From: Spirochaetota bacterium
Lineage (GTDB): Bacteria; Spirochaetota; UBA4802; UBA5368
Direction: 5' to 3'
Length of the DNA: 64,000 nucleotides
Assembly (NCBI GenBank): GCA_004297825.1
Contig: SCSX01000079.1
Location: forward strand, 1 to 64,000
Below are positions 1 to 64,000 of this stretch, piece after piece. Both the position numbers and the translations under genes were made by a program. Position 1 is the stretch's first letter. Every line of letters starts with the position of its first letter. The notes beneath the pieces were generated by a model. It did no database searches and was not told where the DNA came from. It saw only the letters and a list, made by a program, of their open reading frames with translations.

Positions 1-174
1 CGATATTTGGACGAACTGTTGCAGGAAGCGGGGAGCAGGCATAACTATGCAGAATTTTCGCACTATGCCATCGGTCAGAGGATCGAAAACGGCATCATTT
101 GTTGGGAATTATACTGGGGAGACCCCAGGAACCCCATGAAGGGAAGAATCCATCGCCGCACCAGCGCCGTCTAA
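1..174 (+). CDS. C-terminal fragment of an unidentified protein
   Basis: An open frame enters from the left edge and stops at TAA 172-174, giving 57 residues rich in aromatic and charged amino acids. The start lies outside the window. No family is recognised. It is convergent with the aldehyde dehydrogenase that ends at 291. The base composition matches the neighbouring host genes. Confidence 0.5.
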   Translation, partial: RYLDELLQEAGSRHNYAEFSHYAIGQRIENGIICWELYWGDPRNPMKGRIHRRTSAV

Positions 175-290
175 GCATTACAAACCTGTACACACCAGAA
201 ATACCGGAGCGAGGTGCGTCCCCACACCGCGTTTTTCCGGAAAATAATTCGCAGCCTCCGGTCATCGTACCGCCAGGCGAGTGAAATGGG

Positions 291-1769
291 TTATCCGGGC
301 AGATCGGCGAAGATGACCGTGTGAAGCTTGGTGAGCTCGTCGATGCTGTATTTGAGGCCCTCGCGTCCAAGCCCCGACTTCTTGTTCCCCCCGAACGGGA
401 AGTGCCCCACGCCATGCGCCGGTGCCGCGTTGATGGTCACGCTGCCGTCCTGGAGCTCCCTGGATATCCTTATTGCGCTCGTTATGCTCTCGGTGAAGAC
501 ACAGCTGTCGAGCCCGAATTCCGATTCGTTCGAGAGGCGTACCGCTTGCTCGGGGCTTTCCACCTCGATGATCGGAATTACGGGACCGAATATCTCCTCC
601 CACGCAATGCTCATGTCCGTGGTGACCCCGTCGATAACGGTTGCGTCATAGAAGAGGTCCCTGCGGGTGCCGCCCAGAACCACGGCGGCGCCTTTTGCAC
701 GCGCATCCGCCACGAGCCTGTCTATCCTTTCGGCCGCCTTCCGGTTTATTATCGTACCCATTTCGGTTTCGATTTTCATGGGATCGCCTACGACGTAGCG
801 TCGCGATTCGGCAAGAATTTTTTCCAGGAAAGCCGCCCTGACCTCCCGCTGGATAAAAACCCTGCTCACGGCGTCGCAGCGCTGTCCGGAGTTGCGGAAG
901 GCCCCCCGGCATATCTGCCGGGCCGCATTGTCGAGATTGGCGTCGGAGAGCACGATTGCCGATGCCTTTCCGCCCAACTCGAGGTGTATCTTCTTGATGC
1001 CCGCCTTGCTCGCGATATACTCGCCCACCCCGGTGGAGCCCGTGAAGCTGATGGCCGCGATATCGGGGGATTCGATAATCACGTCGCCGATCGCCGATCC
1101 CCTGCCGCTCACGATGTTCATGGTGCCAGGCGGCATTCCGGCCGCTTCCAGGATGCGCGCGAAATGTATGAGACTCAGGGGCGTATCGCTCGCGGGCTTG
1201 GCGATGACGGTGTTTCCCGCGAGAATGGCCGGGATGATTTTCGCGGCGGCTATGAAAAGAGGATAATTGAAAGGTGAAATGGCCGCCACCACCCCGAGCG
1301 GCTTGCGCATCACGATCGCGAACTTGTCCTTCGTATCTTCGACCCATTCGCCGGGGAGATACTCGCCGTAGAGAACGCGTATTTCCTCTCTCGCCAGGTG
1401 CAGGCGCCCGGCGGTCGATTTCACCTCGCCCATCGAGATCGAGATGGGCTTTCCCGATTCGCGCGTGATTATCGACGCCATCAATTCGGCGTGTTCGAGC
1501 AGGATGACCCGGGCCCGCTCCATGATCTCAAGCCGTTGGAGGGGGCTGAAATGCGCGATTCCAGTGACGGTCTTCGCGGATTCGATCGCGGCCCTCACGT
1601 CGTCCGCCTCGCACTCGGGCACCAGGCCGATCAGTTCGCCCGTGGCGGGATTGCGCACCTCGAATGTCTTCTGGCTTTTCAAACACTGCCAGCATCCATC
1701 GATAAGAATATTGTATTTGAATATGCCCTTCTCATCTTTCGAGCCTATGTGAGTGAAGATATCGTTCAT
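291..1769 (-). CDS. NAD(P)-dependent aldehyde dehydrogenase
   Basis: Cytosolic aldehyde dehydrogenase of 492 residues, the usual length for the family, oxidising an aldehyde to an acid (or an acyl-phosphate precursor in GapN-like members). The catalytic residues are visible: N168 (SPFNYP), E264 (LELGGK) and C298 (NSGQRCDA), with the nucleotide-binding FTGSTGVG loop near 242-249. The start at 1769 is chosen because AGGAG stands just upstream; the open frame extends 24 codons further but without a ribosome site. The C-terminal FGGNKKSGLGREG motif is intact. It resembles the lactaldehyde / glyceraldehyde-3-phosphate (GapN-like) branch, but the substrate cannot be told from sequence. It is divergent from the nitroreductase gene. 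Confidence 0.9.
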   Translation of the reverse strand: MNDIFTHIGSKDEKGIFKYNILIDGCWQCLKSQKTFEVRNPATGELIGLVPECEADDVRAAIESAKTVTGIAHFSPLQRLEIMERARVILLEHAELMASIITRESGKPISISMGEVKSTAGRLHLAREEIRVLYGEYLPGEWVEDTKDKFAIVMRKPLGVVAAISPFNYPLFIAAAKIIPAILAGNTVIAKPASDTPLSLIHFARILEAAGMPPGTMNIVSGRGSAIGDVIIESPDIAAISFTGSTGVGEYIASKAGIKKIHLELGGKASAIVLSDANLDNAARQICRGAFRNSGQRCDAVSRVFIQREVRAAFLEKILAESRRYVVGDPMKIETEMGTIINRKAAERIDRLVADARAKGAAVVLGGTRRDLFYDATVIDGVTTDMSIAWEEIFGPVIPIIEVESPEQAVRLSNESEFGLDSCVFTESITSAIRISRELQDGSVTINAAPAHGVGHFPFGGNKKSGLGREGLKYSIDELTKLHTVIFADLPG

Positions 1770-2107
1770 CGCGCTTCTCCTGGATTCCGTAAAAATCACC
1801 TGCCGGGCCCGCGTACAATATGCTCTCCCGTCCTGAAGCATTCACACGGTACCGTTACGACAATGAGATTCTAAAACGCGCTCTTTACGACTCCACCGTC
1901 TACGCGCAGGCGCGCGAAAGCTTATTTTCGCGCATAAGATTTATGATTGCATGCCTCAATTCTAATATACAAAATATTTTCCCAACAAGCACCCTTGAAC
2001 GGCAAGCCTTTCAAAATAATAACCCACCGGTCTGTGAAAATCCCACTCGTATTCGGCTTGCTTTTCTCGGGGACTGAAGGCACTATTTAATGAATCGAGG
2101 GAAAGGC
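1770..2107. other. Divergent intergenic region with a short hairpin
   Basis: This 338-bp spacer separates the divergent aldehyde dehydrogenase and nitroreductase genes, so it should hold both promoters. It is AT-rich around 1920-2030. The one clear structure is a hairpin with 8-bp arms GCGCGAAA / TTTCGCGC (1912-1919 and 1926-1933) and a 6-nt loop, which could be an operator or a terminator stem. I see no convincing pair of sigma-70 boxes and no small gene. Confidence 0.35.
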
Positions 2108-2737
2108 ATGAACAGGAAAACCGCGATCGCAATAATTATTTCAGGGGTCCTGGCCGGCGGGCTCGCGGGATTCGGGGGGTATCGTGTGTTCTGCGCGCAC
2201 GCTACGGGATATGATTCCGACCCGGTCCTCAAGGTTATTTTCGGCCGGAAAAGCGTGCGCCATTTCACCGACCGGAAGGTTCCACGCGACGCGCTCGATC
2301 TCCTGGTGAAGGCGGGCATGGCCGCGCCAAGCGCGCTCAACAAACAGCCGTGGGCCTTCGTAGTGGCGACAGACCGGGCCATCCTGGACAGGCTCGCCGC
2401 GGCGCTGCCCTTCGCCAAAATGCTCTCACGTGCCGGCGCGGCAATAGTTGTCTGCGGCATTCCCGCGGAGGGAACGAAAGGCGCCGGCAGCGAGTACTGG
2501 GTTATGGACTGCTCCGCGGCGACGGAAAATATCCTGCTCGCCGCCGAGGCGTCGGGACTTGGCGCGGTCTGGACCGCGGCGTACCCATCGACGGAAAGGG
2601 TGGCGAGCGTACGGGAGATACTTGGCATACCGGGAACGGTCGTCCCGTTGAACGTGATACCGGTGGGCTATCCCACGGGTGAAGACCTGCCTAAGGACAA
2701 GTACAGGCCGGAAAACGTACACTGGGATCGCTGGTGA
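2108..2737 (+). CDS. Membrane-anchored nitroreductase family protein
   Basis: FMN-dependent nitroreductase-fold protein of about 209 residues. The N-terminus is a single hydrophobic segment (TAIAIIISGVLAGGLAGFGG) that should anchor it in the inner membrane. It is followed by the family pattern: an R-S-V-R-H-F segment, an AAPSALNKQPW flavin-binding motif, and a C-terminal glycine-rich GLGAVWTAAYPS region. Start 2108 is preferred over 2090 because AGGGAAAGG precedes it. Proteins of this type reduce quinones, nitro-compounds or flavins with NAD(P)H; the anchor suggests a membrane-associated electron acceptor. The substrate is unknown. The next downstream open frame (2751) is a broken dehydrogenase. 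Confidence 0.85.
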   Translation: MNRKTAIAIIISGVLAGGLAGFGGYRVFCAHATGYDSDPVLKVIFGRKSVRHFTDRKVPRDALDLLVKAGMAAPSALNKQPWAFVVATDRAILDRLAAALPFAKMLSRAGAAIVVCGIPAEGTKGAGSEYWVMDCSAATENILLAAEASGLGAVWTAAYPSTERVASVREILGIPGTVVPLNVIPVGYPTGEDLPKDKYRPENVHWDRW

Positions 2738-2750
2738 CCCTGGGAGGGGA

Positions 2751-2855
2751 ATGGGCGAATCGGCGGACAAAACGATCCTTGTGACCGGGTCGACGGACGG
2801 GATAGGAAAACAGACGGTGCGCGATCTCGCGGCGCGGGGGGGGGGTCGGGGGTGA
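2751..2855 (+). pseudogene. Truncated short-chain dehydrogenase remnant
   Basis: An ATG preceded by GGGAGGGG opens a 34-residue frame. It carries the N-terminal Rossmann motif of short-chain dehydrogenases (KTILVTGSTDGIGKQTV, with the TGxxxGIG signature), then collapses at a run of ten G residues (2836-2845) and stops at 2853-2855. The other frames after the G-run show no dehydrogenase sequence before the next gene at 2933. A normal family member has about 250-300 residues, so only the first strand-helix remains. This is either a deletion remnant or an assembly error at the G tract. It lies 13 bp after the nitroreductase. Confidence 0.6.
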
Positions 2856-2932
2856 AATGGTAGAATTCCCGCATGAGCGAATGCGCGTGATTCGATACGG
2901 CCTATATTAAAATAAAAACGAGGAGGCAGCAT

Positions 2933-3193
2933 ATGAAAAGATTAGCGATGGCGGCGCTCATACTCACGCTCGCCGGCGTGTCGGCCTGGGCGGTCGACCT
3001 GAAAAACGAGGATTCGCAGACCTACACGGTGCGCATACACGAGACGGGTACCACCCACACCTCGATCGGGAGCAGCACCACCATGGCGAGCATCTGTTCG
3101 AGCTGCGAGATCGAGGTCGAGGGGGTGGGTTCGGTCCGCGCGTCGGGCGGGGAGACCGTCGTGATAAAAGACGGCGCGCTCTCGAAGCGATAG
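2933..3193 (+). CDS. Small secreted protein of unknown function
   Basis: An 86-residue protein with a clear Sec signal peptide (MKRLAMAALILTLAGVSAWA, cleavage after AWA), then a short Thr/Ser-rich beta-type domain containing a CSSC pair. AGGAGG precedes the ATG. It should be periplasmic, and the two cysteines could form a disulfide. Only 4 bp separate it from the selenoprotein gene, so the two are probably co-transcribed. I do not recognise the family. Confidence 0.7.
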   Translation: MKRLAMAALILTLAGVSAWAVDLKNEDSQTYTVRIHETGTTHTSIGSSTTMASICSSCEIEVEGVGSVRASGGETVVIKDGALSKR

Positions 3194-3197
3194 GGCG

Positions 3198-4019
3198 TTG
3201 GGGTTCTGGAAATATTTTGACCGGGTGAACGCGCGCACCGTCGTCAGGCTGGGCGGGCTCACCCGGGCGTTCATTCGGATCCTGCCGTTCCCGCGTCCCG
3301 AGCCGGGGGGCGGGATACCGTTCGCGCGCCTTTCGAAGCCGCTCGCGGAATGCACGGTGGCGCTGGTGACCTCGTGCGGGGTACACCTTCCCTCGCAGGA
3401 GCCCTTCGACATGGATACGCGCGGCGGCGACCCCACGTACCGCGAATTCCTGTGGGACGAGATTACCGCGGGATATTCGGTTTCGCATTCGCACGTCGAC
3501 ACGCGCGACATCATGAAGGACATCAACGTGGCCATTCCCGGCGACAGGCTCCAGGAGCTCGCCGCCCGTGGCGTGATCGGGGCGTTCCACCCGGTCGCCT
3601 ATTCCTTCATGGGGTACATCCCGAAAAGCAGGCTGCTCGTGCGCCGTTATGCGCCGGAGGTCGCCGCGAGGCTCGCGCGCGCGGGCGTGGATATCGCGAT
3701 CCTCACCCCCTGTTGACCGCTCTGCACTCAATCCGTGGGATTGATAGCGAGGCAGATGGAAACGAAGGGAATCGCAACGGCGACCTTCGGGCTCACGCGC
3801 AACCACCTGGAGTCGGTGCGCCCGCCCCGGTCCCTCTTCCTCAAGTGGCCGTTCGGCCATCCCATGGGCGAGCCGGGGAACACGGCGCAGCAGATGACGC
3901 TGCTCTACCACGCGCCCAGGCTCGTGCTCGAGTGCGGGGAGCCGGGATGCATCGTGGACCTGGAGCTTCCGTGGCGGCGGTACCGATACAGCGAGCCGGA
4001 TTTCGACGCGCTTAAGTGA
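3198..4019 (+). CDS. GrdB-family selenoprotein (in-frame TGA = Sec173)
   Basis: Protein of 273 residues resembling the glycine/sarcosine/betaine reductase selenoprotein B family, shorter form. The frame runs through TGA at 3714-3716 in the context LTP-C-U-PLC-TQSVGLI, where this family places selenocysteine. Both sides of the TGA are in the same frame and look like one protein (N-terminal MGFWKYFDRVNARTV; C-terminal SVRPPRSLFLKWPFGHP). A hairpin right after the TGA fits a bacterial SECIS. The start is a TTG at 3198. Family members act on C-N or C-S bonds through the selenolate; the substrate here is unknown, and the other glycine reductase subunits are absent from the window. Reading the TGA as stop would split it into 172- and about 94-residue pieces. 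Confidence 0.8.
3718..3749 (+). promoter_or_regulatory. SECIS-like hairpin after the Sec codon
   Basis: Immediately 3' of the in-frame TGA, CAATCC (3729-3734) pairs perfectly with GGATTG (3738-3743) around a GTG loop, and CGCT (3718-3721) pairs with AGCG (3746-3749). Counting the U of UGA as 1, the loop bases are G22-U23-G24, close to the G23-U24 that SelB recognises in the E. coli fdhF SECIS. This is structural evidence that the TGA is read as selenocysteine. Confidence 0.65.
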
Positions 4020-4885
4020 TAGACGCGGCTCCCCGGAAGCCGACCATTGCGCATCCCATGAATGATTATGCACACGCCATCGCGAAGCTCATAGAGCGAT
4101 TTCTCACACGAAGGTTTATCGCCGGTGAGGACGTCATGCGTTTCGCAGAGTCCGCCCTGGGAATGGAACCGGCAGCCGCCTTCGCCGATATGCTTGAAGG
4201 CAGGACGGAGCCCGATCCCGCCCTGGAATCGCTCCTGTACGCCCCGCCGGATTACCTGAAAGAAGAGATCGAACCCTGCGTCCACTACCCGGGACTGTCG
4301 AAAGATACGATCGCCTCGATCATCGCCTCCCTGTCGATGCGGGTGCGGCGGGTAGAGGTTACGCTGCCCGGGTCGCCGGTTATAAGCGCGGAATTCGGCC
4401 CGATAAAGATCACTGAATTCGCGTGTCGCCTGCGCCTCGACAGGCGCGTGTTGCACATGCCGGAAGAATCGCTATTGGGGCCCCTCGCGCGGGAGCGGTA
4501 CATCCGGGTCCGGGTACTGATACGCCATTCCCCCTATATACTCGATGCGGCCGGGGAGCGCTTCCTGGCGAAGGTCATGCGCTCGACGCGAATCACGGAG
4601 GATGCGGGCGACGGGGATTTCGCCGCCTGCATCGCGCTTGCCCTTCGTGTCCTGGGCGACGCGGGAAACGGCGGCGACCTCCTCGCGGGCATCTCGCGGA
4701 TCAGGGAGGCGGCGCTCGCGGAGCTGGAAGGCGAGCGCCGGTTCGATGAGGCGCTTGCGGGAAACACCATGGAGTTCCTCATGGCCAATCGTGTATCCGC
4801 GCCCGTCGCCGACCCTGACCGGGCCGGGGCGGATATTCGCGCGGCCGATCTGCTCTGCAGCGCGGTGTTCGGGAGGGTGCCTTAA
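4016..4885 (+). CDS. Hypothetical protein, 275-289 residues
   Basis: This frame overlaps the selenoprotein stop by 4 bp (GTGA at 4016), which suggests translational coupling; an ATG at 4058 is an alternative start. The product is soluble, helical and rich in Ala, Arg and Glu, with no signal peptide or membrane segment. I recognise no domain. The position directly behind a GrdB-family gene suggests a partner role, but this is inference only. Confidence 0.65.
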   Translation: MIDAAPRKPTIAHPMNDYAHAIAKLIERFLTRRFIAGEDVMRFAESALGMEPAAAFADMLEGRTEPDPALESLLYAPPDYLKEEIEPCVHYPGLSKDTIASIIASLSMRVRRVEVTLPGSPVISAEFGPIKITEFACRLRLDRRVLHMPEESLLGPLARERYIRVRVLIRHSPYILDAAGERFLAKVMRSTRITEDAGDGDFAACIALALRVLGDAGNGGDLLAGISRIREAALAELEGERRFDEALAGNTMEFLMANRVSAPVADPDRAGADIRAADLLCSAVFGRVP

Positions 4886-5021
4886 AGAACCTTGTCGCGC
4901 TGGATTTACCGGGGGAGCACGGGCCGCGTTCCGTCAGCAAGGCCGCGGCGCGCGCGACATGGGCTGACGGGCAACGCAGGGCGACACGGTCCGCCGCCGT
5001 CCCGGCGTGGTCAGAAATGGG

Positions 5022-5052
5022 TTGACACATTTTCCCGGATTTGGCTTATCAC
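5022..5052 (+). promoter_or_regulatory. Candidate promoter for the TetR-family gene
   Basis: A consensus -35 TTGACA (5022-5027) is followed after 19 bp by TATCAC (5047-5052), or after 17 bp by CTTATC. It lies about 45 bp ahead of the regulator start in the otherwise empty 4886-5094 spacer. The -35 is perfect, the -10 weak. Confidence 0.4.
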
Positions 5053-5094
5053 AGGTAGTGTGAAAATCGGCGGCAGGCCGGCGGGGTGAGGGTT

Positions 5095-6114
5095 ATGGCG
5101 CACGCGAACGACACGGTCCAGGACAGGACGAGGAGCAGGCGGATCCCGCTTTACGCGGAGATCGGAAAATATTTTTCCATAGACGGGAATTTCGACGAGT
5201 CGGCATTTCGGGCCGCGGTGCGCGAATCCCTGGGGCTCATCGCGGAGAAACAGCCGGACAGGGCGTCGTTCTCGGAAAAGGCGGGGCAGTGGCTTTCGGC
5301 GTACCTCTCGAACGTCACGGGGTACCTCGAGGAAAAGGGCATGCCCGACGCCTCGATCCGTCTCTTCAAGGTCGCCGTCGAGGAGGCGGCGAACGCGGGC
5401 GTGAAGGACTTTAGCGTCCCTTCGCAGTTCCTCAAGAAGCTCATGGGACGCGTCAATTACCCGGTCCCCGGCAAGGGCGACAAGCGCACGGTGGCCGATT
5501 CCAAGAAAAGGCAGATATTCGACGCGGCCCTGCACGTGTTCGCCATGGAGGGCTTCCAGAAGGCTACCATCGACGATATCGCCGCGCTCTCGGGGGTGGG
5601 GAAGGGCTCGGTCTACCGCTACTTCAAGAGCAAGGACGACCTGCTGGAACAGCTCCTGGCGGAAAAATACCGCGAGATCGGCTCGCAGATAAGCATCATT
5701 TTCACGCGCGGGACCGATATACTGGTCCAGATCCAGGAGGCCATCGAGTTCTGGGTCAAGTACGTGGAGTCCAACCAGAACGTGTACCGCCTCATCCACA
5801 GCGAGGCGATGCTGCACAGCTCCGGGAAACGGGACATTTTTTTCGGCTTCCTGGCGTCCTCCCTGCCCATGATCAAGGAGCGCATCGTCGCGATCAACCA
5901 GGAGAAGCGGCTCAAGACCACGAACTTCTACACGGTGTTCTACGGCATACTGGGCTTCATCGACGGCGTGGTGCAGAAGTGGCTGCGTTGCGGCATGAAC
6001 TACCCGCTCTCGGATGAGATCCCCGTCATCCTGGAGGTGCTCTTCAACGGCTTCGTGGGGGAAACCAAGAGCGGGCGAAGGTATTTCGAGTCCCCGGGCG
6101 GCGATAAATCCTGA
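5095..6114 (+). CDS. TetR/AcrR-family regulator with an extra N-terminal domain
   Basis: Transcription regulator of about 339 residues, much longer than the usual 190-220. The TetR DNA-binding helix-turn-helix lies at roughly 140-190 (FDAALHVFAMEGFQKATIDD, then SGVGKGSVYRYFKSKDDLLE). A typical all-helical ligand domain follows. The first ~130 residues form a separate, charged, helical region before the HTH, with no recognised family. A GTG at 5086 is an alternative start. Its target is not evident: the next gene runs in the opposite direction, so it may act on itself or at a distance. Confidence 0.85.
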   Translation: MAHANDTVQDRTRSRRIPLYAEIGKYFSIDGNFDESAFRAAVRESLGLIAEKQPDRASFSEKAGQWLSAYLSNVTGYLEEKGMPDASIRLFKVAVEEAANAGVKDFSVPSQFLKKLMGRVNYPVPGKGDKRTVADSKKRQIFDAALHVFAMEGFQKATIDDIAALSGVGKGSVYRYFKSKDDLLEQLLAEKYREIGSQISIIFTRGTDILVQIQEAIEFWVKYVESNQNVYRLIHSEAMLHSSGKRDIFFGFLASSLPMIKERIVAINQEKRLKTTNFYTVFYGILGFIDGVVQKWLRCGMNYPLSDEIPVILEVLFNGFVGETKSGRRYFESPGGDKS

Positions 6115-6189
6115 ATTCCCCGCGATGCCCGCGCGGCTCCTCACGTATCCCCAGACTGCCGTACCGGGGGGCGGGAACTCCGGACGGCG

Positions 6190-6573
6190 CTATCGGACGT
6201 GCAAAAAAAGGAATGCGGCGAGCGGTATCGAGTACACGAGCGCCGAAAGCCACACGTTAGGCGTTCTCCGATACGCTGCCGCCTGAACAAATCCGTATGC
6301 GCTGAACGACGCGAGCCCGGCCGGCACGACCCAGGGGGCCATGTTCCCCGTAAGAAAATAAAGCCCGCTTAGCGCGACGAATATCAGACCAAACCCCAGC
6401 ATGATGAGCGCCTTGATGAAAAAATGCGCATCGGCGATATCCAGGGGCAGCTCCTGGTGCTGTCGCTTCGCCGATTGCCCGATTCCCGTGATCGAGCCTT
6501 TCGAGAGATGGAACGCGTTCGATACGATTTCAAAGGCGCCTAAACCCAGGACGCAATACATAAGGTAATCCAT
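6190..6573 (-). CDS. Four-helix integral membrane protein
   Basis: A 127-residue hydrophobic protein with about four transmembrane segments, including one near 50-72 (FFIKALIMLGFGLIFVALSG) and a C-terminal one. It starts 3 bp after the MarR stop, and its ribosome site GGAGG lies inside the end of the marR gene, so the two form one operon. The function is unknown; its link to a MarR repressor suggests an inducible envelope or transport role. Confidence 0.7.
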   Translation of the reverse strand: MDYLMYCVLGLGAFEIVSNAFHLSKGSITGIGQSAKRQHQELPLDIADAHFFIKALIMLGFGLIFVALSGLYFLTGNMAPWVVPAGLASFSAYGFVQAAAYRRTPNVWLSALVYSIPLAAFLFLHVR

Positions 6574-6576
6574 ACT

Positions 6577-7020
6577 TCAACCTCCCTTCGTGTTATGGTA
6601 GAGGATAGCGAGTATATCGGTCAGGGCTTTTATCTCTTTCGCGCCGAGTCCGCGCGCGGCCTCTTCATTGGTGCGCACAGCCAGCGGGACGAGGCGCCGC
6701 AGCAGTGCGGTTCCTTTCCCCGTTATGAATACCCGGTACGCGCGGCGATCTCGCGTATCGCGCGCGCGCTCGATGCATCCGTTCTTTTCCAGGACATCGA
6801 GCATCCGGGTTACATTGGTTTTGTCTTTAATGCTCCTCTCCGCGAGATCGCTCTGGATTATCCCGGGAGCGGCTTTAATAATGTTCAATAATCCCCATTG
6901 TTCAGCCGTCGCGTCAATGCCGGCTTCCTTAATCGCCCGGTTGAAGCTCATCTTCATGGAGGCCTGGGTCCTTCCCAGGAGGTAGCCCAGCGACGTTTCG
7001 AGATTGAATTCACCCTTCAT
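6577..7020 (-). CDS. MarR-family transcriptional regulator
   Basis: Winged-helix regulator of 147 residues, typical for MarR. The DNA-binding core reads ATAEQWGLLNIIKAAPGIIQ followed by the recognition segment SIKDKTNVTRMLDVLEKNG and the wing RARDTRDRRAYRVFITGKG. The start at 7020 is preferred to 7053 because AGGAG precedes it at the right distance. It is the first gene of a two-gene leftward operon with the membrane protein at 6190-6573. An AT-rich stretch with ATAGCTAT near 7060-7080 lies just upstream and could be its operator. Confidence 0.9.
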   Translation of the reverse strand: MKGEFNLETSLGYLLGRTQASMKMSFNRAIKEAGIDATAEQWGLLNIIKAAPGIIQSDLAERSIKDKTNVTRMLDVLEKNGCIERARDTRDRRAYRVFITGKGTALLRRLVPLAVRTNEEAARGLGAKEIKALTDILAILYHNTKGG

Positions 7021-7180
7021 GGCGGCTCCTGGTCGTATGGGAATATTAGTCACAACGATAATAGCTATAGCAACTATATTGCACCAGGCTGAAAGGTCAA
7101 CAAATAAATTTTCCCGGTTCCGGGTTGAAGAGTGATTTTTCTCTTAACGAGATGAATCGAGCGGCGAGGAACGGTGCGCT

Positions 7181-7660
7181 TCAGCCCTTGAGCTTTGCGG
7201 CGAACCCGACCACCGGGTTGGGCATGCCGGGGGGCAGGGGCCTCACCTGGTAGAGACCGTCGACCCGCGCGACGACCGCGTCGGCGACGTCCCTGAGCTC
7301 CAGCGTGAGCGCGAAATCGGCCTTTCCCTTTTCGGCGATCTTGCCCAGGCATTCCTTCACGGTGTCTTCCGAAAGCGACGCCTCGAGCACCACGTCGCTC
7401 ACGGCGGGCCTGGTGAATCGGACCTTTATCTCCTTGATGATCGGAACGTAATCGGTCACCCCGAAGGAGACGCCCGATATCGCCCCGCCCGAGACCTCGC
7501 CCAGGATGCACAGCGAGCCGCCATACATCATGCCCAGGTGGTTCGTGTTCCCGAACAGGGGCAGCTTGATTTTTACGTAGCGGTCACGGCATTCCAGGAT
7601 CGTGATCCCCGTGTTTTCGATCGCCTGAATACCGTGTTCCAGGTAGGCCGCGAAGTCCAT
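7181..7660 (-). CDS. Hotdog-fold thioesterase family protein
   Basis: About 159 residues with the pattern of YiiD/PaaI-like hotdog thioesterases: an N-terminal helix, then NTNHLGMMYGGSLCILGEVS, where the central helix begins, then beta strands (VPIIKEIKVRFTRP and later ADFALTLELRD). Members hydrolyse acyl-CoA or act as non-catalytic acyl binders; the substrate is not predictable. The start is uncertain: 7660 has AGGAAC at good spacing, while 7678 and 7705 are longer options. It is transcribed leftward, divergent from the second MarR gene. Confidence 0.75.
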   Translation of the reverse strand: MDFAAYLEHGIQAIENTGITILECRDRYVKIKLPLFGNTNHLGMMYGGSLCILGEVSGGAISGVSFGVTDYVPIIKEIKVRFTRPAVSDVVLEASLSEDTVKECLGKIAEKGKADFALTLELRDVADAVVARVDGLYQVRPLPPGMPNPVVGFAAKLKG

Positions 7661-7781
7661 ATACTGTTCCTGTATCATTTCCTTCCTCCGCGGGGAGGCT
7701 ATCATGTGCAGGGGACCTGGGCAAGAAATTTATCGATGTCGGGAGTACCGCGGTGCGGGCACCGAAGGAGACTGAATTCGC

Positions 7782-7810
7782 TTGACAAAAGTTTTATATC
7801 AAACAATATA
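7782..7810 (+). promoter_or_regulatory. Strong sigma-70 promoter of the second marR, nearly leaderless
   Basis: TTGACA (7782-7787), a 17-bp spacer and AATATA (7805-7810) make a near-consensus promoter. Transcription should begin around 7816-7818, on or next to the ATG at 7816, so the mRNA would be leaderless or almost so. The spacer contains ATATCAAAC (7796-7804), which recurs before the next gene and is a likely MarR operator half. Confidence 0.7.
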
Positions 7811-7815
7811 GCCTC

Positions 7816-8238
7816 ATGGATCGCGACCTCGTGCTTTTCGTAATCGGGAGGATCACAGAACGGGTGAACCGGTTCCTGGCGGGCGAGTTGCGCGAGGGCG
7901 GAATGAGAGAACTGGGCGTCTCCCACATGGAGATTATCGGCGTGCTCACGAGAAGGGAAAAAATCCAGATGAAGGACCTGGTGAACCTTATCGGGAAGGA
8001 CAAGTCCACCATCACCGCCCTGGTGAAAAAGCTCGTGCGTATGGGCCTCGTGAAAAAATCGGCCGATCCCGGCGACAGCAGGGTTTCGTTTATCTCGCTC
8101 ACTGTAAAAGGGAAGGGTCTTGAACCGGTTATTAACGCGATATCGGTCCGCCTGAGGGCCAGGGCATACCGGGGCCTCACCGAAAGGGAAAAGGGGGATC
8201 TGATGCGCCTTCTCGGCAAAATGCTGGGGAATTTTTAA
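7816..8238 (+). CDS. MarR-family transcriptional regulator
   Basis: A 140-residue winged-helix protein. Visible elements are GVSHMEIIGVLTRREKIQMK, the recognition helix NLIGKDKSTITALVKKLVRMG and the wing SADPGDSRVSFISLTVKGKG. It has no Shine-Dalgarno sequence because the promoter ends only 5 bp before the ATG. It sits 43 bp upstream of the 4Fe-4S protein gene. The same ATATCAAAC box in both promoter regions suggests that it represses itself and that gene. Confidence 0.9.
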   Translation: MDRDLVLFVIGRITERVNRFLAGELREGGMRELGVSHMEIIGVLTRREKIQMKDLVNLIGKDKSTITALVKKLVRMGLVKKSADPGDSRVSFISLTVKGKGLEPVINAISVRLRARAYRGLTEREKGDLMRLLGKMLGNF

Positions 8239-8251
8239 AAAGTCGTAATAG

Positions 8252-8264
8252 TATGATATCAAAC
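8252..8264 (+). promoter_or_regulatory. Second ATATCAAAC box before the 4Fe-4S gene
   Basis: TATGAT (8252-8257) could serve as a -10, and ATATCAAAC (8256-8264) overlaps it. The identical 9-mer occupies the marR promoter spacer at 7796-7804. Two copies placed over two promoters on either side of a MarR gene are what an autoregulated MarR operon would show. Confidence 0.5.
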
Positions 8265-8281
8265 TAACTGGAGGTCCGGGC

Positions 8282-9184
8282 ATGAAGCAGTCCACGAAAG
8301 ACTTTTTCAGCATGTTCGAAAAAAGCGAAGACGCCGGTACCATGATGGACGGGTATGTATACCTGCGATGGATAAGCCGCTACCTGTACCACCTGCGTAA
8401 GAGCACGGGGGAGGGCGCGGTGATGCCGGATGGCGATGGTGGGGAGGCAGTGGATGAAATGATCCAGGTGTCGGTGAAGAAGCTCTTTCCGCTTCTCATG
8501 GATCGCGAAACCAGTCCTTACCACGGAAAGGTCGTTACCCTGGCTGACGCGAAGAAACTCGTTTCGGTCGGGCGCGATATCTCGCTTCCGTCGCTCGCGG
8601 AGACCGTCATCCCCTACGCAAAGGCCCGCGACCTCGTGCTCAAAAACCCGGACCATATCGTCGTGATCGACTGCCCCTGCCGCACGTCGCGGTCGGGCCA
8701 CTGCACGCCGGTCGATGTCTGCATGATCGTGGGCGAGCCCTTCGCGGGGTTCGTGCTCGAGCATCGCGTGGCCAACGCCCGCGGCATCGACCGAAACGAG
8801 GCGCTCGATATCCTGGCACGGGCCGACGAGCGTGGATGGACCCATTCCGCGTGGTTCAAGGAAACCCTGGGCAACCGGTTCTGGGTAATATGCAACTGCT
8901 GCGGGTGCTGCTGCATGAGCATGAAAGCGTACGCGATGGGTATCCCGATGTTCGCACCCTCCGGCTATCTTTGTGCGGTATCGGAAGACTGCAACGGCTG
9001 CGGCGCATGCGCCGACGCCTGTCCCTTCGGGGCGATCGGGATACAGGAGGCCGCGGAAATCGATGAAAAGAAATGCATGGGCTGCGGGATCTGCGGATCG
9101 CGCTGTCCCGTCGGGGCGCTGTCGCTGATAAAAGACGCGTGCGGGGCGGAGCCTCTGGATATGGATACGCTTGCGCCCCGGTGA
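8282..9184 (+). CDS. 4Fe-4S cluster protein with a Cys-rich N-terminal domain
   Basis: A 300-residue soluble protein. The C-terminus (about 235-285) is a two-cluster ferredoxin domain: CNGCGACADACPFG and CMGCGICGSRCPVG, both with full CxxCxxCxxxCP spacing. The N-terminal part has additional cysteine groups, DCPCRTSRSGHCTPVDVC near 125-142 and CNCCGCCC near 205-212, which could hold a further cluster or metal. GGAGG precedes the ATG. It probably acts in electron transfer; the partner is not in the window. It is likely controlled by the adjacent MarR. Confidence 0.8.
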   Translation: MKQSTKDFFSMFEKSEDAGTMMDGYVYLRWISRYLYHLRKSTGEGAVMPDGDGGEAVDEMIQVSVKKLFPLLMDRETSPYHGKVVTLADAKKLVSVGRDISLPSLAETVIPYAKARDLVLKNPDHIVVIDCPCRTSRSGHCTPVDVCMIVGEPFAGFVLEHRVANARGIDRNEALDILARADERGWTHSAWFKETLGNRFWVICNCCGCCCMSMKAYAMGIPMFAPSGYLCAVSEDCNGCGACADACPFGAIGIQEAAEIDEKKCMGCGICGSRCPVGALSLIKDACGAEPLDMDTLAPR

Positions 9185-9305
9185 GCGGCTCATCCGTTCC
9201 GCCCGCCGTGACGCCCGCGAAAAAAGTAATTGAACCGGAGATGCCTGTATGATACTGCATTGCTATCGCGCCCTGCGGGGCGCATGCCGTGTCCTGCGGC
9301 ACACG

Positions 9306-9323
9306 CCGGCCTTTTCCGGCCGG
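9306..9323. other. Short GC-rich hairpin upstream of the secreted-protein gene
   Basis: CCGGCC (9306-9311) pairs with GGCCGG (9318-9323) around a TTTTCC loop. There is no T tract after it on the plus strand. It lies between two rightward genes in the 9185-9358 spacer and may be a weak terminator stem. Confidence 0.3.
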
Positions 9324-9358
9324 TCTCTCGATAATCCATGATTGGAGGAAGAAAACCG

Positions 9359-10111
9359 ATGAAATGTCGGATGACGATGAAACTATGCTGCGCAATGATG
9401 ATCCTGTTTTCAGTATCGACCGCGCTCCGCGCTGCCGATCCGGCAGCGTCCGCAGGCGATCCCGCCGAGCGTATCGACTTTATCCAGAATGCGCTGGACG
9501 GAGGCGACTTTCGCGCAACGCTCTGGTGGTGGGGCTGGCTCGGGATTTACGGCGCCTCCACGGGGGCGAGCTTCTATACCGCGGCGACGACGGACAACGG
9601 GGGCACGAAGATCATCCAGAACGTGTACGGGGTTCAGTCGGCACTGGGCGTGGCGGGCATCCTGATTTCACGCTTTGCCTCGATCTACGGGGCGGGCGAG
9701 CTCAGGGCTATGCCGTCCGGAACGGCCGACGAGCGCGCGGCGAAGCTCGCGCGGGGCGAGGGCCTGCTCGGGAGCGCGTCCGAGGACGAGGAATTCGGGA
9801 GATCGTGGATAGGTCACGCGCTGGGCGTGGTGGTGAACGGGGGAGGCGCGCTGGTTATATGGAAGGGTTACGACGAGCGCCTGCGGCGCGAGGGCAAGGA
9901 ACCCGGGAAGGAGGCTCTTATGTGCTTCGCGCTTGGCATGATCGTGAGCGAGATCCAGATATTCACCCAGCCCATGCGTGCGGTAGACGACTGGAGCGAG
10001 TACCGTTCCCGTTACCGCCGCGCGTCAAGGGACAAAGCCGACGAGTCGCCCAGGATCATATTCGCGGCGCTGCCGGGGCAGGTCGTGTTCGGCGTGGCGC
10101 TGCCGTTCTAG
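9359..10111 (+). CDS. Secreted/envelope protein of unknown function
   Basis: About 250 residues with a signal peptide (CCAMMILFSVSTALRA) after a basic N-terminus, then a region with two or three moderately hydrophobic segments (WWWGWLGIYGASTGASFY; VYGVQSALGVAGILIS; ALMCFALGMIVSEIQIF). It could be a membrane-associated periplasmic or outer-membrane protein. GGAGGAAGAAAACCG precedes the ATG at 9359; the frame also opens at 9338. No family is recognised. Confidence 0.65.
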   Translation: MKCRMTMKLCCAMMILFSVSTALRAADPAASAGDPAERIDFIQNALDGGDFRATLWWWGWLGIYGASTGASFYTAATTDNGGTKIIQNVYGVQSALGVAGILISRFASIYGAGELRAMPSGTADERAAKLARGEGLLGSASEDEEFGRSWIGHALGVVVNGGGALVIWKGYDERLRREGKEPGKEALMCFALGMIVSEIQIFTQPMRAVDDWSEYRSRYRRASRDKADESPRIIFAALPGQVVFGVALPF

Positions 10112-10117
10112 GCGCGC

Positions 10118-10636
10118 TCATCGCGGCATCCCGGATTTTTCCAGGGATTCGGCCTTTTCCTTGAGCGCCTGATTCACCGTGCGATAGCTTTCATCGACCC
10201 AGCCCAGCCCGAAGAAAAGGACGCCCACGCCCCGGAATTCCTCGCGCTGCGTGAAGCGCGTGCCGTTTCCGTCGGGTTCGAGGCTGAACGTATGATTGAA
10301 GGTGAAAAGCCCTGGTGTGCCCCCTCCCTGGTTCAGGAGCCGTTCAGGAACCATCCGCCTGACGATTGCCGGAAACGCCGTGACCTTGCCTTTCGGGTCT
10401 TTCAGGTGGATCTTGACGGGCGCACCTTCCTTGAATTCGCCCTCGATCCGCACGTGGACGGGGTTCCATTCCTGGAATCCCGGCGCGTCGGAGATGATTT
10501 TCCACACCGTCGCGGGCGAAGCCGCGATCATGATCTCCGTATTGACCGTTTTACAGCCCGCCAGGGACAGGAAAAAAGCCCCAATTGCGATCCACGCCGA
10601 GTGTCTTGCTATTTTATTAAAGCTCTCGAATTTCAT
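10118..10636 (-). CDS. SRPBCC-domain lipoprotein
   Basis: A 172-residue protein with a signal peptide ending in the lipobox SLAGC (Cys about 28), so it should be lipidated. The rest is a START/Bet v1-like SRPBCC fold, recognisable from IMIAASPATVWKIISDAPGF and EWNPVHVRIEG at the start of the cavity and the C-terminal helix VNQALKEKAESLEK. Such domains bind hydrophobic ligands. CAGGAG stands before the ATG. It converges with the preceding rightward gene with only 6 bp between. Confidence 0.8.
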   Translation of the reverse strand: MKFESFNKIARHSAWIAIGAFFLSLAGCKTVNTEIMIAASPATVWKIISDAPGFQEWNPVHVRIEGEFKEGAPVKIHLKDPKGKVTAFPAIVRRMVPERLLNQGGGTPGLFTFNHTFSLEPDGNGTRFTQREEFRGVGVLFFGLGWVDESYRTVNQALKEKAESLEKSGMPR

Positions 10637-10730
10637 GTGTAACTCCTGGCGTAGTGTCCCCCAGGGCTGCGGACCTTCCGGTAATGCACCAAGGTCACGG
10701 ACGCAGGGGGATTGCGTTAATGATAGGTAT

Positions 10731-10763
10731 AAAGCCCGGAAAATTCAATTCCGGGTTCGCTTT
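10731..10763 (-). terminator. Probable terminator of hrpB
   Basis: Read leftward, CCCGGAA and TTCCGGG form a 7-bp stem flanked by AAAGC/GCTTT, followed by CTTTATA. It lies about 90 bp beyond the end of the leftward hrpB gene in an otherwise empty 213-bp spacer. Confidence 0.5.
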
Positions 10764-10849
10764 ATCTCATCCATCTCTTCAATCCCCACATCTCCCATCC
10801 CTGCGCCCCGGGTAAAAGCTCCGACTTCTATTGCCGAACGGCACTGGTC

Positions 10850-13345
10850 TCACCTCTTCCGCGGCTTGGCCCTGGACGTGGGCTCGGCCTGCATGGGGTC
10901 GTCGGGCCAGTAGTGGCGGGGATACCGGCCCAGGAGCTCCCTGCGCACCTCGGGGTAGGTCCGCGTCCAGAAGCCGCCCAGATCGCGCGTGACCTGCACG
11001 GGCCTTCCCGCGGGGCTCAGCAGGTGGAGCAGGGCGGGCGCGCCCCCGATGAGGGGCGTATCGGCGCACCCGAAGAATTCCTGGAGGCGGGCGGCGATCA
11101 CCGGGATATCGCCGCTTTCGTAGTCGACGGCGCGCCGCGAGCCGGAGGGAAGCGTTACCTGCGCGGGCGCAAGCGTATCGAGCAGGGGGCGATATCGGTA
11201 CCCCAATCTTGATTCAAGCGCTTTCATGACCGACGCCCCCGTGAATACCGGCCCGCCCCCGGTCGCGGCGAAGGGGAGAAGCCATTCGTGCGCGTCGCGG
11301 ACGAGCGCGTCGTCGGAAAATTCCGGCCAGCCCGGCGCAAGCGCGCGCCGTTCGACAAACAGGCAGCGCGCCCTGAGGCGCGCCGGTTCCCCGTCCCAGG
11401 GGAGGAGCGCGATGCCGCCGGCGTGCAGCCTTTCGAGCGCCAGGGTGCCAAGGGTGTCCGGGGAAACCTTCCCGCGCCGTTCGCCGATGCGCAATCCCGC
11501 CGCGCGCACGATCACGCGCACGGAGGGCGTCCATCCGCTCCAGCTCGCTTCAGTAATTTCCTCAAGGGGCGCAAGCGCGCGCTCGATCTCCGCGCGCTCG
11601 ACCGGTGCGGCGGAGTAGACGCGGGCCTCCGTGGCGCCGCCGTCCATCTCGAGCGCGACGATGAATTCGTGCGTCCCGATTCGTCCCACCGGGACGGCCC
11701 CCCTGCCTTCCGCGGTGACATAGCGCGCTGCGCCTTCGGTCGAGACGGTCCTGCGCGCGGCGCGGTCGGGATAGGCGAGCAGGAGGAGCGCGCCCGCGAG
11801 GGAGGGGTCGATATCGCCTGCCGTTATGCGGGACCGCACGCCCCCGATCGAGCCCGCGACGCGGCGCGCCTCGTCGGCAATCCGGTGCATGGAACCGTTC
11901 GACGCGCTCCCGCCCTGGCCGCGCTCCCAGGCCATCCAGGCCTCGATGCGGTCCCTGAAATCGACGGAGCCGGTATGCGGGCCTTCGCCCTCTTCGAGGA
12001 TGGCCGCGATGAGGCAGGCGGTGAAGAGCCTCCCGTCATGCGCGGCTTCTCCGGCCATGCGCGCGAGGCGCGGATGCATGCCCATCCCCGCCGCGCGTGT
12101 TCCGACCGGGGTGATTCCCCCTTCCGCGTCCAGGAGCCCGAGCCTGCATAAAAGTGCCCGCGCCCTTTCAAGATGCGCCTGCGGGGGCGGGGTGATCCAG
12201 GTGAGTTCCCGCGCGTCGCGCGCGCCCCATGCCGCGGTCTCGAGCGCGAGGGGCGAGAGATCGGCCTGTACGATTTCGGGCGCCGCGTGCGGTTCCAGGC
12301 GCTCGCCCGGGTTCCACCAGCGCAGGCAAATCCCGGGCCCCATCCTGCCAGCCCGTCCCGCGCGCTGCGCGGCCGAGGCGGCGCTGATGCGCGCGGTGTC
12401 GCGGTGGTCCATGCCCGTGCGCGGGGAAAAGCGCACCCTGCGCTCGAAGCCCGTATCGACGACAGCGCGCACGCCGGGAATGGTGAGGCTCGATTCCGCG
12501 ACGTTCGTGGCGAGTATGATACGGCGCCGGTCTTCCCGGAAACCGTGGAGCACGCGGCGCTGTTCGTCGGGGGAGTTCCTGCCGTGGAGGATTTCCGTGA
12601 TCATGCTCCCGGCGGTCTCCCGGGCGAGAAGGTCGGCCGCGCGCTGGATCTCGCGGTAGCCGGGAAGGAACACCAGCACGTCGCCCGGCGCGCTCCCCAT
12701 CATGCCCGCCGCCTCTATCGCGAGCCGGGCGGCGCCGGTTTCGATGCGCTCGTTTCCCGCCGGGGGCCGGTACCCGGTCTCCACCGGGTGGCTCCTTCCG
12801 GGGACGGTAAGTATCGGCCACCCGCCGAACGCCTTCGTAAAGTCTTCGACTGGGAGCGTCGCGGACATGACGAGCAGTGCGAGATCGTCGCGGAGCGCCG
12901 CGCGGCAATCCCACGCGAGCGCGAGCCCGAGCTCCGCGGGGAGGTTGCGCTCATGGAACTCGTCGAAGATGATCGCGGAGTATCCCTCGAGGGACTGGTC
13001 GTTCTGGATGATGCGCAGGAGCACCCCCTCGGTAATGACCTCGAGGCGGACATGGGGGCCCGTGACCGTCTCGTGCCTGGTGTGCAGGCCCACGGATTTT
13101 CCAAGCGGCTCCCCCGCGAGGAAGGCGATACGCTCCGCGGCGGCGCGCGCGGCGATTCTGCGCGGTTCGAGGAGAAGTATGCGTCCCGCGGAAAACGCGG
13201 GATGGGAGAGGAGCCTCCAGGGCACGAGCGTGGTTTTTCCCGCCCCCGTTTCGGCGGTGAGGAGGAGGAGCCGCGCGCGGGCAAATTCGTCCGCGATCTC
13301 GCCAAGGCGACCGTACACGGGGAGAAGGGTAATGGAGTCGTCCAT
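10850..13345 (-). CDS. hrpB: ATP-dependent helicase HrpB
   Basis: DEAH/DExH-box RNA-helicase-like protein of 831 residues, the normal HrpB length. It shows Walker A TAETGAGKTT (30-39), the DExH box FDEFHERN, the SAT motif MSATLP, the C-terminal helicase signatures ATNVAESSLTIPGV and SAAQRAGRAGRMGPG, and the HrpB-specific C-terminal domain ending SRAKPRKR. Its cellular role is poorly defined in most bacteria. It stands alone, leftward, 55 bp downstream of the pyrophosphatase gene. Confidence 0.93.
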   Translation of the reverse strand: MDDSITLLPVYGRLGEIADEFARARLLLLTAETGAGKTTLVPWRLLSHPAFSAGRILLLEPRRIAARAAAERIAFLAGEPLGKSVGLHTRHETVTGPHVRLEVITEGVLLRIIQNDQSLEGYSAIIFDEFHERNLPAELGLALAWDCRAALRDDLALLVMSATLPVEDFTKAFGGWPILTVPGRSHPVETGYRPPAGNERIETGAARLAIEAAGMMGSAPGDVLVFLPGYREIQRAADLLARETAGSMITEILHGRNSPDEQRRVLHGFREDRRRIILATNVAESSLTIPGVRAVVDTGFERRVRFSPRTGMDHRDTARISAASAAQRAGRAGRMGPGICLRWWNPGERLEPHAAPEIVQADLSPLALETAAWGARDARELTWITPPPQAHLERARALLCRLGLLDAEGGITPVGTRAAGMGMHPRLARMAGEAAHDGRLFTACLIAAILEEGEGPHTGSVDFRDRIEAWMAWERGQGGSASNGSMHRIADEARRVAGSIGGVRSRITAGDIDPSLAGALLLLAYPDRAARRTVSTEGAARYVTAEGRGAVPVGRIGTHEFIVALEMDGGATEARVYSAAPVERAEIERALAPLEEITEASWSGWTPSVRVIVRAAGLRIGERRGKVSPDTLGTLALERLHAGGIALLPWDGEPARLRARCLFVERRALAPGWPEFSDDALVRDAHEWLLPFAATGGGPVFTGASVMKALESRLGYRYRPLLDTLAPAQVTLPSGSRRAVDYESGDIPVIAARLQEFFGCADTPLIGGAPALLHLLSPAGRPVQVTRDLGGFWTRTYPEVRRELLGRYPRHYWPDDPMQAEPTSRAKPRKR

Positions 13346-13400
13346 GTGCTATAGTGTGGAAGCGCTCATGCGTTCGTCAAGCGGTTGACGCGCACGGCCG

Positions 13401-13766
13401 CTACTTGAATTCGGTATACTTTGCGGCGCTGCCGAAGCTTTTTTCCACGGGATACTTCTCCCCGTTGAGCGCGATCTTGGCCCGCACCGCGTCCGCGAGA
13501 TCGATGCCGCATTCCTCCGCGAGGTAGAGAAGGAACACGAATACGTCGGCGATCTCCTGGGATGCGCGCGCCTTTCCCTCCGGCGCGGCAATGAACGCGC
13601 GCGCCTCGTCCTCGGTCTTCCAGAGGAAGAGCTCCTGCAGCTCCGCGGCCTCGATCGAGAGGCCCGTGGCCAGGTTCTTCGGGGTGTGAAACCGGCGCCA
13701 GTCGCGCTCGTCGCGAAAGGCGAGCGCGGCGCCCCGCAATGCCGTGAGGGAGTCTTTTTCATCCAT
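13401..13766 (-). CDS. MazG-like nucleotide pyrophosphohydrolase (dCTPase type)
   Basis: A 121-residue all-helical NTP pyrophosphatase of the MazG/RS21-C6 group, which removes non-canonical or excess dNTPs. The metal-binding pattern is visible: EAAELQELFLW (the ExxE of helix 1) and QEIADVFVFLLYLAEECGID (the EIaDv motif of helix 2). The start at 13766 is preferred to 13841 because GGAG lies 6-7 bp upstream. It is probably co-transcribed with hrpB. Confidence 0.85.
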   Translation of the reverse strand: MDEKDSLTALRGAALAFRDERDWRRFHTPKNLATGLSIEAAELQELFLWKTEDEARAFIAAPEGKARASQEIADVFVFLLYLAEECGIDLADAVRAKIALNGEKYPVEKSFGSAAKYTEFK

Positions 13767-14039
13767 GTCGTTCTCCGTTATGTGCAATCCTGGTGCGCTT
13801 AAGGAGCCTCGCGATATCGAAACCCCCATTCCGCCGTACACGCCCGGCGGGCGCGATTGGCGAAGATTCGCGCGGGTTTTATTTCATATCCGGTTTTTGG
13901 CACCGATATCGACAACCATATATCCACGCGGTTTGCATATCAATAAAAATTCCGGCCATGGATTTACCTCCATGCTGTTATATGCTTGATTTTTACCGGC
14001 GGTCGGGCATTATCCGGTGAGTTGCACAGGTGACGAAGG

Positions 14040-15155
14040 GTGGGAACCGGAATCAAAACGCTGCTCATGGCGGCAATGACGACAGGTATGTTCATGGGCC
14101 TGCTGAAGTCGATATGCCCGTCCTGCCCGGATTGGAACTTCGAGAGGCTGCATGTCTTTCTCCTGAACCTGTGCACGGGCGGAAGCGTGATCCTCTATTT
14201 CACGGAGGGCAGGGCGCGGGTCACCCCGCCGGTCGCGCTCTTCTTCTCCGGCTCGGTCGCCTACGCGGTGTGCGCGTTCCTGGAATTCTACACGGCCGCC
14301 GTCGTCATCGCAATCCTGCTCGCGGCGGTCGTGGAACGCGTCCGCGTGAAGCGTTTTTCATTTTTCCCGTCCGAGTTCTTTTCAATGCGCTCCTCCACCG
14401 CGGCGAAGTTTCACCAGGCGGCGCTCTTGTGCCTTTCCATAGGCCTTCTCGTCTCCGCCTTCGTGATCGTCAATTCCGAATTTTTGCACCTGGTACCGTA
14501 CCCCAGGCTGCGGCTTGATGTGTTTTTCCTGGGGTTTTCGTTTCCCGTGTCCCTCGTCACGCTGAGCATGATGTTCATACTCATCCAGGAGAACGGCGGG
14601 GAAGGGGCGCGCCGCTTTGGGTTTTCCATCTTCTGGGGGGTGAACGCGGGCGTCCTTGTGTTCTTCGGCTTCATCCTGGTGGAGGCGGTGATCGCCCAGC
14701 TCTTCATTTCCATCTTCCTCTTCGCGACGGTCATCGTCATGTTCTTCCTGTTTCTCGCCAGGTCCAGGGACGGGCAGAAGAGGACCATTCTGGCCTCCGG
14801 CATGGCGTTCATCCTGCTCACGGGAGTGACCGGCGTCGGGTACGTGGCGCTCAAGATGCTGGGTTACGATCCGCACTCGTGGCAGCCGGCGTCACTGCTC
14901 TCCCTCCACTCGTTCATTTCTCTTTACGGGTGGAACCTCTGCGGCCTCCTGTTGATAGTGCGCGCGGGCGAATTTCCCCTGGGGATCGATATGCGCTCCT
15001 TCCTGGTACAGCACTGGATCGTCGTCCTCGTGCTCGCGCCTTGTGGCCGCTACAACGCCGCCTGCGCCGCGGTCGCGGCGCTCGGGTTCGCCGCGCTCTT
15101 GTACCAGTACCTTTTCACCCCCGGCTCGACGCCGGGAAAGATGCAAAATATTTGA
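14040..15155 (+). CDS. Polytopic membrane protein of unknown function
   Basis: About 371 residues with roughly nine or ten transmembrane helices (for example LSIGLLVSAFVIVNSEFL and LFISIFLFATVIVMFFLFLA) and few charged loops. Two cysteines (CPSC) lie near the N-terminus. The start is uncertain: GTG at 14040, or ATG at 14067. No transporter family signature is recognised. It may form an operon with the zinc-ribbon membrane protein 54 bp downstream. Confidence 0.7.
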   Translation: MGTGIKTLLMAAMTTGMFMGLLKSICPSCPDWNFERLHVFLLNLCTGGSVILYFTEGRARVTPPVALFFSGSVAYAVCAFLEFYTAAVVIAILLAAVVERVRVKRFSFFPSEFFSMRSSTAAKFHQAALLCLSIGLLVSAFVIVNSEFLHLVPYPRLRLDVFFLGFSFPVSLVTLSMMFILIQENGGEGARRFGFSIFWGVNAGVLVFFGFILVEAVIAQLFISIFLFATVIVMFFLFLARSRDGQKRTILASGMAFILLTGVTGVGYVALKMLGYDPHSWQPASLLSLHSFISLYGWNLCGLLLIVRAGEFPLGIDMRSFLVQHWIVVLVLAPCGRYNAACAAVAALGFAALLYQYLFTPGSTPGKMQNI

Positions 15156-15208
15156 CTTTTCTCGTTTCCCGTCATATACACGGGGAACAATCGAGGGGGT
15201 AGTGTTCC

Positions 15209-15763
15209 ATGGATAATCTGCTCAGGTGCCGCGCCTGCGGCTATATCATGAAGGAATCGAACAAGAGCGGGCTCTGCCCCGCGTGCGGGGTGAAGAGGGC
15301 GTCGTTCGAGCCCTACAAGGAAACGGTTTCCGCGAAGAGGCTCTGGCTGTTGAACCAGCACCTCCACGGGATCACCGTCAATTTCCCGCAAGCGCTCGCG
15401 GCCCTTCTGTTTCTCGCGACCGCGGCGGGAATCGCGATCCAGGGGCTGCAGGAAAATCTCATCGTGGTCGTGCGCGACATCGCGATCCTCCTTCCGCTTT
15501 CGCAGGCGGGTGGGATCTTCACGGGACTTATCGACGGCAGGACGCGCTTCAAGCGCCTGATGACGCCGCTCCTCAAGACGAAGATGATCGTGGGCTCCGT
15601 CGCCCTGTGCTTCGGCATCGCCATTTTCGTACTGGGGCTCGATTTCCGGTTTTCAGGAATGATTCCCTATGCGCTTCTCGCGCTTAACGCCTGTTCGCTG
15701 GGGTGCCAGGTTTTCCTGGCGAAGCTGGGGGCGAGCATGGTGTGTACGAAGGTTCCCGGCTGA
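15209..15763 (+). CDS. Zinc-ribbon membrane protein
   Basis: A 184-residue protein. The N-terminus is a four-cysteine ribbon (CRACGY...CPACGV at about 7-29), rubredoxin-like or zinc-binding. Four hydrophobic segments follow (ALAALLFLATAAGIAIQGL; IVVVRDIAILLPLSQAGGIF; MIVGSVALCFGIAIFVLGL; YALLALNACSLGCQVFLA). It could pass electrons or sense redox state at the membrane. GAGGGGG precedes the ATG. Confidence 0.7.
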   Translation: MDNLLRCRACGYIMKESNKSGLCPACGVKRASFEPYKETVSAKRLWLLNQHLHGITVNFPQALAALLFLATAAGIAIQGLQENLIVVVRDIAILLPLSQAGGIFTGLIDGRTRFKRLMTPLLKTKMIVGSVALCFGIAIFVLGLDFRFSGMIPYALLALNACSLGCQVFLAKLGASMVCTKVPG

Positions 15764-15772
15764 TCCGCCGCG

Positions 15773-15812
15773 CCCGATTGCGCGCGAGACGCCTGTCGCG
15801 CGGGCAATCGGG
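15773..15812. terminator. Bidirectional hairpin between convergent genes
   Basis: CCCGATTG...CGCGCG on the left arm pairs with CGCGCGGGCAATCGGG on the right around a ten-base loop. It is placed between the zinc-ribbon membrane gene and the leftward beta-barrel gene, where a shared terminator is expected. It lacks a T tract on either side. Confidence 0.5.
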
Positions 15813-15857
15813 ATCATGCACCTGGGGTGATCGTGAACCGTTCGATTCCCCGCGCTC

Positions 15858-17228
15858 CTAGAATACAACCTTGCCGCTCAGCTCCACCGTCATCGCGTTG
15901 CCCTGCGCGGTATATTCGCGCATGCCTTTCCCCAGAAAACCGTTCACCTGGAGCGCGAGCACAAAGTTGTAGGTCATCGAGTAGGAAAGCATTCCGGACG
16001 CGACCGAGGAGCCGTCGCCGATATTCGCAATGTAGTTGATCATGAGCGAAAGGTCCGAGGTGAACAGCTGCGAGACGGTGCAGAAAAGGCCCGCGTAATA
16101 CATTCCATAATAATTGGGCTCGTAGTAACCGTTCTGGACGAAGACGAGGGAGTCGATCATACCCCTGTCGAACATGCGGTCGCGATAGCCCGAGCCGTTA
16201 TAGAAGAACTCAGCGTCCAGGCGGACACGCTCGTGCACGTCAAGGACGTCGAATCCCCGTCCCATCCCCGCGCTCGCCCGGTAGACCCATTCACCGCGGC
16301 GGCGGTACTCGACGGGCTCGTATGCGGGGCCGGGGACAATCTCGATGCGGCGCAGCCTGCTCGCCGGGTCCCCGTACGAGGCCGATGCCTCGCCGTGGAC
16401 GTCGATCGTGAAGAGGCGCGACGTGAAGTCCATGCCGTACACCGGGACGCGCGCGTCGTTGAAGAGCGCGGACACCGAGATCTCGGTCTTGCCCAACAGG
16501 ACCTCGAGCTTGTTCGCGACCCCCACCTGGTCGAGATTGTCGGCGTCGTTGAATTTCACGAAGCTGTAGATGTTCGCGCGCGTGCCGAACGGGATGTGCA
16601 TCTTGATCCCGCTCACCCCCTCGCGCACCTGGGACGAGTCGAGTATGTTCTTCTTCTCGATGTTGATGAAATCCGTAGGCGACCAGAGGGTGCCCACGCC
16701 CCACTTGAGAAGCTGCTTCCCCATGCGGAAATATGCGAGCTTACCCACGTTGAAATCCACGAAAAGCTCGTCGACGCGGTAGGTCGTGGTGACCTCCTCA
16801 TTGTACGTTTTCTCGGAACCGGGAACGGCCGGATCGGAGAGCGTACGTGTCTGCGTCGTTCCATTGGGGAAGTAGTTTACGCTCGCGTTCGCGAAGCCCT
16901 TCATCCCCTGGCGCAGGCGCGCGTCAAGGGTGAAATTGCCCTGAACGCGGGTGACGAGGGAATTGTCGTCGAAATGCCCCCCCGTCCCGAGCATCCAGTC
17001 CCGGTCCATGAAGTAGTTGTTACGGGCGTTGATAAACCCGTTGAAGGCGAGCGACTCCTTCTCGATCCCGGATGCGAGACCTTCGTCCTTGACGCGGTCC
17101 GCCGGGGTGACGGTGTCTTCCTTGGTGAAGATGCTGTCCTCGTCGACGGGATTCTTCTCCTGCGCGGGGGACACGCGCGTCATAGAAAATAGTAATAGTG
17201 CGCAAATAATGTAGACGGGATATTTCAT
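15858..17228 (-). CDS. Outer-membrane beta-barrel protein
   Basis: A 456-residue protein with a signal peptide (YIICALLLFSMTRVSPAQ), then many alternating strands with aromatic girdle residues and a C-terminal Phe (KVVF), the usual ending for BamA-inserted barrels. It resembles the DUF1302-like barrels found beside LolA-like proteins and RND exporters. A LolA-like gene lies 1.4 kb upstream on the same strand, so the two may serve one lipid or hydrophobic export route; no RND partner is visible nearby. Confidence 0.75.
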   Translation of the reverse strand: MKYPVYIICALLLFSMTRVSPAQEKNPVDEDSIFTKEDTVTPADRVKDEGLASGIEKESLAFNGFINARNNYFMDRDWMLGTGGHFDDNSLVTRVQGNFTLDARLRQGMKGFANASVNYFPNGTTQTRTLSDPAVPGSEKTYNEEVTTTYRVDELFVDFNVGKLAYFRMGKQLLKWGVGTLWSPTDFINIEKKNILDSSQVREGVSGIKMHIPFGTRANIYSFVKFNDADNLDQVGVANKLEVLLGKTEISVSALFNDARVPVYGMDFTSRLFTIDVHGEASASYGDPASRLRRIEIVPGPAYEPVEYRRRGEWVYRASAGMGRGFDVLDVHERVRLDAEFFYNGSGYRDRMFDRGMIDSLVFVQNGYYEPNYYGMYYAGLFCTVSQLFTSDLSLMINYIANIGDGSSVASGMLSYSMTYNFVLALQVNGFLGKGMREYTAQGNAMTVELSGKVVF

Positions 17229-17310
17229 CGCATCAGCCTCCGCGGGGGGCGCGCTTGCGCGCCCGATAAGGGGCGGGCCCGGTCCCCGGGGGGAACGATT
17301 CCCGCGCCGT

Positions 17311-17345
17311 GAAAAAGAAACGGGACATATCGTCGATATGTCCCG
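17311..17345 (-). terminator. Intrinsic terminator of the small-lipoprotein gene
   Basis: CGGGACATAT and ATATGTCCCG (17321-17345) form a perfect 10-bp stem with a 5-base loop. Reading leftward, TTTCTTTTTC follows directly. It lies 40 bp beyond the stop of the leftward gene 17385-17810 and isolates it from the beta-barrel gene. Confidence 0.85.
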
Positions 17346-17384
17346 TCGTCCTAAAAACCGGGTAAATCATCCTTTAGGGACGAT

Positions 17385-17810
17385 CTACAGGTCTTTAAGC
17401 TTCTCCGTCATGTCCTTCTGCGCCTTCTGGACTTCGGGATCGGTCGCGTACTTCATCATTTTTTCCATGACCGTCTGGGACATGAACTTCTTGGTCAGAT
17501 CTTCGAATTTCTTGAATTCGGCTTCCAGTTCCTTCGGAGGGTTCTTGGGGTCCTTGAACTTGAGCTCGGGATTCTTCTTCTCGAGGTCCTTCGCCTTGAC
17601 GGCAAGGGGTTTCATCCCGTCTGCGAACTTGTTGATCGCCGCGGCAAGATCCTTTCCGCTGCCGGCTTTCTCGACTCCGCCTATGAATCCTTCATACAAT
17701 TTGGTCATGTCGCCTATGAGGGACTTTGCGTCCGCGTACTTGTCGGCCTTGCCGCAGCCCGCAACGACGAAAAGTGCGAGCACTGATAACACCAGAACTT
17801 TTTTTACCAT
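17385..17810 (-). CDS. Small helical lipoprotein
   Basis: A 141-residue protein with a signal peptide and lipobox VVAGC (Cys about 19), then a Lys/Glu-rich, wholly helical, coiled-coil-like domain (DLEKKNPELKFKD...AEFKKFEDLTKKFMSQ). It is probably anchored to the outer membrane and exposed to the periplasm. The start at 17810 follows AAAGGAG; a longer frame to 17858 lacks such a site. The function is unknown. Confidence 0.75.
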   Translation of the reverse strand: MVKKVLVLSVLALFVVAGCGKADKYADAKSLIGDMTKLYEGFIGGVEKAGSGKDLAAAINKFADGMKPLAVKAKDLEKKNPELKFKDPKNPPKELEAEFKKFEDLTKKFMSQTVMEKMMKYATDPEVQKAQKDMTEKLKDL

Positions 17811-17922
17811 GAGAGTATCTCCTTTCAGGTAGTTTGAACTATGCCTGAGTACTAACATATCGGGAAAGCAAAGTCAAATAAAAAAACCCGCGAAAATATT
17901 CGGAAATTCGCCCGATTTCCCG

Positions 17923-18105
17923 CTATCCCGAAAGCGCCGCGAGAACCGCGTGCGCGAGCGCGCAGCACAGCAGCGCGATACCCGCCTTCCGGTGCATCCT
18001 GAACGGCGTCTTTATCTTGTGGTATCCGGTGAGCATCTGGAAGACGATGAGCACCATGTTGATGATGCCCAGCACGAGGACGATCGAGACTCCCGCGATT
18101 TTCAT
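17923..18105 (-). CDS. Small two-helix membrane protein
   Basis: A 60-residue protein with two transmembrane segments (VSIVLVLGIINMVLIVFQ and IALLCCALAHAVLAAL) joined by a basic loop with histidines (GYHKIKTPFRMHRKAG). It begins 12 bp after the SOR-like stop, so it is very likely in the same operon. The conserved-looking histidines may bind haem or serve as a membrane electron donor for the neighbouring redox protein; this is inference. Confidence 0.6.
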   Translation of the reverse strand: MKIAGVSIVLVLGIINMVLIVFQMLTGYHKIKTPFRMHRKAGIALLCCALAHAVLAALSG

Positions 18106-18117
18106 ATATAGGCCTCC

Positions 18118-18483
18118 CTACTTCGGGGCGATCGTCGCCTTCACGACGCCGGCGCTCCCGTGAACGTTGCAGTCCGACTCCGCTTCGATGGAGAGCGGAC
18201 CGTCCACGGTGACGGTGACCTGCCGGGTGAACACCTCGGATTCCGGGCGCGTGTCCCGTGTAAAGGTCCAGCGCTGCACCTCGGCGCCGTTCACCTTTAC
18301 GTAGACCCAGTCGGTGAAGTGGAACCAGTTGTTCCCGTTGTGCGATACGGTGAGGGTGATCGTCACCGCGCTCCCCTTCGGGGCCGATTCGGGCGCGGAA
18401 ATGACCACGGAAGACTTGTTGGCGAAGGCGGTGCCCGCGCAGAAAACCAGCGCAATCATGCAAAATGCCGTGATTTTATTCAT
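18118..18483 (-). CDS. Secreted superoxide-reductase-like (desulfoferrodoxin-family) protein
   Basis: A 121-residue protein with a signal peptide (ITAFCMIALVFCAGTAFA) and a single immunoglobulin-like SOR domain. The putative iron ligands of centre II can be seen: H in SHNGNNWFH (two histidines), and C plus H in the C-terminal CNVHG motif. Canonical enzymes reduce superoxide to peroxide without producing oxygen, as in anaerobes. The usual HxxxHH spacing is altered, so activity is not certain. A periplasmic location is unusual for the class. Confidence 0.75.
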   Translation of the reverse strand: MNKITAFCMIALVFCAGTAFANKSSVVISAPESAPKGSAVTITLTVSHNGNNWFHFTDWVYVKVNGAEVQRWTFTRDTRPESEVFTRQVTVTVDGPLSIEAESDCNVHGSAGVVKATIAPK

Positions 18484-18572
18484 GGCTTCTCCGGATATGT
18501 AGTGATGGTGAGGAATGTATAAGAAATATACGGAGAAATTTGCGAAAAGTCACGAAATATTCATGCGGGGTT

Positions 18573-18629
18573 GTTTGATAAACGTCGTAGAGACGTCCCG
18601 CCGGGACGTCTCTACGACGTTTATCAAAC
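18573..18629. repeat. Perfect 28-bp inverted repeat (57-bp palindrome)
   Basis: Two 28-bp arms (18573-18600 and 18602-18629) are exact reverse complements around one C. The outer part reads GTTTGATAAACG and the core GACGTCCCG / CGGGACGTC. It lies between the LolA-like stop and the SOR-like start. It could end transcription, but its length and perfection are more like a mobile palindromic element (REP/MITE-like) than a simple terminator. Confidence 0.8.
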
Positions 18630-18635
18630 CCCACG

Positions 18636-19415
18636 TTACCTGCTTAAATTTTCGAGGTACGCCTTCGTGAATATTTTCGGGTCGAGCAGGGCAAGTGAGA
18701 TGCCCGAGAGCTCGACGATGGTCTTGTTGCCCTTCTCGAACTCGTCGATGTAGATGTGCTGGATGGGGATGTAGCGGCCCTCGACGACCGTGTATTTCGG
18801 GAAATAGGCAGTCTGCATGAGCGTGCCGGAGAGCGAATAGGACTGTGTTTTGAGCGTCAGGTAATCCTCCTTCTGGACCCAGTAGACCTGGCGCGGGTAG
18901 GTGACGTCATTCACCTTCGCGGTGAGCGCGAACTTGTAGACCGGTTTCTTTCCCAGCATCTCCTCGGTAATGATCTCGACCCCCGAGGCGTCGGTCTCGG
19001 GGCGGTAGAGGTCGGCGAGCTTTCTCTTCTCGAAGTCGCCGCCCTTGGCGTCTGTGCCCATGATGCTCTCGTCGCGGCTGATATGCTGGAAGGTGCGCGT
19101 GTTCTGGCGATACATCCAGAAATTGTCCCCGACCCGGAGGTAGCCGTTGCCCTTGTCCGCGTCCGGGGCCGTCATGATGATGAGGAACTCGTCGGACTTG
19201 TCCCGGCGGAAGTAGAGCGACTCGAACACCTTGATCCCCTGGCTCGCCTTGTTCTGGGTGATGGTCACCTTGACGGAGATATCGCCCACCTGCTCGTAGA
19301 GGTAATCGATCCGGTTGATCACGTCCGTGACGCGGGGGAGCGGGTACGCGGGCGTGCCGCCGATAATGACGTTCAGGATGAGGGTGATTACTGCAATGAT
19401 TCGTGCCGGTTTCAT
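18636..19415 (-). CDS. LolA-like outer-membrane lipoprotein-sorting protein
   Basis: A 259-residue periplasmic protein with a signal peptide (ARIIAVITLILNVIIGGTPA) followed by the half-barrel fold of LolA/LolB relatives: INRIDYLYEQVGDISVKVTI, VFESLYFRRDKSDEFLIIMT, YLRVGDNFWMYRQNTRTFQ and VYWVQKEDYLTLKTQSYS. Members of this subgroup usually accompany MMPL/RND exporters and barrels and carry hydrophobic cargo across the periplasm. AGGAG precedes 19415; the frame extends to 19436. It ends 7 bp before the 57-bp palindrome. Confidence 0.8.
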   Translation of the reverse strand: MKPARIIAVITLILNVIIGGTPAYPLPRVTDVINRIDYLYEQVGDISVKVTITQNKASQGIKVFESLYFRRDKSDEFLIIMTAPDADKGNGYLRVGDNFWMYRQNTRTFQHISRDESIMGTDAKGGDFEKRKLADLYRPETDASGVEIITEEMLGKKPVYKFALTAKVNDVTYPRQVYWVQKEDYLTLKTQSYSLSGTLMQTAYFPKYTVVEGRYIPIQHIYIDEFEKGNKTIVELSGISLALLDPKIFTKAYLENLSR

Positions 19416-19701
19416 AAAAGTACTCCTGGGGCTCATGGTGCGTCGATACGCGTACGCCGGGAAACCCTAGGCCGGGGGCGCCGAAAAGGCAAATACAATT
19501 TACCGGCTGCGCGTATGAAAACGGGCCCCGTGCCCGGGTAAAATCGAATTGACCGCACGCGGAGCGCATGCATCGTTGAAGCGACTTGATCCCCGGATTG
19601 CGCCGATCCCCTTTTTTCTAGTCCGGTAACAACTAACAGGATATATTTATTTGACGGGAGATATGCCGGCGGTCCCGAACACCTTAAAGGAACAGCATCT
19701 A

Positions 19702-21180
19702 ATGGACGACGATTTCATACTCGATTTCGAAGAAAGCATGGAGGATCTTCTCAGGTCCGAAACCATGATGGAGGTCCCTGCCGAAGTGGTCAGGGAAAAA
19801 CTCGCCTACATCATCGAGGTCGGTCTTCCCATACGGCATAAAAAGAAGGACGGGACATTCAGTTTCATACCGCCAAAGGAATTCGATTCCTACCTTAAAA
19901 ACAAGGAGATGGTCTTCTACCTGGACGGCGACTCCTTCCAGCGCCTCAAGCGGGCGCAGATAATCCTTGAGCAGCCGATTGTCCCGGTACCCATAGAGGT
20001 GGAAGGCTCCCTGGCCGACGTACCCGTGTATCGGCCCCCCGAGCCCGATAAGGTCTTCGATACCGCGCTCAAGCTTGCCCGCGAGATGGACCTCATGGAG
20101 CGTATCCAGTCGCTCATGAACAACAATCACCGCCTGAAAACCCTCGCCGAGGAGGGCAAGCGGTTCGACGCCGGGACCATGGGTGAGACCGGGAATATTT
20201 TCGCGCAGTCCATGTGCGTGAACAAGGCGACCCTGGGGGAAAACCTGGACCGCACCGTCCCCAGGGCCCAGCTCCGCAAGATGGTGTCCGAGTCCTTTCT
20301 CCTGATCGACAACCTCATCAACCTCATGAGCAAGGGGAAGGCGAGCCATAAGGACCTCGCCCAGCTCCAGAACATCCAGACCAATTCCGTCACGCTGGAC
20401 CACATGAACCGCATCCTCATCCGCTACATCTCGTTCCTGTTCTTCTACAACGGCTATTTCCAGAAGTACTCGAATGAGGTGAAGCGCTTTCGCGCCGAGT
20501 TCGGGAAGCGTTTCCACCCGCTCTACGACAAGATATTCCGCGGCTCGCAGCGGATTACGCTCGAGATCGCCTACAAGGGCGGCATCGCGCCGGTGCGCGA
20601 CCGCATGGCCTTTATCGATTACGCCATGGGCGGGTTCATGCACGACGTGGGCAAGCTCCCCGAGGTCGACTACCACGACGGGAACGAGGGCTACGACCCG
20701 CGCAGGGCGCGCCGCCACGTGTTCGAGAGCTACAACATGCTCATCGAGTCCCAGGAGTTCAGCATAGGCGTCGTGTCCACGGGGCTGCTTCATCACGACT
20801 ACTACGGCGCCCCCTACGGGTACCGCCAGCTCGCGACATTCAGGAGCCGGTTCGTCGAGCGCAGGGGGGAGCAGCGCGACACCTCTCCCACGAAGTACTG
20901 CATCTCCTACAATATAAACGACGTGGGGTTCGGGAGCGCGCTGTCGTATTTCCCGAATAAGATTCTTGAAATTATCGACGTCTACGACGCGATGACCGAT
21001 CCCGGAAAGAAATACCGCAAGCCCATGACCCCCGACGAGGCCCTCGCCACGATCCGCCACGATTACATCGACGGCGAGTACCTGGGCGTGGACCCGATCC
21101 TCTTCAACATCTTCGCGGACTTCCTGAACGCGAGCGGCGTGGTGCTGGATCACGCGTTTATCGCGGGTATTAAAATCTAG
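19702..21180 (+). CDS. HD-domain phosphohydrolase (HD-GYP-like)
   Basis: About 492 residues. A C-terminal HD domain is evident: MHDVGKLPEVDYHD (HD pair), RRHVFESYNMLIES, STGLLHHDYYGAPYG (HHxxxxG-like) and IIDVYDAMTDPGKKYRKPMT (D of the last metal motif). This resembles the HD-GYP class that hydrolyses cyclic di-GMP. The N-terminal ~300 residues are helical, with no recognised sensor domain. The start at 19702 follows AAAGGAAC; in-frame starts at 19651 and 19663 are possible. It is monocistronic, with a terminator-like hairpin after the stop. Confidence 0.8.
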   Translation: MDDDFILDFEESMEDLLRSETMMEVPAEVVREKLAYIIEVGLPIRHKKKDGTFSFIPPKEFDSYLKNKEMVFYLDGDSFQRLKRAQIILEQPIVPVPIEVEGSLADVPVYRPPEPDKVFDTALKLAREMDLMERIQSLMNNNHRLKTLAEEGKRFDAGTMGETGNIFAQSMCVNKATLGENLDRTVPRAQLRKMVSESFLLIDNLINLMSKGKASHKDLAQLQNIQTNSVTLDHMNRILIRYISFLFFYNGYFQKYSNEVKRFRAEFGKRFHPLYDKIFRGSQRITLEIAYKGGIAPVRDRMAFIDYAMGGFMHDVGKLPEVDYHDGNEGYDPRRARRHVFESYNMLIESQEFSIGVVSTGLLHHDYYGAPYGYRQLATFRSRFVERRGEQRDTSPTKYCISYNINDVGFGSALSYFPNKILEIIDVYDAMTDPGKKYRKPMTPDEALATIRHDYIDGEYLGVDPILFNIFADFLNASGVVLDHAFIAGIKI

Positions 21181-21192
21181 TCCCTTCAATTC

Positions 21193-21224
21193 GCCCCCCT
21201 GACCCCCCGAAGGGGTGCGGGGGC
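21193..21224 (+). terminator. GC-rich hairpin after the HD-domain gene
   Basis: GCCCCC (21193-21198) pairs with GGGGGC (21219-21224), and an inner CCCC/GGGG pair closes a short loop. ATTTCC follows. It lies 12 bp beyond the stop codon. Confidence 0.5.
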
Positions 21225-21288
21225 ATTTCCGTGATGCATCGCCTCAAGGGCCGTCATGGAGGGGGAATGCGGTTTATTTGAAATACGC

Positions 21289-21331
21289 TTGACCTACCTT
21301 TTTTGGATCGATAGAATAAACGTATTACGTT
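21289..21331 (+). promoter_or_regulatory. vapBC promoter and palindromic operator
   Basis: TTGACC (21289-21294), a 17-bp spacer and TAGAAT (21312-21317) form a good sigma-70 promoter. Two bases on, AACGTATTACGTT (21319-21331) is a perfect palindrome around its central T. It covers the expected start of transcription, which suits autorepression by the antitoxin. Confidence 0.7.
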
Positions 21332-21349
21332 AGATGAGAGGTGTACACA

Positions 21350-21556
21350 ATGCCCACGGTCACGGTTTCGACAAAATACCAGATCGTCATACCCAGGGAG
21401 ATACGGGAAAGCCTCCATGTGAAGGCGGGCCAGAGATTCACCGCTATCCAGTACGGGGACAGGATAGAGCTCGTCCCGGTGAAGAGCGTGAAATCCATGC
21501 GAGGGTACGCCCGGGGCGTCGATACGGAAATCAAAAGGGATAAGGACCGTACATGA
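21350..21556 (+). CDS. vapB: AbrB/MazE-type antitoxin (VapB-like)
   Basis: A 68-residue protein with a swapped-hairpin AbrB DNA-binding domain: VTVSTKYQIVIPREIRESLH, VKAGQRF, then a strand with DRIELVPV. The C-terminal RGVDTEIKRDKDRT tail is the usual toxin-binding arm. It binds its own promoter and neutralises the PIN toxin. GAGAGG precedes the ATG at 21350. The stop overlaps the toxin start (ATGA), a typical coupling. Confidence 0.88.
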   Translation: MPTVTVSTKYQIVIPREIRESLHVKAGQRFTAIQYGDRIELVPVKSVKSMRGYARGVDTEIKRDKDRT

Positions 21557-21924
21557 ACCTGGTCGATTCATCGGGCTGGCTCGAGTATTTCGCCGACGGC
21601 AAAAACGCGGATTTTTTCGCGGCCCCCATCGAGGACATGAAAAACTGCATCATTTCATCGATTAACGTTTACGAGGTGTTTAAAAAACTACTGGAAGAGC
21701 GGGACGAACAGACCGCCCTGCAGATAATCGCGGTGATGCACCAGTGCCGCATTGAACCGGTCGACGCGCGCCTTGCGCTCCTGGGGGCGCAGATAAGCCG
21801 CGACCGAAAGCTCCCCATGGCTGACAGCCTCATCCTCGCTACGGCCCGGCAGCATAATGCGATCCTATGGACACAGGACACGCATTTTAAGGGAATTGAG
21901 GGCGTCCGGTATATTGGGAAGTAA
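21553..21924 (+). CDS. vapC: PIN-domain ribonuclease toxin (VapC-like)
   Basis: A 123-residue PIN-domain protein. The acidic metal site is complete: D5 (NLVDSSGW), E41 (VYEVFKKL), D91 (MADSLILATA) and D109 (WTQDTHF). Such toxins cleave tRNA or other structured RNA until bound by the antitoxin encoded just upstream. Its length is normal and the gene is intact. Confidence 0.9.
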   Translation: MNLVDSSGWLEYFADGKNADFFAAPIEDMKNCIISSINVYEVFKKLLEERDEQTALQIIAVMHQCRIEPVDARLALLGAQISRDRKLPMADSLILATARQHNAILWTQDTHFKGIEGVRYIGK

Positions 21925-22094
21925 AATCGGGCCGCCAGGCACCGGAACCTCATGGATCAGGATAGGTTGCGTCAGTGCTGCATCTTTCCGCTGAATAAGG
22001 GACTTTTTACAAATATCTTGACGCCGTGTTCGAATTTGATTTAATTAGTAAACTGTTCTAAAAGTCGTCCGGCGAATTCTTGAGTGTGAGGTTA

Positions 22095-22508
22095 ATGGCC
22101 AGCCCTTCGAAAATCAGAAACGCGATACCCCTCGTTCTGATATCAATGTTCGCGATGCTCGTTGTCGCGGAAGCGGCGGGCGTTCGCGTACACCATGCCG
22201 ACTCCGTCGAGATGGTCCGCGCATTGCCCGGAAATTCCGGCGCGGAGGGGGAAAGCTCCCCCTCCGGAAGGGATGGCTGTCGAAACGACGAAACGATCAT
22301 CGAGCATGTTATCCATGACGCCGCGTTCAGCGTCCAGGTAAAAGCCCCCGATCAGCCGCGTGCCACCTCGTATGCGGAGGCACCGCTACGGTTTTCCGTA
22401 GCTATGTGGACGCAGCATAACCAGCTTTTTACCGTGAATTTCACACTCTCCCATAAGTTCATCGGACGCGATCATCACGATCGCGCACCACCCGTATCCA
22501 CGTACTAG
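22095..22508 (+). CDS. Small secreted protein upstream of the efflux operon
   Basis: About 137 residues with an N-terminal hydrophobic segment (AIPLVLISMFAMLVVAEAAG) that may be a signal peptide or anchor. The remainder is rich in His and Asp (VRVHHADS, EHVIHDA, RDHHDRAPP), which suits a metal-binding periplasmic protein. It stands 92 bp before the channel gene of a heavy-metal RND operon, so a role in metal handling is plausible but unproven. GTGAGG precedes the ATG at 22095. Confidence 0.55.
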   Translation: MASPSKIRNAIPLVLISMFAMLVVAEAAGVRVHHADSVEMVRALPGNSGAEGESSPSGRDGCRNDETIIEHVIHDAAFSVQVKAPDQPRATSYAEAPLRFSVAMWTQHNQLFTVNFTLSHKFIGRDHHDRAPPVSTY

Positions 22509-22600
22509 TTTTTATTGGAAATGCTTGTCGATAATGTGCGGGTAAATCCCGTGCACTATCTGCATTTCCAGTTCCCAGACAGGATTTAGGGAGGACTTGA

Positions 22601-22871
22601 ATGAATCGAGCATTGTCACTGGTGTTGTTGTGTCTTGCAGTCGCGGTCATCTCATCGCCCGTGAGCGGCGGTGAAAACAGATCGGAGTATGATCCGGCCG
22701 AACTCGTCGACCTGGCCTTGAAGCGGTCCGAACTGCTGACCGCCTCGGAAAAGGACGTCGAATCGGAGAAATGGATGAAAGAGCAGGCGGGGACATGGCA
22801 GAATCCCGCCCTGGGCTTCTCGGCGGGGAATAAATCCTCGTCCGGAAAAAACGGCATCGGTTACGACATGA
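22601..22871 (+). pseudogene. 5' part of a CzcC/CusC-type outer-membrane channel gene, split by the prophage
   Basis: Signal peptide (ALSLVLLCLAVAVISS) and the first helices of a TolC-family outer-membrane factor (ELVDLALKRSELLTASEKDV; QNPALGFSAG) are intact up to codon 90. Then the frame runs into prophage DNA and stops at 22927. The remaining 998 bp resume at 60,790. Joining 22,601-22,871 to 60,790-61,787 gives exactly 423 codons, with YDM-SVTQPFYFPGK across the joint, the right length for an efflux channel. GGGAGG precedes the ATG. While the prophage is present, no functional channel can be made. Confidence 0.9.
22866..22871. repeat. Left target-site duplication of the prophage
   Basis: ACATGA here matches ACATGA at 60,784-60,789. 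Five of the six bases (ACATG or CATGA) are the probable target duplication, the length made by Mu; the sixth is shared by chance. Confidence 0.7.
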
Positions 22872-22900
22872 TATCCCCGCCCACTATTAAGAATCAGAAT

Positions 22901-22926
22901 ACCCACATTATTTGCAACTGGAATTG
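22901..22926 (+). repeat. Left-end inverted repeat (putative transposase site)
   Basis: ACCCACATTATTTGCAACTG followed by GAATTG lies 29 bp inside the left terminus. It matches the reverse complement of 60,729-60,754 (ACCCACAATAATGCAACTG, TAAATTG) with a few substitutions and one gap. The equal distance from both ends points to a transposase-binding site. Confidence 0.7.
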
Positions 22927-22975
22927 ACCGGAACGCGCCGGAATTCGCTGGAAAACCGGGGCAGAATCTCATATA

Positions 22976-23146
22976 ATGACACTAGATTCCACGAATATAA
23001 GACGTAAGATGCAGGAACACAACGAGAAAATAGACGATTTTTTGAGCGCGCGCCCGGCGAAAAACGGCCTTGAGGACGCAAAATGGCTCTTAAAAAACGG
23101 CCATTCTGCGTTGAAAATAGCGCACTTGGCAGCTGTTTTACCATGA
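22976..23146 (+). CDS. Possible 56-residue ORF at the prophage left end
   Basis: An ATG at 22976 opens a 56-codon frame whose product looks protein-like (QEHNEKIDDFLSARPAKNG, then EDAKWLLKNGHSALKIAHLA). A perfect TATAAT (22972-22977) overlaps the start, so translation may begin at the second ATG, 23009. It reads rightward, against the early operon. The sequence contains AAAAACGGCC twice, about 32 bp apart. It may be a small gene or only the transposase-binding region. Confidence 0.3.
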   Translation: MTLDSTNIRRKMQEHNEKIDDFLSARPAKNGLEDAKWLLKNGHSALKIAHLAAVLP

Positions 23147-23572
23147 CCATTGACCTATCACCTGGGCACCGAACGCATCACCGGAAATGAGCGGCCCCCC
23201 TCCAAATGAAACCCGCCCCCATCGATGTAAATATGAAATTCCGAGGATCGAATTAAACCGCTCGTTATACCATATCGATTGAATCGAGAATTGGAGGTTG
23301 TGAACCTGGTGAAGATAAGCATTCGCTTCCGGAATCATCTCTTTCGGGATCTCTGTGAAGATCGCGCCGGGACCTTCGGCTGTCGTATAAAATGAAAAAT
23401 TCGTCCCCGACGATTTGAATGATGAGTGTTCAATTTTCTCTCCGGATATTTTGGTGACCTTGATGTTCTTGTCGGTCGAGGAATGCGATGGAAGCATGAT
23501 GTAAAATGTTCCCGCGATCCCTGCGATCGCACCAATAATGAATACTACCAGGTACTTTTTAATAGTCAGCAT
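23138..23572 (-). CDS. Phage protein with one N-terminal membrane segment
   Basis: About 144 residues. The N-terminus is a membrane segment (YLVVFIIGAIAGIAGTFYIM) and the rest should lie in the periplasm, ending with strand-rich HRWGRVSFGGGPLISG...GQWSW. This is the last gene of the leftward early operon, overlapping the DUF2786 gene. The layout resembles small phage envelope proteins, perhaps spanin-like or exclusion proteins, but no family is assigned. The start may also be TTG 23581. Confidence 0.6.
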   Translation of the reverse strand: MLTIKKYLVVFIIGAIAGIAGTFYIMLPSHSSTDKNIKVTKISGEKIEHSSFKSSGTNFSFYTTAEGPGAIFTEIPKEMIPEANAYLHQVHNLQFSIQSIWYNERFNSILGISYLHRWGRVSFGGGPLISGDAFGAQVIGQWSW

Positions 23573-24266
23573 GATTTTCAAACCGATGATTGGGATGTGA
23601 CCGCCTGCTGTCGATCTGCATGTTCAAATTCACCCGCCGTCCATGGACGAGTCCCTTACGATACGCCTCCTGGCGCTCGATCTCAATTTGTGAAAGCTCT
23701 AATTTAAGCCCGGCGTCACTGAGGAAGTCATCAATCCTTTTCTTCTCGTTGTGATACAGCGAAACCACGAGGGCTTTGGATCTTGGATCGGTATTTTCCC
23801 GGTATTGTTCCTCAAGCTTTTCTGCAATCCCGGTGGAAATTCCAAGCTTGAAGGATTCCCGATAATGACTTTTAGCCTGGCGCGGACACTCTCGTGAATG
23901 GATTCTTTTTACCGCACCTTCAAGATAATCCCACATGGTAATTACTGATATGGTATTTACTTTGCGACCGACGACAATGAAGTAAGCTCCCCCATGATCT
24001 AAAATCGCCAGGCAAAGATTTACTTCCGCAAGTTTGGTAATAAGCAGTCGTCTCCATTTCTTTGATGCGCCGGAGACAAACATTCTGCCCAATCTTACGG
24101 GATCGGAATCATGGTCCTTGATCTGCTCAATTGAAAGGTTATACTGAAGTAGCAGTTCATTCGCCTTATTGAGCGCGGCCGCGGCCTCCGCCCGGTTAGG
24201 TGATTTCGACAGCGCGAGGAGCTTCCTGATTTTTTCTATAATCCCGGAAAGATCACGCGTTTGCAT
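23559..24266 (-). CDS. DUF2786-domain phage protein
   Basis: A 235-residue protein. The N-terminus is the DUF2786 motif (IIEKIRKLLALSKSPN, AEAAAALNKANELLLQYNLS), common in phages and often next to metalloprotease-like sequences. It continues with a helical middle (WDYLEGAVKRIHSRECPRQA) and a charged C-terminus. The start at 24266 has GGAGGG upstream and overlaps the preceding gene by 14 bp. The role is unknown; neighbours are early genes, so a host-takeover function is likely. Confidence 0.75.
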   Translation of the reverse strand: MQTRDLSGIIEKIRKLLALSKSPNRAEAAAALNKANELLLQYNLSIEQIKDHDSDPVRLGRMFVSGASKKWRRLLITKLAEVNLCLAILDHGGAYFIVVGRKVNTISVITMWDYLEGAVKRIHSRECPRQAKSHYRESFKLGISTGIAEKLEEQYRENTDPRSKALVVSLYHNEKKRIDDFLSDAGLKLELSQIEIERQEAYRKGLVHGRRVNLNMQIDSRRSHPNHRFENHADY

Positions 24267-24681
24267 ATACCCTCCGCACAATCCTCTTCGCTGCACGAAG
24301 AGCCGTAAAAGCAAGAGTGAGAATGTCGGGCTCGATGATCCGATCGAAGATCACGGGATGCCAGTAGAACACGCAGGTGTGGCCGTCGCGGTGATAATCC
24401 TCCTGGTCAAGGGCGAGGATCACGACCGGCTTCTCATACGCGATCGCGGCACCGAGTTCCGCATGGGTGCCGCGTTCACCGGGGAGAAGCAGGAATACCA
24501 CGTCGGCGTCGCGCACGCCTTGGATCTCGTTGAGCGATACGGAGACCAGGCGCTTTTTGTCGTCCACGAGCCCATGAGCCGTCCAGTCATAGGTCTGGTC
24601 CCATCCCTGATACGTGAGGTATTGAGCGATCTTCCTTACGTTCTCTGAATTCTCAAGGTGACTGGCTATGTAGAATTTCAT
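24253..24681 (-). CDS. Nucleoside 2-deoxyribosyltransferase-like phage protein
   Basis: A 142-residue Rossmann-like protein. MKFYIASHLENSENVRKIAQ, the AHGLVDDKK region, GVRDADVVFLLLPGERGTHA and ELGAAIAYEKPVVIL fit the nucleoside 2-deoxyribosyltransferase / DUF4406 pattern, including the ...DADVVFLLLPGERGTHAELG... active-site stretch where the catalytic Glu (HAELG) sits. Possible roles are base exchange on deoxynucleosides or NAD-related chemistry. GGAGGGG precedes the ATG at 24681, which overlaps the upstream stop. Confidence 0.75.
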   Translation of the reverse strand: MKFYIASHLENSENVRKIAQYLTYQGWDQTYDWTAHGLVDDKKRLVSVSLNEIQGVRDADVVFLLLPGERGTHAELGAAIAYEKPVVILALDQEDYHRDGHTCVFYWHPVIFDRIIEPDILTLAFTALRAAKRIVRRVYANA

Positions 24682-24884
24682 CGCCCCTCCCATCCTATTC
24701 TTTTTGATGTCGCAGAATGTTCGGAATTTGTAACTTTGCTCCGTTTTTCGGCCATGACTTGACTGTAATAATTCCCAATCTCTCCCTGAAACATCGGATG
24801 TCCGGCAGGGGCATTTCGCCAAAGAGCGAGCATGGATTCATAGTCCATGCTGTCGATTTTATTTTTCATTGAATCATCAATCAT
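24678..24884 (-). CDS. Small conserved phage protein
   Basis: A 68-residue early protein: IDSMDYESMLALWRNAPAG, then HPMFQGEIGNYYSQVMAEKR. This DYExML..WR..P.GHP..QG pattern is one I associate with small ORFs of many siphophages and Mu-like phages; no function is known. GAGAGG precedes the ATG at 24884. It overlaps the next gene by 4 bp (ATGA). Confidence 0.7.
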   Translation of the reverse strand: MIDDSMKNKIDSMDYESMLALWRNAPAGHPMFQGEIGNYYSQVMAEKRSKVTNSEHSATSKRIGWEGR

Positions 24885-24892
24885 AAATCCTC

Positions 24893-25093
24893 TCAATCTT
24901 CCTCTATATTGGTTTGGCTCATCAATAGCGAATCCATCATCCGGTTCATTTCAGCGATTGATTTATAATCGCCGACTTTATACCAGCTTAGATTCTCTCC
25001 GCGACATTCCTTTATTAACTTTCTCAGTTCATCCCTTCTGAATATACGGAATCCCGCGTTGAGAAGTTTGCGCCTATCGATCATTGTGAGCAT
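24893..25093 (-). CDS. Small phage protein, unknown function
   Basis: A 66-residue basic/acidic helical protein (RRKLLNAGFRIFRRDELRKL...SWYKVGDYKSIAEMNRMM). GGAGG stands 6 bp before the ATG. It is packed between two other small early ORFs with 8 bp spacing, so it is probably real. There is no recognised motif. Confidence 0.6.
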   Translation of the reverse strand: MLTMIDRRKLLNAGFRIFRRDELRKLIKECRGENLSWYKVGDYKSIAEMNRMMDSLLMSQTNIEED

Positions 25094-25122
25094 CTCTCGC
25101 CTCCTTAAACCTTTTCATTGGT

Positions 25123-25257
25123 TCACCCCCTGATCCTTTTATCGATGAGCGCTTGCCAGTTGCGCGTGAGCTCGTTTTTCCTTGGTCGGTGCAAGAGCAG
25201 AAGCAGAATGCCCACAACGAGGAACAAGAAAGAGATGGGTAAGAGCTGTAGAATCAT
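25123..25257 (-). CDS. Small single-pass membrane protein
   Basis: A 44-residue protein, MILQLLPISFLFLVVGILLLLL followed by a basic tail (HRPRKNELTRNWQALIDKRIRG). GGAGGGAGTTT gives a strong ribosome site. It overlaps the 3' part of the frame at 25139-25411, so one of the two may be shorter than drawn. The size and topology fit small phage membrane modulators. Confidence 0.55.
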   Translation of the reverse strand: MILQLLPISFLFLVVGILLLLLHRPRKNELTRNWQALIDKRIRG

Positions 25258-25411
25258 AAACTCCCTCCATAAGGTCGAGAATGTAGTCCGCGAGAATGAT
25301 CTCCTGGATCGCGGCGATCGTGCGCGAGGAAAGAGGCTTTTCGCCGGGCGGGTTATTCCGGCGCTGAGCATCACCATTCGTATTCAAGGTCACTATATTG
25401 GCATGGCTCAT
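25139..25411 (-). CDS. Small phage protein, 90 residues (3' end uncertain)
   Basis: The first ~55 residues look genuine (NTNGDAQRRNNPPGEKPLSS then TIAAIQEIILADYILDLMEG). The last third resembles an out-of-frame reading of the 44-residue membrane ORF it overlaps. GAGAGG precedes the ATG. Either the two genes truly overlap or the frame has been broken near 25260. It lies 3 bp after the C39-like peptidase gene. Confidence 0.45.
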   Translation of the reverse strand: MSHANIVTLNTNGDAQRRNNPPGEKPLSSRTIAAIQEIILADYILDLMEGVYDSTALTHLFLVPRCGHSASALAPTKEKRAHAQLASAHR

Positions 25412-25414
25412 GGC

Positions 25415-26059
25415 TTAGCCTCTCACGAAGAAGTGCGCCCATTTCTTTGAATGGTCGCCGTATTCCCTGGTTAAAAAATTGAAGTCCGCTACCGGGAAGT
25501 AGACATTGTTTCCATCCGGGTTCTGATATTTAGAGAAGTAATTACCATACGGGTCATCGATGATAATCTTGATGACCCGTGGGAGATCGATATCCCCGGG
25601 TTCCTGGCATGCGTCCACGTCGTCCTGTTCGGAAGTGAATCCGACAACGGTGACGATGTGGCCGTAGCTGGTAAAACGTCCGCAGACATTGACCGCGCAT
25701 TGCGCGGCCGCGATGTTGAAGAGAATCTCCTGAATCGAGGCATCAACCCGGAAGATATCTGCCGTGCGCCCCACAAGTCTGTTCACTCCCCAGGCGAGCA
25801 TGTCGTGTACGTGCCGGGGATGATAGCCCTGCGTTACCGCCCATGGGTATTCCTTGCGCATCTTCTCCCAGGATTCGGGAGATTCCATGAACCGAGTCAG
25901 GTGTTCTTCGGGCTGCATACCAAAGGGATAGTTAAATCGGATGCCGCTCGAGAGGAGCGCGTTGATCGACGCGGTGGTATTGCAGGTACCGTGCGGATCG
26001 GTCGGATTGTCCCGCTGAGTCTGATATTCCTTATCCTTGGAAATGTTGATCGTTTTCAC
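25415..26059 (-). CDS. C39-like cysteine peptidase in the phage early operon
   Basis: A 214-residue protein with a papain-like Peptidase_C39_2 layout: DPHGTCNTTASINALLSSG gives the catalytic Cys (about 26), YGHIVTVVGF the His (about 133), and IIDDPYGNYFSKY the Asp (about 167). There is no signal peptide. It starts with GTG after AAGGAGG and overlaps gemA by 4 bp. Such folds include peptidoglycan amidases/endopeptidases and protein peptidases. The window shows no other lysin, so it may be the endolysin in an unusual early position, or a host-directed protease. Confidence 0.7.
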   Translation of the reverse strand: MKTINISKDKEYQTQRDNPTDPHGTCNTTASINALLSSGIRFNYPFGMQPEEHLTRFMESPESWEKMRKEYPWAVTQGYHPRHVHDMLAWGVNRLVGRTADIFRVDASIQEILFNIAAAQCAVNVCGRFTSYGHIVTVVGFTSEQDDVDACQEPGDIDLPRVIKIIIDDPYGNYFSKYQNPDGNNVYFPVADFNFLTREYGDHSKKWAHFFVRG

Positions 26060-26490
26060 TTCTGGTCCTCCTTGAGTTTGCGTTTTAAGATGCCTTTCTG
26101 AATCTCGATGAGCTTAATGGCGTCATCGGAAGTCAGCAGCCGGTAAGGCTTCTTGAATTGACGACGGCAGAATCGATCCATTGTTTCGGCTTCGAATTTT
26201 CCGTATGCCTGGATGGACATGGCGACAATCTTTCCCCGCTGCTCGGGAGTCATGAGGTTATGAATGTTATCTCCATGGACGAGATGATTATGCCGCGTCC
26301 CCTGGCGGGCGCTCCATTTTCGAAGCTCTCCCTTGAGGGTCTGAATAAGCAGCCCGGCCTCGGAATCGTTCATATCGCTCAAATGCTCTTTGCCGCAGAC
26401 CGAGTGCTGGATGGTATGACGTGCGAGCTCATCCAGACCCAGCCTGGTGCAAAGGTAAAAAATATGCCGCCTGTTCTGCGCCGAGATCAT
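26056..26490 (-). CDS. gemA: GemA-like phage regulatory protein (Mu gp16 family)
   Basis: A 144-residue protein matching the DUF1018/GemA pattern: QNRRHIFYLCTRLGLDE near the start, and the C-terminal segment MTPEQRGKIVAMSIQAYGKF...LTSDDAIKLIEIQKG. In Mu, GemA modulates host gene expression and DNA topology. It lies directly after gam with a 4-bp overlap, in an early block that matches Mu's semi-essential region. Confidence 0.8.
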   Translation of the reverse strand: MISAQNRRHIFYLCTRLGLDELARHTIQHSVCGKEHLSDMNDSEAGLLIQTLKGELRKWSARQGTRHNHLVHGDNIHNLMTPEQRGKIVAMSIQAYGKFEAETMDRFCRRQFKKPYRLLTSDDAIKLIEIQKGILKRKLKEDQK

Positions 26491-27038
26491 GCCGACTTGG
26501 CCTTCTGCAAATCGATGTTCACGGCGTCGATATCGGTCTCGTAGAAGAAGGTGTCCTCGGCGATCCGCGTAATCCCGAACTTAGCCAGGATGTCGTCCGA
26601 AAACTTGCGGAGCTTCGTCTTCTGAATCTTTGGCTCGCGCACGATCGCGTCATCAATACCGAGCTTCCTGGCCAGGTTCTTTTTGCTGATCTCGATCGCC
26701 TCGATGGTTTTCGCTTCATCTTCAATATTGATCGAAGTGCTTCTGCGATACCCGAACGAGCCGAAAGTCACAGCGAGCGAGCGCCGGGCGTTCTTTTCTT
26801 CCGGGAAAAGGTCGTCCTTGTTCGCCTCGGCGTACGGCACCAGGAGCGCCTCGAGCTTTTCGATCCGCTCACGATACGGGCGGCCGTCCTGCTCGGCGCG
26901 CGCCTGGATGAGCTTGATATCCTCGGCAGCGGGAGTATCGATCTTCGCGAGCTCCAGCTGACAGAGTGCTATGTCACGCAGCACCTCGTTCGCGTCCTCG
27001 ATGCTCGCGACCTTTGCGACTTCGGGTTTTTGCCTCAT
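26487..27038 (-). CDS. gam: Gam-like host-nuclease inhibitor
   Basis: A 183-residue protein of the Mu Gam family, which binds and protects double-strand DNA ends from RecBCD-type exonucleases and is related to Ku. Recognisable features are the long N-terminal helix, the segment RRSLAVTFGSFGYRRSTSIN, and the C-terminal IQKTKLRKFSDDILAKFG...FFYETD. Its place after the A/B transposition genes and before gemA agrees with Mu. Confidence 0.85.
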   Translation of the reverse strand: MRQKPEVAKVASIEDANEVLRDIALCQLELAKIDTPAAEDIKLIQARAEQDGRPYRERIEKLEALLVPYAEANKDDLFPEEKNARRSLAVTFGSFGYRRSTSINIEDEAKTIEAIEISKKNLARKLGIDDAIVREPKIQKTKLRKFSDDILAKFGITRIAEDTFFYETDIDAVNIDLQKAKSA

Positions 27039-27057
27039 CTATTATCCTCCTTGTGGT

Positions 27058-27966
27058 TTATAGTGCCTTGCTAATGGGGCCGATGGATTTATGGACGTAC
27101 CGGCTCATGAGGTCGTCCAGCCTGTCGTTGTTCCCCTTGTAATTACCTTTCTCGTATTGATGCACGGTAGCCGGGGATATCTTCTCGCCGGTGGTCTCCT
27201 CGATTTCCTTCGCCTTGCGCCGGTAACTTTTATCCATCGCGGCAAGGGCTTCCCTGATAGCCAGGGAGAAGTAATCGTTCACCATCTCCTCGGTGATTTT
27301 CTTCTGATCGAGATCAGAGCGCATCTCGTCGAGTTCTTCATAGGCAGTGATAACCGCGAGCGGTGTTTTCTTGGTACGCTTGAGGAACGTATCCAGAGCC
27401 TTTTCCGTGAACAGAGCGTGGTTCTCGATGAAGAGCGCTTTCTCCTTAGCGGTTAAATCGCTCATCTGAAGGCGCTTGAAACGCGGCCGGAGCTCGTCGT
27501 CGGCGATCCTGTCCTTGAGCGAGGGCTGTCCGAAGAGGATGATGGAGAAGAGCCGATCCTTCATTCCGAAGCCGAGCTCATGCAGCTTCTTGAGTCCCCT
27601 GAGCGTGCTCTTGTGTAGATCCTGCGCCTCGTCGATCGCGAGGATAATATCGGACCCCGAATCTCCGAGGATGCGTCTGAGCTGCCGGCGTCGTGCTTCG
27701 GAATCATGGCGGGGACCTTCACCCGAGATGTCCTGGATGATGGCGCTCATAATCTGCGTGATGTTGCGCACGCCCTCTGACATGGGCGTCACGTCGATGA
27801 TGGCGTAGGAACCCTTCTTTTCCTCGAGGGCTCCAATCACCTGGCGCTTGATGTGGGTCTTGCCGCTTCCCTTTTCGCCGATCACGGCGCCGATCCCCTT
27901 GCGGCCGATCGTGTCCCGGATGAATCGTTCGGCGGAAAGAAAATTCATCGTCTTTACATTGGTCAT
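27058..27966 (-). CDS. MuB-like AAA ATPase (transposition target selector)
   Basis: A 302-residue AAA+ protein. Walker A is GEKGSGKTH (about 30-38), Walker B ILAIDEAQDLH, and sensor-like FGQPSLKDRI follows. The C-terminus contains HTH-like VHQYEKGNYKGNNDRL, whereas Mu B carries its HTH at the N-terminus. It should coat target DNA, stimulate the transposase and give target immunity. Its ATG overlaps the transposase stop by 4 bp. Confidence 0.88.
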   Translation of the reverse strand: MTNVKTMNFLSAERFIRDTIGRKGIGAVIGEKGSGKTHIKRQVIGALEEKKGSYAIIDVTPMSEGVRNITQIMSAIIQDISGEGPRHDSEARRRQLRRILGDSGSDIILAIDEAQDLHKSTLRGLKKLHELGFGMKDRLFSIILFGQPSLKDRIADDELRPRFKRLQMSDLTAKEKALFIENHALFTEKALDTFLKRTKKTPLAVITAYEELDEMRSDLDQKKITEEMVNDYFSLAIREALAAMDKSYRRKAKEIEETTGEKISPATVHQYEKGNYKGNNDRLDDLMSRYVHKSIGPISKAL

Positions 27967-29618
27967 AAAGCTCGCACCTCCCGTACGGTATCTGTAATGA
28001 TCTCCAGTATTTCGGAGAATCTTTCGGGCGGCACTTCGCCGTCCATTTCTATCATGGCGCCGAAAAGCATGGTGATCTTCTCGGCGGTATCATGCGGCAG
28101 CGTGTTCTTTGAAAATCCGGTCGAGCGATACACCCGCAGCCAGGCGCTTTCGACTGTCGCGATGACCGGCACGTCCAGGGGCGTCGATACATCCACCGCG
28201 GCGCCCTTACGGTCGAAGAGCACAATGTTCTCCGGCAGCGTCTCAGCAAAATGCTCGGGCTTTATGACACCCCGCAAGCGCTTGCCTTCGATCTTTATTG
28301 AATCCAGCGCGCGATCGTACACGGTCTTCTCGATTCCCTTGTACTCGCCCATCATCCGCTGCTGGTGCGCCGTCCCCTTGAGCTCATAGGTGTTCCCGTG
28401 CTTGTCCACCGCCTTCATGATGCCGTCCAGGAGCGTGTAGATCGCGACGCGCTGGTCGTTCAGCATGCGGGATACGTAGTATTCCTGGCCCTCAATGGAC
28501 ACGCGGCCACGTACGTCGACCTTGCGTTCGATCATGGTATAGCCGAGCCGCCCGCGCAGGGTTTCGTCGAACTCCCGGAGCAGCCCGGGGGTCTTGTGGA
28601 TCTCCATCCACTTCGTGAAGTACCCCTTCTTTATGTTGTCCGCCGTGATCATCTTCTGGGTGATCTCTCGGTAGCGCTCAATGGAGTCGGGCCTTTCGAA
28701 GGCGAAGCAGCGTTCGATCGTGTTTTTATAATGCCCGATCCTGGACTCGACCCGCCCCTTTGCGCGGGGATTGCCTGGAATGTGGGACCATATCTTTATT
28801 CCAAGGGGCTCGAAGATGTCCTTTAACTGCTGAGAATGCAGAGCGCTGCCTCTGTCGCAGTAGATGTTCTGAGGTATTCCCCTGAACGGATTCTGCGGAT
28901 CGGACTTCGCACTCATGGCGTCCATGAGAAAGTTCATCACCAGGTAATTCGATTCTCCCGGCGATACATAGGCGTTCACCCAATAGGCGCTGGAGAAGAG
29001 GTCGACCACGCAGCCGATAAAAACCTTTCGGTATCCTTTCTTGGTGAGGAGCTCCTCGCGGTGATTCTTGTCGGTGAGGATCCCGGTTGTGTCCATGACG
29101 AGCTTGTCGCTCCGGGAAAGGTAGAATATTTCCGAGACGGAGAAGTCGAGGAACATCCATTTGTTCGGTTCGTCGGTCGCGAGTTCCACGCCGGTGGAGG
29201 CGAGATAGTTCCTGATCTGCCTGTAGGTGAATCCGTGCCAGTCGAGCCAGCGGTTCATCGTGGACGTCGGGATCCCATAGCGAATCTCCCCGGCATTGAA
29301 GAGCGCCCGCACGCAGCTCGCGGTGTCAGCTGTCTTTCCGTTCTTGGTGGCCGCCGCCATCTTCATCGCCGACACCCGCGACGCCGCGAGCGCGCATTCT
29401 TCCGCCGTCATGTCTTTATAGCGCGGCTTTCGGCGATCCTTGCGGTACGCGTCGGCGCGTCCGTTCCCATTCGGAATCTCCTTGAAAGCCCGATAGAAGG
29501 TGGAGGGATGGACGCCGATCCCCGAGGCGAGCTCGTCCACGTAGTCCCCGCGCTCCTTATGCGAGAGCTTTTTCCAGTGCTCGTAGTAGGTATAAATTTC
29601 GATGAGGGAAAGTTTCAT
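27963..29618 (-). CDS. MuA-like DDE transposase
   Basis: A 551-residue transposase. A Mu-type N-terminal helix-turn-helix region (SGIGVHPSTFYRAFKEIP) precedes an integrase-core domain with catalytic D158 (WMFLDFS), D255 (IYCDRGSAL) and E291 (KGRVESRIG), then the beta-barrel Mu-C-like domain. It is shorter than MuA (663), mostly in the N-terminal end-binding part. The start at 29618 overlaps the upstream stop (ATGA); the longer open frame to 30,242 is antiparallel noise over another gene. Confidence 0.93.
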   Translation of the reverse strand: MKLSLIEIYTYYEHWKKLSHKERGDYVDELASGIGVHPSTFYRAFKEIPNGNGRADAYRKDRRKPRYKDMTAEECALAASRVSAMKMAAATKNGKTADTASCVRALFNAGEIRYGIPTSTMNRWLDWHGFTYRQIRNYLASTGVELATDEPNKWMFLDFSVSEIFYLSRSDKLVMDTTGILTDKNHREELLTKKGYRKVFIGCVVDLFSSAYWVNAYVSPGESNYLVMNFLMDAMSAKSDPQNPFRGIPQNIYCDRGSALHSQQLKDIFEPLGIKIWSHIPGNPRAKGRVESRIGHYKNTIERCFAFERPDSIERYREITQKMITADNIKKGYFTKWMEIHKTPGLLREFDETLRGRLGYTMIERKVDVRGRVSIEGQEYYVSRMLNDQRVAIYTLLDGIMKAVDKHGNTYELKGTAHQQRMMGEYKGIEKTVYDRALDSIKIEGKRLRGVIKPEHFAETLPENIVLFDRKGAAVDVSTPLDVPVIATVESAWLRVYRSTGFSKNTLPHDTAEKITMLFGAMIEMDGEVPPERFSEILEIITDTVREVRAL

Positions 29619-30475
29619 CTGCGCGCTCCCGCTATCGCCTTGACGCCGTCGCGATACGGCCCGAGCATGCCGCCGTGGACGGACTCCAGGTCCAGGAGGT
29701 GCCTCGCCGTGACGATGGCGAATCCCTCGATGTCGGCCAGGACGTCTTTGTTGGCGTCGTCTATCGTGATCTGCGCGAGGCGCATGAATGCCGCGTGAAT
29801 GTTCGCCTGGGCTTCCATGACCTTGGAGCGGGCTTCCCTGGTGCGCGAGATGCGCTTGTGGAATTCCTTCTCCTCGACGGGGAAATTGAGCATCTTGTTC
29901 ACGTCGGTGAGCTCGTTCTTGAGCGCGTTTACTTCGGATTCGTGCTCTTCTTTGAGCTCCTCGAAATTGGTTTTTAGCTTCGAGTGCTTGAGCTTCTCGG
30001 CGCGTAGCGCTTTCTCCACCTCCTTGACTTTGACCGCGCCGATCTCGTCTACCGTGATCTGGCTTCCATCCGCGAGCGTGAGGACCTTGTTGTCGAGTAT
30101 CTCCTTCTTCTGGTCCTCGGTGAGCCGGGAAATCATGTCGAGCCGTGAGACCCCCAGGTGCGCGAATTCCGCGAGCCGCCCGCCGAAGGTTTTGCCGATG
30201 CGCTCGATCTGCTGTACCGTCGAGAGCGACATTCCAAAGCAAACCCTGGCGGCGTCCTCCCTCGTGAGCCCCAGGTACAGATACAACTTGTCGCCGAAAA
30301 ACTCGTTGATGAGTTCGGTCATCAGGAGCAGTTCGTTCTGCACCCTTGCGATGATTCCCAGGGCCCTGCCGATTTTCTCCGGATCGCCGGGGAGCGTCTC
30401 CCCCGTGTCGTCGTCGATTATCTTTTCCGGGAGCTCGAAGCCCAGCTTCTTTACCAGCTCATTTTGCAGCGCCAT
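29615..30475 (-). CDS. Coiled-coil early phage protein
   Basis: A 286-residue soluble protein directly upstream of the transposase with a 4-bp overlap. After an N-terminal helical region comes a long coiled coil at about 150-225 (KVKEVEKALRAEKLKHSKLK, LKEEHESEVNALKNELTDVN). The function is unknown. Its fixed position before A and B suggests a part in transposition or replication control. An ATG at 30475 overlaps the preceding wHTH gene. Confidence 0.75.
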   Translation of the reverse strand: MALQNELVKKLGFELPEKIIDDDTGETLPGDPEKIGRALGIIARVQNELLLMTELINEFFGDKLYLYLGLTREDAARVCFGMSLSTVQQIERIGKTFGGRLAEFAHLGVSRLDMISRLTEDQKKEILDNKVLTLADGSQITVDEIGAVKVKEVEKALRAEKLKHSKLKTNFEELKEEHESEVNALKNELTDVNKMLNFPVEEKEFHKRISRTREARSKVMEAQANIHAAFMRLAQITIDDANKDVLADIEGFAIVTARHLLDLESVHGGMLGPYRDGVKAIAGARR

Positions 30476-30731
30476 AGATCTTCTCCTGTTCCTTGGTTAT
30501 CTCGAGCCGCGCGAACGCCGACTGATATCTCGCCCCCGTTTCCAGAACAAGCCGCGAGAGCATATAGCCGCCGTTCACGCGTGTGACGATCTTCTTCCGC
30601 GTGAGGTACCGGAGATTCCGGTACGCCGTGGATAACGGCACCCCGGCTTTTTGCGCGAGCTCCTCGGCCTTCCAGGGACTCACCCTGTCGGCGCCCGTGA
30701 GCATGTGATACAGCAATGAAAGCGCCGTCAT
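30459..30731 (-). CDS. Winged-helix DNA-binding protein
   Basis: A 90-residue protein with a compact helix-turn-helix: WKAEELAQKAGVPLSTAYRN as helices 2-3, then LTRKKIVTRVNGGYMLSRLV as the wing. It is similar in form to IclR/MarR-type winged helices. It lies in the early operon before the coiled-coil protein and transposase, with overlaps at both ends, so it is probably an early regulator or an accessory end-binding factor. Confidence 0.7.
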   Translation of the reverse strand: MTALSLLYHMLTGADRVSPWKAEELAQKAGVPLSTAYRNLRYLTRKKIVTRVNGGYMLSRLVLETGARYQSAFARLEITKEQEKIYGAAK

Positions 30732-30967
30732 ATCTCGACCCTCGCGGTGCCGTGGGGGCGGTCCTTTTCGGGGGAGAGCTTGCTGATTACGCGGCCGTAA
30801 GGGTCCACCATGTAGACGTCGTTTCCCTCGACCTTGATGAAAGCGTATTGCGCGACGGGCGGGATGCGGAAGGGTTTGTCATTGACGAGTACCCTGCCGT
30901 TCTGGACCGGCTTGTAGTAGAGACCGTTTTTTACATTGAGGCTTTCAGACGCATGAGCTGTTCCCAT
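30728..30967 (-). CDS. Small phage protein, unknown function
   Basis: A 79-residue strand-rich protein (LYYKPVQNGRVLVNDKPFRI, YAFIKVEGNDVYMVDPYGRV). ACAGGAGG precedes the ATG and its stop overlaps the next ATG. No motif is recognised. Confidence 0.6.
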   Translation of the reverse strand: MGTAHASESLNVKNGLYYKPVQNGRVLVNDKPFRIPPVAQYAFIKVEGNDVYMVDPYGRVISKLSPEKDRPHGTARVEI

Positions 30968-31007
30968 GATACCTCCTGTGCCCCGCTGGTTTGGCGGAGG
31001 ATAGTGA

Positions 31008-31035
31008 TTGACGGGTTAATCGCATGTAGTAATGT
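31008..31035 (+). promoter_or_regulatory. Rightward promoter inside the leftward early region
   Basis: TTGACG (31008-31013), 16 bp, then TAATGT (31030-31035). An ATG follows at 31042. It points against the early operon and leads to an intrinsic terminator at 31,338-31,364, so the transcript would be about 320 nt. Confidence 0.45.
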
Positions 31036-31041
31036 GAACGT

Positions 31042-31497
31042 ATGAGGTACAAAATAACGAAGACTGGAAGGATCGAGATCACCCGCGTGAAATCATACAC
31101 GCGACGGCTGAATGAAATATTCGATCTCGTTGAAACCGCCTCCGGTGAATCCGGTAAATTCGCGAATGCGCTCATCAATCCAGCCACCGTGCGAATCCGA
31201 TTCTTGAAAGGCAGACATCGTGCTTTCGACGCAGTGCTTTTGTATAAGAATTGGGTACCTATGCTGGTATGGGAAAACGTTTCAGGGGCAAGTATTGGGA
31301 CGCTATTCAGCTCAATGTCTGTGGATAGCTTTGACACAAAGTCCCGTGAACGGGACTTTCTTTTAATGCTTGTCATCGGCTCGGAAATATTTTGTCTGTT
31401 GTCTTTAAAAAGCGAAGCGGCCGTTATGACTGCGGCGCTTGACGTAAAACCATCATTCCGGTTCCACTGGCACCCCAAGTACAACTTGACCAGATAA
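31042..31497 (+). CDS. Possible rightward ORF in the early region
   Basis: A 151-codon frame whose first ~100 residues look protein-like (MRYKITKTGRIEITRVKSYT, FANALINPATVRIRFLKGRH). A strong terminator hairpin lies inside it at residues ~99-107, so the last third may not be made and the true product is uncertain; it may be a decayed or frameshifted moron gene. There is no Shine-Dalgarno, and the promoter lies immediately upstream. The opposite-strand frame over the same DNA looks like noise. Confidence 0.4.
   Translation: MRYKITKTGRIEITRVKSYTRRLNEIFDLVETASGESGKFANALINPATVRIRFLKGRHRAFDAVLLYKNWVPMLVWENVSGASIGTLFSSMSVDSFDTKSRERDFLLMLVIGSEIFCLLSLKSEAAVMTAALDVKPSFRFHWHPKYNLTR
31338..31364 (+). 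terminator. Intrinsic terminator (rightward)
   Basis: AAAGTCCCGT and ACGGGACTTT form a perfect 10-bp stem with a 2-nt loop, followed by CTTTT. The orientation is rightward only. It overlaps the reading frame 31042-31497. Confidence 0.75.
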
Positions 31498-31504
31498 ACA
31501 CTCA

Positions 31505-31714
31505 TCACGCGGAAATCTCCGTTCCGGTGTTCTTCTCCAGGAAGAAATCCAGCTTGCGGAGAATATTCTCCTCCACGTATCCGCCGTTGAAGTATATCTC
31601 CAGTTCGAGAACGTCCTTGACGGCATCGAGAATCTGCTCTTCCGTGAGGTCCTCGTGGAAACGTTTATACATGCTGATGAGTTCGTCGTGAACGCGTACG
31701 GTAACCTCTCTCAT
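31505..31714 (-). CDS. Small phage protein with antitoxin-like start
   Basis: A 69-residue protein, VTVRVHDELISMYKRFHEDL followed by an acidic helix (EEQILDAVKDVLELEIYFNG). The first strand-helix looks like a ribbon-helix-helix or similar small DNA-binding fold, but this is weak. AGGAGGGGAG gives a strong ribosome site. It is the fourth gene of the early operon counted from the promoter. Confidence 0.6.
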   Translation of the reverse strand: MREVTVRVHDELISMYKRFHEDLTEEQILDAVKDVLELEIYFNGGYVEENILRKLDFFLEKNTGTEISA

Positions 31715-31722
31715 CTCCCCTC

Positions 31723-31749
31723 CTATAGCCCCACCGCTTTCGCGGGGAT
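31723..31749 (-). repeat. 27-bp direct repeat, copy 1 (gene 3' end plus intergenic)
   Basis: Matches 32,164-32,190 with two mismatches over 27 bp. In both places it encodes the last eight residues IPAKAVGL and the stop codon of the upstream gene. Confidence 0.75.
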
Positions 31750-31971
31750 ATTTTTCAGCTTCGCCTTTAGCGTTTTCTTCAGAATCTTCTGCTCATTGAT
31801 GGACCCGTCCGCGCCACATTCATATCCAGGCGTGCAATTGCCAGGCGCAGTCTCGTCGGGACCGCCGCAGGGGATTACTTTATCTCGCCGGCACGAGCAT
31901 CCGTACCCGTCATAGAGGCCGTCGTATCCATGTTCCAACAAGTAGGCGTGCACAATGTCTCTGACGTTCAT
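31723..31971 (-). CDS. Small Cys-rich phage protein
   Basis: An 82-residue protein: VRDIVHAYLLEHGYDGLYD, then cysteines in GYGCSCRRDKVIPCGG and NCTPGYEC, a pattern common in small ORFs of Mu-like and lambdoid phages and likely metal-binding. It ends IPAKAVGL, the same ending as the HTH protein at 32,164. The start at 31971 overlaps the upstream gene (ATGA). Confidence 0.65.
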   Translation of the reverse strand: MNVRDIVHAYLLEHGYDGLYDGYGCSCRRDKVIPCGGPDETAPGNCTPGYECGADGSINEQKILKKTLKAKLKNIPAKAVGL

Positions 31972-32159
31972 CGGTGGTACTCGCTCAATTCGGATTCGAT
32001 GTAATCGGTGACGTGCGGATAGTCGTAGAACTGTACGCCGCAATACCCAGGGCGGTAATACACCACCTTCCCGATCCCCCGCGTCTGTTTGTTTGGGCGG
32101 TATTTCCCCGGGCGAACCTGCACTTCAAATCCAAGACCAAGCTCTTCCTTCATCACCAT
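31968..32159 (-). CDS. Small phage protein, unknown function
   Basis: A 63-residue basic, Tyr-rich protein (EVQVRPGKYRPNKQTRGIGK, VVYYRPGYCGVQFYDYPHVT). AGGGGG lies upstream. It is translationally coupled to the following Cys-rich gene. No family is recognised. Confidence 0.6.
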   Translation of the reverse strand: MVMKEELGLGFEVQVRPGKYRPNKQTRGIGKVVYYRPGYCGVQFYDYPHVTDYIESELSEYHR

Positions 32160-32163
32160 CCCC

Positions 32164-32190
32164 CTACAGCCCCACTGCTTTCGCGGGGAT
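32164..32190 (-). repeat. 27-bp direct repeat, copy 2
   Basis: Second copy of the repeat at 31,723-31,749, differing by two transitions. It includes the TAG stop of the HTH gene. A short CCCC/GGGG stem can form inside it. Confidence 0.75.
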
Positions 32191-32451
32191 CCCGAACCGC
32201 TTGTTCACCTCTTCCGCGATGGCCTTTATATCAGGCGTCATTTCGGCTTTGCCTTCCGTGTTCCAGGCGGTTCGGATTTCTTCGATGGGCATCTCGAACG
32301 CGGCTTCCAGAGCTGATTCGATACGCCGAGAGGTCTTAACTCCCCTGATTACCTCGTAAGTAGTGGTGCTGCTTACGCCTAATTCATTTGCAATTCGGAT
32401 GAGCGAGAACTTCTTTCTCATCATCAGAATTTTCAAATTTGTTCTTGTCAT
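32164..32451 (-). CDS. HTH regulator, first gene of the early operon (Ner-like position)
   Basis: A 95-residue protein with an N-terminal helix-turn-helix: LMMRKKFSLIRIANELGVSS followed by TTTYEVIRGVKTSRRIESAL. It is the first gene after the early promoter, the place of Ner in Mu, where Ner turns down early and repressor promoters. AGGAGG stands 5 bp before the ATG. The AGGCTTAAAG repeats in its leader are candidate binding sites. The C-terminal IPAKAVGL is encoded by a 27-bp repeat shared with the gene at 31,723. Confidence 0.7.
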   Translation of the reverse strand: MTRTNLKILMMRKKFSLIRIANELGVSSTTTYEVIRGVKTSRRIESALEAAFEMPIEEIRTAWNTEGKAEMTPDIKAIAEEVNKRFGIPAKAVGL

Positions 32452-32467
32452 TTTGCCCTCCTATTGT

Positions 32468-32554
32468 AGGCTTAAAGCTGTAATCCTTGAGGCTTAAAGA
32501 GGGCGTAGATTCTGAACCCGTTTTAAGCCTATGAGCGTAAAGCCATTGGCTTAA
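32468..32554. promoter_or_regulatory. Cluster of GGCTTAA-type repeats in the early leader
   Basis: AGGCTTAAAG occurs at 32,468-32,477 and 32,490-32,499 (22 bp apart, two helical turns). Its inverse TTTTAAGCCT lies at 32,521-32,530. GCGTAAAGCC and GGCTTAACGC (32,535-32,554) form an inverted repeat around ATT with one mismatch. The cluster lies just downstream of the expected early start site. It is a separate operator class from the ATTCATAC boxes, most simply for the Ner-like protein. Confidence 0.6.
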
Positions 32555-32564
32555 CGCTTTAACC

Positions 32565-32593
32565 ACAATAGTATGAATATCATACCGTGTCAA
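32565..32593 (-). promoter_or_regulatory. Early promoter with operator in its spacer
   Basis: Read leftward: TTGACA (32,593-32,588), exactly 17 bp, TATTGT (32,570-32,565). The spacer holds GTATGAATATCATAC (32,571-32,585), halves GTATGA and TCATAC in inverted order. A repressor bound there would block RNA polymerase directly. It drives the HTH gene and the transposition genes. Confidence 0.8.
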
Positions 32594-32602
32594 CAAAAAT
32601 AA

Positions 32603-32636
32603 TATGATATTCATACTATTGGTTCGAAATTCATAC
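32603..32636. promoter_or_regulatory. Second operator and half-site before the repressor
   Basis: TATGATATTCATAC (32,603-32,616) repeats the palindrome of the early-promoter operator, about 31 bp (three helical turns) away. A half-site TTCATAC follows at 32,630-32,636, 20 bp further on. They lie in the region where the repressor's own rightward promoter must be, suggesting cooperative binding and autoregulation. Confidence 0.7.
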
Positions 32637-32648
32637 TCCGGATGCTAA

Positions 32649-33167
32649 GTGAAAGATCGATTTAAAAATTTGATCAATGCCTTGGGTATGTCCAATACCG
32701 ATTTGGCAGCAGAGCTGAGACTCACGAAAGGGTCTATCTCTGATATTTTATATGGGCGGGTTAAACAGGTTTCCGGGCCGGTCGTTGAGCTGCTTAAAAT
32801 AAAATTTAATGTAAACCCGGACTGGCTCCTTACCGGCGAAGGGGACATGTTCCTTCCTGGAAAAGGCCAGGCTTCACCCGCCCAGCAGCCCCCCCACATC
32901 ATCAACCACAACGGAACCGACTACGGGGTAATCGACGGAAGCGCGGATAACTTCCCGGAGATCACGCGGATCGAGCAGATCGCGCGCACCGGCTGGTTCC
33001 GGGAACTTTCCACGGATAAGAAATTTATCATAGCCGCGATTGACGAGATTACGGACACGGAGTACCTGCGTGACCTCAAAGGAGCGCTCTCTTTTAAGGT
33101 CCAGGGAGACAGAATGAAAAAGGAGCATCCCGAGAAACCACTCCGTCAAAAGGGGGAAACTGGTTAA
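32649..33167 (+). CDS. cI-like phage repressor without peptidase domain
   Basis: A 172-residue protein with an N-terminal XRE/CI helix-turn-helix (LINALGMSNTDLAAELRLTK, GSISDILYGR) and the phage-typical NPDWLLTGEGDMF segment. The C-terminal half is acidic and helical; the LexA-like S24 peptidase is absent, so induction cannot be by RecA-aided self-cleavage of this protein. It starts with GTG. It is divergent from the early operon, with the shared operators between. Confidence 0.8.
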   Translation: MKDRFKNLINALGMSNTDLAAELRLTKGSISDILYGRVKQVSGPVVELLKIKFNVNPDWLLTGEGDMFLPGKGQASPAQQPPHIINHNGTDYGVIDGSADNFPEITRIEQIARTGWFRELSTDKKFIIAAIDEITDTEYLRDLKGALSFKVQGDRMKKEHPEKPLRQKGETG

Positions 33168-33235
33168 CGGGTGGCCTACACGATTCGCTATTATCGGTTT
33201 CGGCATGTTGAGTAGGCTTATTGTATTACAATTCA

Positions 33236-33241
33236 TATAAT
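33236..33241 (+). promoter_or_regulatory. Candidate -10 box for the accessory cassette
   Basis: A perfect TATAAT stands 60 bp before the first cassette gene in the 136-bp gap after the repressor. There is no good -35 at 16-18 bp, so it may need an activator or be weak. Confidence 0.35.
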
Positions 33242-33303
33242 GGTCCCAACCTCAAATTGCGGATAACGTCTGAAGCGTAACCATAAAAACACCTGGAGGC
33301 GTG

Positions 33304-33744
33304 ATGAAAGGCGGGAAGACCAATGCGAGAGAAAAAGAACTCATTCGGCGAGCAATCATCCTTCGGAAAAGCTATAATTTCTGGGGACAAGCATTAGTAA
33401 CAAAATACTTGCGTCATTTAAAAACGATTGTCGACGATGTTATTATCAGCGCTAACCAGTCTGAAATTGAAAGTCGGATTTATTCCTGGATCGAAATAGG
33501 AGATCCCCGGCTTGAGGTATTCAATAAAGTAAACCAACAGGCTGAAGCGGAAAAAGCAAGAACCGCCCAGATAATGTCAATACCAGCCGGTGTGCGATCA
33601 AAAATTGAGAGGGTGATAAGAGTTATAGAAGAGATACCATATGATCCAGTCGGAGCTGGTCCATGGGGAGATCCTAAAATCGTATATGTAAAACGCAATG
33701 AGTCCATTGTGGAGATTTGGTTAGGGAAAAATCGGAAAAGATAG
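33304..33744 (+). CDS. Accessory-cassette gene 1, unknown function
   Basis: About 146 residues, basic and mostly helical (GGKTNAREKELIRRAIILRK, FWGQALVTKYLRHLKTIVDD; later RSKIERVIRVIEEIPYDPVG). There is no signal or membrane segment. GGAGG precedes ATG 33304 (GTG 33301 also possible). The DNA is AT-richer than the phage structural genes, a sign of separate origin. It overlaps the next gene by 28 bp, so the three cassette genes are one unit. No family is recognised. Confidence 0.6.
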   Translation: MKGGKTNAREKELIRRAIILRKSYNFWGQALVTKYLRHLKTIVDDVIISANQSEIESRIYSWIEIGDPRLEVFNKVNQQAEAEKARTAQIMSIPAGVRSKIERVIRVIEEIPYDPVGAGPWGDPKIVYVKRNESIVEIWLGKNRKR

Positions 33745-34520
33745 GCCATGCAAAAATCGATATCACCGACAGGCATGATGAAATAATCGAAGCGCTACGT
33801 GAAATGGTGAGCCCCGATTCCGAGGAAATGACGTATATCCGTAAATTATCGATTGAGTATGCTGCCGTGTCCAGGATCGTGAATATCGTTTGGTACGATC
33901 TCTCACGACAAACGATCACGGTTTCGACCGATCAGCCCAAGTTGATCGATCCCGACGACGATGACAAAATGGAAGTCCGCCCGGAAGAGAGGCTGCCGGG
34001 GATTCTTATAAACGCATTTAAAAAAAGCGGAATTGATTTTAGCGATGACGAAATAGCAGAAATTCAGTCACATAAAAAAATCAATCGAGAGACCCTCCGC
34101 AACGTAGTAGCCAGGGAGAATGCCGACACGCTTCTAATTCCGATGAAGATTGAATTTAAACTTGAAGCTGGCGATCTTTCGGAAGTGGCTATTGATAAAT
34201 TCGACAAACTCACTCCCCCCAGGCTCAAGCCGGTGGTTAAAAGCTATCATTCTGACCATAGTACATTCGAAGGTTTCCTTGCGGCCAATCCTGACTTTGA
34301 CGCGTTTAATAATGGGAAGGTCATAAAAGCGGTCCTGAACATGGAGAACATTCAAACGATCGGCCGTGGTTTCATCATTTTTTTATTCAATGCCGATAAT
34401 GAACTTGAATCGGCACGCATAGTTTGTAATATATCCACAGGTTCAGTCCGAGTGATGGTGGAGAAAGGAAGCAATATTCATGAAAGAGTATATCAAGAAC
34501 TGGATTCGATTTTTTCATGA
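33717..34520 (+). CDS. Accessory-cassette gene 2, unknown function
   Basis: About 267 residues with a TTG start (a later start is possible). The N-terminal half is charged and helical (ITDRHDEIIEALREMVSPDS; PEERLPGILINAFKKSGIDF). The C-terminal half alternates strands and helices (DTLLIPMKIEFKLEAGD; GRGFIIFLFNADNELESARI). There are no transmembrane segments, and no nuclease or TIR motif is visible. It overlaps the cyclase-like gene by 41 bp, implying co-translation; it may be its partner or effector. Confidence 0.65.
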   Translation: MVREKSEKIGHAKIDITDRHDEIIEALREMVSPDSEEMTYIRKLSIEYAAVSRIVNIVWYDLSRQTITVSTDQPKLIDPDDDDKMEVRPEERLPGILINAFKKSGIDFSDDEIAEIQSHKKINRETLRNVVARENADTLLIPMKIEFKLEAGDLSEVAIDKFDKLTPPRLKPVVKSYHSDHSTFEGFLAANPDFDAFNNGKVIKAVLNMENIQTIGRGFIIFLFNADNELESARIVCNISTGSVRVMVEKGSNIHERVYQELDSIFS

Positions 34521-35472
34521 CTCCAAAGACAACCCGGATAACCTTTATGCTCTCTTTGAATATATAAGCCACTTTAATGCAGGGGCGTTCCTGACTTTTA
34601 ACGATGTAAAGAACAATATCCGTGGCGGAGATATTCCCGTCGCTAGCATCATTAAATCCTTAATATCAACCGGTCTGTTATCCGAAGATTCGAAATGTCC
34701 CGATTGTGGATCGTCGTTCGATTTTCCATACGAAAATCCGATACCCGATGTTTTGGAGTGCAGCCACTGCCACTCCGACATTCCCGTGAAAAGAATTTCC
34801 TTTTTACAAGTTACCGATCAGGCATCGTATAAATCACTCATCGTCAAAAAGCTCGAGGACGAATCCTACGAATTGAACGCCGAGCTACTGTCCCAGATCG
34901 GCAGGTCGCAGGAATATTTGATATTCGTTATTTCAGACATCGAAGGCAGCGAGCTTCTTCAAAAGTCCGACAACGAAATTTACAACGCGCACCTCGGCTA
35001 CCTGTGGCAAATGTGGCCACGCTTGTTCCGATTTAGCAGCAGGGTATATCTTCCTATTCTTGCGCGCGGTGATGCGGTATCCGCTGTTTTCTCTGATATG
35101 AATGACGCCATATCGGTCATTCTACGAATACCGGAGGAGCTGAAGAAACGGGAATCGCTGCGCTTGAAGATATATGTTGAGCTGATTCCTTTTTCCGCGC
35201 ATGACAGAAAAGGTTTTCAGCGAAGTCTCGACCGGCGCTGGGATTTGAACACGCCAGCGGTTACCGATACATTCAGGATCTCAGGTGGGATAAAGCCAAA
35301 AAACTGGGAGAATGCACCTCCACATTGTGTGAAACTTGTGTTTCTCAATAATGCCATGTCCTCTGTAAAAGGGGACCAGCGCTTTTCTAATTTCATAGCA
35401 GAAAAGTACTCATTTAAAAGCAAGCATGAAGTAATTACTTATGAAGGTCAATTCCTTGCTGGTGTCCTTTAA
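34480..35472 (+). CDS. Zinc-ribbon protein with class III nucleotide-cyclase-like domain
   Basis: A 330-residue protein in three parts. Residues 1-70 look like a winged helix (FLTFNDVKNNIRGG, SIIKSLISTGLLSED). Residues 73-97 form a four-Cys ribbon (CPDC, CSHC). Residues 145-330 resemble the class III cyclase fold: strand 1 with LIFVISDIEGSELLQKS (D153, as in the ..TDIEGST.. motif) and the metal hairpin LARGDAVSAVF (D198). Then LRLKIYVELIP and PAVTDTFRIS stand in the place of the substrate and transition-state strand-helix. Both metal aspartates are present. The cyclase role is inferred from these motifs. Related cyclases make cCMP/cUMP in Pycsar anti-phage systems. Confidence 0.65.
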   Translation: MKEYIKNWIRFFHDSKDNPDNLYALFEYISHFNAGAFLTFNDVKNNIRGGDIPVASIIKSLISTGLLSEDSKCPDCGSSFDFPYENPIPDVLECSHCHSDIPVKRISFLQVTDQASYKSLIVKKLEDESYELNAELLSQIGRSQEYLIFVISDIEGSELLQKSDNEIYNAHLGYLWQMWPRLFRFSSRVYLPILARGDAVSAVFSDMNDAISVILRIPEELKKRESLRLKIYVELIPFSAHDRKGFQRSLDRRWDLNTPAVTDTFRISGGIKPKNWENAPPHCVKLVFLNNAMSSVKGDQRFSNFIAEKYSFKSKHEVITYEGQFLAGVL

Positions 35473-35493
35473 ATGATTACCCTCCCTTTTCGA

Positions 35494-35524
35494 CTTGACA
35501 TTTAGTCAAGATATTTCATACCAT
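35494..35524 (+). promoter_or_regulatory. Promoter with palindrome over its -35 box
   Basis: TTGACA (35,495-35,500), 18 bp, TACCAT (35,519-35,524). CTTGAC-ATTTA-GTCAAG (35,494-35,510) is a perfect palindrome covering the -35. Transcription would begin next to the ATG at 35,532, giving an almost leaderless message for the HTH gene. Confidence 0.55.
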
Positions 35525-35531
35525 CAAATGC

Positions 35532-35732
35532 ATGCATGAAAAGGACGACCTCCTGCGCCCCGTCGAGGTTGCGGTCAAGCTGAAGATCAGCTCCCGCACC
35601 CTGGCGAATTACCGGCGAATCGGCCGGATCAAGTTCTACCAGCTCTCCCAGCGCACCTTCCGGTATCACCCCTTGGACGTCGAGCTTTTCATTGAATCGA
35701 CCCGCCAAGAGTCTCAGCTCTCTCTTTTTTAA
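35532..35732 (+). CDS. MerR/excisionase-like HTH protein
   Basis: A 66-residue winged-helix protein of the HTH_17 type: LLRPVEVAVKLKISSRTLAN, YRRIGRIKFYQLSQRTFRYH, ending with acidic DVELFIES. It stands at the head of the rightward region, before the late genes, where Mu has its Mor/C activators, and no other activator candidate is seen. It may control late transcription. ATGs at 35,528 and 35,536 exist, but only 35,532 is in frame. Confidence 0.75.
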   Translation: MHEKDDLLRPVEVAVKLKISSRTLANYRRIGRIKFYQLSQRTFRYHPLDVELFIESTRQESQLSLF

Positions 35733-35739
35733 AAAAGAT

Positions 35740-35771
35740 CGGAAATAACGGAATCAACGGAAATAACGGAA
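35740..35771 (+). repeat. Tandem iteron-like repeat CGGAAATAACGGAA
   Basis: The 14-mer occurs at 35,740-35,753 and 35,758-35,771, an 18-bp period, with ACGGAA also between. It follows the HTH gene and precedes the late operon. It may be an activator-binding site. The rest of the 223-bp gap (35,733-35,955) has no gene. Confidence 0.6.
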
Positions 35772-35907
35772 AGTACGACCTTGCGTCCTTTCCCGCCCTT
35801 CCGTACTGTCCAATCACTATATTGGTTATGGCTCGCGCCGTTCGTTCATATGGGCGGCACTTTTTTTGAAACCCATTTAAGGATCTGGATAGGATCAGAC
35901 TTGCGAA

Positions 35908-35944
35908 GCCGGATCACCCAGATGTCACAGTCGGGTGATCCGGC
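35908..35944 (+). other. Perfect 12-bp hairpin ahead of the late operon
   Basis: GCCGGATCACCC (35,908-35,919) pairs exactly with GGGTGATCCGGC (35,933-35,944) around a 13-nt loop. It ends 11 bp before the first late ATG. There is no T tract after it, so an operator or RNA structure controlling the late message is more likely than a terminator. Confidence 0.6.
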
Positions 35945-35955
35945 AGGGTTTAATC

Positions 35956-36231
35956 ATGAGGGTGCGCATGGAGCTTATCAAGGACGCTTCGGGAGCGGTT
36001 GTAGCCGCCGGGGGGATGCTCGCCTCGGTAATCGGGTTCTACTTCTGGGTGCGGTATAAGATTAGGCGGCACGACGAAAAATTGAAGGACCACGAGACGC
36101 GGTTATGCACGGTCGAAGGAAACGCGTCGAAAACCGACCGCAAGCTCAATATCATGCACCGGAACCTCGTGAAGCTCATGGAGCACCAGAAGGTCGAGCC
36201 CGTGAAAGACCTTTTTGAAAACGAGAGGTAA
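35956..36231 (+). CDS. Small membrane protein with coiled coil (DUF2730-like)
   Basis: About 91 residues: one transmembrane segment (AVVAAGGMLASVIGFYFWVR) and a charged coiled-coil tail (LKDHETRLCTVEGNASKTDR). The size, position before the terminase genes and tail are like the small membrane protein found there in Mu-like phages; a holin or spanin role is possible. ATG 35,968 is an alternative start with GAGGG upstream. Confidence 0.6.
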   Translation: MRVRMELIKDASGAVVAAGGMLASVIGFYFWVRYKIRRHDEKLKDHETRLCTVEGNASKTDRKLNIMHRNLVKLMEHQKVEPVKDLFENER

Positions 36232-36234
36232 TGT

Positions 36235-36669
36235 ATGAGAACGCGAATCAAGACGCAGCCGAAACCCGACACGAAGACCATGATGAAGGAGGCGGCGGCG
36301 CTTCCGGTCTTCAACGAAAAGCCGAAACCGGGACGGATTCGTCCTTTCTATTTTTGGACAGCGAAGGGAGGCGCGTTTTCGAAACGCGGGTTCTTCTTCT
36401 CGCTCTTCGCCTTCATCGCGATCCTGTATATCGTCATCTGCGCGAGCGGCCTGATCACCTTTAGCGACGGCCTGGGCGCGTTCATCCTGGGATGCAATGC
36501 CGCGTTCGGTCTCAACTACTTCAAGAACGAGGCGAACAAACGGGAAATGTTTCCCTGGTCCCCTGATTTCAGCCAACCGCTGGGGAGTGATATCCGACCC
36601 TCCCAGCCCTGGAACACCTCTGCGGCGGCTTCGCGGCCCGCGGCTAAACACCCCAGGGCGGTGTCGTAG
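36235..36669 (+). CDS. Phage membrane protein (holin-region)
   Basis: A 144-residue protein with a basic N-terminus, two hydrophobic segments (GFFFSLFAFIAILYIVICAS and FSDGLGAFILGCNAAFGLNY) and a polar Pro/Ala-rich tail. It lies 3 bp after the previous gene and abuts the small terminase. In Mu-like phages the lysis genes are found here, so it may be a holin. Confidence 0.6.
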   Translation: MRTRIKTQPKPDTKTMMKEAAALPVFNEKPKPGRIRPFYFWTAKGGAFSKRGFFFSLFAFIAILYIVICASGLITFSDGLGAFILGCNAAFGLNYFKNEANKREMFPWSPDFSQPLGSDIRPSQPWNTSAAASRPAAKHPRAVS

Positions 36670-37206
36670 ATGTACGACGCGATGACCATCTCCCAGGCGT
36701 TCATGCTCTACTGCCAGGGGCATTCGTTCCGGAAAATTGCGGAGATGCTCAAGTCGCATCCGGGGTGCGAGACGCTCACCCATGGGACGGTAAAGGGCTG
36801 GGCGGAGAAGAAGGATGAGACGGGGCTCACCTGGGAGGATCGTCGCCGGGATTACACCGCGCTCATGCGCGCGGGGGAGAAACAGGCGGTCGTGCGTACA
36901 CAGGAACAGGTCATAGAAGAGACGAGCAGCATCCTCAATGAGATCATCGATGAGATACGCTCCGGGGATCTGGAGTTTAAAACGAAGGACGCGGCCGTGT
37001 ATGCCTTAAAGGCACTCTCAGAATGGCAGCAGAAGATCGTCGACAAGGGGAAGCGCGTCACGGTCGAGGAACAAATGGACATCCTCTTCGAGGTGATGTA
37101 CGAGATCACCGAAGTTTCGCAGGTTCTTTTAAAACACCAGGAGGCCATCCTCCGCAAGTTCCAGGAGCGCACGGCCGAGCGGCTCAGGGAGAAGAATGGA
37201 CGATAG
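36670..37206 (+). CDS. Small terminase subunit / DNA-binding protein (Mu gp27-like)
   Basis: A 178-residue protein with an N-terminal helix-turn-helix (MTISQAFMLYCQGHSFRKIA, EMLKSHPGCETLTHGTVKGW), then a long helical oligomerisation region (VIEETSSILNEIIDEIRSGD; YALKALSEWQQKIVDKGKRV). This is the DUF1804-type layout of small terminases in Mu-like phages. It should recognise the pac site near the phage end. It overlaps the large terminase by 11 bp. Confidence 0.78.
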   Translation: MYDAMTISQAFMLYCQGHSFRKIAEMLKSHPGCETLTHGTVKGWAEKKDETGLTWEDRRRDYTALMRAGEKQAVVRTQEQVIEETSSILNEIIDEIRSGDLEFKTKDAAVYALKALSEWQQKIVDKGKRVTVEEQMDILFEVMYEITEVSQVLLKHQEAILRKFQERTAERLREKNGR

Positions 37207-38812
37207 CGTATTCGAGATCGCCTCGAAGGCGTTCCAGAAGCGCTTCGTAACCGCCGACTTCCTGGAATGGTGCCAGCGCTACATCCGCATTCCGATTCGG
37301 GGGGCGCTTGTCCCGTTCTCGCTCGAAGGCCATGAGTACATGCGGGAGATTTTCGCGCTGGGCGAGGTTCCGCGCCTCACCTTCCAGAAGGCGGCGCAGA
37401 TGATCATCTCCACATACTGCCTGCTGCGCTCGCTCTATCTCATGGACCGATACGCCATGAAGGTGGTGTATTACTTCCCGACCGATGAAGACGTCCAGGA
37501 CTTCTCGCAGGATCGGTGCAACACGATCATCGACAACTCGGATCACCTTTCCGAAAAGATGCGCTACGACCGCGCCGACAACCTGGGCCTCAAGCAGATG
37601 GGTAACTCGTCGCTCTACTTCCGCGGCGTATGGACGAAGCGGAAGGTCAAGAGCATAGACGCCGATATGCTGGTGAAAGATGAGATCGACGAAGCGGACC
37701 AAGAAAACCTGATCTTTGCCGAGGACCGTCTCCTTCATTCGCACTTCGGATGGATTCTTGAGCTCTCGCAGCCCTCGCGCCCGGACTACGGCATCAACCG
37801 GAGTTTCAAGGCGTCGGACCAGCGTTACTGGCATGTAAAGTGTCCGGCCTGCGGGCGCTGGAACAACGTGGTCGAGAGCTTTCCCAGGAACCTCATGCAT
37901 AAGGGAAAGGGAGAGAAGCTCACGGCCTGGGTCGGCTGCACCCATTGCAGGCGGAAACTCGATACGACGCGCGGCGTCTGGGTGCCCAAGTATCCGGATC
38001 GCTCAAAGGAGCATGTCGGGTTTTTACCGAGCCAGTTGTTCTCGAGCACGGTGACGCCCACGTTCATCTATAACAAACTCCTGAAAGCGGTGTTGTCGAG
38101 CGAGAAGAAGAACCTCTGGATATCGATCGTAGGGGTGCCTTATAGGGATTCGGAGATGTGTCCCTTTACATCGGAGTTCGTCACCGAGGCCGAAGGAAAG
38201 CATGGCTTCGAGAAGCGCGCGCACTCGAGTTTCATGGGGATCGACGTGGGCGACGTGTGCCACGTGAGCGTCTGGGGGTGGACGGGGGCGAGGCTCAGGC
38301 TCATTCACTGCGAGGAGGTCCTCGCCGATGATGAGGCGCGGTTCCATCACTTGATCGAGACATTCAACAGCTTCTTCGTGATCGACGCCATGCCTTACAA
38401 GAATCTCTCGAAGCGGCTGTGCCTGAAGTATCCCGGATGGGGAGCCATGCAGTACTTCAAAGGCGCAGCGCTCACCGAGAAGACTGAGGGCGATGACGAA
38501 TACGAGGTGCCGGTCGTGATGCACGATCGCACCGAATCGATAGACGAAATGGCGGGACTTTTCAAAGAGGGTTTTTTCGAATTCCCGAATCCGAAACTGC
38601 TTAAGCCCGGAGAGAGCGAAGTGTACGAGCGCTTCACCGGGCAGCTGAAGAATCTGGAGAAGGAGAAGGTACCCGATAAGCATGGCTATGAACAGGCGGT
38701 CTACAAGAAAAAAGTGGCAAACCATTTCGGCATGTCAATGAACTCGGCGTTCATCGCGTTCAGGATCGGCAAAGGGCATTTCGTCCCGTCGGTGGACCCG
38801 ATTTTCGGATAA
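37196..38812 (+). CDS. Large terminase (packaging ATPase/nuclease)
   Basis: A 538-residue protein. The ATPase half shows a deviant Walker A (QKAAQMIIST), Walker B MLVKDEIDEAD and the SF2-like region FPTDEDVQDFSQDR. The central zinc ribbon is CPACGRW...CTHCRRK. The nuclease half begins with FMGIDVGDV. This is the GpA-like terminase pattern in which the GK of the P-loop is already variable, and here it is wholly lost. It powers headful packaging of the integrated genome. Confidence 0.85.
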   Translation: MDDSVFEIASKAFQKRFVTADFLEWCQRYIRIPIRGALVPFSLEGHEYMREIFALGEVPRLTFQKAAQMIISTYCLLRSLYLMDRYAMKVVYYFPTDEDVQDFSQDRCNTIIDNSDHLSEKMRYDRADNLGLKQMGNSSLYFRGVWTKRKVKSIDADMLVKDEIDEADQENLIFAEDRLLHSHFGWILELSQPSRPDYGINRSFKASDQRYWHVKCPACGRWNNVVESFPRNLMHKGKGEKLTAWVGCTHCRRKLDTTRGVWVPKYPDRSKEHVGFLPSQLFSSTVTPTFIYNKLLKAVLSSEKKNLWISIVGVPYRDSEMCPFTSEFVTEAEGKHGFEKRAHSSFMGIDVGDVCHVSVWGWTGARLRLIHCEEVLADDEARFHHLIETFNSFFVIDAMPYKNLSKRLCLKYPGWGAMQYFKGAALTEKTEGDDEYEVPVVMHDRTESIDEMAGLFKEGFFEFPNPKLLKPGESEVYERFTGQLKNLEKEKVPDKHGYEQAVYKKKVANHFGMSMNSAFIAFRIGKGHFVPSVDPIFG

Positions 38813-38816
38813 GGAT

Positions 38817-40202
38817 ATGAAGGTACGGGATATTACACGATACATCATGCAAAGCGTCTTCGGCAGCGATCCGCGGGTGACGCTCGCCCTGGATGGTGAG
38901 CGCGCGGAGCGCGGCTCGTTTCTCGCGGATCTCCACGGCTACACCCAATTGGGGGGAATTTACCCAGGATACCAGTTCGAGTTTATCGATATCCTTTCCT
39001 GGCTTGCTATCTTTAATCATGATGTGAGCCAGGTGGTGAAGAAGATCGTTTCGCTCGGCAATGTGGGGCATAGCCTGGAGATAACCGGGAGCGAACTCGC
39101 CACACAGGCGGCGCTGAACGAGCTGAACCTCCTCGCGCGCGAGGCCTTCCCCAACAACGCCGGGGCGGACGGATTCATCAATCAGCAATTCAGGCAGATC
39201 ATCGTGAAGGGTGCGCTCTGCCAGGAGACCGTTCCGTCTTTGGGACTGAATGAGGTGGAGGAAGTGTACCAGGTGAAGACCTCCACGATACGATTCAAAT
39301 TTGAGGACAACCGGTACGTGCCGTATCAGCAGGCGGGATTAAAGCAGATCAAACTTAACACGGAGACCTTCAGCTATATTCCCCTCTTTACCGAGGAGGA
39401 CAATCCTTACGCAATTCCTCCTTTCCTTTCGGCTCTTAGGATGATTATGCGCCAGGACAAGCAATGGGCAGGGATCGATGAGTTCACCGCGCTCTGGGGG
39501 ATACTCGGATTTACGCACATGACGGTTGAGCTCAAGCCGAAGCTCGGTGAGGCGGAGAACGAATTCCGGGAGCGCGCCAGGAAGGAGCTTGAGCGCTACT
39601 ACGAGATGTATCAGAAGAATATGAAGCGCGGCCTCGCGATCACGGGACCGAACGTCACCCTGGAACATAAAGCGATCTCGAAAAATGCGGGGCAGATGAA
39701 GGACGTCATGGAGCTCACACACCAGGCGCTCACCTCTGGATTGAATATGGACCCGGCGCTCATGGGATACGCGTACTCGACGACCGAGACGTACGCCACG
39801 GTGTGCTATCAGACGCTCCTGGGAGAGATTGCGAATATCCGGCGCATCGTGAAGCGGGCGAACGAGCATACGTACAATCTGGACCTGGTGCTCAAGCGGA
39901 TCCCGGCGACGTGCTCCATGAGCTTCGATCCCGCGCCCTCGCTCAATCAGAAGGATGAGCAGGAGGCCAAGAAGATCGGTCAGGGGATGGTAATCGAGCG
40001 AATGGACAAGAAGATTATCTCCCCCGACGAGGCTGCGCGCGAATTGGGATATGAAAAGGCGTACGGCGAAAGCGCTGAAAGCGCACCGGCACAATTCGTT
40101 AAATTTCGCTTTGACCGGTCCAAGGGCAGATATGTGTTCACTCGTCCGAGCGTGAATGTAGAACTGGCGAAAAAAAAAACGGAGATGATTACGAGCGGAT
40201 AA
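38817..40202 (+). CDS. Portal protein (Mu gp29-like)
   Basis: A 461-residue protein with the portal pattern: long wing and stem helices (ERARKELERYYEMYQKNMKR), the clip/crown region EITQ-like TLEHKAISKNAGQMKDVMEL, and the C-terminal SPDEAARELGYEKAYG. It forms the dodecameric DNA channel at the capsid vertex. Near its 3' end a run of ten A (40,170-40,179) permits a -1 shift into the following gene. Confidence 0.82.
   Translation: MKVRDITRYIMQSVFGSDPRVTLALDGERAERGSFLADLHGYTQLGGIYPGYQFEFIDILSWLAIFNHDVSQVVKKIVSLGNVGHSLEITGSELATQAALNELNLLAREAFPNNAGADGFINQQFRQIIVKGALCQETVPSLGLNEVEEVYQVKTSTIRFKFEDNRYVPYQQAGLKQIKLNTETFSYIPLFTEEDNPYAIPPFLSALRMIMRQDKQWAGIDEFTALWGILGFTHMTVELKPKLGEAENEFRERARKELERYYEMYQKNMKRGLAITGPNVTLEHKAISKNAGQMKDVMELTHQALTSGLNMDPALMGYAYSTTETYATVCYQTLLGEIANIRRIVKRANEHTYNLDLVLKRIPATCSMSFDPAPSLNQKDEQEAKKIGQGMVIERMDKKIISPDEAARELGYEKAYGESAESAPAQFVKFRFDRSKGRYVFTRPSVNVELAKKKTEMITSG
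40170..40179 (+). promoter_or_regulatory. A10 slippery run joining portal to head-morphogenesis frame
   Basis: In the portal frame the codons are GCG-AAA-AAA-AAA-ACG, so A-AAA-AAA at 40,172-40,178 is in phase for a -1 slip. The -1 frame continues AAC-GGA-GAT-GAT-TAC (NGDDYERITELEEGYFSAFF) straight into the downstream gene with no stop. Either a programmed frameshift or a homopolymer length error would explain it. Confidence 0.5.
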
Positions 40203-40249
40203 CCGAGCTCGAAGAAGGGTATTTTTCCGCGTTCTTTGAAATCTATCGT

Positions 40250-41446
40250 GTGAAGTACGGGGAGTTTCTCTCCGGTTTCGAGGTCTTCATCGACCAGGAT
40301 AACCTGGTCGACAAGATCATGGACTATGCCGCGCTAAAGATGGGACAGGAGCTCCCCGCGGACGCGCGTACGGTGATCGAGAAATGGACGGGAGCATCGT
40401 ACAAGCTCGGGCTCGGCCAGGACTGGAGCGATGCGAAGTGGAAGGTGACCGACCGCAATGCCCTGGCTTTCTTCCGCCGGCACGACCAGTATTTCTTCGG
40501 CAACCAGTTTCAGCATTATTCCGACGATCTCCGGACGGTTGTTGAAAACGAGCTCAAGGGAGTGCGCGCGTACAACAAGGAGGTGGTGGATCGGCTTCGC
40601 GAAAAGATGGGCGAGGCATTCGAGCATCCTTACGTCAAAGACTATTACGACCTGGTGGTGCGTAACGCCGTCAACAAGAGCCGGAACTTCGGGCGGGTGT
40701 TTAACTATGAACGCTTGGGAATTGCCGAGGTGGAGATCGTCGCGATCCGGGACCAGAAGACGAGCCGGATATGCCGTGAGATGGACGGCCGCAGGGTTGA
40801 GGTGAAATTCCTGGCCGACCACGTACGGGAGGTTCTCTCGACTCCCATGAATGAGCTCACGGAGAAATTCGCATGGCCGACCGACGCGGACGCGAAAAGC
40901 TACGAGGGTCTTTCGACCGCCGATATCCTGGGACACATCAAGACACCGCTTCCGCCGTTTCACGGCCGCTGCAGGACGACCACGGTGATCGGCAAGCGGA
41001 TAACGGTGCGGAAATCTACGGGAGGAAGTTTCAGCGGCGAGCTTGCGTACGATGACAAGAATGAGGCTGCGCGCACGCGCGCGGGAATGCTGGGCACCCT
41101 CCGGAATGACGAGCTGCTCTCGAAGATGGACGGACTCGCAAAGACCGGTTACTGGGACAATAAGCCTCATGAATGGCCGGACGGCACAGAACGGATGAGC
41201 CGGGAATTTCACGAAGAGAAGCACGGGCATGAATTCAAGGAAGGGTATGACACGGCGCTTAAAAATTTGTTGAAAAGTTACAGCAATGTTTATACCTATC
41301 TTCAAGGAGAGGCACCGGTCTGGATCGTGCGCGAGGCGGCGACAAAAAAATATTTGCTCCTTAATGACGCGGGAAAGATACTCACTTTCCATAGACAGGA
41401 TAGAGTGCGCAGACGGATTCTGGAGACGGCGGTAGAAATATTATGA
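40250..41446 (+). CDS. Head-morphogenesis protein (Mu gp30 / SPP1 gp7-like)
   Basis: At least 398 residues. The minor-head domain is visible: KSRNFGRVFNYERLGIAEVE, IRDQKTSRICREMDGRR and the terminal FHGRCRTTTVIG motif. A C-terminal extra domain (GMLGTLRNDELLSKMDGLAK to the end) follows, with an HEWPDG and EEKHGH stretch. The only start codon in this frame is GTG 40,250, without a ribosome site, while the frame is open and protein-like upstream to the portal A10 run. The real product may therefore be a portal fusion. Confidence 0.8.
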   Translation: MKYGEFLSGFEVFIDQDNLVDKIMDYAALKMGQELPADARTVIEKWTGASYKLGLGQDWSDAKWKVTDRNALAFFRRHDQYFFGNQFQHYSDDLRTVVENELKGVRAYNKEVVDRLREKMGEAFEHPYVKDYYDLVVRNAVNKSRNFGRVFNYERLGIAEVEIVAIRDQKTSRICREMDGRRVEVKFLADHVREVLSTPMNELTEKFAWPTDADAKSYEGLSTADILGHIKTPLPPFHGRCRTTTVIGKRITVRKSTGGSFSGELAYDDKNEAARTRAGMLGTLRNDELLSKMDGLAKTGYWDNKPHEWPDGTERMSREFHEEKHGHEFKEGYDTALKNLLKSYSNVYTYLQGEAPVWIVREAATKKYLLLNDAGKILTFHRQDRVRRRILETAVEIL

Positions 41447-41778
41447 AAGGGTACGGCTTACCGAAAGAAACGTACATTGAGCTCCTTACCGACAGGATCG
41501 AGTACTTCGGACGACAGCTCCCGGATGAGGATTTCCAGATCATGGATATGCGGTATGCCTATGATGAGGAAGGGTACGAGGTTACTGGCGAGCTCGTCAC
41601 GCTCGATGAAAAGATAATCCGGATCGCGAAGGAGCTCGGCGCGATTGAAAGCGATAATGGTGAGGAGCACTGGATATGGAACCTGGACGCGGTTGCGCGC
41701 GGAGCGTACCCGATAGAGAAACTCCCCACCCATGTGCGGGATCTCGCGAAGGAGCTTTACTATGACCGAGCAGCTTAA
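41443..41778 (+). CDS. Small phage protein in the head region
   Basis: A 111-residue acidic protein (DEDFQIMDMRYAYDEEGYEV; GAIESDNGEEHWIWNLDAVA) overlapping the previous gene by 4 bp. No family is recognised. In Mu the corresponding position holds gene G (gp31), but similarity is not apparent. Confidence 0.6.
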   Translation: MKGYGLPKETYIELLTDRIEYFGRQLPDEDFQIMDMRYAYDEEGYEVTGELVTLDEKIIRIAKELGAIESDNGEEHWIWNLDAVARGAYPIEKLPTHVRDLAKELYYDRAA

Positions 41779-42007
41779 GCTCATCGAGATCAACGAGATA
41801 AAGAACATCCGCGTGACATGCAGGCGATGTTCCGCCGCCCTGAAGATGGCGGTCGAAGATTTCAAAGCGATCGACAAATGCCCCCGCTGCGGCGAAGAAT
41901 ACGGGAGGTTGCGGGACATGTTCATCGATTTGAAGAACATGCTGAAGAACAGGGACGCGAATGACAAGTTTGTGGTACAGATCGAATTGGATGAGGACGC
42001 ACGCTAA
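41762..42007 (+). CDS. Com-like zinc-finger protein
   Basis: An 81-residue protein with one four-Cys zinc finger: RVTCRRCSAALKMAV...DKCPRCGEEYGRL, in the form of Mu Com, the translational activator of mom. The C-terminus is helical and charged. AAGGAG precedes the ATG, which lies inside the preceding gene. Here it sits mid-genome before a non-coding gap, and the modification gene is 18 kb away, so a Com role is only a suggestion. Confidence 0.6.
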   Translation: MTEQLKLIEINEIKNIRVTCRRCSAALKMAVEDFKAIDKCPRCGEEYGRLRDMFIDLKNMLKNRDANDKFVVQIELDEDAR

Positions 42008-42245
42008 AGCCTTTTTCGGGGGGTGATCCACGATTCCGGGATCGATGTAGCATAAACGGTATTTAAACAGTTTTAAACGCCTTCCGTGCGGTCTGGAGGG
42101 CGGGAATTAGAGACTCACAGACGCACCACACATAGAACGTCAATAACCGATATAGCCGAAGCATGAAAACACGGATTTCCGTCGTTTCCATGCCCGGAGA
42201 TATCGGTTTTTTTGTGCCCTGGACAGGCAGGAGGAGAAGACGGGG
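42008..42245. other. Central non-coding gap at the Mu strong-gyrase-site position
   Basis: This 238-bp gap is the longest in the late block. Its midpoint (42,126) is about 300 bp from the midpoint of the prophage (41,828). In Mu the strong gyrase site lies at the genome centre, between G and I, and the gene before and the protease gene after match that. It contains AT-rich TTTAAACAGTTTTAAAC and the long hairpin described separately. Sequence alone cannot show gyrase binding. Confidence 0.4.
42145..42213 (+). terminator. Long hairpin with T tract in the central gap
   Basis: AACCGATAT (42,145-42,153) pairs with ATATCGGTT (42,200-42,208), and inside it GCATG pairs with CATGC and ACGGA with TCCGT. 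TTTTT follows directly. It reads as a rightward terminator or attenuator between the head-morphogenesis genes and the protease gene. Confidence 0.65.
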
Positions 42246-43484
42246 ATGGATGAAAGGCTGAGAAAACGATTCGAGGAATTGCGGAGCCAGGGATTAGTGA
42301 TCGACGAGCATCGCGGCGTCGCATCGCTCACGCTTCACAGCCGCATGCGTTTCGCGGAAAAGGGCGTTGGGGCGGAGGGAACGGACGCAACGCTCAGCCT
42401 CGATGAAGATGAGAAATATCTCTACGCGCCTTTTCGCGCGCTCACCGCGACGGTCATCCGTGATCGGGCGATCGATTTCTCCGATGCCGCGATGCTTAAA
42501 AAATCGGCAAAGATGCTCCTGGGGCAAACGGTCTACGCTAATCACACCCAGGACGTGACGGCCTGGCTCGGCGTAGTTGCGAAGACCTGGTGGGACGATG
42601 GCGGCACGATTCCTCCCGGCGTGAACGCGACGCTCAAGATCAGCAAGGAGTGGAACCTGAAGATCGTCGCCGGGATCAAGGAGGAAGCGATCCACAGCGC
42701 CAGCGTCGAGGTGTACTTCGAGTGGAAAAAGTCTCACCCGGATCTCGAGGATTTCTGGTTTCACTTCGGGGAGGAGATCGACGGGAAGCTGGTGTGCGTC
42801 ATCGCGACGGCAATCATATCGTACGGCGAGATATCACTTGTGTGGCAGGGGGCCGATATCTACGCCAAGCGATTGAGTTTACAGGCGGCAACGGGCGGAA
42901 GGGACGGAGTGTCCGCGTCCGGGAAGGCGAAAGGCACGGAAGACATTACAGGAGGTGCAAGCTACATGAAGCTTACACGACAGGCAGTTCTACTCTTTGG
43001 GCTCATGCCCTCGATTTACGGGTTCGCGGGCTCCGCGCAGGAGATCGAGCTCGATGAGGCCATGCAGGCGAAGTTCATCGATGACGCGAAAAAGAAATAC
43101 GCCGAGCTCTCCGAGACAAGCGCAGCGCAGCGCGCGCTGCTCACGACGCTTTTCGGGGAGACCCCGGCGGATACGACCGCTGCCGAGAATCTGAAAAGCC
43201 GCGCGGCAATGGGAGACGCACACCTCGCCGAGGTCCGGGAAGATGCGCTCAAGTTCGCGAAGCTCGCGGAAGGAAGCGAAAAACTCACCGAGGCACTGGG
43301 AAAGACGATTGCGGGTGCAAGCCTTGAGGACGCGGTGAAGTTCCGCGACGAGTACCGCGCGAAGGCCGAAGAGAAGTTTCCGCCCCGCTGTACCAAATGC
43401 GGGGAGAAGTTCTCCAGGGCAAGCGGGCATAAAATTACCGCTCCGGCGGAGCGGGAGATAGATCCCGACGACTACATTCTGTAA
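42246..43484 (+). CDS. Prohead protease with scaffold tail (Mu I-like)
   Basis: A 412-residue protein. The N-terminal ~220 residues resemble the Mu I-type prohead protease region (YLYAPFRALTATVIRDRAID; LLGQTVYANHTQDVTAWLGV; IHSASVEVYFEW, with a His and Ser as expected of an S78-like serine protease). The C-terminal ~170 are helical, Ala/Glu/Lys-rich scaffold, ending with a CTKCGEKF metal-type pair. GGAGGAG precedes the ATG. Confidence 0.8.
   Translation: MDERLRKRFEELRSQGLVIDEHRGVASLTLHSRMRFAEKGVGAEGTDATLSLDEDEKYLYAPFRALTATVIRDRAIDFSDAAMLKKSAKMLLGQTVYANHTQDVTAWLGVVAKTWWDDGGTIPPGVNATLKISKEWNLKIVAGIKEEAIHSASVEVYFEWKKSHPDLEDFWFHFGEEIDGKLVCVIATAIISYGEISLVWQGADIYAKRLSLQAATGGRDGVSASGKAKGTEDITGGASYMKLTRQAVLLFGLMPSIYGFAGSAQEIELDEAMQAKFIDDAKKKYAELSETSAAQRALLTTLFGETPADTTAAENLKSRAAMGDAHLAEVREDALKFAKLAEGSEKLTEALGKTIAGASLEDAVKFRDEYRAKAEEKFPPRCTKCGEKFSRASGHKITAPAEREIDPDDYIL
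42966..43484 (+). CDS. Nested scaffold protein (Mu Z-like) from an internal start
   Basis: AGGAGGT at 42,950-42,956 stands 9 bp before an in-frame ATG at 42,966, the best ribosome site in this gene. Initiation there yields the 172-residue scaffold alone (MKLTRQAVLLFGLMPS...). Mu makes its scaffold Z in just this way from within gene I. The product should be an internal head scaffold removed during maturation. Confidence 0.7.
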   Translation: MKLTRQAVLLFGLMPSIYGFAGSAQEIELDEAMQAKFIDDAKKKYAELSETSAAQRALLTTLFGETPADTTAAENLKSRAAMGDAHLAEVREDALKFAKLAEGSEKLTEALGKTIAGASLEDAVKFRDEYRAKAEEKFPPRCTKCGEKFSRASGHKITAPAEREIDPDDYIL

Positions 43485-43495
43485 GGAGGTGATCC

Positions 43496-43873
43496 ATGGG
43501 TTTCGAAAACAGTTTTGACGGCATAAAAGACAACGCCACCTGGAAGCTCGCGGCGGGCATCGCGCGCGGCACGGATGAAGGAAAGGTGGTTAAGTTCTCG
43601 GCGGCCAAGACCGTCGCCAAGTGCGCGGCGGAGGACAAGATTCTGGGCGTGCTCGAAACGATCGATCACGACAACGCATATGGAGTGGTCGGGCAGAGAG
43701 GATACAAGACTGTGAGCTACAGCGGCACAGCCCCGACGGCAGGGCTCGAGACCGAGCTTGTGGCAAATGCCTCGGGCGGGGTGAAAACTCCGGCGACTCC
43801 CGGGACCGGCATTAAGTACCTGGTGGTGGAGGTTGACACCACCGCGACCACCCTGGTGCTCTTCCTGGGATAA
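43496..43873 (+). CDS. Head decoration/stabilisation protein (DUF2190-like)
   Basis: A 125-residue strand-rich protein (AAGIARGTDEGKVVKFSAAK; EDKILGVLETIDHDNAYGVV; TAGLETELVANASGGVKTPA). It resembles small capsid-cement proteins. It is located between protease/scaffold and major capsid. AAGGAGGTGATCC precedes the ATG. Confidence 0.7.
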   Translation: MGFENSFDGIKDNATWKLAAGIARGTDEGKVVKFSAAKTVAKCAAEDKILGVLETIDHDNAYGVVGQRGYKTVSYSGTAPTAGLETELVANASGGVKTPATPGTGIKYLVVEVDTTATTLVLFLG

Positions 43874-43900
43874 GAGAAAAAAGATCGGAGGAACGACATT

Positions 43901-44899
43901 ATGAATTTTGAAAGAATACCGCTCTCAAAGGAGATGTTCGTCGAGGCGAAGGAGAAGCGCCTCACGCTGTCGGAAGTTCTCCGCGCGCACGAGAAGTTCG
44001 ACAGAGAGGCAGAATCGAAAGGATTCTCTCCCCTGGTCCAGCAGCTCGCCGCGCGGGGGCTCGCACTTTCCGGGACGCATGCGGCATTGGTCGACGACTT
44101 CTTCAAGACCGAAGACAACAAACTCCTATTCGCTGAAACCATCAACGAGGCGGTACGCATCGGCATGATGGAAGAACTCAAGAGTTTCGTAAACCTTAAC
44201 GAGCTCGTCGCGACGAAGACGGGGATCGGCGGAACGATCTACCAGGGCGCAGAGGTTGACCTGGATAACTCTGCCGCTTCCAGCCGACGGGTGGGTGAAC
44301 GTGGTGAGTTTCCTTCGGTGGTGATCAAGTTCAAGGATAAGGCGATAAAGCTTGTCAAGAACGGTTATCGCATCGAGGCCACATACGAAGCGATCCGCCG
44401 GATCAAGATCAACGTGTTCGCTGTCACGATGAAGGTCCTCGGCCGCAACATCGCGCGCGACAAAGTAGCGATCGCCGCGGATGTGCTTATCAACGGCGAT
44501 GGAAATTCCAACCCCATCGGCTCGATCAATGCGGCCGTATCCGGGACGCTCGCGTATAAGGACGTGGTGAACCTCCAGGAGGAGTTCGAGTATTTTGAGC
44601 CCTCGCTCATGATCGCGCCCAAGGCCATGCGGGTGGCGTATCTGAACCTTGCCGAATACAAAGACAAGAACGGCCCCTCGATGCCCGAACCTCCGAAGAA
44701 ATGCGCCGCGGTACCCGCCTCGAAGATCATCGCCCTGGACGCGAAGGCGGCGCTCGAAGAGGTATTCGAACAGGGTGGTTCGATGGTCGAGTACGACAAG
44801 ATCATAGCCAAGCAGATCCAGGAGGCCGTGGTCTCCGAGGTGAGTGGATACGCTAAGCTCTTCCCCGAAGCGTCGAAGATGCTGAACGTGACGTTCTAG
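43901..44899 (+). CDS. Major capsid protein (Mu T-like)
   Basis: A 332-residue protein with the order expected of a HK97-fold capsid: an N-terminal arm (RLTLSEVLRAHEKFDREAES), E-loop-like KTGIGGTIYQGAEVDLDN, spine helix RRIKINVFAVTMKVLGRNIA, P-domain ...LINGDGNSNPIGSIN and A-domain PSLMIAPKAMRVAYLNLAEY. It follows scaffold and decoration genes as in Mu. It should be the most abundant virion protein. Confidence 0.82.
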   Translation: MNFERIPLSKEMFVEAKEKRLTLSEVLRAHEKFDREAESKGFSPLVQQLAARGLALSGTHAALVDDFFKTEDNKLLFAETINEAVRIGMMEELKSFVNLNELVATKTGIGGTIYQGAEVDLDNSAASSRRVGERGEFPSVVIKFKDKAIKLVKNGYRIEATYEAIRRIKINVFAVTMKVLGRNIARDKVAIAADVLINGDGNSNPIGSINAAVSGTLAYKDVVNLQEEFEYFEPSLMIAPKAMRVAYLNLAEYKDKNGPSMPEPPKKCAAVPASKIIALDAKAALEEVFEQGGSMVEYDKIIAKQIQEAVVSEVSGYAKLFPEASKMLNVTF

Positions 44900-44909
44900 G
44901 AGGGATGCA

Positions 44910-45329
44910 ATGGATACGGTAAAGGTGAAGATCAAACGGAGCATCGCCGCGAAAGGCTGCGGCTTCTGTGACATCGGCGGGAAGCAGAATATCTTCCCGC
45001 CGAGGGACAAGGACGGGAAGCCGGATGTAAACTCGGTCTTCCATCTCAAGTCCACGTCCTTCGTGGAATCAAAGATCGCGACTGGCGAGCTCGTGCTCGT
45101 CGGTCGCGAGGGGGTCGAAGGGCCGAACACGGCCCACTCCTCGAACGGCTGTTTAGCGGTCAAGGTGAACGGAAAGGTCATCACCGAGCTTGCTGTTCCC
45201 GAGGGGCTTTCCGAAGACGCTATCCTGGAGCTCGTCGAAAAGGACGCGGCCGTTCGGGACTCCATCAAAGGGAAGAACATTAAAAGCGTCGATGTGAAGA
45301 ACGGCCAGGTGCTCATCGCGGTAAAATAG
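44910..45329 (+). CDS. Head-region protein (Mu gp35 position)
   Basis: A 139-residue protein with a basic, Cys-containing N-terminus (KRSIAAKGCGFCDIGGKQNI) and an acidic C-terminal helix-strand (LSEDAILELVEKDAAVRDSI). It sits directly after the capsid gene and abuts the connector. It is likely a head completion or assembly factor, by position only. Confidence 0.6.
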   Translation: MDTVKVKIKRSIAAKGCGFCDIGGKQNIFPPRDKDGKPDVNSVFHLKSTSFVESKIATGELVLVGREGVEGPNTAHSSNGCLAVKVNGKVITELAVPEGLSEDAILELVEKDAAVRDSIKGKNIKSVDVKNGQVLIAVK

Positions 45330-45749
45330 ATGTTAAACGCCATAGCTGACATAAAGGCCATCTGGCCGGGCGACGCGCTCAATATCGATGATACGGTCAA
45401 GGACGGTAATGATAAAACCGCCTTCGACCGCTTCATCGAAAAAGCGGGTGCGGCGATTGACCGTCGGTTGAAAAAGTGGGTGGGAGAGGCGGTTTTTGAG
45501 GACGCCTCTTCAGCTACTCCCACAGATTCCGACAGGGCCGACGCGATCAAGGAAGCAGAGATGGAGCTTTTTCACGCGTCCATGGCGGAGCACATGATGA
45601 GGGAAAACATCAAAGGGATGGAAAAGGATATCACCCTCCCCAGCGGCATGAGGATCTCCCTCTCGGTCTTCTCGCGCGAGGATTACGAAAAAACCATACT
45701 CCTGTTCTCGGACGCCGCATATTGCCGCCTGGTGGAGTGGATTCTATGA
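45330..45749 (+). CDS. Head-tail connector (DUF1320, Mu gp36-like)
   Basis: A 139-residue helical protein typical of gp6-like adaptors: AFDRFIEKAGAAIDRRLKKW, then EAEMELFHASMAEHMMRENI and the end SDAAYCRLVEWIL. It attaches below the portal. Its stop overlaps the next ATG. Confidence 0.75.
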   Translation: MLNAIADIKAIWPGDALNIDDTVKDGNDKTAFDRFIEKAGAAIDRRLKKWVGEAVFEDASSATPTDSDRADAIKEAEMELFHASMAEHMMRENIKGMEKDITLPSGMRISLSVFSREDYEKTILLFSDAAYCRLVEWIL

Positions 45750-46150
45750 TCGTACGTAAATCGTATTGCACCAGGCTCCTCAATCGATCCTGGGGAGGGA
45801 TCGCGAAGGGAACGATCATCGTGCAACGCGTCACCTCTATAGCCGGGGACGGATTTTTAAACGTTGCGAAGTCCGGGATCCGGACGCCGGGAGCATTACA
45901 GAATTGCGATATCTGGCTCGCAACTCAGAAGAGAAAGGAAACCCGCGTGGGTGTCGAAACGAGTGCCGACGCCATTATCTGGATGGACCGGGACCTGATC
46001 GCAACGCTTGGAGAAACGGATATCATCACCATCGGGGGAACGATCCAGGGCGGGAACGTAACGGGTGGGACGGACTTTCGGATAAAGAATATCGATGCGT
46101 ATGATTCGATCATCGGCGACAAGGCGAAGGTGGAGCTCGCGAGGTTGTGA
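45746..46150 (+). CDS. Head-tail joining protein (stopper-like)
   Basis: A 134-residue strand-rich protein (KGTIIVQRVTSIAGDGFLNV; WLATQKRKETRVGVETSADA; IITIGGTIQGGNVTGGTDFR). By order it corresponds to the stopper or neck protein between connector and tail terminator. The start at 45,746 overlaps the preceding stop (ATGA). Confidence 0.6.
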   Translation: MIVRKSYCTRLLNRSWGGIAKGTIIVQRVTSIAGDGFLNVAKSGIRTPGALQNCDIWLATQKRKETRVGVETSADAIIWMDRDLIATLGETDIITIGGTIQGGNVTGGTDFRIKNIDAYDSIIGDKAKVELARL

Positions 46151-46578
46151 TGGAAGGGAACTTCGATCGGCTCATGGAACTCCTCGAGAATTTCAAAGAA
46201 CACATGGAAGACAAGATGGCCTCTCCACTCGAGGAAGCCGGAGAGATCGTGCGGAAGAACATTGTGAAGGGGATTCGTGATCAGAAGTGGCTGATGCCGC
46301 CTCTTGCCGCGAAGACCGGTCTGCGGAAAGCGAAACTCGGGCACTCCCCGCTCATTCTCATCGCGAAGGGTGATTACTTCGCATCCTTCACGACGGAGCG
46401 TATCCGCTGGGATGAGGTGCACGTGGGGACAAATCATCCCCAGGGACGCGCGCTCGAATTCGGGTATGCCCCGCGCGGTCTTCCCGCCCGTCCGCACATG
46501 ACCCCGGCGCTGGAAGAAAGTATGCCCGAGGTCATGGAAGTTATCGAAGAGGGTTACCGGAAAGTATTCGGGGTGTGA
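46150..46578 (+). CDS. Virion morphogenesis / tail completion protein (gpG-like)
   Basis: About 142 residues with the HK97 gp10-like pattern: an N-terminal amphipathic helix (DRLMELLENFKEHMEDKMAS), then VGTNHPQGRALEFGYAPRGL and PARPHMTPALEESM near the end. This family caps or joins tails. It starts at ATG 46,150, overlapping the preceding stop; GTG 46,147 is possible. Confidence 0.72.
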   Translation: MEGNFDRLMELLENFKEHMEDKMASPLEEAGEIVRKNIVKGIRDQKWLMPPLAAKTGLRKAKLGHSPLILIAKGDYFASFTTERIRWDEVHVGTNHPQGRALEFGYAPRGLPARPHMTPALEESMPEVMEVIEEGYRKVFGV

Positions 46579-46582
46579 TGAA

Positions 46583-47134
46583 ATGATCGCGGACCATATC
46601 AAATATCTGAAGAGCCTGATCGAAACGAAGATCACCATGCGGGACGGTACAGGATCGCCCCTTGCGGCGCGATTCTTCGAGGTGTATCCGGATGCGGCAA
46701 CCATATCAAAGAGCCTTCCCTGTGCGGCCCTTCGTCACCTCCCAGGGAAGAATTCATTTCATGGCGGATACGATCGAAGCGTTAAATCCGGAGACGAGAT
46801 CGCCAAGGTGCGCAAGCTCTACGACGCGGAATCGCTCTACCAGGTGGATTTTTACAGTAAGGACGTGTACGACTTCATCGAACGTGATGGCACCTACTTG
46901 GGATACTTGAATCAGTTTGTGAAGCTCCTTGTGGACGAACCGAGATTTCCCGCCGCTGACGGGAGCTATATCGAATCCGAGCCGGGAGCATTCGGCGTCA
47001 TCGACGATGAGACACTCATCACGGACGGGATCAAAATGGCCTACTGCCGCGTGCTCGTTCATGACGGCGTGTATAAAAGCGAGACCGTTCCGGCGATGCC
47101 GGGCGATATCGAAAACTTTCATATCGAGGTGTGA
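46583..47134 (+). CDS. Tail terminator-like protein (Mu gp37 position)
   Basis: A 183-residue protein: YLKSLIETKITMRDGTGSPL, then SLYQVDFYSKDVYDFIERDG, the usual strand that contacts the tail tube, and a C-terminal AYCRVLVHDGVYKSE. The position before the sheath gene supports a tail-terminator role. Confidence 0.62.
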   Translation: MIADHIKYLKSLIETKITMRDGTGSPLAARFFEVYPDAATISKSLPCAALRHLPGKNSFHGGYDRSVKSGDEIAKVRKLYDAESLYQVDFYSKDVYDFIERDGTYLGYLNQFVKLLVDEPRFPAADGSYIESEPGAFGVIDDETLITDGIKMAYCRVLVHDGVYKSETVPAMPGDIENFHIEV

Positions 47135-47136
47135 GA

Positions 47137-47385
47137 ATGGGCAAGGATGAGGAGATAAAGGATGCTTCGTCGAGTGAAGGCGTCGCGTCCGCGACAAGCG
47201 GGAGGAGAATCTTCCGCGGTGAAGTGAGGCTTCTCTCATGGATCGAGTGGACGAAGGAACTCAAGGTCGATAAGGCCATCGCCCGCGGCGCCTGCGCCGG
47301 AGTGAACGCCGAATGGGAAGCGCCGGTCGACAAGGACACATTCGAGCGGGCGGTTAAGATTTTCGCCGAAGCGCGGCACGGGTAA
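47137..47385 (+). CDS. Small tail-region protein (DUF2635-like position)
   Basis: An 82-residue protein (GRRIFRGEVRLLSWIEWTKE; NAEWEAPVDKDTFERAVKIF). It lies just upstream of the sheath, where Mu-like phages have a small ORF of unknown function. GTG 47,131 is an alternative start. Confidence 0.55.
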   Translation: MGKDEEIKDASSSEGVASATSGRRIFRGEVRLLSWIEWTKELKVDKAIARGACAGVNAEWEAPVDKDTFERAVKIFAEARHG

Positions 47386-47397
47386 AAGGAGGACACG

Positions 47398-48828
47398 ATG
47401 AGGGGAGATGTAAACGTAAACCTGGTGGACGGAGGCCTTGGGAATCTACCCAAGGGAGCGGACGGCATCCACCTGAAGGTTGGGGTTGCGGAAGGCGGAA
47501 TAGCCGACCAGGTGTATGAGGTTTCGAGTTATCGCGAGGCGAAGGAGATCCTCATTTCGGGTAAGCTCCTCTCAGCGATCGAGACCTATTACAACGAGTT
47601 TTCAAAGGACAAGAAGCAGGTCCCGCCGAAGATGTTCTTCACACGGCCGGTAAACGACGTGGCAGGATCGGTGACGGAACCCGTGAAAACCGGGACCGGA
47701 ATCGCGACGGCGATCGCCGCAGGGACTCCCACCGGGGATCGCGCGTTCGTTATCGAGATACTCAAGGGCGGCGCACCGCTCACCGCGACGTATCGTAAGA
47801 GCCAGGACGGGGGGAAAAGCTGGAGCGATGAGATCACCACTCCGGCGTCCGCGAGCCCCATCAACGTGGGCGCGGGATGCACCATCGCCTTTACGGCTGG
47901 CGGGACACCGGCCACGTCGTTTGTTGAGGGCGACGTGTGGAAGTTCGACGCCCTGGGACCCACGGCATCCGTCGCGAACGTACTCGCGGCGGTGCGCGCG
48001 GGAAAGCAGAACTACGAGATACGCTTTGTCCACGTCGTGGGCGCCACGGTCAAATCGTTCTGGGTCTCCTGCGGCGATATCGCCGACGACTGGGAAGCGA
48101 ACTACCACCAGCTGGTGAAATTCATCTGCGAGGCGACTCCCCGGACCACGGAGACCGTGGCCGAATGGTCGATGCTCAGGATCAACGAAGCGAAAGCGTT
48201 CATGCACAAGCGCGTAATCGCGGTCGCCCTTGAGGGGAAGAGCACGCTGACCGGAGGTAATATCAACCTCGCATGGGTGCTCGCGGCGAAGATCGCGGCC
48301 GCACGGGTGCATGAGTCGGCGGGCTTCGTGGACAAGTTCGCGTTTCTCACCATCTCGGAGATCCGCGACTGGACAGACCTCTCGAGCAAGGACGGCGGGG
48401 ACGCGTGGCTGGATACCATGGACGACAACCGCCTGACGGTGGCGACGCAGTATGATAATTATCCCGGCTTCTACTTCTCACACGCAAACCTCATGTCCGA
48501 CGAGACCTCCGATTATAAGCGGGTGCAGGACCTGCGCCCGATCGATAAGGTCAGACGGATCGCGCGTCAGAAGATGATGCGATTCCTGGAAAGCCCGGCA
48601 CATCCCGAAGCGGGGATCGGCGGCATCCAGAATCTCAAAGCGGAAGTCGATGCAGCGATCGCCGGGGAGATGGAGCGCCGGGGAGACAAGGAAATCGATT
48701 CCCACGAGTTCGAGATCGATCCCAACCAGGACGTGGTTTCCACCGGCGAGGTCTACGGCATGATCCACGTCTACAAGATCGGCACGATGGAGAAGATCAC
48801 CGTCGATGTCGGCTATAAAAGCGAATAG
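47398..48828 (+). CDS. Tail sheath protein (DUF2586 type)
   Basis: A 476-residue contractile sheath subunit. Features include the conserved N-terminal DGIHLKVGVAEGGIADQVYE, an inserted Ig-like domain (FVIEILKGGAPLTATYRKSQ), and the C-terminal segment LRPIDKVRRIARQKMMRFLE followed by VSTGEVYGMIHVYKIGTMEK. It shows the phage is a myovirus, like Mu (gpL). AAAAGGAGG precedes the ATG. Confidence 0.82.
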   Translation: MRGDVNVNLVDGGLGNLPKGADGIHLKVGVAEGGIADQVYEVSSYREAKEILISGKLLSAIETYYNEFSKDKKQVPPKMFFTRPVNDVAGSVTEPVKTGTGIATAIAAGTPTGDRAFVIEILKGGAPLTATYRKSQDGGKSWSDEITTPASASPINVGAGCTIAFTAGGTPATSFVEGDVWKFDALGPTASVANVLAAVRAGKQNYEIRFVHVVGATVKSFWVSCGDIADDWEANYHQLVKFICEATPRTTETVAEWSMLRINEAKAFMHKRVIAVALEGKSTLTGGNINLAWVLAAKIAAARVHESAGFVDKFAFLTISEIRDWTDLSSKDGGDAWLDTMDDNRLTVATQYDNYPGFYFSHANLMSDETSDYKRVQDLRPIDKVRRIARQKMMRFLESPAHPEAGIGGIQNLKAEVDAAIAGEMERRGDKEIDSHEFEIDPNQDVVSTGEVYGMIHVYKIGTMEKITVDVGYKSE

Positions 48829-48838
48829 GAGGTGATCC

Positions 48839-49258
48839 ATGTCTGTTGAGGAATATTCATGGGCGAAGGTGGATATCACGCTGATGGGGCGGCTCCTCAT
48901 CAATGTCGAGGACTTCGAATATAAGCGCACACAGGAAATCGAGGTCTTCTTCGGAAACGGTCAGGAAGCGACCGGATGGGGCCGCGGCGAGATCAAGGGA
49001 GAAGGGAAAGTAAGCGTCTCCGGTGCCGAGTATGCGTCGATCATCGACTTCGCGACCGCGTATGGTTACGATCTCTTGAAGATGTCCCCCTTCCCGATCA
49101 TTGCAACGCAGAAGGCTGAGGGAATGCCGACTATCGTGCATATCCTGACACAGTGCATTTTCAAGGAGGATGGTTTCAAGGGGAAGGCGAAGGACAAACG
49201 TTTCATGTACGATCTGCCCTTCGTGATAGTCGGAGAAGTGCAAAAGGTTAAGATTTAA
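48839..49258 (+). CDS. Tail tube protein (Mu M-like)
   Basis: A 139-residue strand-rich protein: KVDITLMGRLLINVEDFEYK, GNGQEATGWGRGEIKGEGKV, and C-terminal FVIVGEVQKVKI. It follows the sheath gene, as the tube does in every contractile tail. AGGAGGTGATCC precedes the ATG. Confidence 0.78.
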   Translation: MSVEEYSWAKVDITLMGRLLINVEDFEYKRTQEIEVFFGNGQEATGWGRGEIKGEGKVSVSGAEYASIIDFATAYGYDLLKMSPFPIIATQKAEGMPTIVHILTQCIFKEDGFKGKAKDKRFMYDLPFVIVGEVQKVKI

Positions 49259-49267
49259 GGAGGCGTC

Positions 49268-49633
49268 ATGGATATGGCATATGAACCGTTGACCGACACA
49301 AAGCTCGCTGAGCTTCAAAGCCGGATCGACGGGTGGAAGGCGAAGTTTGGGGACCAGGGCGGTATTCGAAGCATCGAGGTGCCGGATGAAGAAGGAGACG
49401 ATTTTTCCGGGATATTTCGGGTGCCTACTAAGGACGATCTGGAACGTTCCAGTCGTAAGGAGCTGAGCAACATGGAATCGGACACACAGCTGTGCATGCT
49501 GTGCGTCTTATACCCGGAACCAGAGGTTCTCCAGGGAATCTTTCGTAAAAGCTGGGGATTGTGTGTTCCGATCTCGAAAAAACTGCTGCAGCTTTCAAAG
49601 GTCACGCGGGAGGCCCGCGCAAAAAAGTTATAA
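49268..49633 (+). CDS. Tail assembly chaperone, short (unshifted) form
   Basis: A 121-residue protein, helical and acidic (DFSGIFRVPTKDDLERSSRK; CMLCVLYPEPEVLQGIFRKS), between tube and tape measure. It ends REARAKKL at TAA 49,631-49,633. It overlaps a second frame into which ribosomes can slip at 49,621-49,627. Chaperones of this kind coat the tape-measure protein during tail assembly. Confidence 0.78.
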   Translation: MDMAYEPLTDTKLAELQSRIDGWKAKFGDQGGIRSIEVPDEEGDDFSGIFRVPTKDDLERSSRKELSNMESDTQLCMLCVLYPEPEVLQGIFRKSWGLCVPISKKLLQLSKVTREARAKKL

Positions 49634-49824
49634 AGCTTCGTACGTTCGACCTCGACGGGGGAGCCTGTGGCGATCTGCTTATCCGCCACTACTTCCCCGG
49701 CGTGGACGTTGCGAAGCTTACCGATGATGAGTATTACATGATGATCGCCGATGTCGAATTTCTTGAGAGACGCGCCGCGACTCTCATGGCAAACGCGATC
49801 GGCATGGCTTTCGGGGGAAAATGA
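49268..49824 (+). CDS. Tail assembly chaperone, -1 frameshift fusion form
   Basis: A -1 shift at A-AAA-AAG gives a 185-residue fusion continuing KKVIKLRTFDLDGGACGDLL and ending MANAIGMAFGGK at 49,824. This pair (short form plus -1 extension) is nearly universal in long-tailed phages, including Mu gp41. The extension has no good start codon of its own. The stop overlaps the tape-measure start (ATGA). Confidence 0.82.
49621..49627 (+). promoter_or_regulatory. Programmed -1 frameshift site A_AAA_AAG
   Basis: The zero-frame codons are GCA-AAA-AAG-TTA-TAA, so the heptamer A-AAA-AAG is in correct phase. GGGAGG (49,608-49,613) stands 7 bp upstream and could act as an internal Shine-Dalgarno stimulator, as in dnaX. 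GCGGG/CCCGC around it can also form a small stem. Confidence 0.8.
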
Positions 49825-52304
49825 ACGACGGTGATTTTACATTACGAGCGGTTCTCGGGATCAAGGACGATGCGTCCGGTCCCGCGGGACGTATCCAGGG
49901 ACATTTCGCCAATCTGAAATCCGAGATCGGGAAAACCGAGACCGGTCTTAAGTCGTTCAATAAGCACATGGACGATCTCAAATCCGGTGCGAAACTCCTC
50001 GCGATCGGTGCGGCAGCGGGACTGGTTACCAAGAGTCTCGCGAGTGCACGGGTAGAAGTCGCTCAGCTGGAAAGCGATATCAAGTCGGTGGATGTATCCG
50101 ATACGGGTATCGCCAATATTCATACCTCTGCGGATGAAATAGGACGCGCATTCGGAATCACCAAGGAAGCGTTCATGGCGGGGGTATACGATTTAAAATC
50201 CGGCGTATCGTCGCTGACCGATGACACGCTCCCCAAATTCTACAGCATATCGGTCAAGACCGCGATGGCAACGAAGGGCATCCCGGAACAAATGGGAAAT
50301 CATTTCGCCGCGACGTATAACGTGTTTAAAAGTCAGCTCAAGAACATTACCGATCTGCAAATAGCCGAGAAAATCGGGAACGTCACCACCTATGTCGCCA
50401 ATAAGTACCGCGCGGACGGCGCGAAGATCGAACAGTCATTTAAAACAATCGGGGCCGCGTTCAAATCGGTTGGCGGCGAAATGGAGGAGCAAGGCGTGCT
50501 GCTCGGCACGATCATGAACATGGATGATGCAGGAAAAGCGGGTACCATGTTTGAAGCATTTCTCCGCGACGTCGGGAAGGCGGGTGGAAAGCTTGGCCTT
50601 GAATTCACCGACTCCTTGGGTCATATCAAACCCGTTGTCGAAATTATTGAATCGATCAAGCGGAAATTTCCCGACCTGAAAAGCCTCTCCGCACAAGCAT
50701 CCCTCAAGGATGCGTTCGGCAGTGATGAGGCGGTTAAGTTCGTTACGTTCCTGGAAGATAAAACGGGGAGTATCCGTGATGACCTCACGGAATTAAAGTC
50801 TATAAAACTGGGGAGCTCCCTCTTTGAGCAGGGTGCGCAAATTCGCGCGGATAATTTATCGGCTGACATCAACAAGCTCGACGCCGGATGGAAGAGCCTT
50901 AAAGAAACCCTCGGGCAATCGATAGAATCGCCGCTACGCTTCGTTATTACCGGGATCAAGGAAGCCATTTACTGGATTGCCGGTTTCCTCAACGAATACC
51001 CGGCGCTCAAGGATTTTGTCGGACTTGGTATCGCCGGTGCTGCGGTGTTCTTCACTATCGCGGGCGCGATCAAGGTCGCAACCGGCGCCATGGGGCTCTA
51101 TAAATTGATGACGGCGGCCGCCGCGGCCGCGACCGGGACCCAGGCGGCCGTGACCAGCGGCGGACTACTCCCCGCGCTCTGGGCTTCGGTGAAGGCCATG
51201 TGGGCGTATACCGCGGCGCTCCTCGCGAATCCTACGACGTGGGTGATTATCGGAATCGTCGCCCTGGTCGCCGGGATCGTACAGCTCGTGAAGCATTGGG
51301 ATAAAGTCAAGACCGCGGTGGTGGGGACGTGGGATGGAATCAAGACCACGATTGACGATGCCCTCACCTGGGTAAAGGACAAGTTCCTGGCCGCCTGGGA
51401 ATGGATAAAGAGCACCTGGGAGAACGCGCCCGGATGGGTAAAAGGCCTGGTCGCGCTTGTCATGCTTCCCTTATGGCCTTTCGTCGCAATGGCACGGGTC
51501 ATCATCAACAACTGGGAATCCATCAAGGGATTTTTCATTTCGGTATTCGATACGGTTAGGACGGCCTCGATCGGGGCCTGGGAGAAAATGAAACTGGGAG
51601 CGGCGGCCGCCTGGCAGTGGACGAAGAACGCCTGGAACGGAATCGCCTCGTACTTCGACGGACTTGGCGACTTCATGTTCGCGCCGCTCCTCTACGCCTT
51701 TAACGCGATCAAGACCGTGGTTACGTTCGTGCAGGAACACCTCGGGGCTTTTTTTGATTGGTTATGGGATAAGATAAAGATGATCTGGGAGCCGGTAAAA
51801 GAGGTCCTCACCGCGGTGGGCGACTGGTTCTTTGGTGACTCCACGAGGCAGGCGGAAAGCGCGGGGAAAAAATTCGGTGAGACATGGGGGCGAGGCGTAA
51901 AATCATCTTCCGGGCTCATTCAATCGCTCATGGGCGATATGCTGAAAAGCGCGGTCGAGCCGAACTTCAATAAATCTGACGCGAAGACGGGTCCGCTCGC
52001 GAACACCTCACGCTGGGGGCGCTCCTTCGTCTCTACCTGGGCGGGCGGCGTCGAGCATGAAGCAGACAGGAACCAGGCTGTCAGGAAATTCGTTGGCCTG
52101 GTGGCGGAGCCGATCAAGACGACATCGCCCGTCATTCAAAGCCTCACGGAAAACTCCAGCCGGGCCGTGAACATCAATCCGCGCCAGCTCATCAATCTCA
52201 CCCTGCAGGGCGGCGCGAAGAATATGTCGATCGAGGAGTTTTCGCGAATGCTCGCGGAAGTGCTTTTCAAGGAACTGAACAGCCTGGAGGCGACCGTTGG
52301 CTAA
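49821..52304 (+). CDS. Tail tape-measure protein
   Basis: An 827-residue protein, the longest in the prophage. The N-terminal helical coil contains LGIKDDASGPAGRIQGHFAN and SFNKHMDDLKSGAKLLAIGA, and the middle domain IHTSADEIGRAFGITKEAFM. Several transmembrane-like segments lie at 395-500 (LGIAGAAVFFTIAGAIKVAT; WVIIGIVALVAGIVQLVKHW), followed by Trp-rich repeats (AWEWIKSTWENAPGWVKGLV; AAAAWQWTKNAWNGIASYFD). It sets tail length (about 120 nm if 0.15 nm per residue). Confidence 0.88.
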   Translation: MNDGDFTLRAVLGIKDDASGPAGRIQGHFANLKSEIGKTETGLKSFNKHMDDLKSGAKLLAIGAAAGLVTKSLASARVEVAQLESDIKSVDVSDTGIANIHTSADEIGRAFGITKEAFMAGVYDLKSGVSSLTDDTLPKFYSISVKTAMATKGIPEQMGNHFAATYNVFKSQLKNITDLQIAEKIGNVTTYVANKYRADGAKIEQSFKTIGAAFKSVGGEMEEQGVLLGTIMNMDDAGKAGTMFEAFLRDVGKAGGKLGLEFTDSLGHIKPVVEIIESIKRKFPDLKSLSAQASLKDAFGSDEAVKFVTFLEDKTGSIRDDLTELKSIKLGSSLFEQGAQIRADNLSADINKLDAGWKSLKETLGQSIESPLRFVITGIKEAIYWIAGFLNEYPALKDFVGLGIAGAAVFFTIAGAIKVATGAMGLYKLMTAAAAAATGTQAAVTSGGLLPALWASVKAMWAYTAALLANPTTWVIIGIVALVAGIVQLVKHWDKVKTAVVGTWDGIKTTIDDALTWVKDKFLAAWEWIKSTWENAPGWVKGLVALVMLPLWPFVAMARVIINNWESIKGFFISVFDTVRTASIGAWEKMKLGAAAAWQWTKNAWNGIASYFDGLGDFMFAPLLYAFNAIKTVVTFVQEHLGAFFDWLWDKIKMIWEPVKEVLTAVGDWFFGDSTRQAESAGKKFGETWGRGVKSSSGLIQSLMGDMLKSAVEPNFNKSDAKTGPLANTSRWGRSFVSTWAGGVEHEADRNQAVRKFVGLVAEPIKTTSPVIQSLTENSSRAVNINPRQLINLTLQGGAKNMSIEEFSRMLAEVLFKELNSLEATVG

Positions 52305-52806
52305 TCCGCTCGGCGCGCTCACCGATCTGCTCACCTACAACGGCGGCCAGGTCGCACACCTCTTCGTCTCCGACGTTTATCCGCTCAAGATCGGGGACTA
52401 CCAGTTCCCGGTCGAGTGCATTGTCCAGGTTAAGGGGGCAAAGAATATCGTCATCACGGAGGTCCCCGGCGGGAACGGTACCGTAAAGGAGCTCGTGGGC
52501 TTTCCCGATTACGAGGTCACGATCGCGGGGCAGCTTATCGGCAAGACCAACAAGGAGCTTCTCGCCGAAATGAAAAACCTGGTGAACCTCTGGAACAACG
52601 CCCAGAGCCTTCCCATCATCTGCAAATACACCGAGACATTTGGAATTAAGCGCGTATGCCTCAAGGATTTCACACCCACCGTGCGCCAGGGATTCGAATC
52701 GATCCTCTGGTTCACCATCGACGCGATATCGGATAACGAGATCGAACTCAAGACTGAGATCAAGCAGAACATGCGCAGTACGCTCAGGAAGCTTCTCGGA
52801 ATATGA
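52297..52806 (+). CDS. Tail protein after the tape measure (Mu N-like position)
   Basis: A 169-residue protein starting at TTG 52,297 with GGAGG upstream. Strand-rich N-terminus (AHLFVSDVYPLKIGDYQFPV) and a helical C-terminus (EIELKTEIKQNMRSTLRKLL). It occupies the place of the DNA-circulation/N protein or a DUF6046-like baseplate factor; the assignment is by position. Confidence 0.62.
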   Translation: MANPLGALTDLLTYNGGQVAHLFVSDVYPLKIGDYQFPVECIVQVKGAKNIVITEVPGGNGTVKELVGFPDYEVTIAGQLIGKTNKELLAEMKNLVNLWNNAQSLPIICKYTETFGIKRVCLKDFTPTVRQGFESILWFTIDAISDNEIELKTEIKQNMRSTLRKLLGI

Positions 52807-53192
52807 AGTACTACACGACACGATCCGATGATACGATCTACCGCCTGGCGGTGCTCTTCTACTACCGCTGGGATTTGTGGCCGCTTCTCTATTATCCGAA
52901 CGAGGGCGCCCTGGGCATCGATCCTTTCACCATCGCATCGGGAATCAGGATCATGGTCCCGGAGCCGCTCTTGACCGATGAGCTCCATGGAGCGGTAGAG
53001 GGAGACACCACATACACGCTCGCGGAATCATATTACGGGCTCTGGTGGTTCTATAGGCTTATCGAAGAGGCGAATGCGTGGCCGATACTGCTCAAGGCCG
53101 GGGAAATCTATCGCATCCCCGCCCTGTGCTCACAGATGGAATATGACGCTGCCGCCGAAATGAGGAAGGCGCTCCATGTTGAGCTTGATTAG
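52803..53192 (+). CDS. LysM-like baseplate protein (gpX-type)
   Basis: A 129-residue protein with two LysM-like units: TTRSDDTIYRLAVLFYYRWD ... IASGIRIMVPE and VEGDTTYTLAESYYGLWWFY ... LLKAGEIYRIP. The tail X protein of P2- and Mu-like phages has this form and helps place the hub. It overlaps both neighbours. Confidence 0.72.
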   Translation: MKYYTTRSDDTIYRLAVLFYYRWDLWPLLYYPNEGALGIDPFTIASGIRIMVPEPLLTDELHGAVEGDTTYTLAESYYGLWWFYRLIEEANAWPILLKAGEIYRIPALCSQMEYDAAAEMRKALHVELD

Positions 53193-54138
53193 CAAATGCA
53201 CCGTGGAGGGGACGGAAATCCCGCGCATCGCCGAGGCGAAGATCGTATCGGACTGTACGGCGTCGACCGATACGGCGAGCATCATCTTCCCGAAGCTCAA
53301 AGCGAATCCGTCAGATTTCCACGAGGGGCAGCGGATAGAGCTCTTTCTCGGGTATTCAAAATACGGCCTCAAGTCGGAGTTCTCGGGGGTGATCGGCGAG
53401 GTCTCGCCCAGGGCGCCGATCGAGCTCAAGTGCTTTGATAACTTCCACCTATTGCGCCAGCGCACTCTCTACCGGATGTTTGCCGGGCAGACCATAGAAC
53501 AGATTCTCAAGGAAGTGGTGACGGATTTTCCCATCGTGTGTGACGAGACGCCCGTGGTTACGACCGGATGTCCTGGACTCACCGTTCGGTGGTTCCTTCT
53601 GCAGCTATGCCGTCAATATGGATTCAATGCGTTTTTCAGAGAGGGGAAACTCTATTTCCTGAAGCCGGGCTCAACGCTCCTGGACGAAGGCGAGCCCCCG
53701 GTATTCTGCGAGGGTGAGAACATCCTGGAGGATAATTTGTCTTTTCATACGCCCGAGAGCGTGACGCAGGTGGTGGTCCTTTCCGAGACCGAGTACGGGT
53801 TCCTGATCCGGGCGCAGTACGGCACCGCCGCGACAAACGTGCACACGATCCATTGCGAGGGCCTCGCCTGGAATGACGCCTACAAGCGCGCGGAGGAGCT
53901 CTATAACGAGCTTAACTACGGGGGATTCAGAGGGAGCTTCAAGACGCTCGGGTACCCGTACGTGCGCCACAGTCTCACCTGTAATATCGATTCCAAGACC
54001 GAAGGGAAAGCGGGCACCTACAGAATCGACAAGGTGGAGACGAACTTCGGCACGGGCGGATTCCGGCGCATCGTATATCTCGGAAAGCGCACCGGGGCGT
54101 GGAAATCTACGACAAAGCGAAAGAGGATATTCGATTGA
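53176..54138 (+). CDS. Baseplate hub protein (Mu gp44 / gpD-like)
   Basis: A 320-residue protein of the phage late control D / gp27-like fold: FPKLKANPSDFHEGQRIELF, GYSKYGLKSEFSGVIGEVSP, the segment EQILKEVVTDFPIVCDETP and the C-terminal FGTGGFRRIVYLGKR. It forms the trimeric hub above the spike. The ATG lies inside the preceding gene. Confidence 0.75.
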   Translation: MLSLISKCTVEGTEIPRIAEAKIVSDCTASTDTASIIFPKLKANPSDFHEGQRIELFLGYSKYGLKSEFSGVIGEVSPRAPIELKCFDNFHLLRQRTLYRMFAGQTIEQILKEVVTDFPIVCDETPVVTTGCPGLTVRWFLLQLCRQYGFNAFFREGKLYFLKPGSTLLDEGEPPVFCEGENILEDNLSFHTPESVTQVVVLSETEYGFLIRAQYGTAATNVHTIHCEGLAWNDAYKRAEELYNELNYGGFRGSFKTLGYPYVRHSLTCNIDSKTEGKAGTYRIDKVETNFGTGGFRRIVYLGKRTGAWKSTTKRKRIFD

Positions 54139-54707
54139 AAAGTCTGATCGAAAACTTGAGCGACCTGGTCGCGAAGGCGAATCCCGTCTATCACCCCACG
54201 CCGGGAAAAGTGAAGGCGGGAAGCATGGATGATACAAAGGGAATGTGCACCGTTATCCGTGACGACGGCAAGCCCGATGTCCCGAAGGTGCGGCTCCAGG
54301 CAATGTTCAGTCCCGACTTCATGATCGTGCCGGCGGACGGCTCGAAGGTGATCATCGCGTGGAGCGACAATAAGCTCACACGGGCCTTCATCGTAAGCGT
54401 GGAGAAAATACGAGCCATAAAGTGGCAATCAAGCCCCGCGGGGACCGTGCATATCGAGGCGACGGACGCGGGGATCACCATCGAGAACGGCGCGGGGAAG
54501 ATCATGCTCACCAATCAAGGGGTAAAGCTCGGTGACGGGACCGATCCCATGGTGCTCGGGCTCGGGTTTCAATCCTGGGCGCAGTCCGTGGACCTCGCGC
54601 TCTCCCTCATCATCGCCTGGGGCGCAACCGTCACGCCGCCGCTGGCGGGGGCCGTGCCCCCGCTGTCTACGCCCGCGATACTATCTCAAGTGAATAAGCT
54701 GTCATGA
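54099..54707 (+). CDS. Baseplate spike protein (Mu gp45-like)
   Basis: About 202 residues: an OB-like N-terminal domain (GMCTVIRDDGKPDVPKVRLQ; DFMIVPADGSKVIIAWSDNK), then beta-helix-type repeats (GTVHIEATDAGITIENGAGK) and a Pro-rich end. This is the central membrane-piercing spike. It starts with GTG 54,099, overlapping the hub gene. Confidence 0.75.
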   Translation: MEIYDKAKEDIRLKSLIENLSDLVAKANPVYHPTPGKVKAGSMDDTKGMCTVIRDDGKPDVPKVRLQAMFSPDFMIVPADGSKVIIAWSDNKLTRAFIVSVEKIRAIKWQSSPAGTVHIEATDAGITIENGAGKIMLTNQGVKLGDGTDPMVLGLGFQSWAQSVDLALSLIIAWGATVTPPLAGAVPPLSTPAILSQVNKLS

Positions 54708-55084
54708 GCGACTACAACGACATCCTGGGTTCGGATCTGGCTGAAGACGAGACCGGCGATCTCGCGATCGATATCGGCCGCGGTGACTTCAGGAGCGCGC
54801 GTGGGATGGATTGTTTTCTCGCAGATATACGGTTGTCGCTGGTCACGCCCCCAGGCGGTATCATCGACGCTCCGTTCGAAGGGGGGCTCTTCAGCCGCGA
54901 AGGACCGCTCGACGAGCTTCGCGTCATGGAGATGCGGCGCGCGTACGAGGAGCTTCTGCAGAGCGACCCAAGGACAAAGCCCACGACAGTCAAGATTACC
55001 GCGTCGCTCGTCGACGGGAAGCCGAACTTCTCGGCGAGCTTTGAGACCATCACCGACCAGGTGATCGACAATTTCGTATTGTGA
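54704..55084 (+). CDS. Baseplate wedge protein (gp25/GpW, Mu gp46-like)
   Basis: A 126-residue protein with DLAIDIGRGDFRSARGMDCF at the start and VMEMRRAYEELLQSDPRTKP, ITASLVDGKPNFSASFETI at the end, the usual gp46/gp25 pattern. It links sheath and baseplate. It overlaps the spike gene by 4 bp. Confidence 0.78.
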   Translation: MSDYNDILGSDLAEDETGDLAIDIGRGDFRSARGMDCFLADIRLSLVTPPGGIIDAPFEGGLFSREGPLDELRVMEMRRAYEELLQSDPRTKPTTVKITASLVDGKPNFSASFETITDQVIDNFVL

Positions 55085-55091
55085 GGGTTCG

Positions 55092-56231
55092 ATGAACTTT
55101 AATGTATCCTATGATGCGGTACGGGCGAAGATTCTCCAGGAGATCATCGGAGATGAAAAGCTCAAATCGCTTAGAGCTTCGAAAGATGACCTGACAAACC
55201 TTAATCCACCTTCCAAATGGCTCCGGATCGTGAATGCCGTCGCGCGCGCGATTGCGCATTTCATCGCCGATATTCTGGCCAACATCTACGATTCTATTTT
55301 CCCGCAGACCTCCGACAAATACGCGCTCGCGCGGCACCTGGCTGAGGAAGGGCTCTTTCTAAAATCCGCAACCAAGGCAGAGGGGTCTATTCGCATTGGG
55401 TCGTCGACCTTGCCGACTCGGCGCGTCGATATTCCCCAGGGAGTGCTTCCGAAAACACCAGGTGACAAGAGTCTCGTGTTTGAAACGCTCGAGAGCGGTT
55501 ACATTGATCAGAACACCCCCGCAGACATGAATGGAAAATATACCGTTGCGCTTACCATGAGGGCACTCGCGACCGGTCCCGCCTATAATGTGAACGCAAA
55601 CACTGTCACCGATCTCGAAACCAGCATCGACGGGATCGATGTCATCTATAATCCAGATTACATAGGTGGTGGCGCCGATGAAGAGTCAGTCGAATCGGCC
55701 CGGCAGCGCCTCATCGACGCAAAGAAGGTATTAAGCCGCGGTACGATGAGCTGGTTCAAATCCGAGGCAGAGAAAATATCCGGGGTGCACCAGGCGATCG
55801 TCGTTCCCCGGCATCAGGGACGGGGGACCGTGGGGATTCTTGTTGTCGGAGAAGGAGGCCCCGCTCCCGACGCAGTGTTGCAAGCCGTACGCGATCGCTT
55901 CAATACCGATGAGGAAGATCCCGCGGGAGCGTATAACGTTATCGTCGGCAGGCCGGAGAATTTTATCCAGGATTACACGATCAAGGTGTGGTACAGCTCC
56001 CAGTACGGGGTCCCCACCGACGTCGATCTCAACACCGTCCTGGCAGACTATCTGCTCGATCTCTCGCCGGGGCAGGACCAGGTGCTCGCAATCATAGAAT
56101 CGCGCCTCATCGCGTTCGGTATGAAGGACGCAAAGGTGCTCTCCCCCGCGGCGAACATTGTAGTCCCCGGCTCGATGATCTCCGTCCTTGGTACGATAAC
56201 CTGGGTTAAAGAGGTATGGGTCGATGGCTAG
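55092..56231 (+). CDS. Baseplate J-like protein (Mu gp47)
   Basis: A 379-residue protein with the Baseplate_J signature: ADILANIYDSIFPQTSDKYA, LARHLAEEGLFLKSATKAEG, GGGADEESVESARQRLIDAK and C-terminal KDAKVLSPAANIVVPGSMIS. It is the major wedge component. It overlaps the following gene by 8 bp. Confidence 0.85.
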   Translation: MNFNVSYDAVRAKILQEIIGDEKLKSLRASKDDLTNLNPPSKWLRIVNAVARAIAHFIADILANIYDSIFPQTSDKYALARHLAEEGLFLKSATKAEGSIRIGSSTLPTRRVDIPQGVLPKTPGDKSLVFETLESGYIDQNTPADMNGKYTVALTMRALATGPAYNVNANTVTDLETSIDGIDVIYNPDYIGGGADEESVESARQRLIDAKKVLSRGTMSWFKSEAEKISGVHQAIVVPRHQGRGTVGILVVGEGGPAPDAVLQAVRDRFNTDEEDPAGAYNVIVGRPENFIQDYTIKVWYSSQYGVPTDVDLNTVLADYLLDLSPGQDQVLAIIESRLIAFGMKDAKVLSPAANIVVPGSMISVLGTITWVKEVWVDG

Positions 56232-56808
56232 ATTTAGCTTCAATTTCTCGACATGGGTGTGGCAGCACCTGCACCCCCTCACGGTCAAGCTCGGCTTGAG
56301 CTCGATCTGGGCGCGCTTATTGAAGGCGCTCACCAAACCGATCGAGACGGTTCTCGTCCCGATTGCGAATACTTTGTATGATCAGTTGTATTTAACAAAA
56401 TGCTCCGGGGAGTCGCTCGACCGCCATGCCGCGTTATACGACCTCGCGCGGAAAACCGATGAGAGCAACCGCGAGCTGCTGGATAGGATTCTGCTGTGGA
56501 AAATTATCCTGCGTCGGGGAGGAACCATCCAAGGAGTAAAAAGCATCATCGCGCTTTTCATAGGCGTGGACGCAGAGATCATCCAGGAATTTTACATGGA
56601 GGACGTGTTCACGATCGGCGTGACGGCGCTTGGCACGGGGAAGAGCGTGGCAAGCGATTATCTCGTCTTCGTGTTCAAGATAATTCTTCCCGATTTATCA
56701 GGGCAATCAGTGGACCATGCATTTATCGTGAAAAAGATCGATGAATTCAGTCCCCACAATGAATTCATCATCCTGGAGAATCGTCCGGGAGGATATTACG
56801 AATGGTAG
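56224..56808 (+). CDS. Tail protein (Mu gp48 / DUF2313-like)
   Basis: A 194-residue protein in the position of the last baseplate component, between J and the fibre. Visible: WARLLKALTKPIETVLVPIA, GESLDRHAALYDLARKTDES and the closing FIVKKIDEFSPHNEFIILEN. It likely connects fibre and baseplate. Confidence 0.7.
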   Translation: MARFSFNFSTWVWQHLHPLTVKLGLSSIWARLLKALTKPIETVLVPIANTLYDQLYLTKCSGESLDRHAALYDLARKTDESNRELLDRILLWKIILRRGGTIQGVKSIIALFIGVDAEIIQEFYMEDVFTIGVTALGTGKSVASDYLVFVFKIILPDLSGQSVDHAFIVKKIDEFSPHNEFIILENRPGGYYEW

Positions 56809-56817
56809 GAGATGAGC

Positions 56818-58155
56818 ATGTACGATCAGGATTATAAGGGCGTCGCGGGAATGAATTTCCCGGAGAACGGGAAGATCCTGTACAAACAGGATTTTGCCGA
56901 GGAGCAGTCCGGCATCGGGGAAGAGGTCGTCGATAGAGAATCGGATATTATTTCCCGAGGCGTCATTGAAGGCTTCGATGTCACAGTGTCCTCGACGGCC
57001 GGGTGCGTCGATATTACTGCGGGCTCTGCGCGCGATTCCCTGGGAAGACGTGTCACGAAGGCCGCTGTGAACGCTTTTCCTCTTCCGGATATCCAAACCG
57101 TGAAGCTGGTAGCGCGGCATGTATGGACGTATGAAAATTATATCCCCGATGGATCCGCTGAAACGAAGATCCGGAGGAAGCACTCAGCGGAGATAGCTAC
57201 TATACCAGACGCACAGGCCCTTTCCGATCGGGAGGTTGGGCTCTTCAAAGTCACGCGATCCGGAGCGACGGTCACCATCGTGGAGGATCTTCGCAGTTTC
57301 GCGCAGATCAGGAGTAGGGTCTTCTCGTTCACGCCCATCCTCCCCGCAACCGATCCCACGCTCGATAATCATGCGGTTCGGAAAGCATACGTGGATTCGC
57401 AGATCCTCAAATACCTGCCGATCTCCACTATCCTACCTTTCGCGGGATTCGCGACTCCTCCTGGATGGTTAAAACCGGATGGTTCGTCGCTTTTACGAGC
57501 GACGTATGCGTCCTTCTTTAATGTCATTTCTCAGAATAAAGGGACCTTTACTGTCACTATCGCGACCCCTGCTGTTTTCACGCTTAACAATCACGGTCTC
57601 CAGACCGGAGATTGCATTTCGCTCACCAGCACCGGATCGCTCCCAGGTGGATTGAGCGTCGATTACAATTATTATGTGATCTACCTTGACGCCACTACAT
57701 TCAGGCTCGCGAATTCTTATGCGAATGCTATAGCAGCGACTCCTGTTCCCATCAATACATCTGGAACTCAATCTGGTACTCACTCCCTGCGCTACAATCC
57801 ATGGGGCATCAATGGAGCGCTCTCATTCTATCTCCCGGACCTGCGTGGCCTTGGTCTTGTATTCGCCGGGCAGCAGGCGACAGCCGCATGGGCGAGCGCG
57901 AATTATGCGGCGGTGCTGGGGGCGTATATTCAGGATAAATTTCAACGATTTAAAGCGCGATTATACGTTGAGGCGCATAATGGTACGAATGGGGGAACAG
58001 GTTCATTTGCCACATATACCCAGCAGGGAGAAAGTTTTTATATTGCAAACAGTTTTGCACAAGATTTCCAAAATGATGGATATGGTGATCCACGTACTGG
58101 ATTTACCACTCACGGTCCTGTAGCGGGCGTGAACGCAATAATCCGAGTTGCATAG
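56818..58155 (+). CDS. Tail fibre with collar-type tip
   Basis: A 445-residue protein. The N-terminal part (VTVSSTAGCVDITAGSARDS; TIVEDLRSFAQIRSRVFSF) is the baseplate-binding region. The middle has PFAGFATPPGWLKPDGSSLL, the phage collar-domain motif, and LSFYLPDLRGLGLVFAGQQA; the tip contains many Gly/Asn/Thr. It decides host range. ATG 56,818 has AGGAG upstream; ATG 56,812 is in frame too. No invertase or fibre inversion sites are seen. Confidence 0.8.
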   Translation: MYDQDYKGVAGMNFPENGKILYKQDFAEEQSGIGEEVVDRESDIISRGVIEGFDVTVSSTAGCVDITAGSARDSLGRRVTKAAVNAFPLPDIQTVKLVARHVWTYENYIPDGSAETKIRRKHSAEIATIPDAQALSDREVGLFKVTRSGATVTIVEDLRSFAQIRSRVFSFTPILPATDPTLDNHAVRKAYVDSQILKYLPISTILPFAGFATPPGWLKPDGSSLLRATYASFFNVISQNKGTFTVTIATPAVFTLNNHGLQTGDCISLTSTGSLPGGLSVDYNYYVIYLDATTFRLANSYANAIAATPVPINTSGTQSGTHSLRYNPWGINGALSFYLPDLRGLGLVFAGQQATAAWASANYAAVLGAYIQDKFQRFKARLYVEAHNGTNGGTGSFATYTQQGESFYIANSFAQDFQNDGYGDPRTGFTTHGPVAGVNAIIRVA

Positions 58156-58164
58156 GAGACAATC

Positions 58165-58734
58165 ATGATTACGAAATACTGGACGGACAGCTACGGTAAC
58201 GTTTTCTCCGAACCGGCACAGATATGCGAATTTGAGGGAATCCCGCTTTACAATCCAAGGAATGAGATGTTAACCCCTCCTCCAATATGCGAGGGAGGGA
58301 AACGCCCCGATCTCATCCCCGATCCCGCGACCCAGAGCCTTTCCTGGTCGATAATCCCGATCGATCCGCGTCATATAAAGTGTGCGGACGGAATAATCCG
58401 GGATAAGGCCCCCCTGGAATTGATGCGCGACGGGCTGGAACAAATCCCCCTGGGAATGAAGGTTGTCGTAACACAGATCACTCCTGAACATCCACACGGA
58501 CTCATGCTCGAAACACAGACGCTGGATGAGCGCGTTGCCTCCGGGAGTCTCACTGCCGACCAGGCACATGCAATACGGCTGGAGATTTGTCACTCCCAGC
58601 GTCGCGCGGCCTATCAAGAGACATCAGACGGTCTGTTTTTCGACTGGCAGCGGGGGGCCGCCACGCAAGAAGCCTGGCTAATCGCCATCGACGCGATAAA
58701 GGCAAGGTTTCCGAAACCAGAAAAAAATTCTTGA
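58165..58734 (+). CDS. Tail-fibre-associated protein (assembly chaperone-like)
   Basis: A 189-residue protein 9 bp after the fibre. Visible parts are MITKYWTDSYGNVFSEPAQI, EHPHGLMLETQTLDERVASG and QTLDERVASGSLTADQAHAI. It takes the place of a fibre assembly gene, but the sequence is not clearly of a known chaperone family. It could also be part of the fibre. Confidence 0.55.
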   Translation: MITKYWTDSYGNVFSEPAQICEFEGIPLYNPRNEMLTPPPICEGGKRPDLIPDPATQSLSWSIIPIDPRHIKCADGIIRDKAPLELMRDGLEQIPLGMKVVVTQITPEHPHGLMLETQTLDERVASGSLTADQAHAIRLEICHSQRRAAYQETSDGLFFDWQRGAATQEAWLIAIDAIKARFPKPEKNS

Positions 58735-58788
58735 ACGCAACCGGATACTCTGGTACTCCGGAATTATATAGAAAGTGGAGGTAACACC

Positions 58789-59808
58789 ATGAAAAGATTC
58801 GCATTGTTTTTTGTCCTCATTATGACATTAATTTCCAGTTGCTTCGGCGGGGATTCGAAAGACCCAGCCAAGCAGATTCTGCGCGGGACGGCCGCTACCG
58901 GGAGCTATTTTCCCGACGGATCGGTGGTCGAGCTCAGGGCAACTGCCGTGGATGGGGTCCCTTCCGAAATACTAACTTCGTCGGTCGTGGGGAATGAAGG
59001 AGAATACCAGGTAGAAGTGACCGGACTCACCGCACCGTTCCTGGTCCGGGTATATGATTCTGCGGCCTCCCGGTGGTATTACAGCTATACCGATGGAACC
59101 GTGCTCAAGGCGAACGCGAATCCCTACACTGACATGCTCGTGCGGCAGTGGTATAATTACCGCTCAGTCATACATGGCAATCCCATGAACGTTGACATCG
59201 ATGATATTTTCACTCCCGGGGTTTATCCTCCCGGGACTGCGGATATTGTCTCTTTACATCCTTCATGCAGCTCAGGGTTCCTTCCGGATAATACCCCGAT
59301 CAATATTCCTGACGATTACGCAGTGCAGCGCGCAAGCACCATTCTGTCTTCTATCATCTCAAGCCGCTACAACGTCGCTCTCGAGGATGTGCTGGTCGAT
59401 AGCTGGGTAGCGGGACAAGGATTTGACGCGCTACTCGATTCGATCGGTGAAGCCACATTAAGCGTCTATATCGTGATGGCGCTATCCAATGTTTATTTAT
59501 TCCCCGAGATACTCAATGATGTGTCGATCTACTTCGACGATTCCACCGGGAAATTCCACGCGGAATTCTGGACCGCATATGGCAATCCGACGTGGATTGC
59601 GTCCCTGGGTGCTAACATGGAGGTCAGAATAAATTGGGGCGATCCTGAAGTATTGATTACGAAACAAGCGGATTCGACCGCAGGCAATAACCACTTTCTG
59701 ATCGAGACAGCATTCACGAGCTCAAGCTTGGTATGTCAGATCGAGTTTTTCGACTTCGCTGATATCGCTACCAGCCGGGTCATGTCGTTTCCCACGTATC
59801 ACCGTTAG
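58789..59808 (+). CDS. Phage-encoded lipoprotein (moron)
   Basis: A 339-residue protein with a signal peptide and lipobox LISSC (Cys about 18), so it should be lipidated. The body has an Ig/beta-sandwich-like N-terminal part (ILRGTAATGSYFPDGSVVEL; YQVEVTGLTAPFLVRVYDSA) and a longer C-terminal domain (ISSRYNVALEDVLVDSWVAG). AAGTGGAGG precedes the ATG. A lysogen-expressed lipoprotein at this end could block adsorption by other phages or alter the surface. Confidence 0.7.
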   Translation: MKRFALFFVLIMTLISSCFGGDSKDPAKQILRGTAATGSYFPDGSVVELRATAVDGVPSEILTSSVVGNEGEYQVEVTGLTAPFLVRVYDSAASRWYYSYTDGTVLKANANPYTDMLVRQWYNYRSVIHGNPMNVDIDDIFTPGVYPPGTADIVSLHPSCSSGFLPDNTPINIPDDYAVQRASTILSSIISSRYNVALEDVLVDSWVAGQGFDALLDSIGEATLSVYIVMALSNVYLFPEILNDVSIYFDDSTGKFHAEFWTAYGNPTWIASLGANMEVRINWGDPEVLITKQADSTAGNNHFLIETAFTSSSLVCQIEFFDFADIATSRVMSFPTYHR

Positions 59809-59828
59809 TTCTTTCCATGAGATGAGCA

Positions 59829-59855
59829 GCGGGGAGTGCGACTAACACTCCCCGC
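59829..59855 (+). terminator. Hairpin terminator after the lipoprotein gene
   Basis: GCGGGGAGTG (59,829-59,838) pairs exactly with CACTCCCCGC (59,846-59,855) around a 7-nt loop. There is no T tract. It separates the lipoprotein from the methyltransferase gene. Confidence 0.55.
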
Positions 59856-59939
59856 AATCCACGATGACGCGTGGACCACAGTAAACTGCTGCTCAATAAT
59901 ATTCTCGATAAATCCCGTGATATTATTAAGGAGTTTTAC

Positions 59940-60716
59940 ATGAATAGTCCCCTCGCGTATATCGGCGGAAAAAGCATTCTTTCCAAGACCATCGTCAAAC
60001 TGATTCCTTCCCATATCACCTATTGCGAGGCGTTCACCGGCGGCGGTTGGATGCTCTTCCGTAAGGAACCGTCCAAGGCCGAAATAATCAACGATCTCGA
60101 CCGTGACCTGGTCGCCTTTTATAGGGTGATCCAGAATCACCTCGAAGAATTCTTAAAGCAATTTAAATGGCTTCTCACATCCCGGGAAATGTTCGAGGAC
60201 TTCAAAGAGCAACTTGAGGTCCGGGGCCTCACCGACATTCAGCGCGCCGCGCGTTATTACTATGTGCAGCGCACATGCTTCGCGGGAAAGGTTAGAGGGA
60301 GGACCTTCGGTGTGAGCTCGGATCGCAAGCCCCGGATCAACCTGGTCCGCATGGAAGAAGAACTATCCGAGGTTCACTTAAGGCTTTCCCAGGTGTTGAT
60401 CGAGAACCTCAGCTGGGATGAATTTATCAGCCGGTACGATCGGCCCGCGACTTTCTTTTACCTCGACCCGCCGTATTACAAAAAGCCGGTCTATAAGCAC
60501 AACTTCGAAAGCATCGATGACTTCATTCGCATGCGTGACATTCTTAAAGGCCTCAAAGGCAAGTTCATTTTGAGCATCAACGACCATCCTGAAATACGAG
60601 AGGTCTTTAATGGCTTCCGCATGGTTCCAGTTTCGTTGAACTACACTGCCGGGATGGAGGTTACAGCGGGCAGGGAGTTGATAATAGGGAACGTTCCCCT
60701 GAAGTTAGCAGGATGA
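59940..60716 (+). CDS. DNA adenine methyltransferase (Dam/D12 class)
   Basis: A 258-residue D12-class N6-adenine methyltransferase. SAM-binding motif I lies near the N-terminus (SPLAYIGGKS ... CEAFTGGGWML), followed by NDLDRDLVAFYRVI, the catalytic DPPY (YLDPPYYKKPVY) and a C-terminal SLNYTAGMEVTAGRELIIGN. AAGGAG precedes ATG 59,940. No restriction enzyme is next to it, so it is an orphan enzyme. It takes the place of Mu mom at the right end and would protect phage DNA from host nucleases. The target sequence cannot be told. Confidence 0.88.
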   Translation: MNSPLAYIGGKSILSKTIVKLIPSHITYCEAFTGGGWMLFRKEPSKAEIINDLDRDLVAFYRVIQNHLEEFLKQFKWLLTSREMFEDFKEQLEVRGLTDIQRAARYYYVQRTCFAGKVRGRTFGVSSDRKPRINLVRMEEELSEVHLRLSQVLIENLSWDEFISRYDRPATFFYLDPPYYKKPVYKHNFESIDDFIRMRDILKGLKGKFILSINDHPEIREVFNGFRMVPVSLNYTAGMEVTAGRELIIGNVPLKLAG

Positions 60717-60728
60717 CGTGGTTTTTCA

Positions 60729-60754
60729 CAATTTACAGTTGCATTATTGTGGGT
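60729..60754 (-). repeat. Right-end inverted repeat (putative transposase site)
   Basis: The reverse complement ACCCACAATAATGCAACTG plus TAAATTG matches the left-end repeat at 22,901. It lies 29-30 bp inside the right terminus, as the left copy does on its side. Confidence 0.7.
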
Positions 60755-60783
60755 TTTCGCGAAACTGATTGCACGCACATATA

Positions 60784-60789
60784 ACATGA
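60784..60789. repeat. Right target-site duplication of the prophage
   Basis: ACATGA, the second copy of the sequence at 22,866-22,871. Host channel-gene sequence resumes directly after it. Confidence 0.7.
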
Positions 60790-61787
60790 GCGTCACCCAG
60801 CCGTTTTATTTTCCGGGCAAGCAAAAGCTGGCGGGAGAAATCGCCGGAATCCGGGAAATGATCGCGGGGCTCAGCCTGGCCGAAACGAGGCTTTTTGTCC
60901 GGTATGGCGTAATCGGGCTTTCATACCGGTACGCCGTGGCATCCGAACTGGCGAAGCACCTTGAGGAGCGGGTGACCAGGTTTAAAGCCATCCAGGTGTA
61001 TCTCTCGAGCCGGCCCTTCGCTTCCCCCAGGAAACGCATGGAGAAACACATCGTCGAAATGAAGCAAATACTGCTCCAGAAAAATCTCGACGAGGTCCGC
61101 GCGGGAAGGGACATCATTTGGGCTAAACTCAACCTGTTTCTCGATCTCCCGGGACCCATCGTTGTCAGATCACCGTGGTTTAACCGAGGCGAGGTATTGG
61201 ACAGGGAGGCTCTTCTTGCTAAGGTTGAACATGGAAACATAGACTATAAAAGGCAGGTTCTGGTGCTCGACAGGACCCTGAAGGAGACGGATCTCGCGCG
61301 TACATTCAGCTACCCGGACTTTGGCCTTTCGTTCCTTTACCATGAGGACCGCGCGCAGGAGACGGAACGATTCGTTGGAGCCGGGATATCGTTCACTGTT
61401 CCCCTGTGGAACGCGAACAGGGATGGGGTCAAGAGCCTCGAGGCGGCGGTTGAGGCGGAAAAATCCCGCACAGCATTCGTTAAACGTGAAGTCATTCAGA
61501 CCTTCACCTCGTCGTTTATTGCCTTTGAAATCGCCCGAAGCAACCTGGAGCGGCTTCCCATGACGATGCTGGACGACGTTCATGCGCGTCTATTGGACGC
61601 GGACGAGTCGTTCAATGCCGATCTCATCGACCTGGTCACCTACGGCGAGGTCGAATCGCAGGCATTCGAAACGCATCTCGCCGTCCTGAGCGCGCAGCAC
61701 GAGTACGTAGAAAAGTATATGGCGCTTTTCATCCTGCAGGGGAGGGAGGACTTCACACTCCCCGCGCCCGCCCGGAAAAATCCATAG
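60790..61787 (+). pseudogene. 3' part of the split CzcC/CusC-type channel gene
   Basis: Residues 91-422 of the outer-membrane channel. It starts at SVTQPFYFPGKQKLAGEIAG and continues with two TolC-like helical hairpin units (for example NRDGVKSLEAAVEAEKSRTA, LLDADESFNADLIDLVTYGE) to a TAG 10 bp before the RND gene. No stop or frameshift has appeared, so the insertion is either young or reversible. An in-frame GTG-type start in phage DNA (60,747) could only yield a protein without signal peptide. Confidence 0.9.
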
Positions 61788-61796
61788 GAGTCGGAC

Positions 61797-64000
61797 ATGT
61801 ACCAGAGAATAGTCGAATTGATAATAAAAAACAGGAGCTGGATCGCGTTTTCCTCTGCCATTGTCGCCGCGCTGGGACTGTATGCCGCGGTGACATTGCC
61901 GATCGACGCCATACCCGACATTACGAACACGCAGGTTATCGTGAACACGAAAACCGGGGCGCTCGACCCGGAGCAGGTGGAAAAGACCGTTACCTATTAT
62001 ATAGAAACCGAGCTTGCGGGGCTGCCGCGCGTCGCCGACATGCGATCACTTTCCCGGTATGGCCTCTCGCAGGTCGTGGTCTTTTTCGAGGACGGCACGG
62101 ATGTCTACCGTGCACGCCAGCTCGTCGCTGAGCGACTTCAAAGCGTACGTGAAGCGCTTCCCGGCAACCTCAGTCCCGAGCTTGGCCCCATCAGCACCGG
62201 CCTGGGTGAGGTGCTCATCTACACGGTAAAGGCGAAAAAAGGTTCATCGCTCGAGAGGAAGAGCGAGCGTGAGCGCCTTACCTATCTTCGCACCGTGCAG
62301 GATTTCATCATCCGGCCCTATCTTAAGTCGACCATCCCCGATACCGCGGAGATCGACGCGATAGGAGGCTATAAGAAGGAGGTCCATATCGATTTTCACC
62401 CGGCCAGTCTGTCGCGGTACGGCATCACGATCGATGATTTGCTTCGCAGGCTCTCTACCCTGGGGGAGAATATCGGCGGCGGCTACATCGAGAAGAAAGG
62501 GAAACAGGTCATCATACGGACCGATGCCATGCTGGACAACCTTGAAATCATGAGATCGGTGCCCGTGAAGCTCATGGCCGATGGCAGGTTCGTCACGCTT
62601 CGGGACATCGCGGAGGTGCGCGAGGATCACGTCCAGCGTCTCGGCGCGGCCACGTACGGCGGCAAGGAGACCGTGCTTGGCGCGGTGATCATGCTGCTGG
62701 GGGCCAACAGCCGCGAAGTGGCCAGGAACGCCGAGCATGCGCTCACTGAGATATCGCTCCCGCCAGATGTGGAAACCGAAATTGTGTACACGCGCAGTTT
62801 TCTCGTTAACGCCACCATCCAGACCGTGGGTGAAAATCTTGCAATGGGCGCGGCCCTTGTCGTGGTGGTGCTGCTCTTCATTCTCGGCAATGTGCGGGCC
62901 GCGATTTTCGTATCGTTCGCCATTCCGCTTTCAATGCTCGCCGCGGCTGTCGGCATGAATTTTTTCGGTATATCGGCAAACCTCATGAGCCTGGGGGCGG
63001 TGGATTTCGGACTCCTGGTGGACGGCTCCGTGGTGCTCATTGAGAACTATCTGCGCCGCCGGGAAGAGCAGGCGAGGAGCGGCGCGGCGATCACTTCTTC
63101 CGGAAAACTTTCACTGCTTGCGGATTCGTGCGCTGAGGTCGCCAAACCGGTCATATTCGGTCTCGTTATCATCATGGTCGTCTATGTGCCCATTCTTACC
63201 CTGGAAGGCGTCGAGGGCAAGATGTTCCGCCCCATGGCACTCACCGTGCTCATGGCACTTGGCGCAAGCCTCATCGTGGCGCTTGTCCTCATGCCGGTCA
63301 TGGCCCATTACGCGGCTCGCGGCGGGAACCATGCGGAATCCGATCCCTTCCTTTTCCGGCTCATCCGTCGCGCCTATTATCCCGTGCTTGATTTCAGCCT
63401 GCGCCGCCGGGCCCCGCTGGTTTCCGCGGCGCTCGTGATCGTTATTGCATCGGGCGCTGTTTTTTACCGCACCGGCTCGGATTTTGTTCCGTCGCTCGAT
63501 GAAGGTGACATGAGCATCGCCTTTGTGCGCGAATACAGCATAGGGATCGAGGAGGCACTGCGTCAGCAGGCGATCTGTGAGAAAATCATCGGCAGCTTTC
63601 CCGAGGTCGATCGTGTATTCGCCCAGATCGGCTCGTCGGAATCTTCCACTGACCCCATGAACATCAATATGGCCGATACCTTCGTGATCCTTAAGCACGA
63701 CCGCGGCGCATGGCCGAAAATCAACGGGAAACGGCGGACCAAGCGCGAGCTTTTCGAGGTCATCAGGAGCGAAATCGAAAAGAAGGTACCGGGACAGGAA
63801 ATATTTTTCTCGCAGCCCATCGAGCTGAGGTTCAATGAAATACTGGAAGGCAGCCGCGCCGATGTAACGCTGCGCATTTACGGAAAAGACCTGAATACCC
63901 TGAGCGATCTTGTCGAGCAGGCGGAAGAGATTCTGCGCCCGATTCCCGGTTCCAGCGAGGTAGAGAACGATCCCATCACGGCGCTTCGGAAAAGTCCCAT
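61797..64000 (+). CDS. Heavy-metal RND efflux pump (CzcA/CusA-type), 5' part
   Basis: The frame is open from ATG 61,797 (AGGAG upstream) to the window end: at least 734 residues of about 1,030. It starts with an inner-membrane helix and the family sequence LPIDAIPDITNTQVIVNTKT, GLPRVADMRSLSRYGLSQVV. Near residue 402 the TM4 proton-relay signature VDFGLLVDGSVVLIEN appears, then a second porter domain. It exports metal ions through a channel, here disrupted. No periplasmic adaptor gene lies between channel and pump, so it may be further downstream. Confidence 0.9.
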   Translation, partial: MYQRIVELIIKNRSWIAFSSAIVAALGLYAAVTLPIDAIPDITNTQVIVNTKTGALDPEQVEKTVTYYIETELAGLPRVADMRSLSRYGLSQVVVFFEDGTDVYRARQLVAERLQSVREALPGNLSPELGPISTGLGEVLIYTVKAKKGSSLERKSERERLTYLRTVQDFIIRPYLKSTIPDTAEIDAIGGYKKEVHIDFHPASLSRYGITIDDLLRRLSTLGENIGGGYIEKKGKQVIIRTDAMLDNLEIMRSVPVKLMADGRFVTLRDIAEVREDHVQRLGAATYGGKETVLGAVIMLLGANSREVARNAEHALTEISLPPDVETEIVYTRSFLVNATIQTVGENLAMGAALVVVVLLFILGNVRAAIFVSFAIPLSMLAAAVGMNFFGISANLMSLGAVDFGLLVDGSVVLIENYLRRREEQARSGAAITSSGKLSLLADSCAEVAKPVIFGLVIIMVVYVPILTLEGVEGKMFRPMALTVLMALGASLIVALVLMPVMAHYAARGGNHAESDPFLFRLIRRAYYPVLDFSLRRRAPLVSAALVIVIASGAVFYRTGSDFVPSLDEGDMSIAFVREYSIGIEEALRQQAICEKIIGSFPEVDRVFAQIGSSESSTDPMNINMADTFVILKHDRGAWPKINGKRRTKRELFEVIRSEIEKKVPGQEIFFSQPIELRFNEILEGSRADVTLRIYGKDLNTLSDLVEQAEEILRPIPGSSEVENDPITALRKSP

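Follow-up and report, generated by a model that had tools for sequence, protein, structure and literature searches.

The question raised by this locus is whether the non-coding gap in the middle of a prophage from an uncultured spirochaete, at 42008–42245 of the window (the whole stretch of 64,000 nucleotides analysed here), is a central gyrase site, a kind of site already known from phage Mu (strong gyrase site, SGS). According to our analysis, the gap probably combines a gyrase-wrapping site, central to a Mu-like prophage, with an intrinsic terminator or attenuator of the late operon, a reading to which we give a probability of about 0.68 on the basis of sequence comparisons.

The ends of the prophage were located through the host gene that it splits, the direct repeat ACATGA and an inverted end box. 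These features and the transposition genes are as follows:

22866–22871, plus strand: left copy of the target-site duplication ACATGA (6 bp)
22902–22920, plus strand: left end box CCCACATTATTTGCAACTG, a probable transposase site
27058–27966, minus strand: transposition ATPase B (phrog_296/2630, AAA_22)
27963–30242, minus strand: transposase A (phrog_310/2610, rve)
60736–60753, minus strand: right end box CCCACAATAATGCAACTG, kept in relatives
60784–60789, plus strand: right copy of the target-site duplication ACATGA (6 bp)

Delimited in this way, the prophage spans 22872–60783 (37,912 bp), has TA...TA termini and interrupts a host gene for an outer-membrane efflux protein (OEP), of which the N-terminal part lies at 22601–22871 and the C-terminal part starts at 60784. 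The inverted box near both ends reads CCCACA(N4-5)TGCAACTG; a scan for ungapped 22-bp repeats missed the ends because the two end boxes differ in length by one base. Like ends were found in two relatives, G297 (37,471 bp, 6-bp duplication CCTCGT) and G146 (37,153 bp, 6-bp duplication GGAATT). With its DDE transposase and AAA+ B protein, its target duplication, its defined ends and a size within 36–39 kb, the element is a transposable (Mu-like) phage. It resembles the TA-TA transposable prophages described in Leptospira (about 38 kb, 6-bp duplications; PMC8705779) in its spirochaete host, length, TA...TA ends and 6-bp duplications. That study considered that a gyrase site might account for the conserved length and synteny of its prophages, and the parts of the paper cited here report no gyrase-site sequence as found.

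Several observations concern the layout of the element and its surroundings. The early transposition genes (27058–30242) run in the opposite direction to the late genes (36230–60716), unlike in Mu, and this opposed layout is also seen in the spirochaete relatives. The last gene before the right end (59871–60716) encodes a D12-class adenine methyltransferase and occupies the place of mom in Mu. In the host flank (21334–21924), a small ORF followed by a PIN-domain gene looks like a toxin-antitoxin pair.

Once the ends were known, the centre of the prophage fell at 41,827.5 and the midpoint of the gap at 42,126.5, an offset of 299 bp, which bears out the statement of the first-pass annotation that the gap lies within 0.3 kb of the centre. 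It is likewise the largest gap of the late block, and the sole large one, as had been claimed: 238 bp are uncovered by plus-strand ORFs of at least 60 aa, against 62, 47 and 27 bp for the next uncovered stretches. Its immediate neighbourhood is the following:

41443–41778, plus strand: 111-aa gene (phrog_9741), the conserved 5' neighbour of the element
41732–42007, plus strand: 91-aa ORF (phrog_4875), 5' of the gap and overlapping the 111-aa gene
42008–42245, plus strand: central non-coding gap in the ORF map, candidate gyrase site and terminator
42246–43484, plus strand: head maturation protease (phrog_8158, E 7e-47), at the position of Mu gene I

The genes around the gap encode terminase, portal, F-type minor head protein, decoration and major head proteins, sheath and tape measure, so that the gap is intergenic, with the portal/F side on one flank and the protease and capsid genes on the other. 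That it directly precedes an I-like protease can be maintained for the position and function of the downstream gene, through its match to phrog_8158, but not for its family, as the protease has no Pfam match. A Mu-type G/I layout, with a G-type gene before the gap, was in turn not found: the neck-1 (Mu G-type) gene lies at 46147–46578, past the capsid gene and not adjoining the gap, and the upstream gene is not G. In the three relatives inspected around the gap (G162, G146 and G131), the gap directly follows the 111-aa gene. The gap sequence is single-copy within the genome, a nucleotide search of the gap against phages returned chance matches only, and no Rfam family was detected in the region 20000–64000.

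A comparison with related Mu-like prophages had been proposed as a check, and it revealed that the gap is conserved in six other spirochaete phages with the same gene order: three Spirochaetota MAGs (G162, G146, G131) and the IMG/VR contigs L035, L036 (the above G297) and L037/L038. These relatives were recovered by whole-genome and contig searches and by terminase alignment, while single-protein scans of two large collections with the protease yielded no relative. Their proteases are 41–53% identical to that of the window phage over the aligned parts, and the gap is present at the same place in all of them. Three features of the gap emerged from the alignment:

42008–42021, plus strand: 5' box AGCCTTTTTCGGGG, adjoining the stop codon of the upstream gene and possibly the cleavage core
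42009–42128, plus strand: 120-bp stretch with an ungapped alignment across the seven diverged phages, comparable in size to a gyrase footprint, its extent depending on the alignment
42062–42078, plus strand: phased double box TTTAAAC-AGT-TTTAAAC, boxes 10 bp apart, a right-arm-like wrapping signature

The order of the element is thus a 5' box (consensus RGC(C/A)..TTTT across the seven phages, directly behind the upstream gene in most of them) and, 53–55 bp further on, TTTAAACNNTTTTAAA, i.e., two TTTAAA boxes 10 bp apart. The exact double box is found in the window phage, G162, G146, G131, G297 and L035, with a close variant (TATTAAACGATTTTAAAC) in L037/L038, and the core TTAAAC..TTTTAAA is nearly identical in all seven aligned gaps, whose 120 columns contain no internal gap. 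From phage to phage, the distance between the 5' box and the double box is 55, 55, 55, 55, 54, 53 and 55 bp; the gap itself measures 192–266 bp, and 122–201 bp separate the double box from its end. The double box sits at 50.6% of the window prophage, 52.5% of G297 and 54.9% of G146, which is 1–1.8 kb off centre in the latter two.

Such a near-identical core with its spacing, in seven phages with proteases this diverged, disfavours the idea that the gap is a chance leftover combining AT-rich words and a terminator, which we regard as highly improbable, even though the periodicity of the window copy (see below) is not significant by itself. The double box is also the single match in the 64-kb window when up to two mismatches are allowed (0.02 expected), and the phased TTTAA[AC] pair occurs once in the prophage against 0.0 expected in shuffles. 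Being unique in the prophage, it is no site that recurs from one late promoter to the next. The motif alone, however, is not specific: a motif-first scan of viral contigs returned 115 loci, nine of them with Mu-like proteins, among which L080 and L088 were relatives already known, with the motif inside the gap, while L125 has it between the F-like and protease genes, L123 just past F, and the others elsewhere.

The double box is absent from four more distant spirochaete relatives (L024, L030, L040 and L044). The first 170 bp past their relative of the 111-aa gene have conserved words of their own, namely a 5' box with T tracts about 10 bp apart, GGTCGGGAAA, GACATAA and GCAACG..CAACG; these may represent an alternative version of the site. 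In L027 and L029, from the same phylum, the protease gene stands between terminase and portal, and no phased double box was found. Extra ORFs were noticed between the element and the protease in L024 (minus strand, about 13740–12680), L040 (14680–15080) and L025 (minus strand, 19540–19300). This slot is the one occupied by anti-CRISPR genes in Pseudomonas Mu-like phages (Ab30), and by analogy it may be a place for anti-defence genes in these distant relatives.

In Mu (NC_000929), the gap between genes G and I contains the mapped gyrase cut (17879/17880, at 48.7% of the genome), a predicted terminator and the late promoter P_I. Our 5' box may be compared with AGGCATAAAATCAGCC of Mu, which has the mapped cut inside it, and the Mu sequence beyond the cut is GATTTTTTAAAACGCGCCACGGGATTTTTAAACCGGTATTTAACGG. 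About 35–54 bp past the cut, within the right arm, comes TTTTTAAACCGGTATTTAAC, whose counterpart in the window gap, TTTAAACAGTTTTAAAC, shares its orientation and its interval within the gene order. The right arm of the Mu SGS is essential and bends (PMC10052514), and its AT repeats face the C-terminal domain of GyrA in the cryo-EM structure (PMC11626157). The window gap therefore resembles the Mu SGS in being a late intergenic gap near the centre (50.6% vs. 48.7% in Mu), between the portal/F side and the protease and capsid genes, with phased TTTAAA(C) boxes on the protease side and an intrinsic terminator in the same gap. In contrast, its boxes are 10 bp apart instead of about 11–12, its 5' box is about 7 bp farther from the double box, its terminator is separate and downstream whereas that of Mu overlaps the right arm, there is no room after the terminator for a P_I-type promoter, the upstream gene is not the same, and overall DNA similarity is nil.

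Phased A/T boxes bend DNA regardless of their reader, and the Mu domain depends on host nucleoid proteins too (PMC3820752), two points that would also fit an HU/IHF-type nucleoid-protein bend site, folding the prophage domain or aiding packaging, in place of a gyrase site. Yet, the equivalent boxes of Mu contact GyrA (PMC11626157) and the position fits the Mu gyrase site rather than the enhancer or the ends, which makes this alternative very unlikely.

For other Mu-like phages, the pattern was fixed as two TTTAA[AC] boxes 9–12 bp apart. A phased pair is present in the pre-protease gap of Vibrio ZX4290, Mannheimia 3927AP2, Haemophilus SuMu, Pasteurella Pmp9, Shewanella MuM16-1 and Klebsiella Kp4852-3, standing before inserted genes in Shewanella and Pasteurella. 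The Vibrio and Mannheimia pairs had first been seen by eye, so that the other four are out of sample; in these four, the pair lies at 48–52% of the record, before the protease gene. Mannheimia and SuMu, both with AT-rich genomes, have additional copies elsewhere, hence position matters besides the pattern. No phased TTTAA[AC] pair was found in Pseudomonas D3112. In Pseudomonas phage Ab30, a central intergenic segment was proposed as a gyrase site from a transposition-free stretch of 37 bp (PMC5977238); it is likewise central and intergenic, and follows a neck gene, but the phased TTTAAA boxes of the window were not found in the Ab30 and D3112 gaps. The boxes thus recur in the same gap across Mu-like phages of two phyla. 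That a phased TTTAAA(C) element between portal/F and protease might be a general mark of the central gyrase site in transposable phages of Pseudomonadota and Spirochaetota is a proposal that we make tentatively, at slightly less than even odds.

The published gyrase motif has an arm length of 48 bp and a period of 10.75 bp (PMC6379681). At this period, the AT periodicity of the window gap is weak (p 0.067 relative to windows of equal size from the prophage, 0.13 relative to shuffled versions of the gap). When combined by Fisher's method, p reaches 2e-4 for 11 spirochaete gaps and 2e-6 for seven proteobacterial gaps, values that ignore shared ancestry. The AT/GC profile of the Mu SGS, used as a 130-bp template, did not single out the window gap (p 0.4–0.8); it also fails on most proteobacterial Mu-like phages and is not a defining feature. 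Given the weak periodicity of the window copy and the failure of the template, the case rests on the conserved boxes, their spacing and their position. The candidate strong gyrase site of the first-pass annotation is partly supported, by the conserved boxes, the Mu right-arm signature and the shared interval; the periodicity of this copy is suggestive at most, and the template gave no match. As a separate observation, in both the window prophage and G297 the 10.5-bp AT periodicity peaks a short way in from the left end, at 23040–23100 and at about 75–90 bp from that end, respectively, and possibly reflects sites for the transposase or a bend protein.

The gap also contains the long hairpin with a T tract that had been reported, at 42145–42208, with seven T at 42207–42213:

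42145–42213, plus strand: predicted intrinsic terminator or attenuator, stem ACCGATAT...ATATCGGT followed by 7 T

Its 70 nt fold with −31.9 kcal/mol, and the whole gap has a fold z of −3.1 against shuffles. The features predicted for an intrinsic terminator are all present, i.e., a stable hairpin, a T run directly after it and location on the transcribed strand. The T tract ends only some 30 bp short of the protease start, which makes it more likely that transcription is attenuated, with read-through, than stopped altogether.

The main rival to a gyrase site starts from this hairpin: the gap would serve late-transcription control only, the terminator or attenuator setting the ratio of portal/terminase to capsid transcripts and the TTTAAAC double box binding a late regulator or a nucleoid protein. 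The outer stem (ACCGAT/ATCGGT or GCCGAT/ATCGGC) and the T run are indeed kept in six of the seven phages, with outer-stem changes from A-T to G-C, while the inner parts are very different; moreover, the corresponding gap of Mu has a terminator and a late promoter, and direct repeats 10 bp apart also fit a dimeric regulator. However, the prophage has a single double box and none at any other late operon, and G146 retains the box although it has lost the T-tract hairpin, two facts that speak against this explanation. In addition, the gap yielded no sigma-70-like promoter, the short distance to the protease start leaves no room for a promoter past the terminator, and the signature is common to proteobacterial Mu-like phages. 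We therefore consider control of transcription alone unlikely. The refuting alternative named by the first-pass annotation, a mere terminator or promoter region devoid of conservation, does not describe the gap either, which holds a conserved element of fixed spacing separate from the terminator.

If the gap is a central gyrase site, host gyrase would cleave near its 5' side, roughly at 42010–42045, and the 3' arm, with a TTTAAAC box at each helical turn, would wrap around one GyrA C-terminal domain. By supercoiling processively from this midpoint, gyrase would then drive out a plectonemic loop whose apex is the gap; the left and right ends of the prophage would thereby meet, allowing the transposase to assemble and replicative transposition to proceed, which is the established course of events in Mu. 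The GyrA of the host has a C-terminal wrapping domain with six blades, five of them above the cut-off. For the window phage, we infer gyrase binding, the cut position, the synapsis of the ends and the effect on replication from these resemblances. Several "strong" gyrase sites tried in Mu failed to replace the native one (PMC10052514), so a gyrase site recognized at the sequence level need not act in the manner of Mu.

The generality of such gyrase sites among transposable phages was called unclear in a published study. What is new here is sequence evidence for a candidate Mu-type site in phages of spirochaetes, distinguished by a box spacing of its own and by a terminator set apart from it. 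This suggests that a central gyrase aid to replication may be common to transposable phages of very different bacteria, and a conserved, unique element of fixed spacing makes that generality testable, and the spirochaete copies provide natural sequence variation from which the DNA features recognized by gyrase could be learned. Were the phased boxes a general mark, gyrase sites would be readable from sequence, and the site, not gene order alone, would constrain the length and layout of these genomes.
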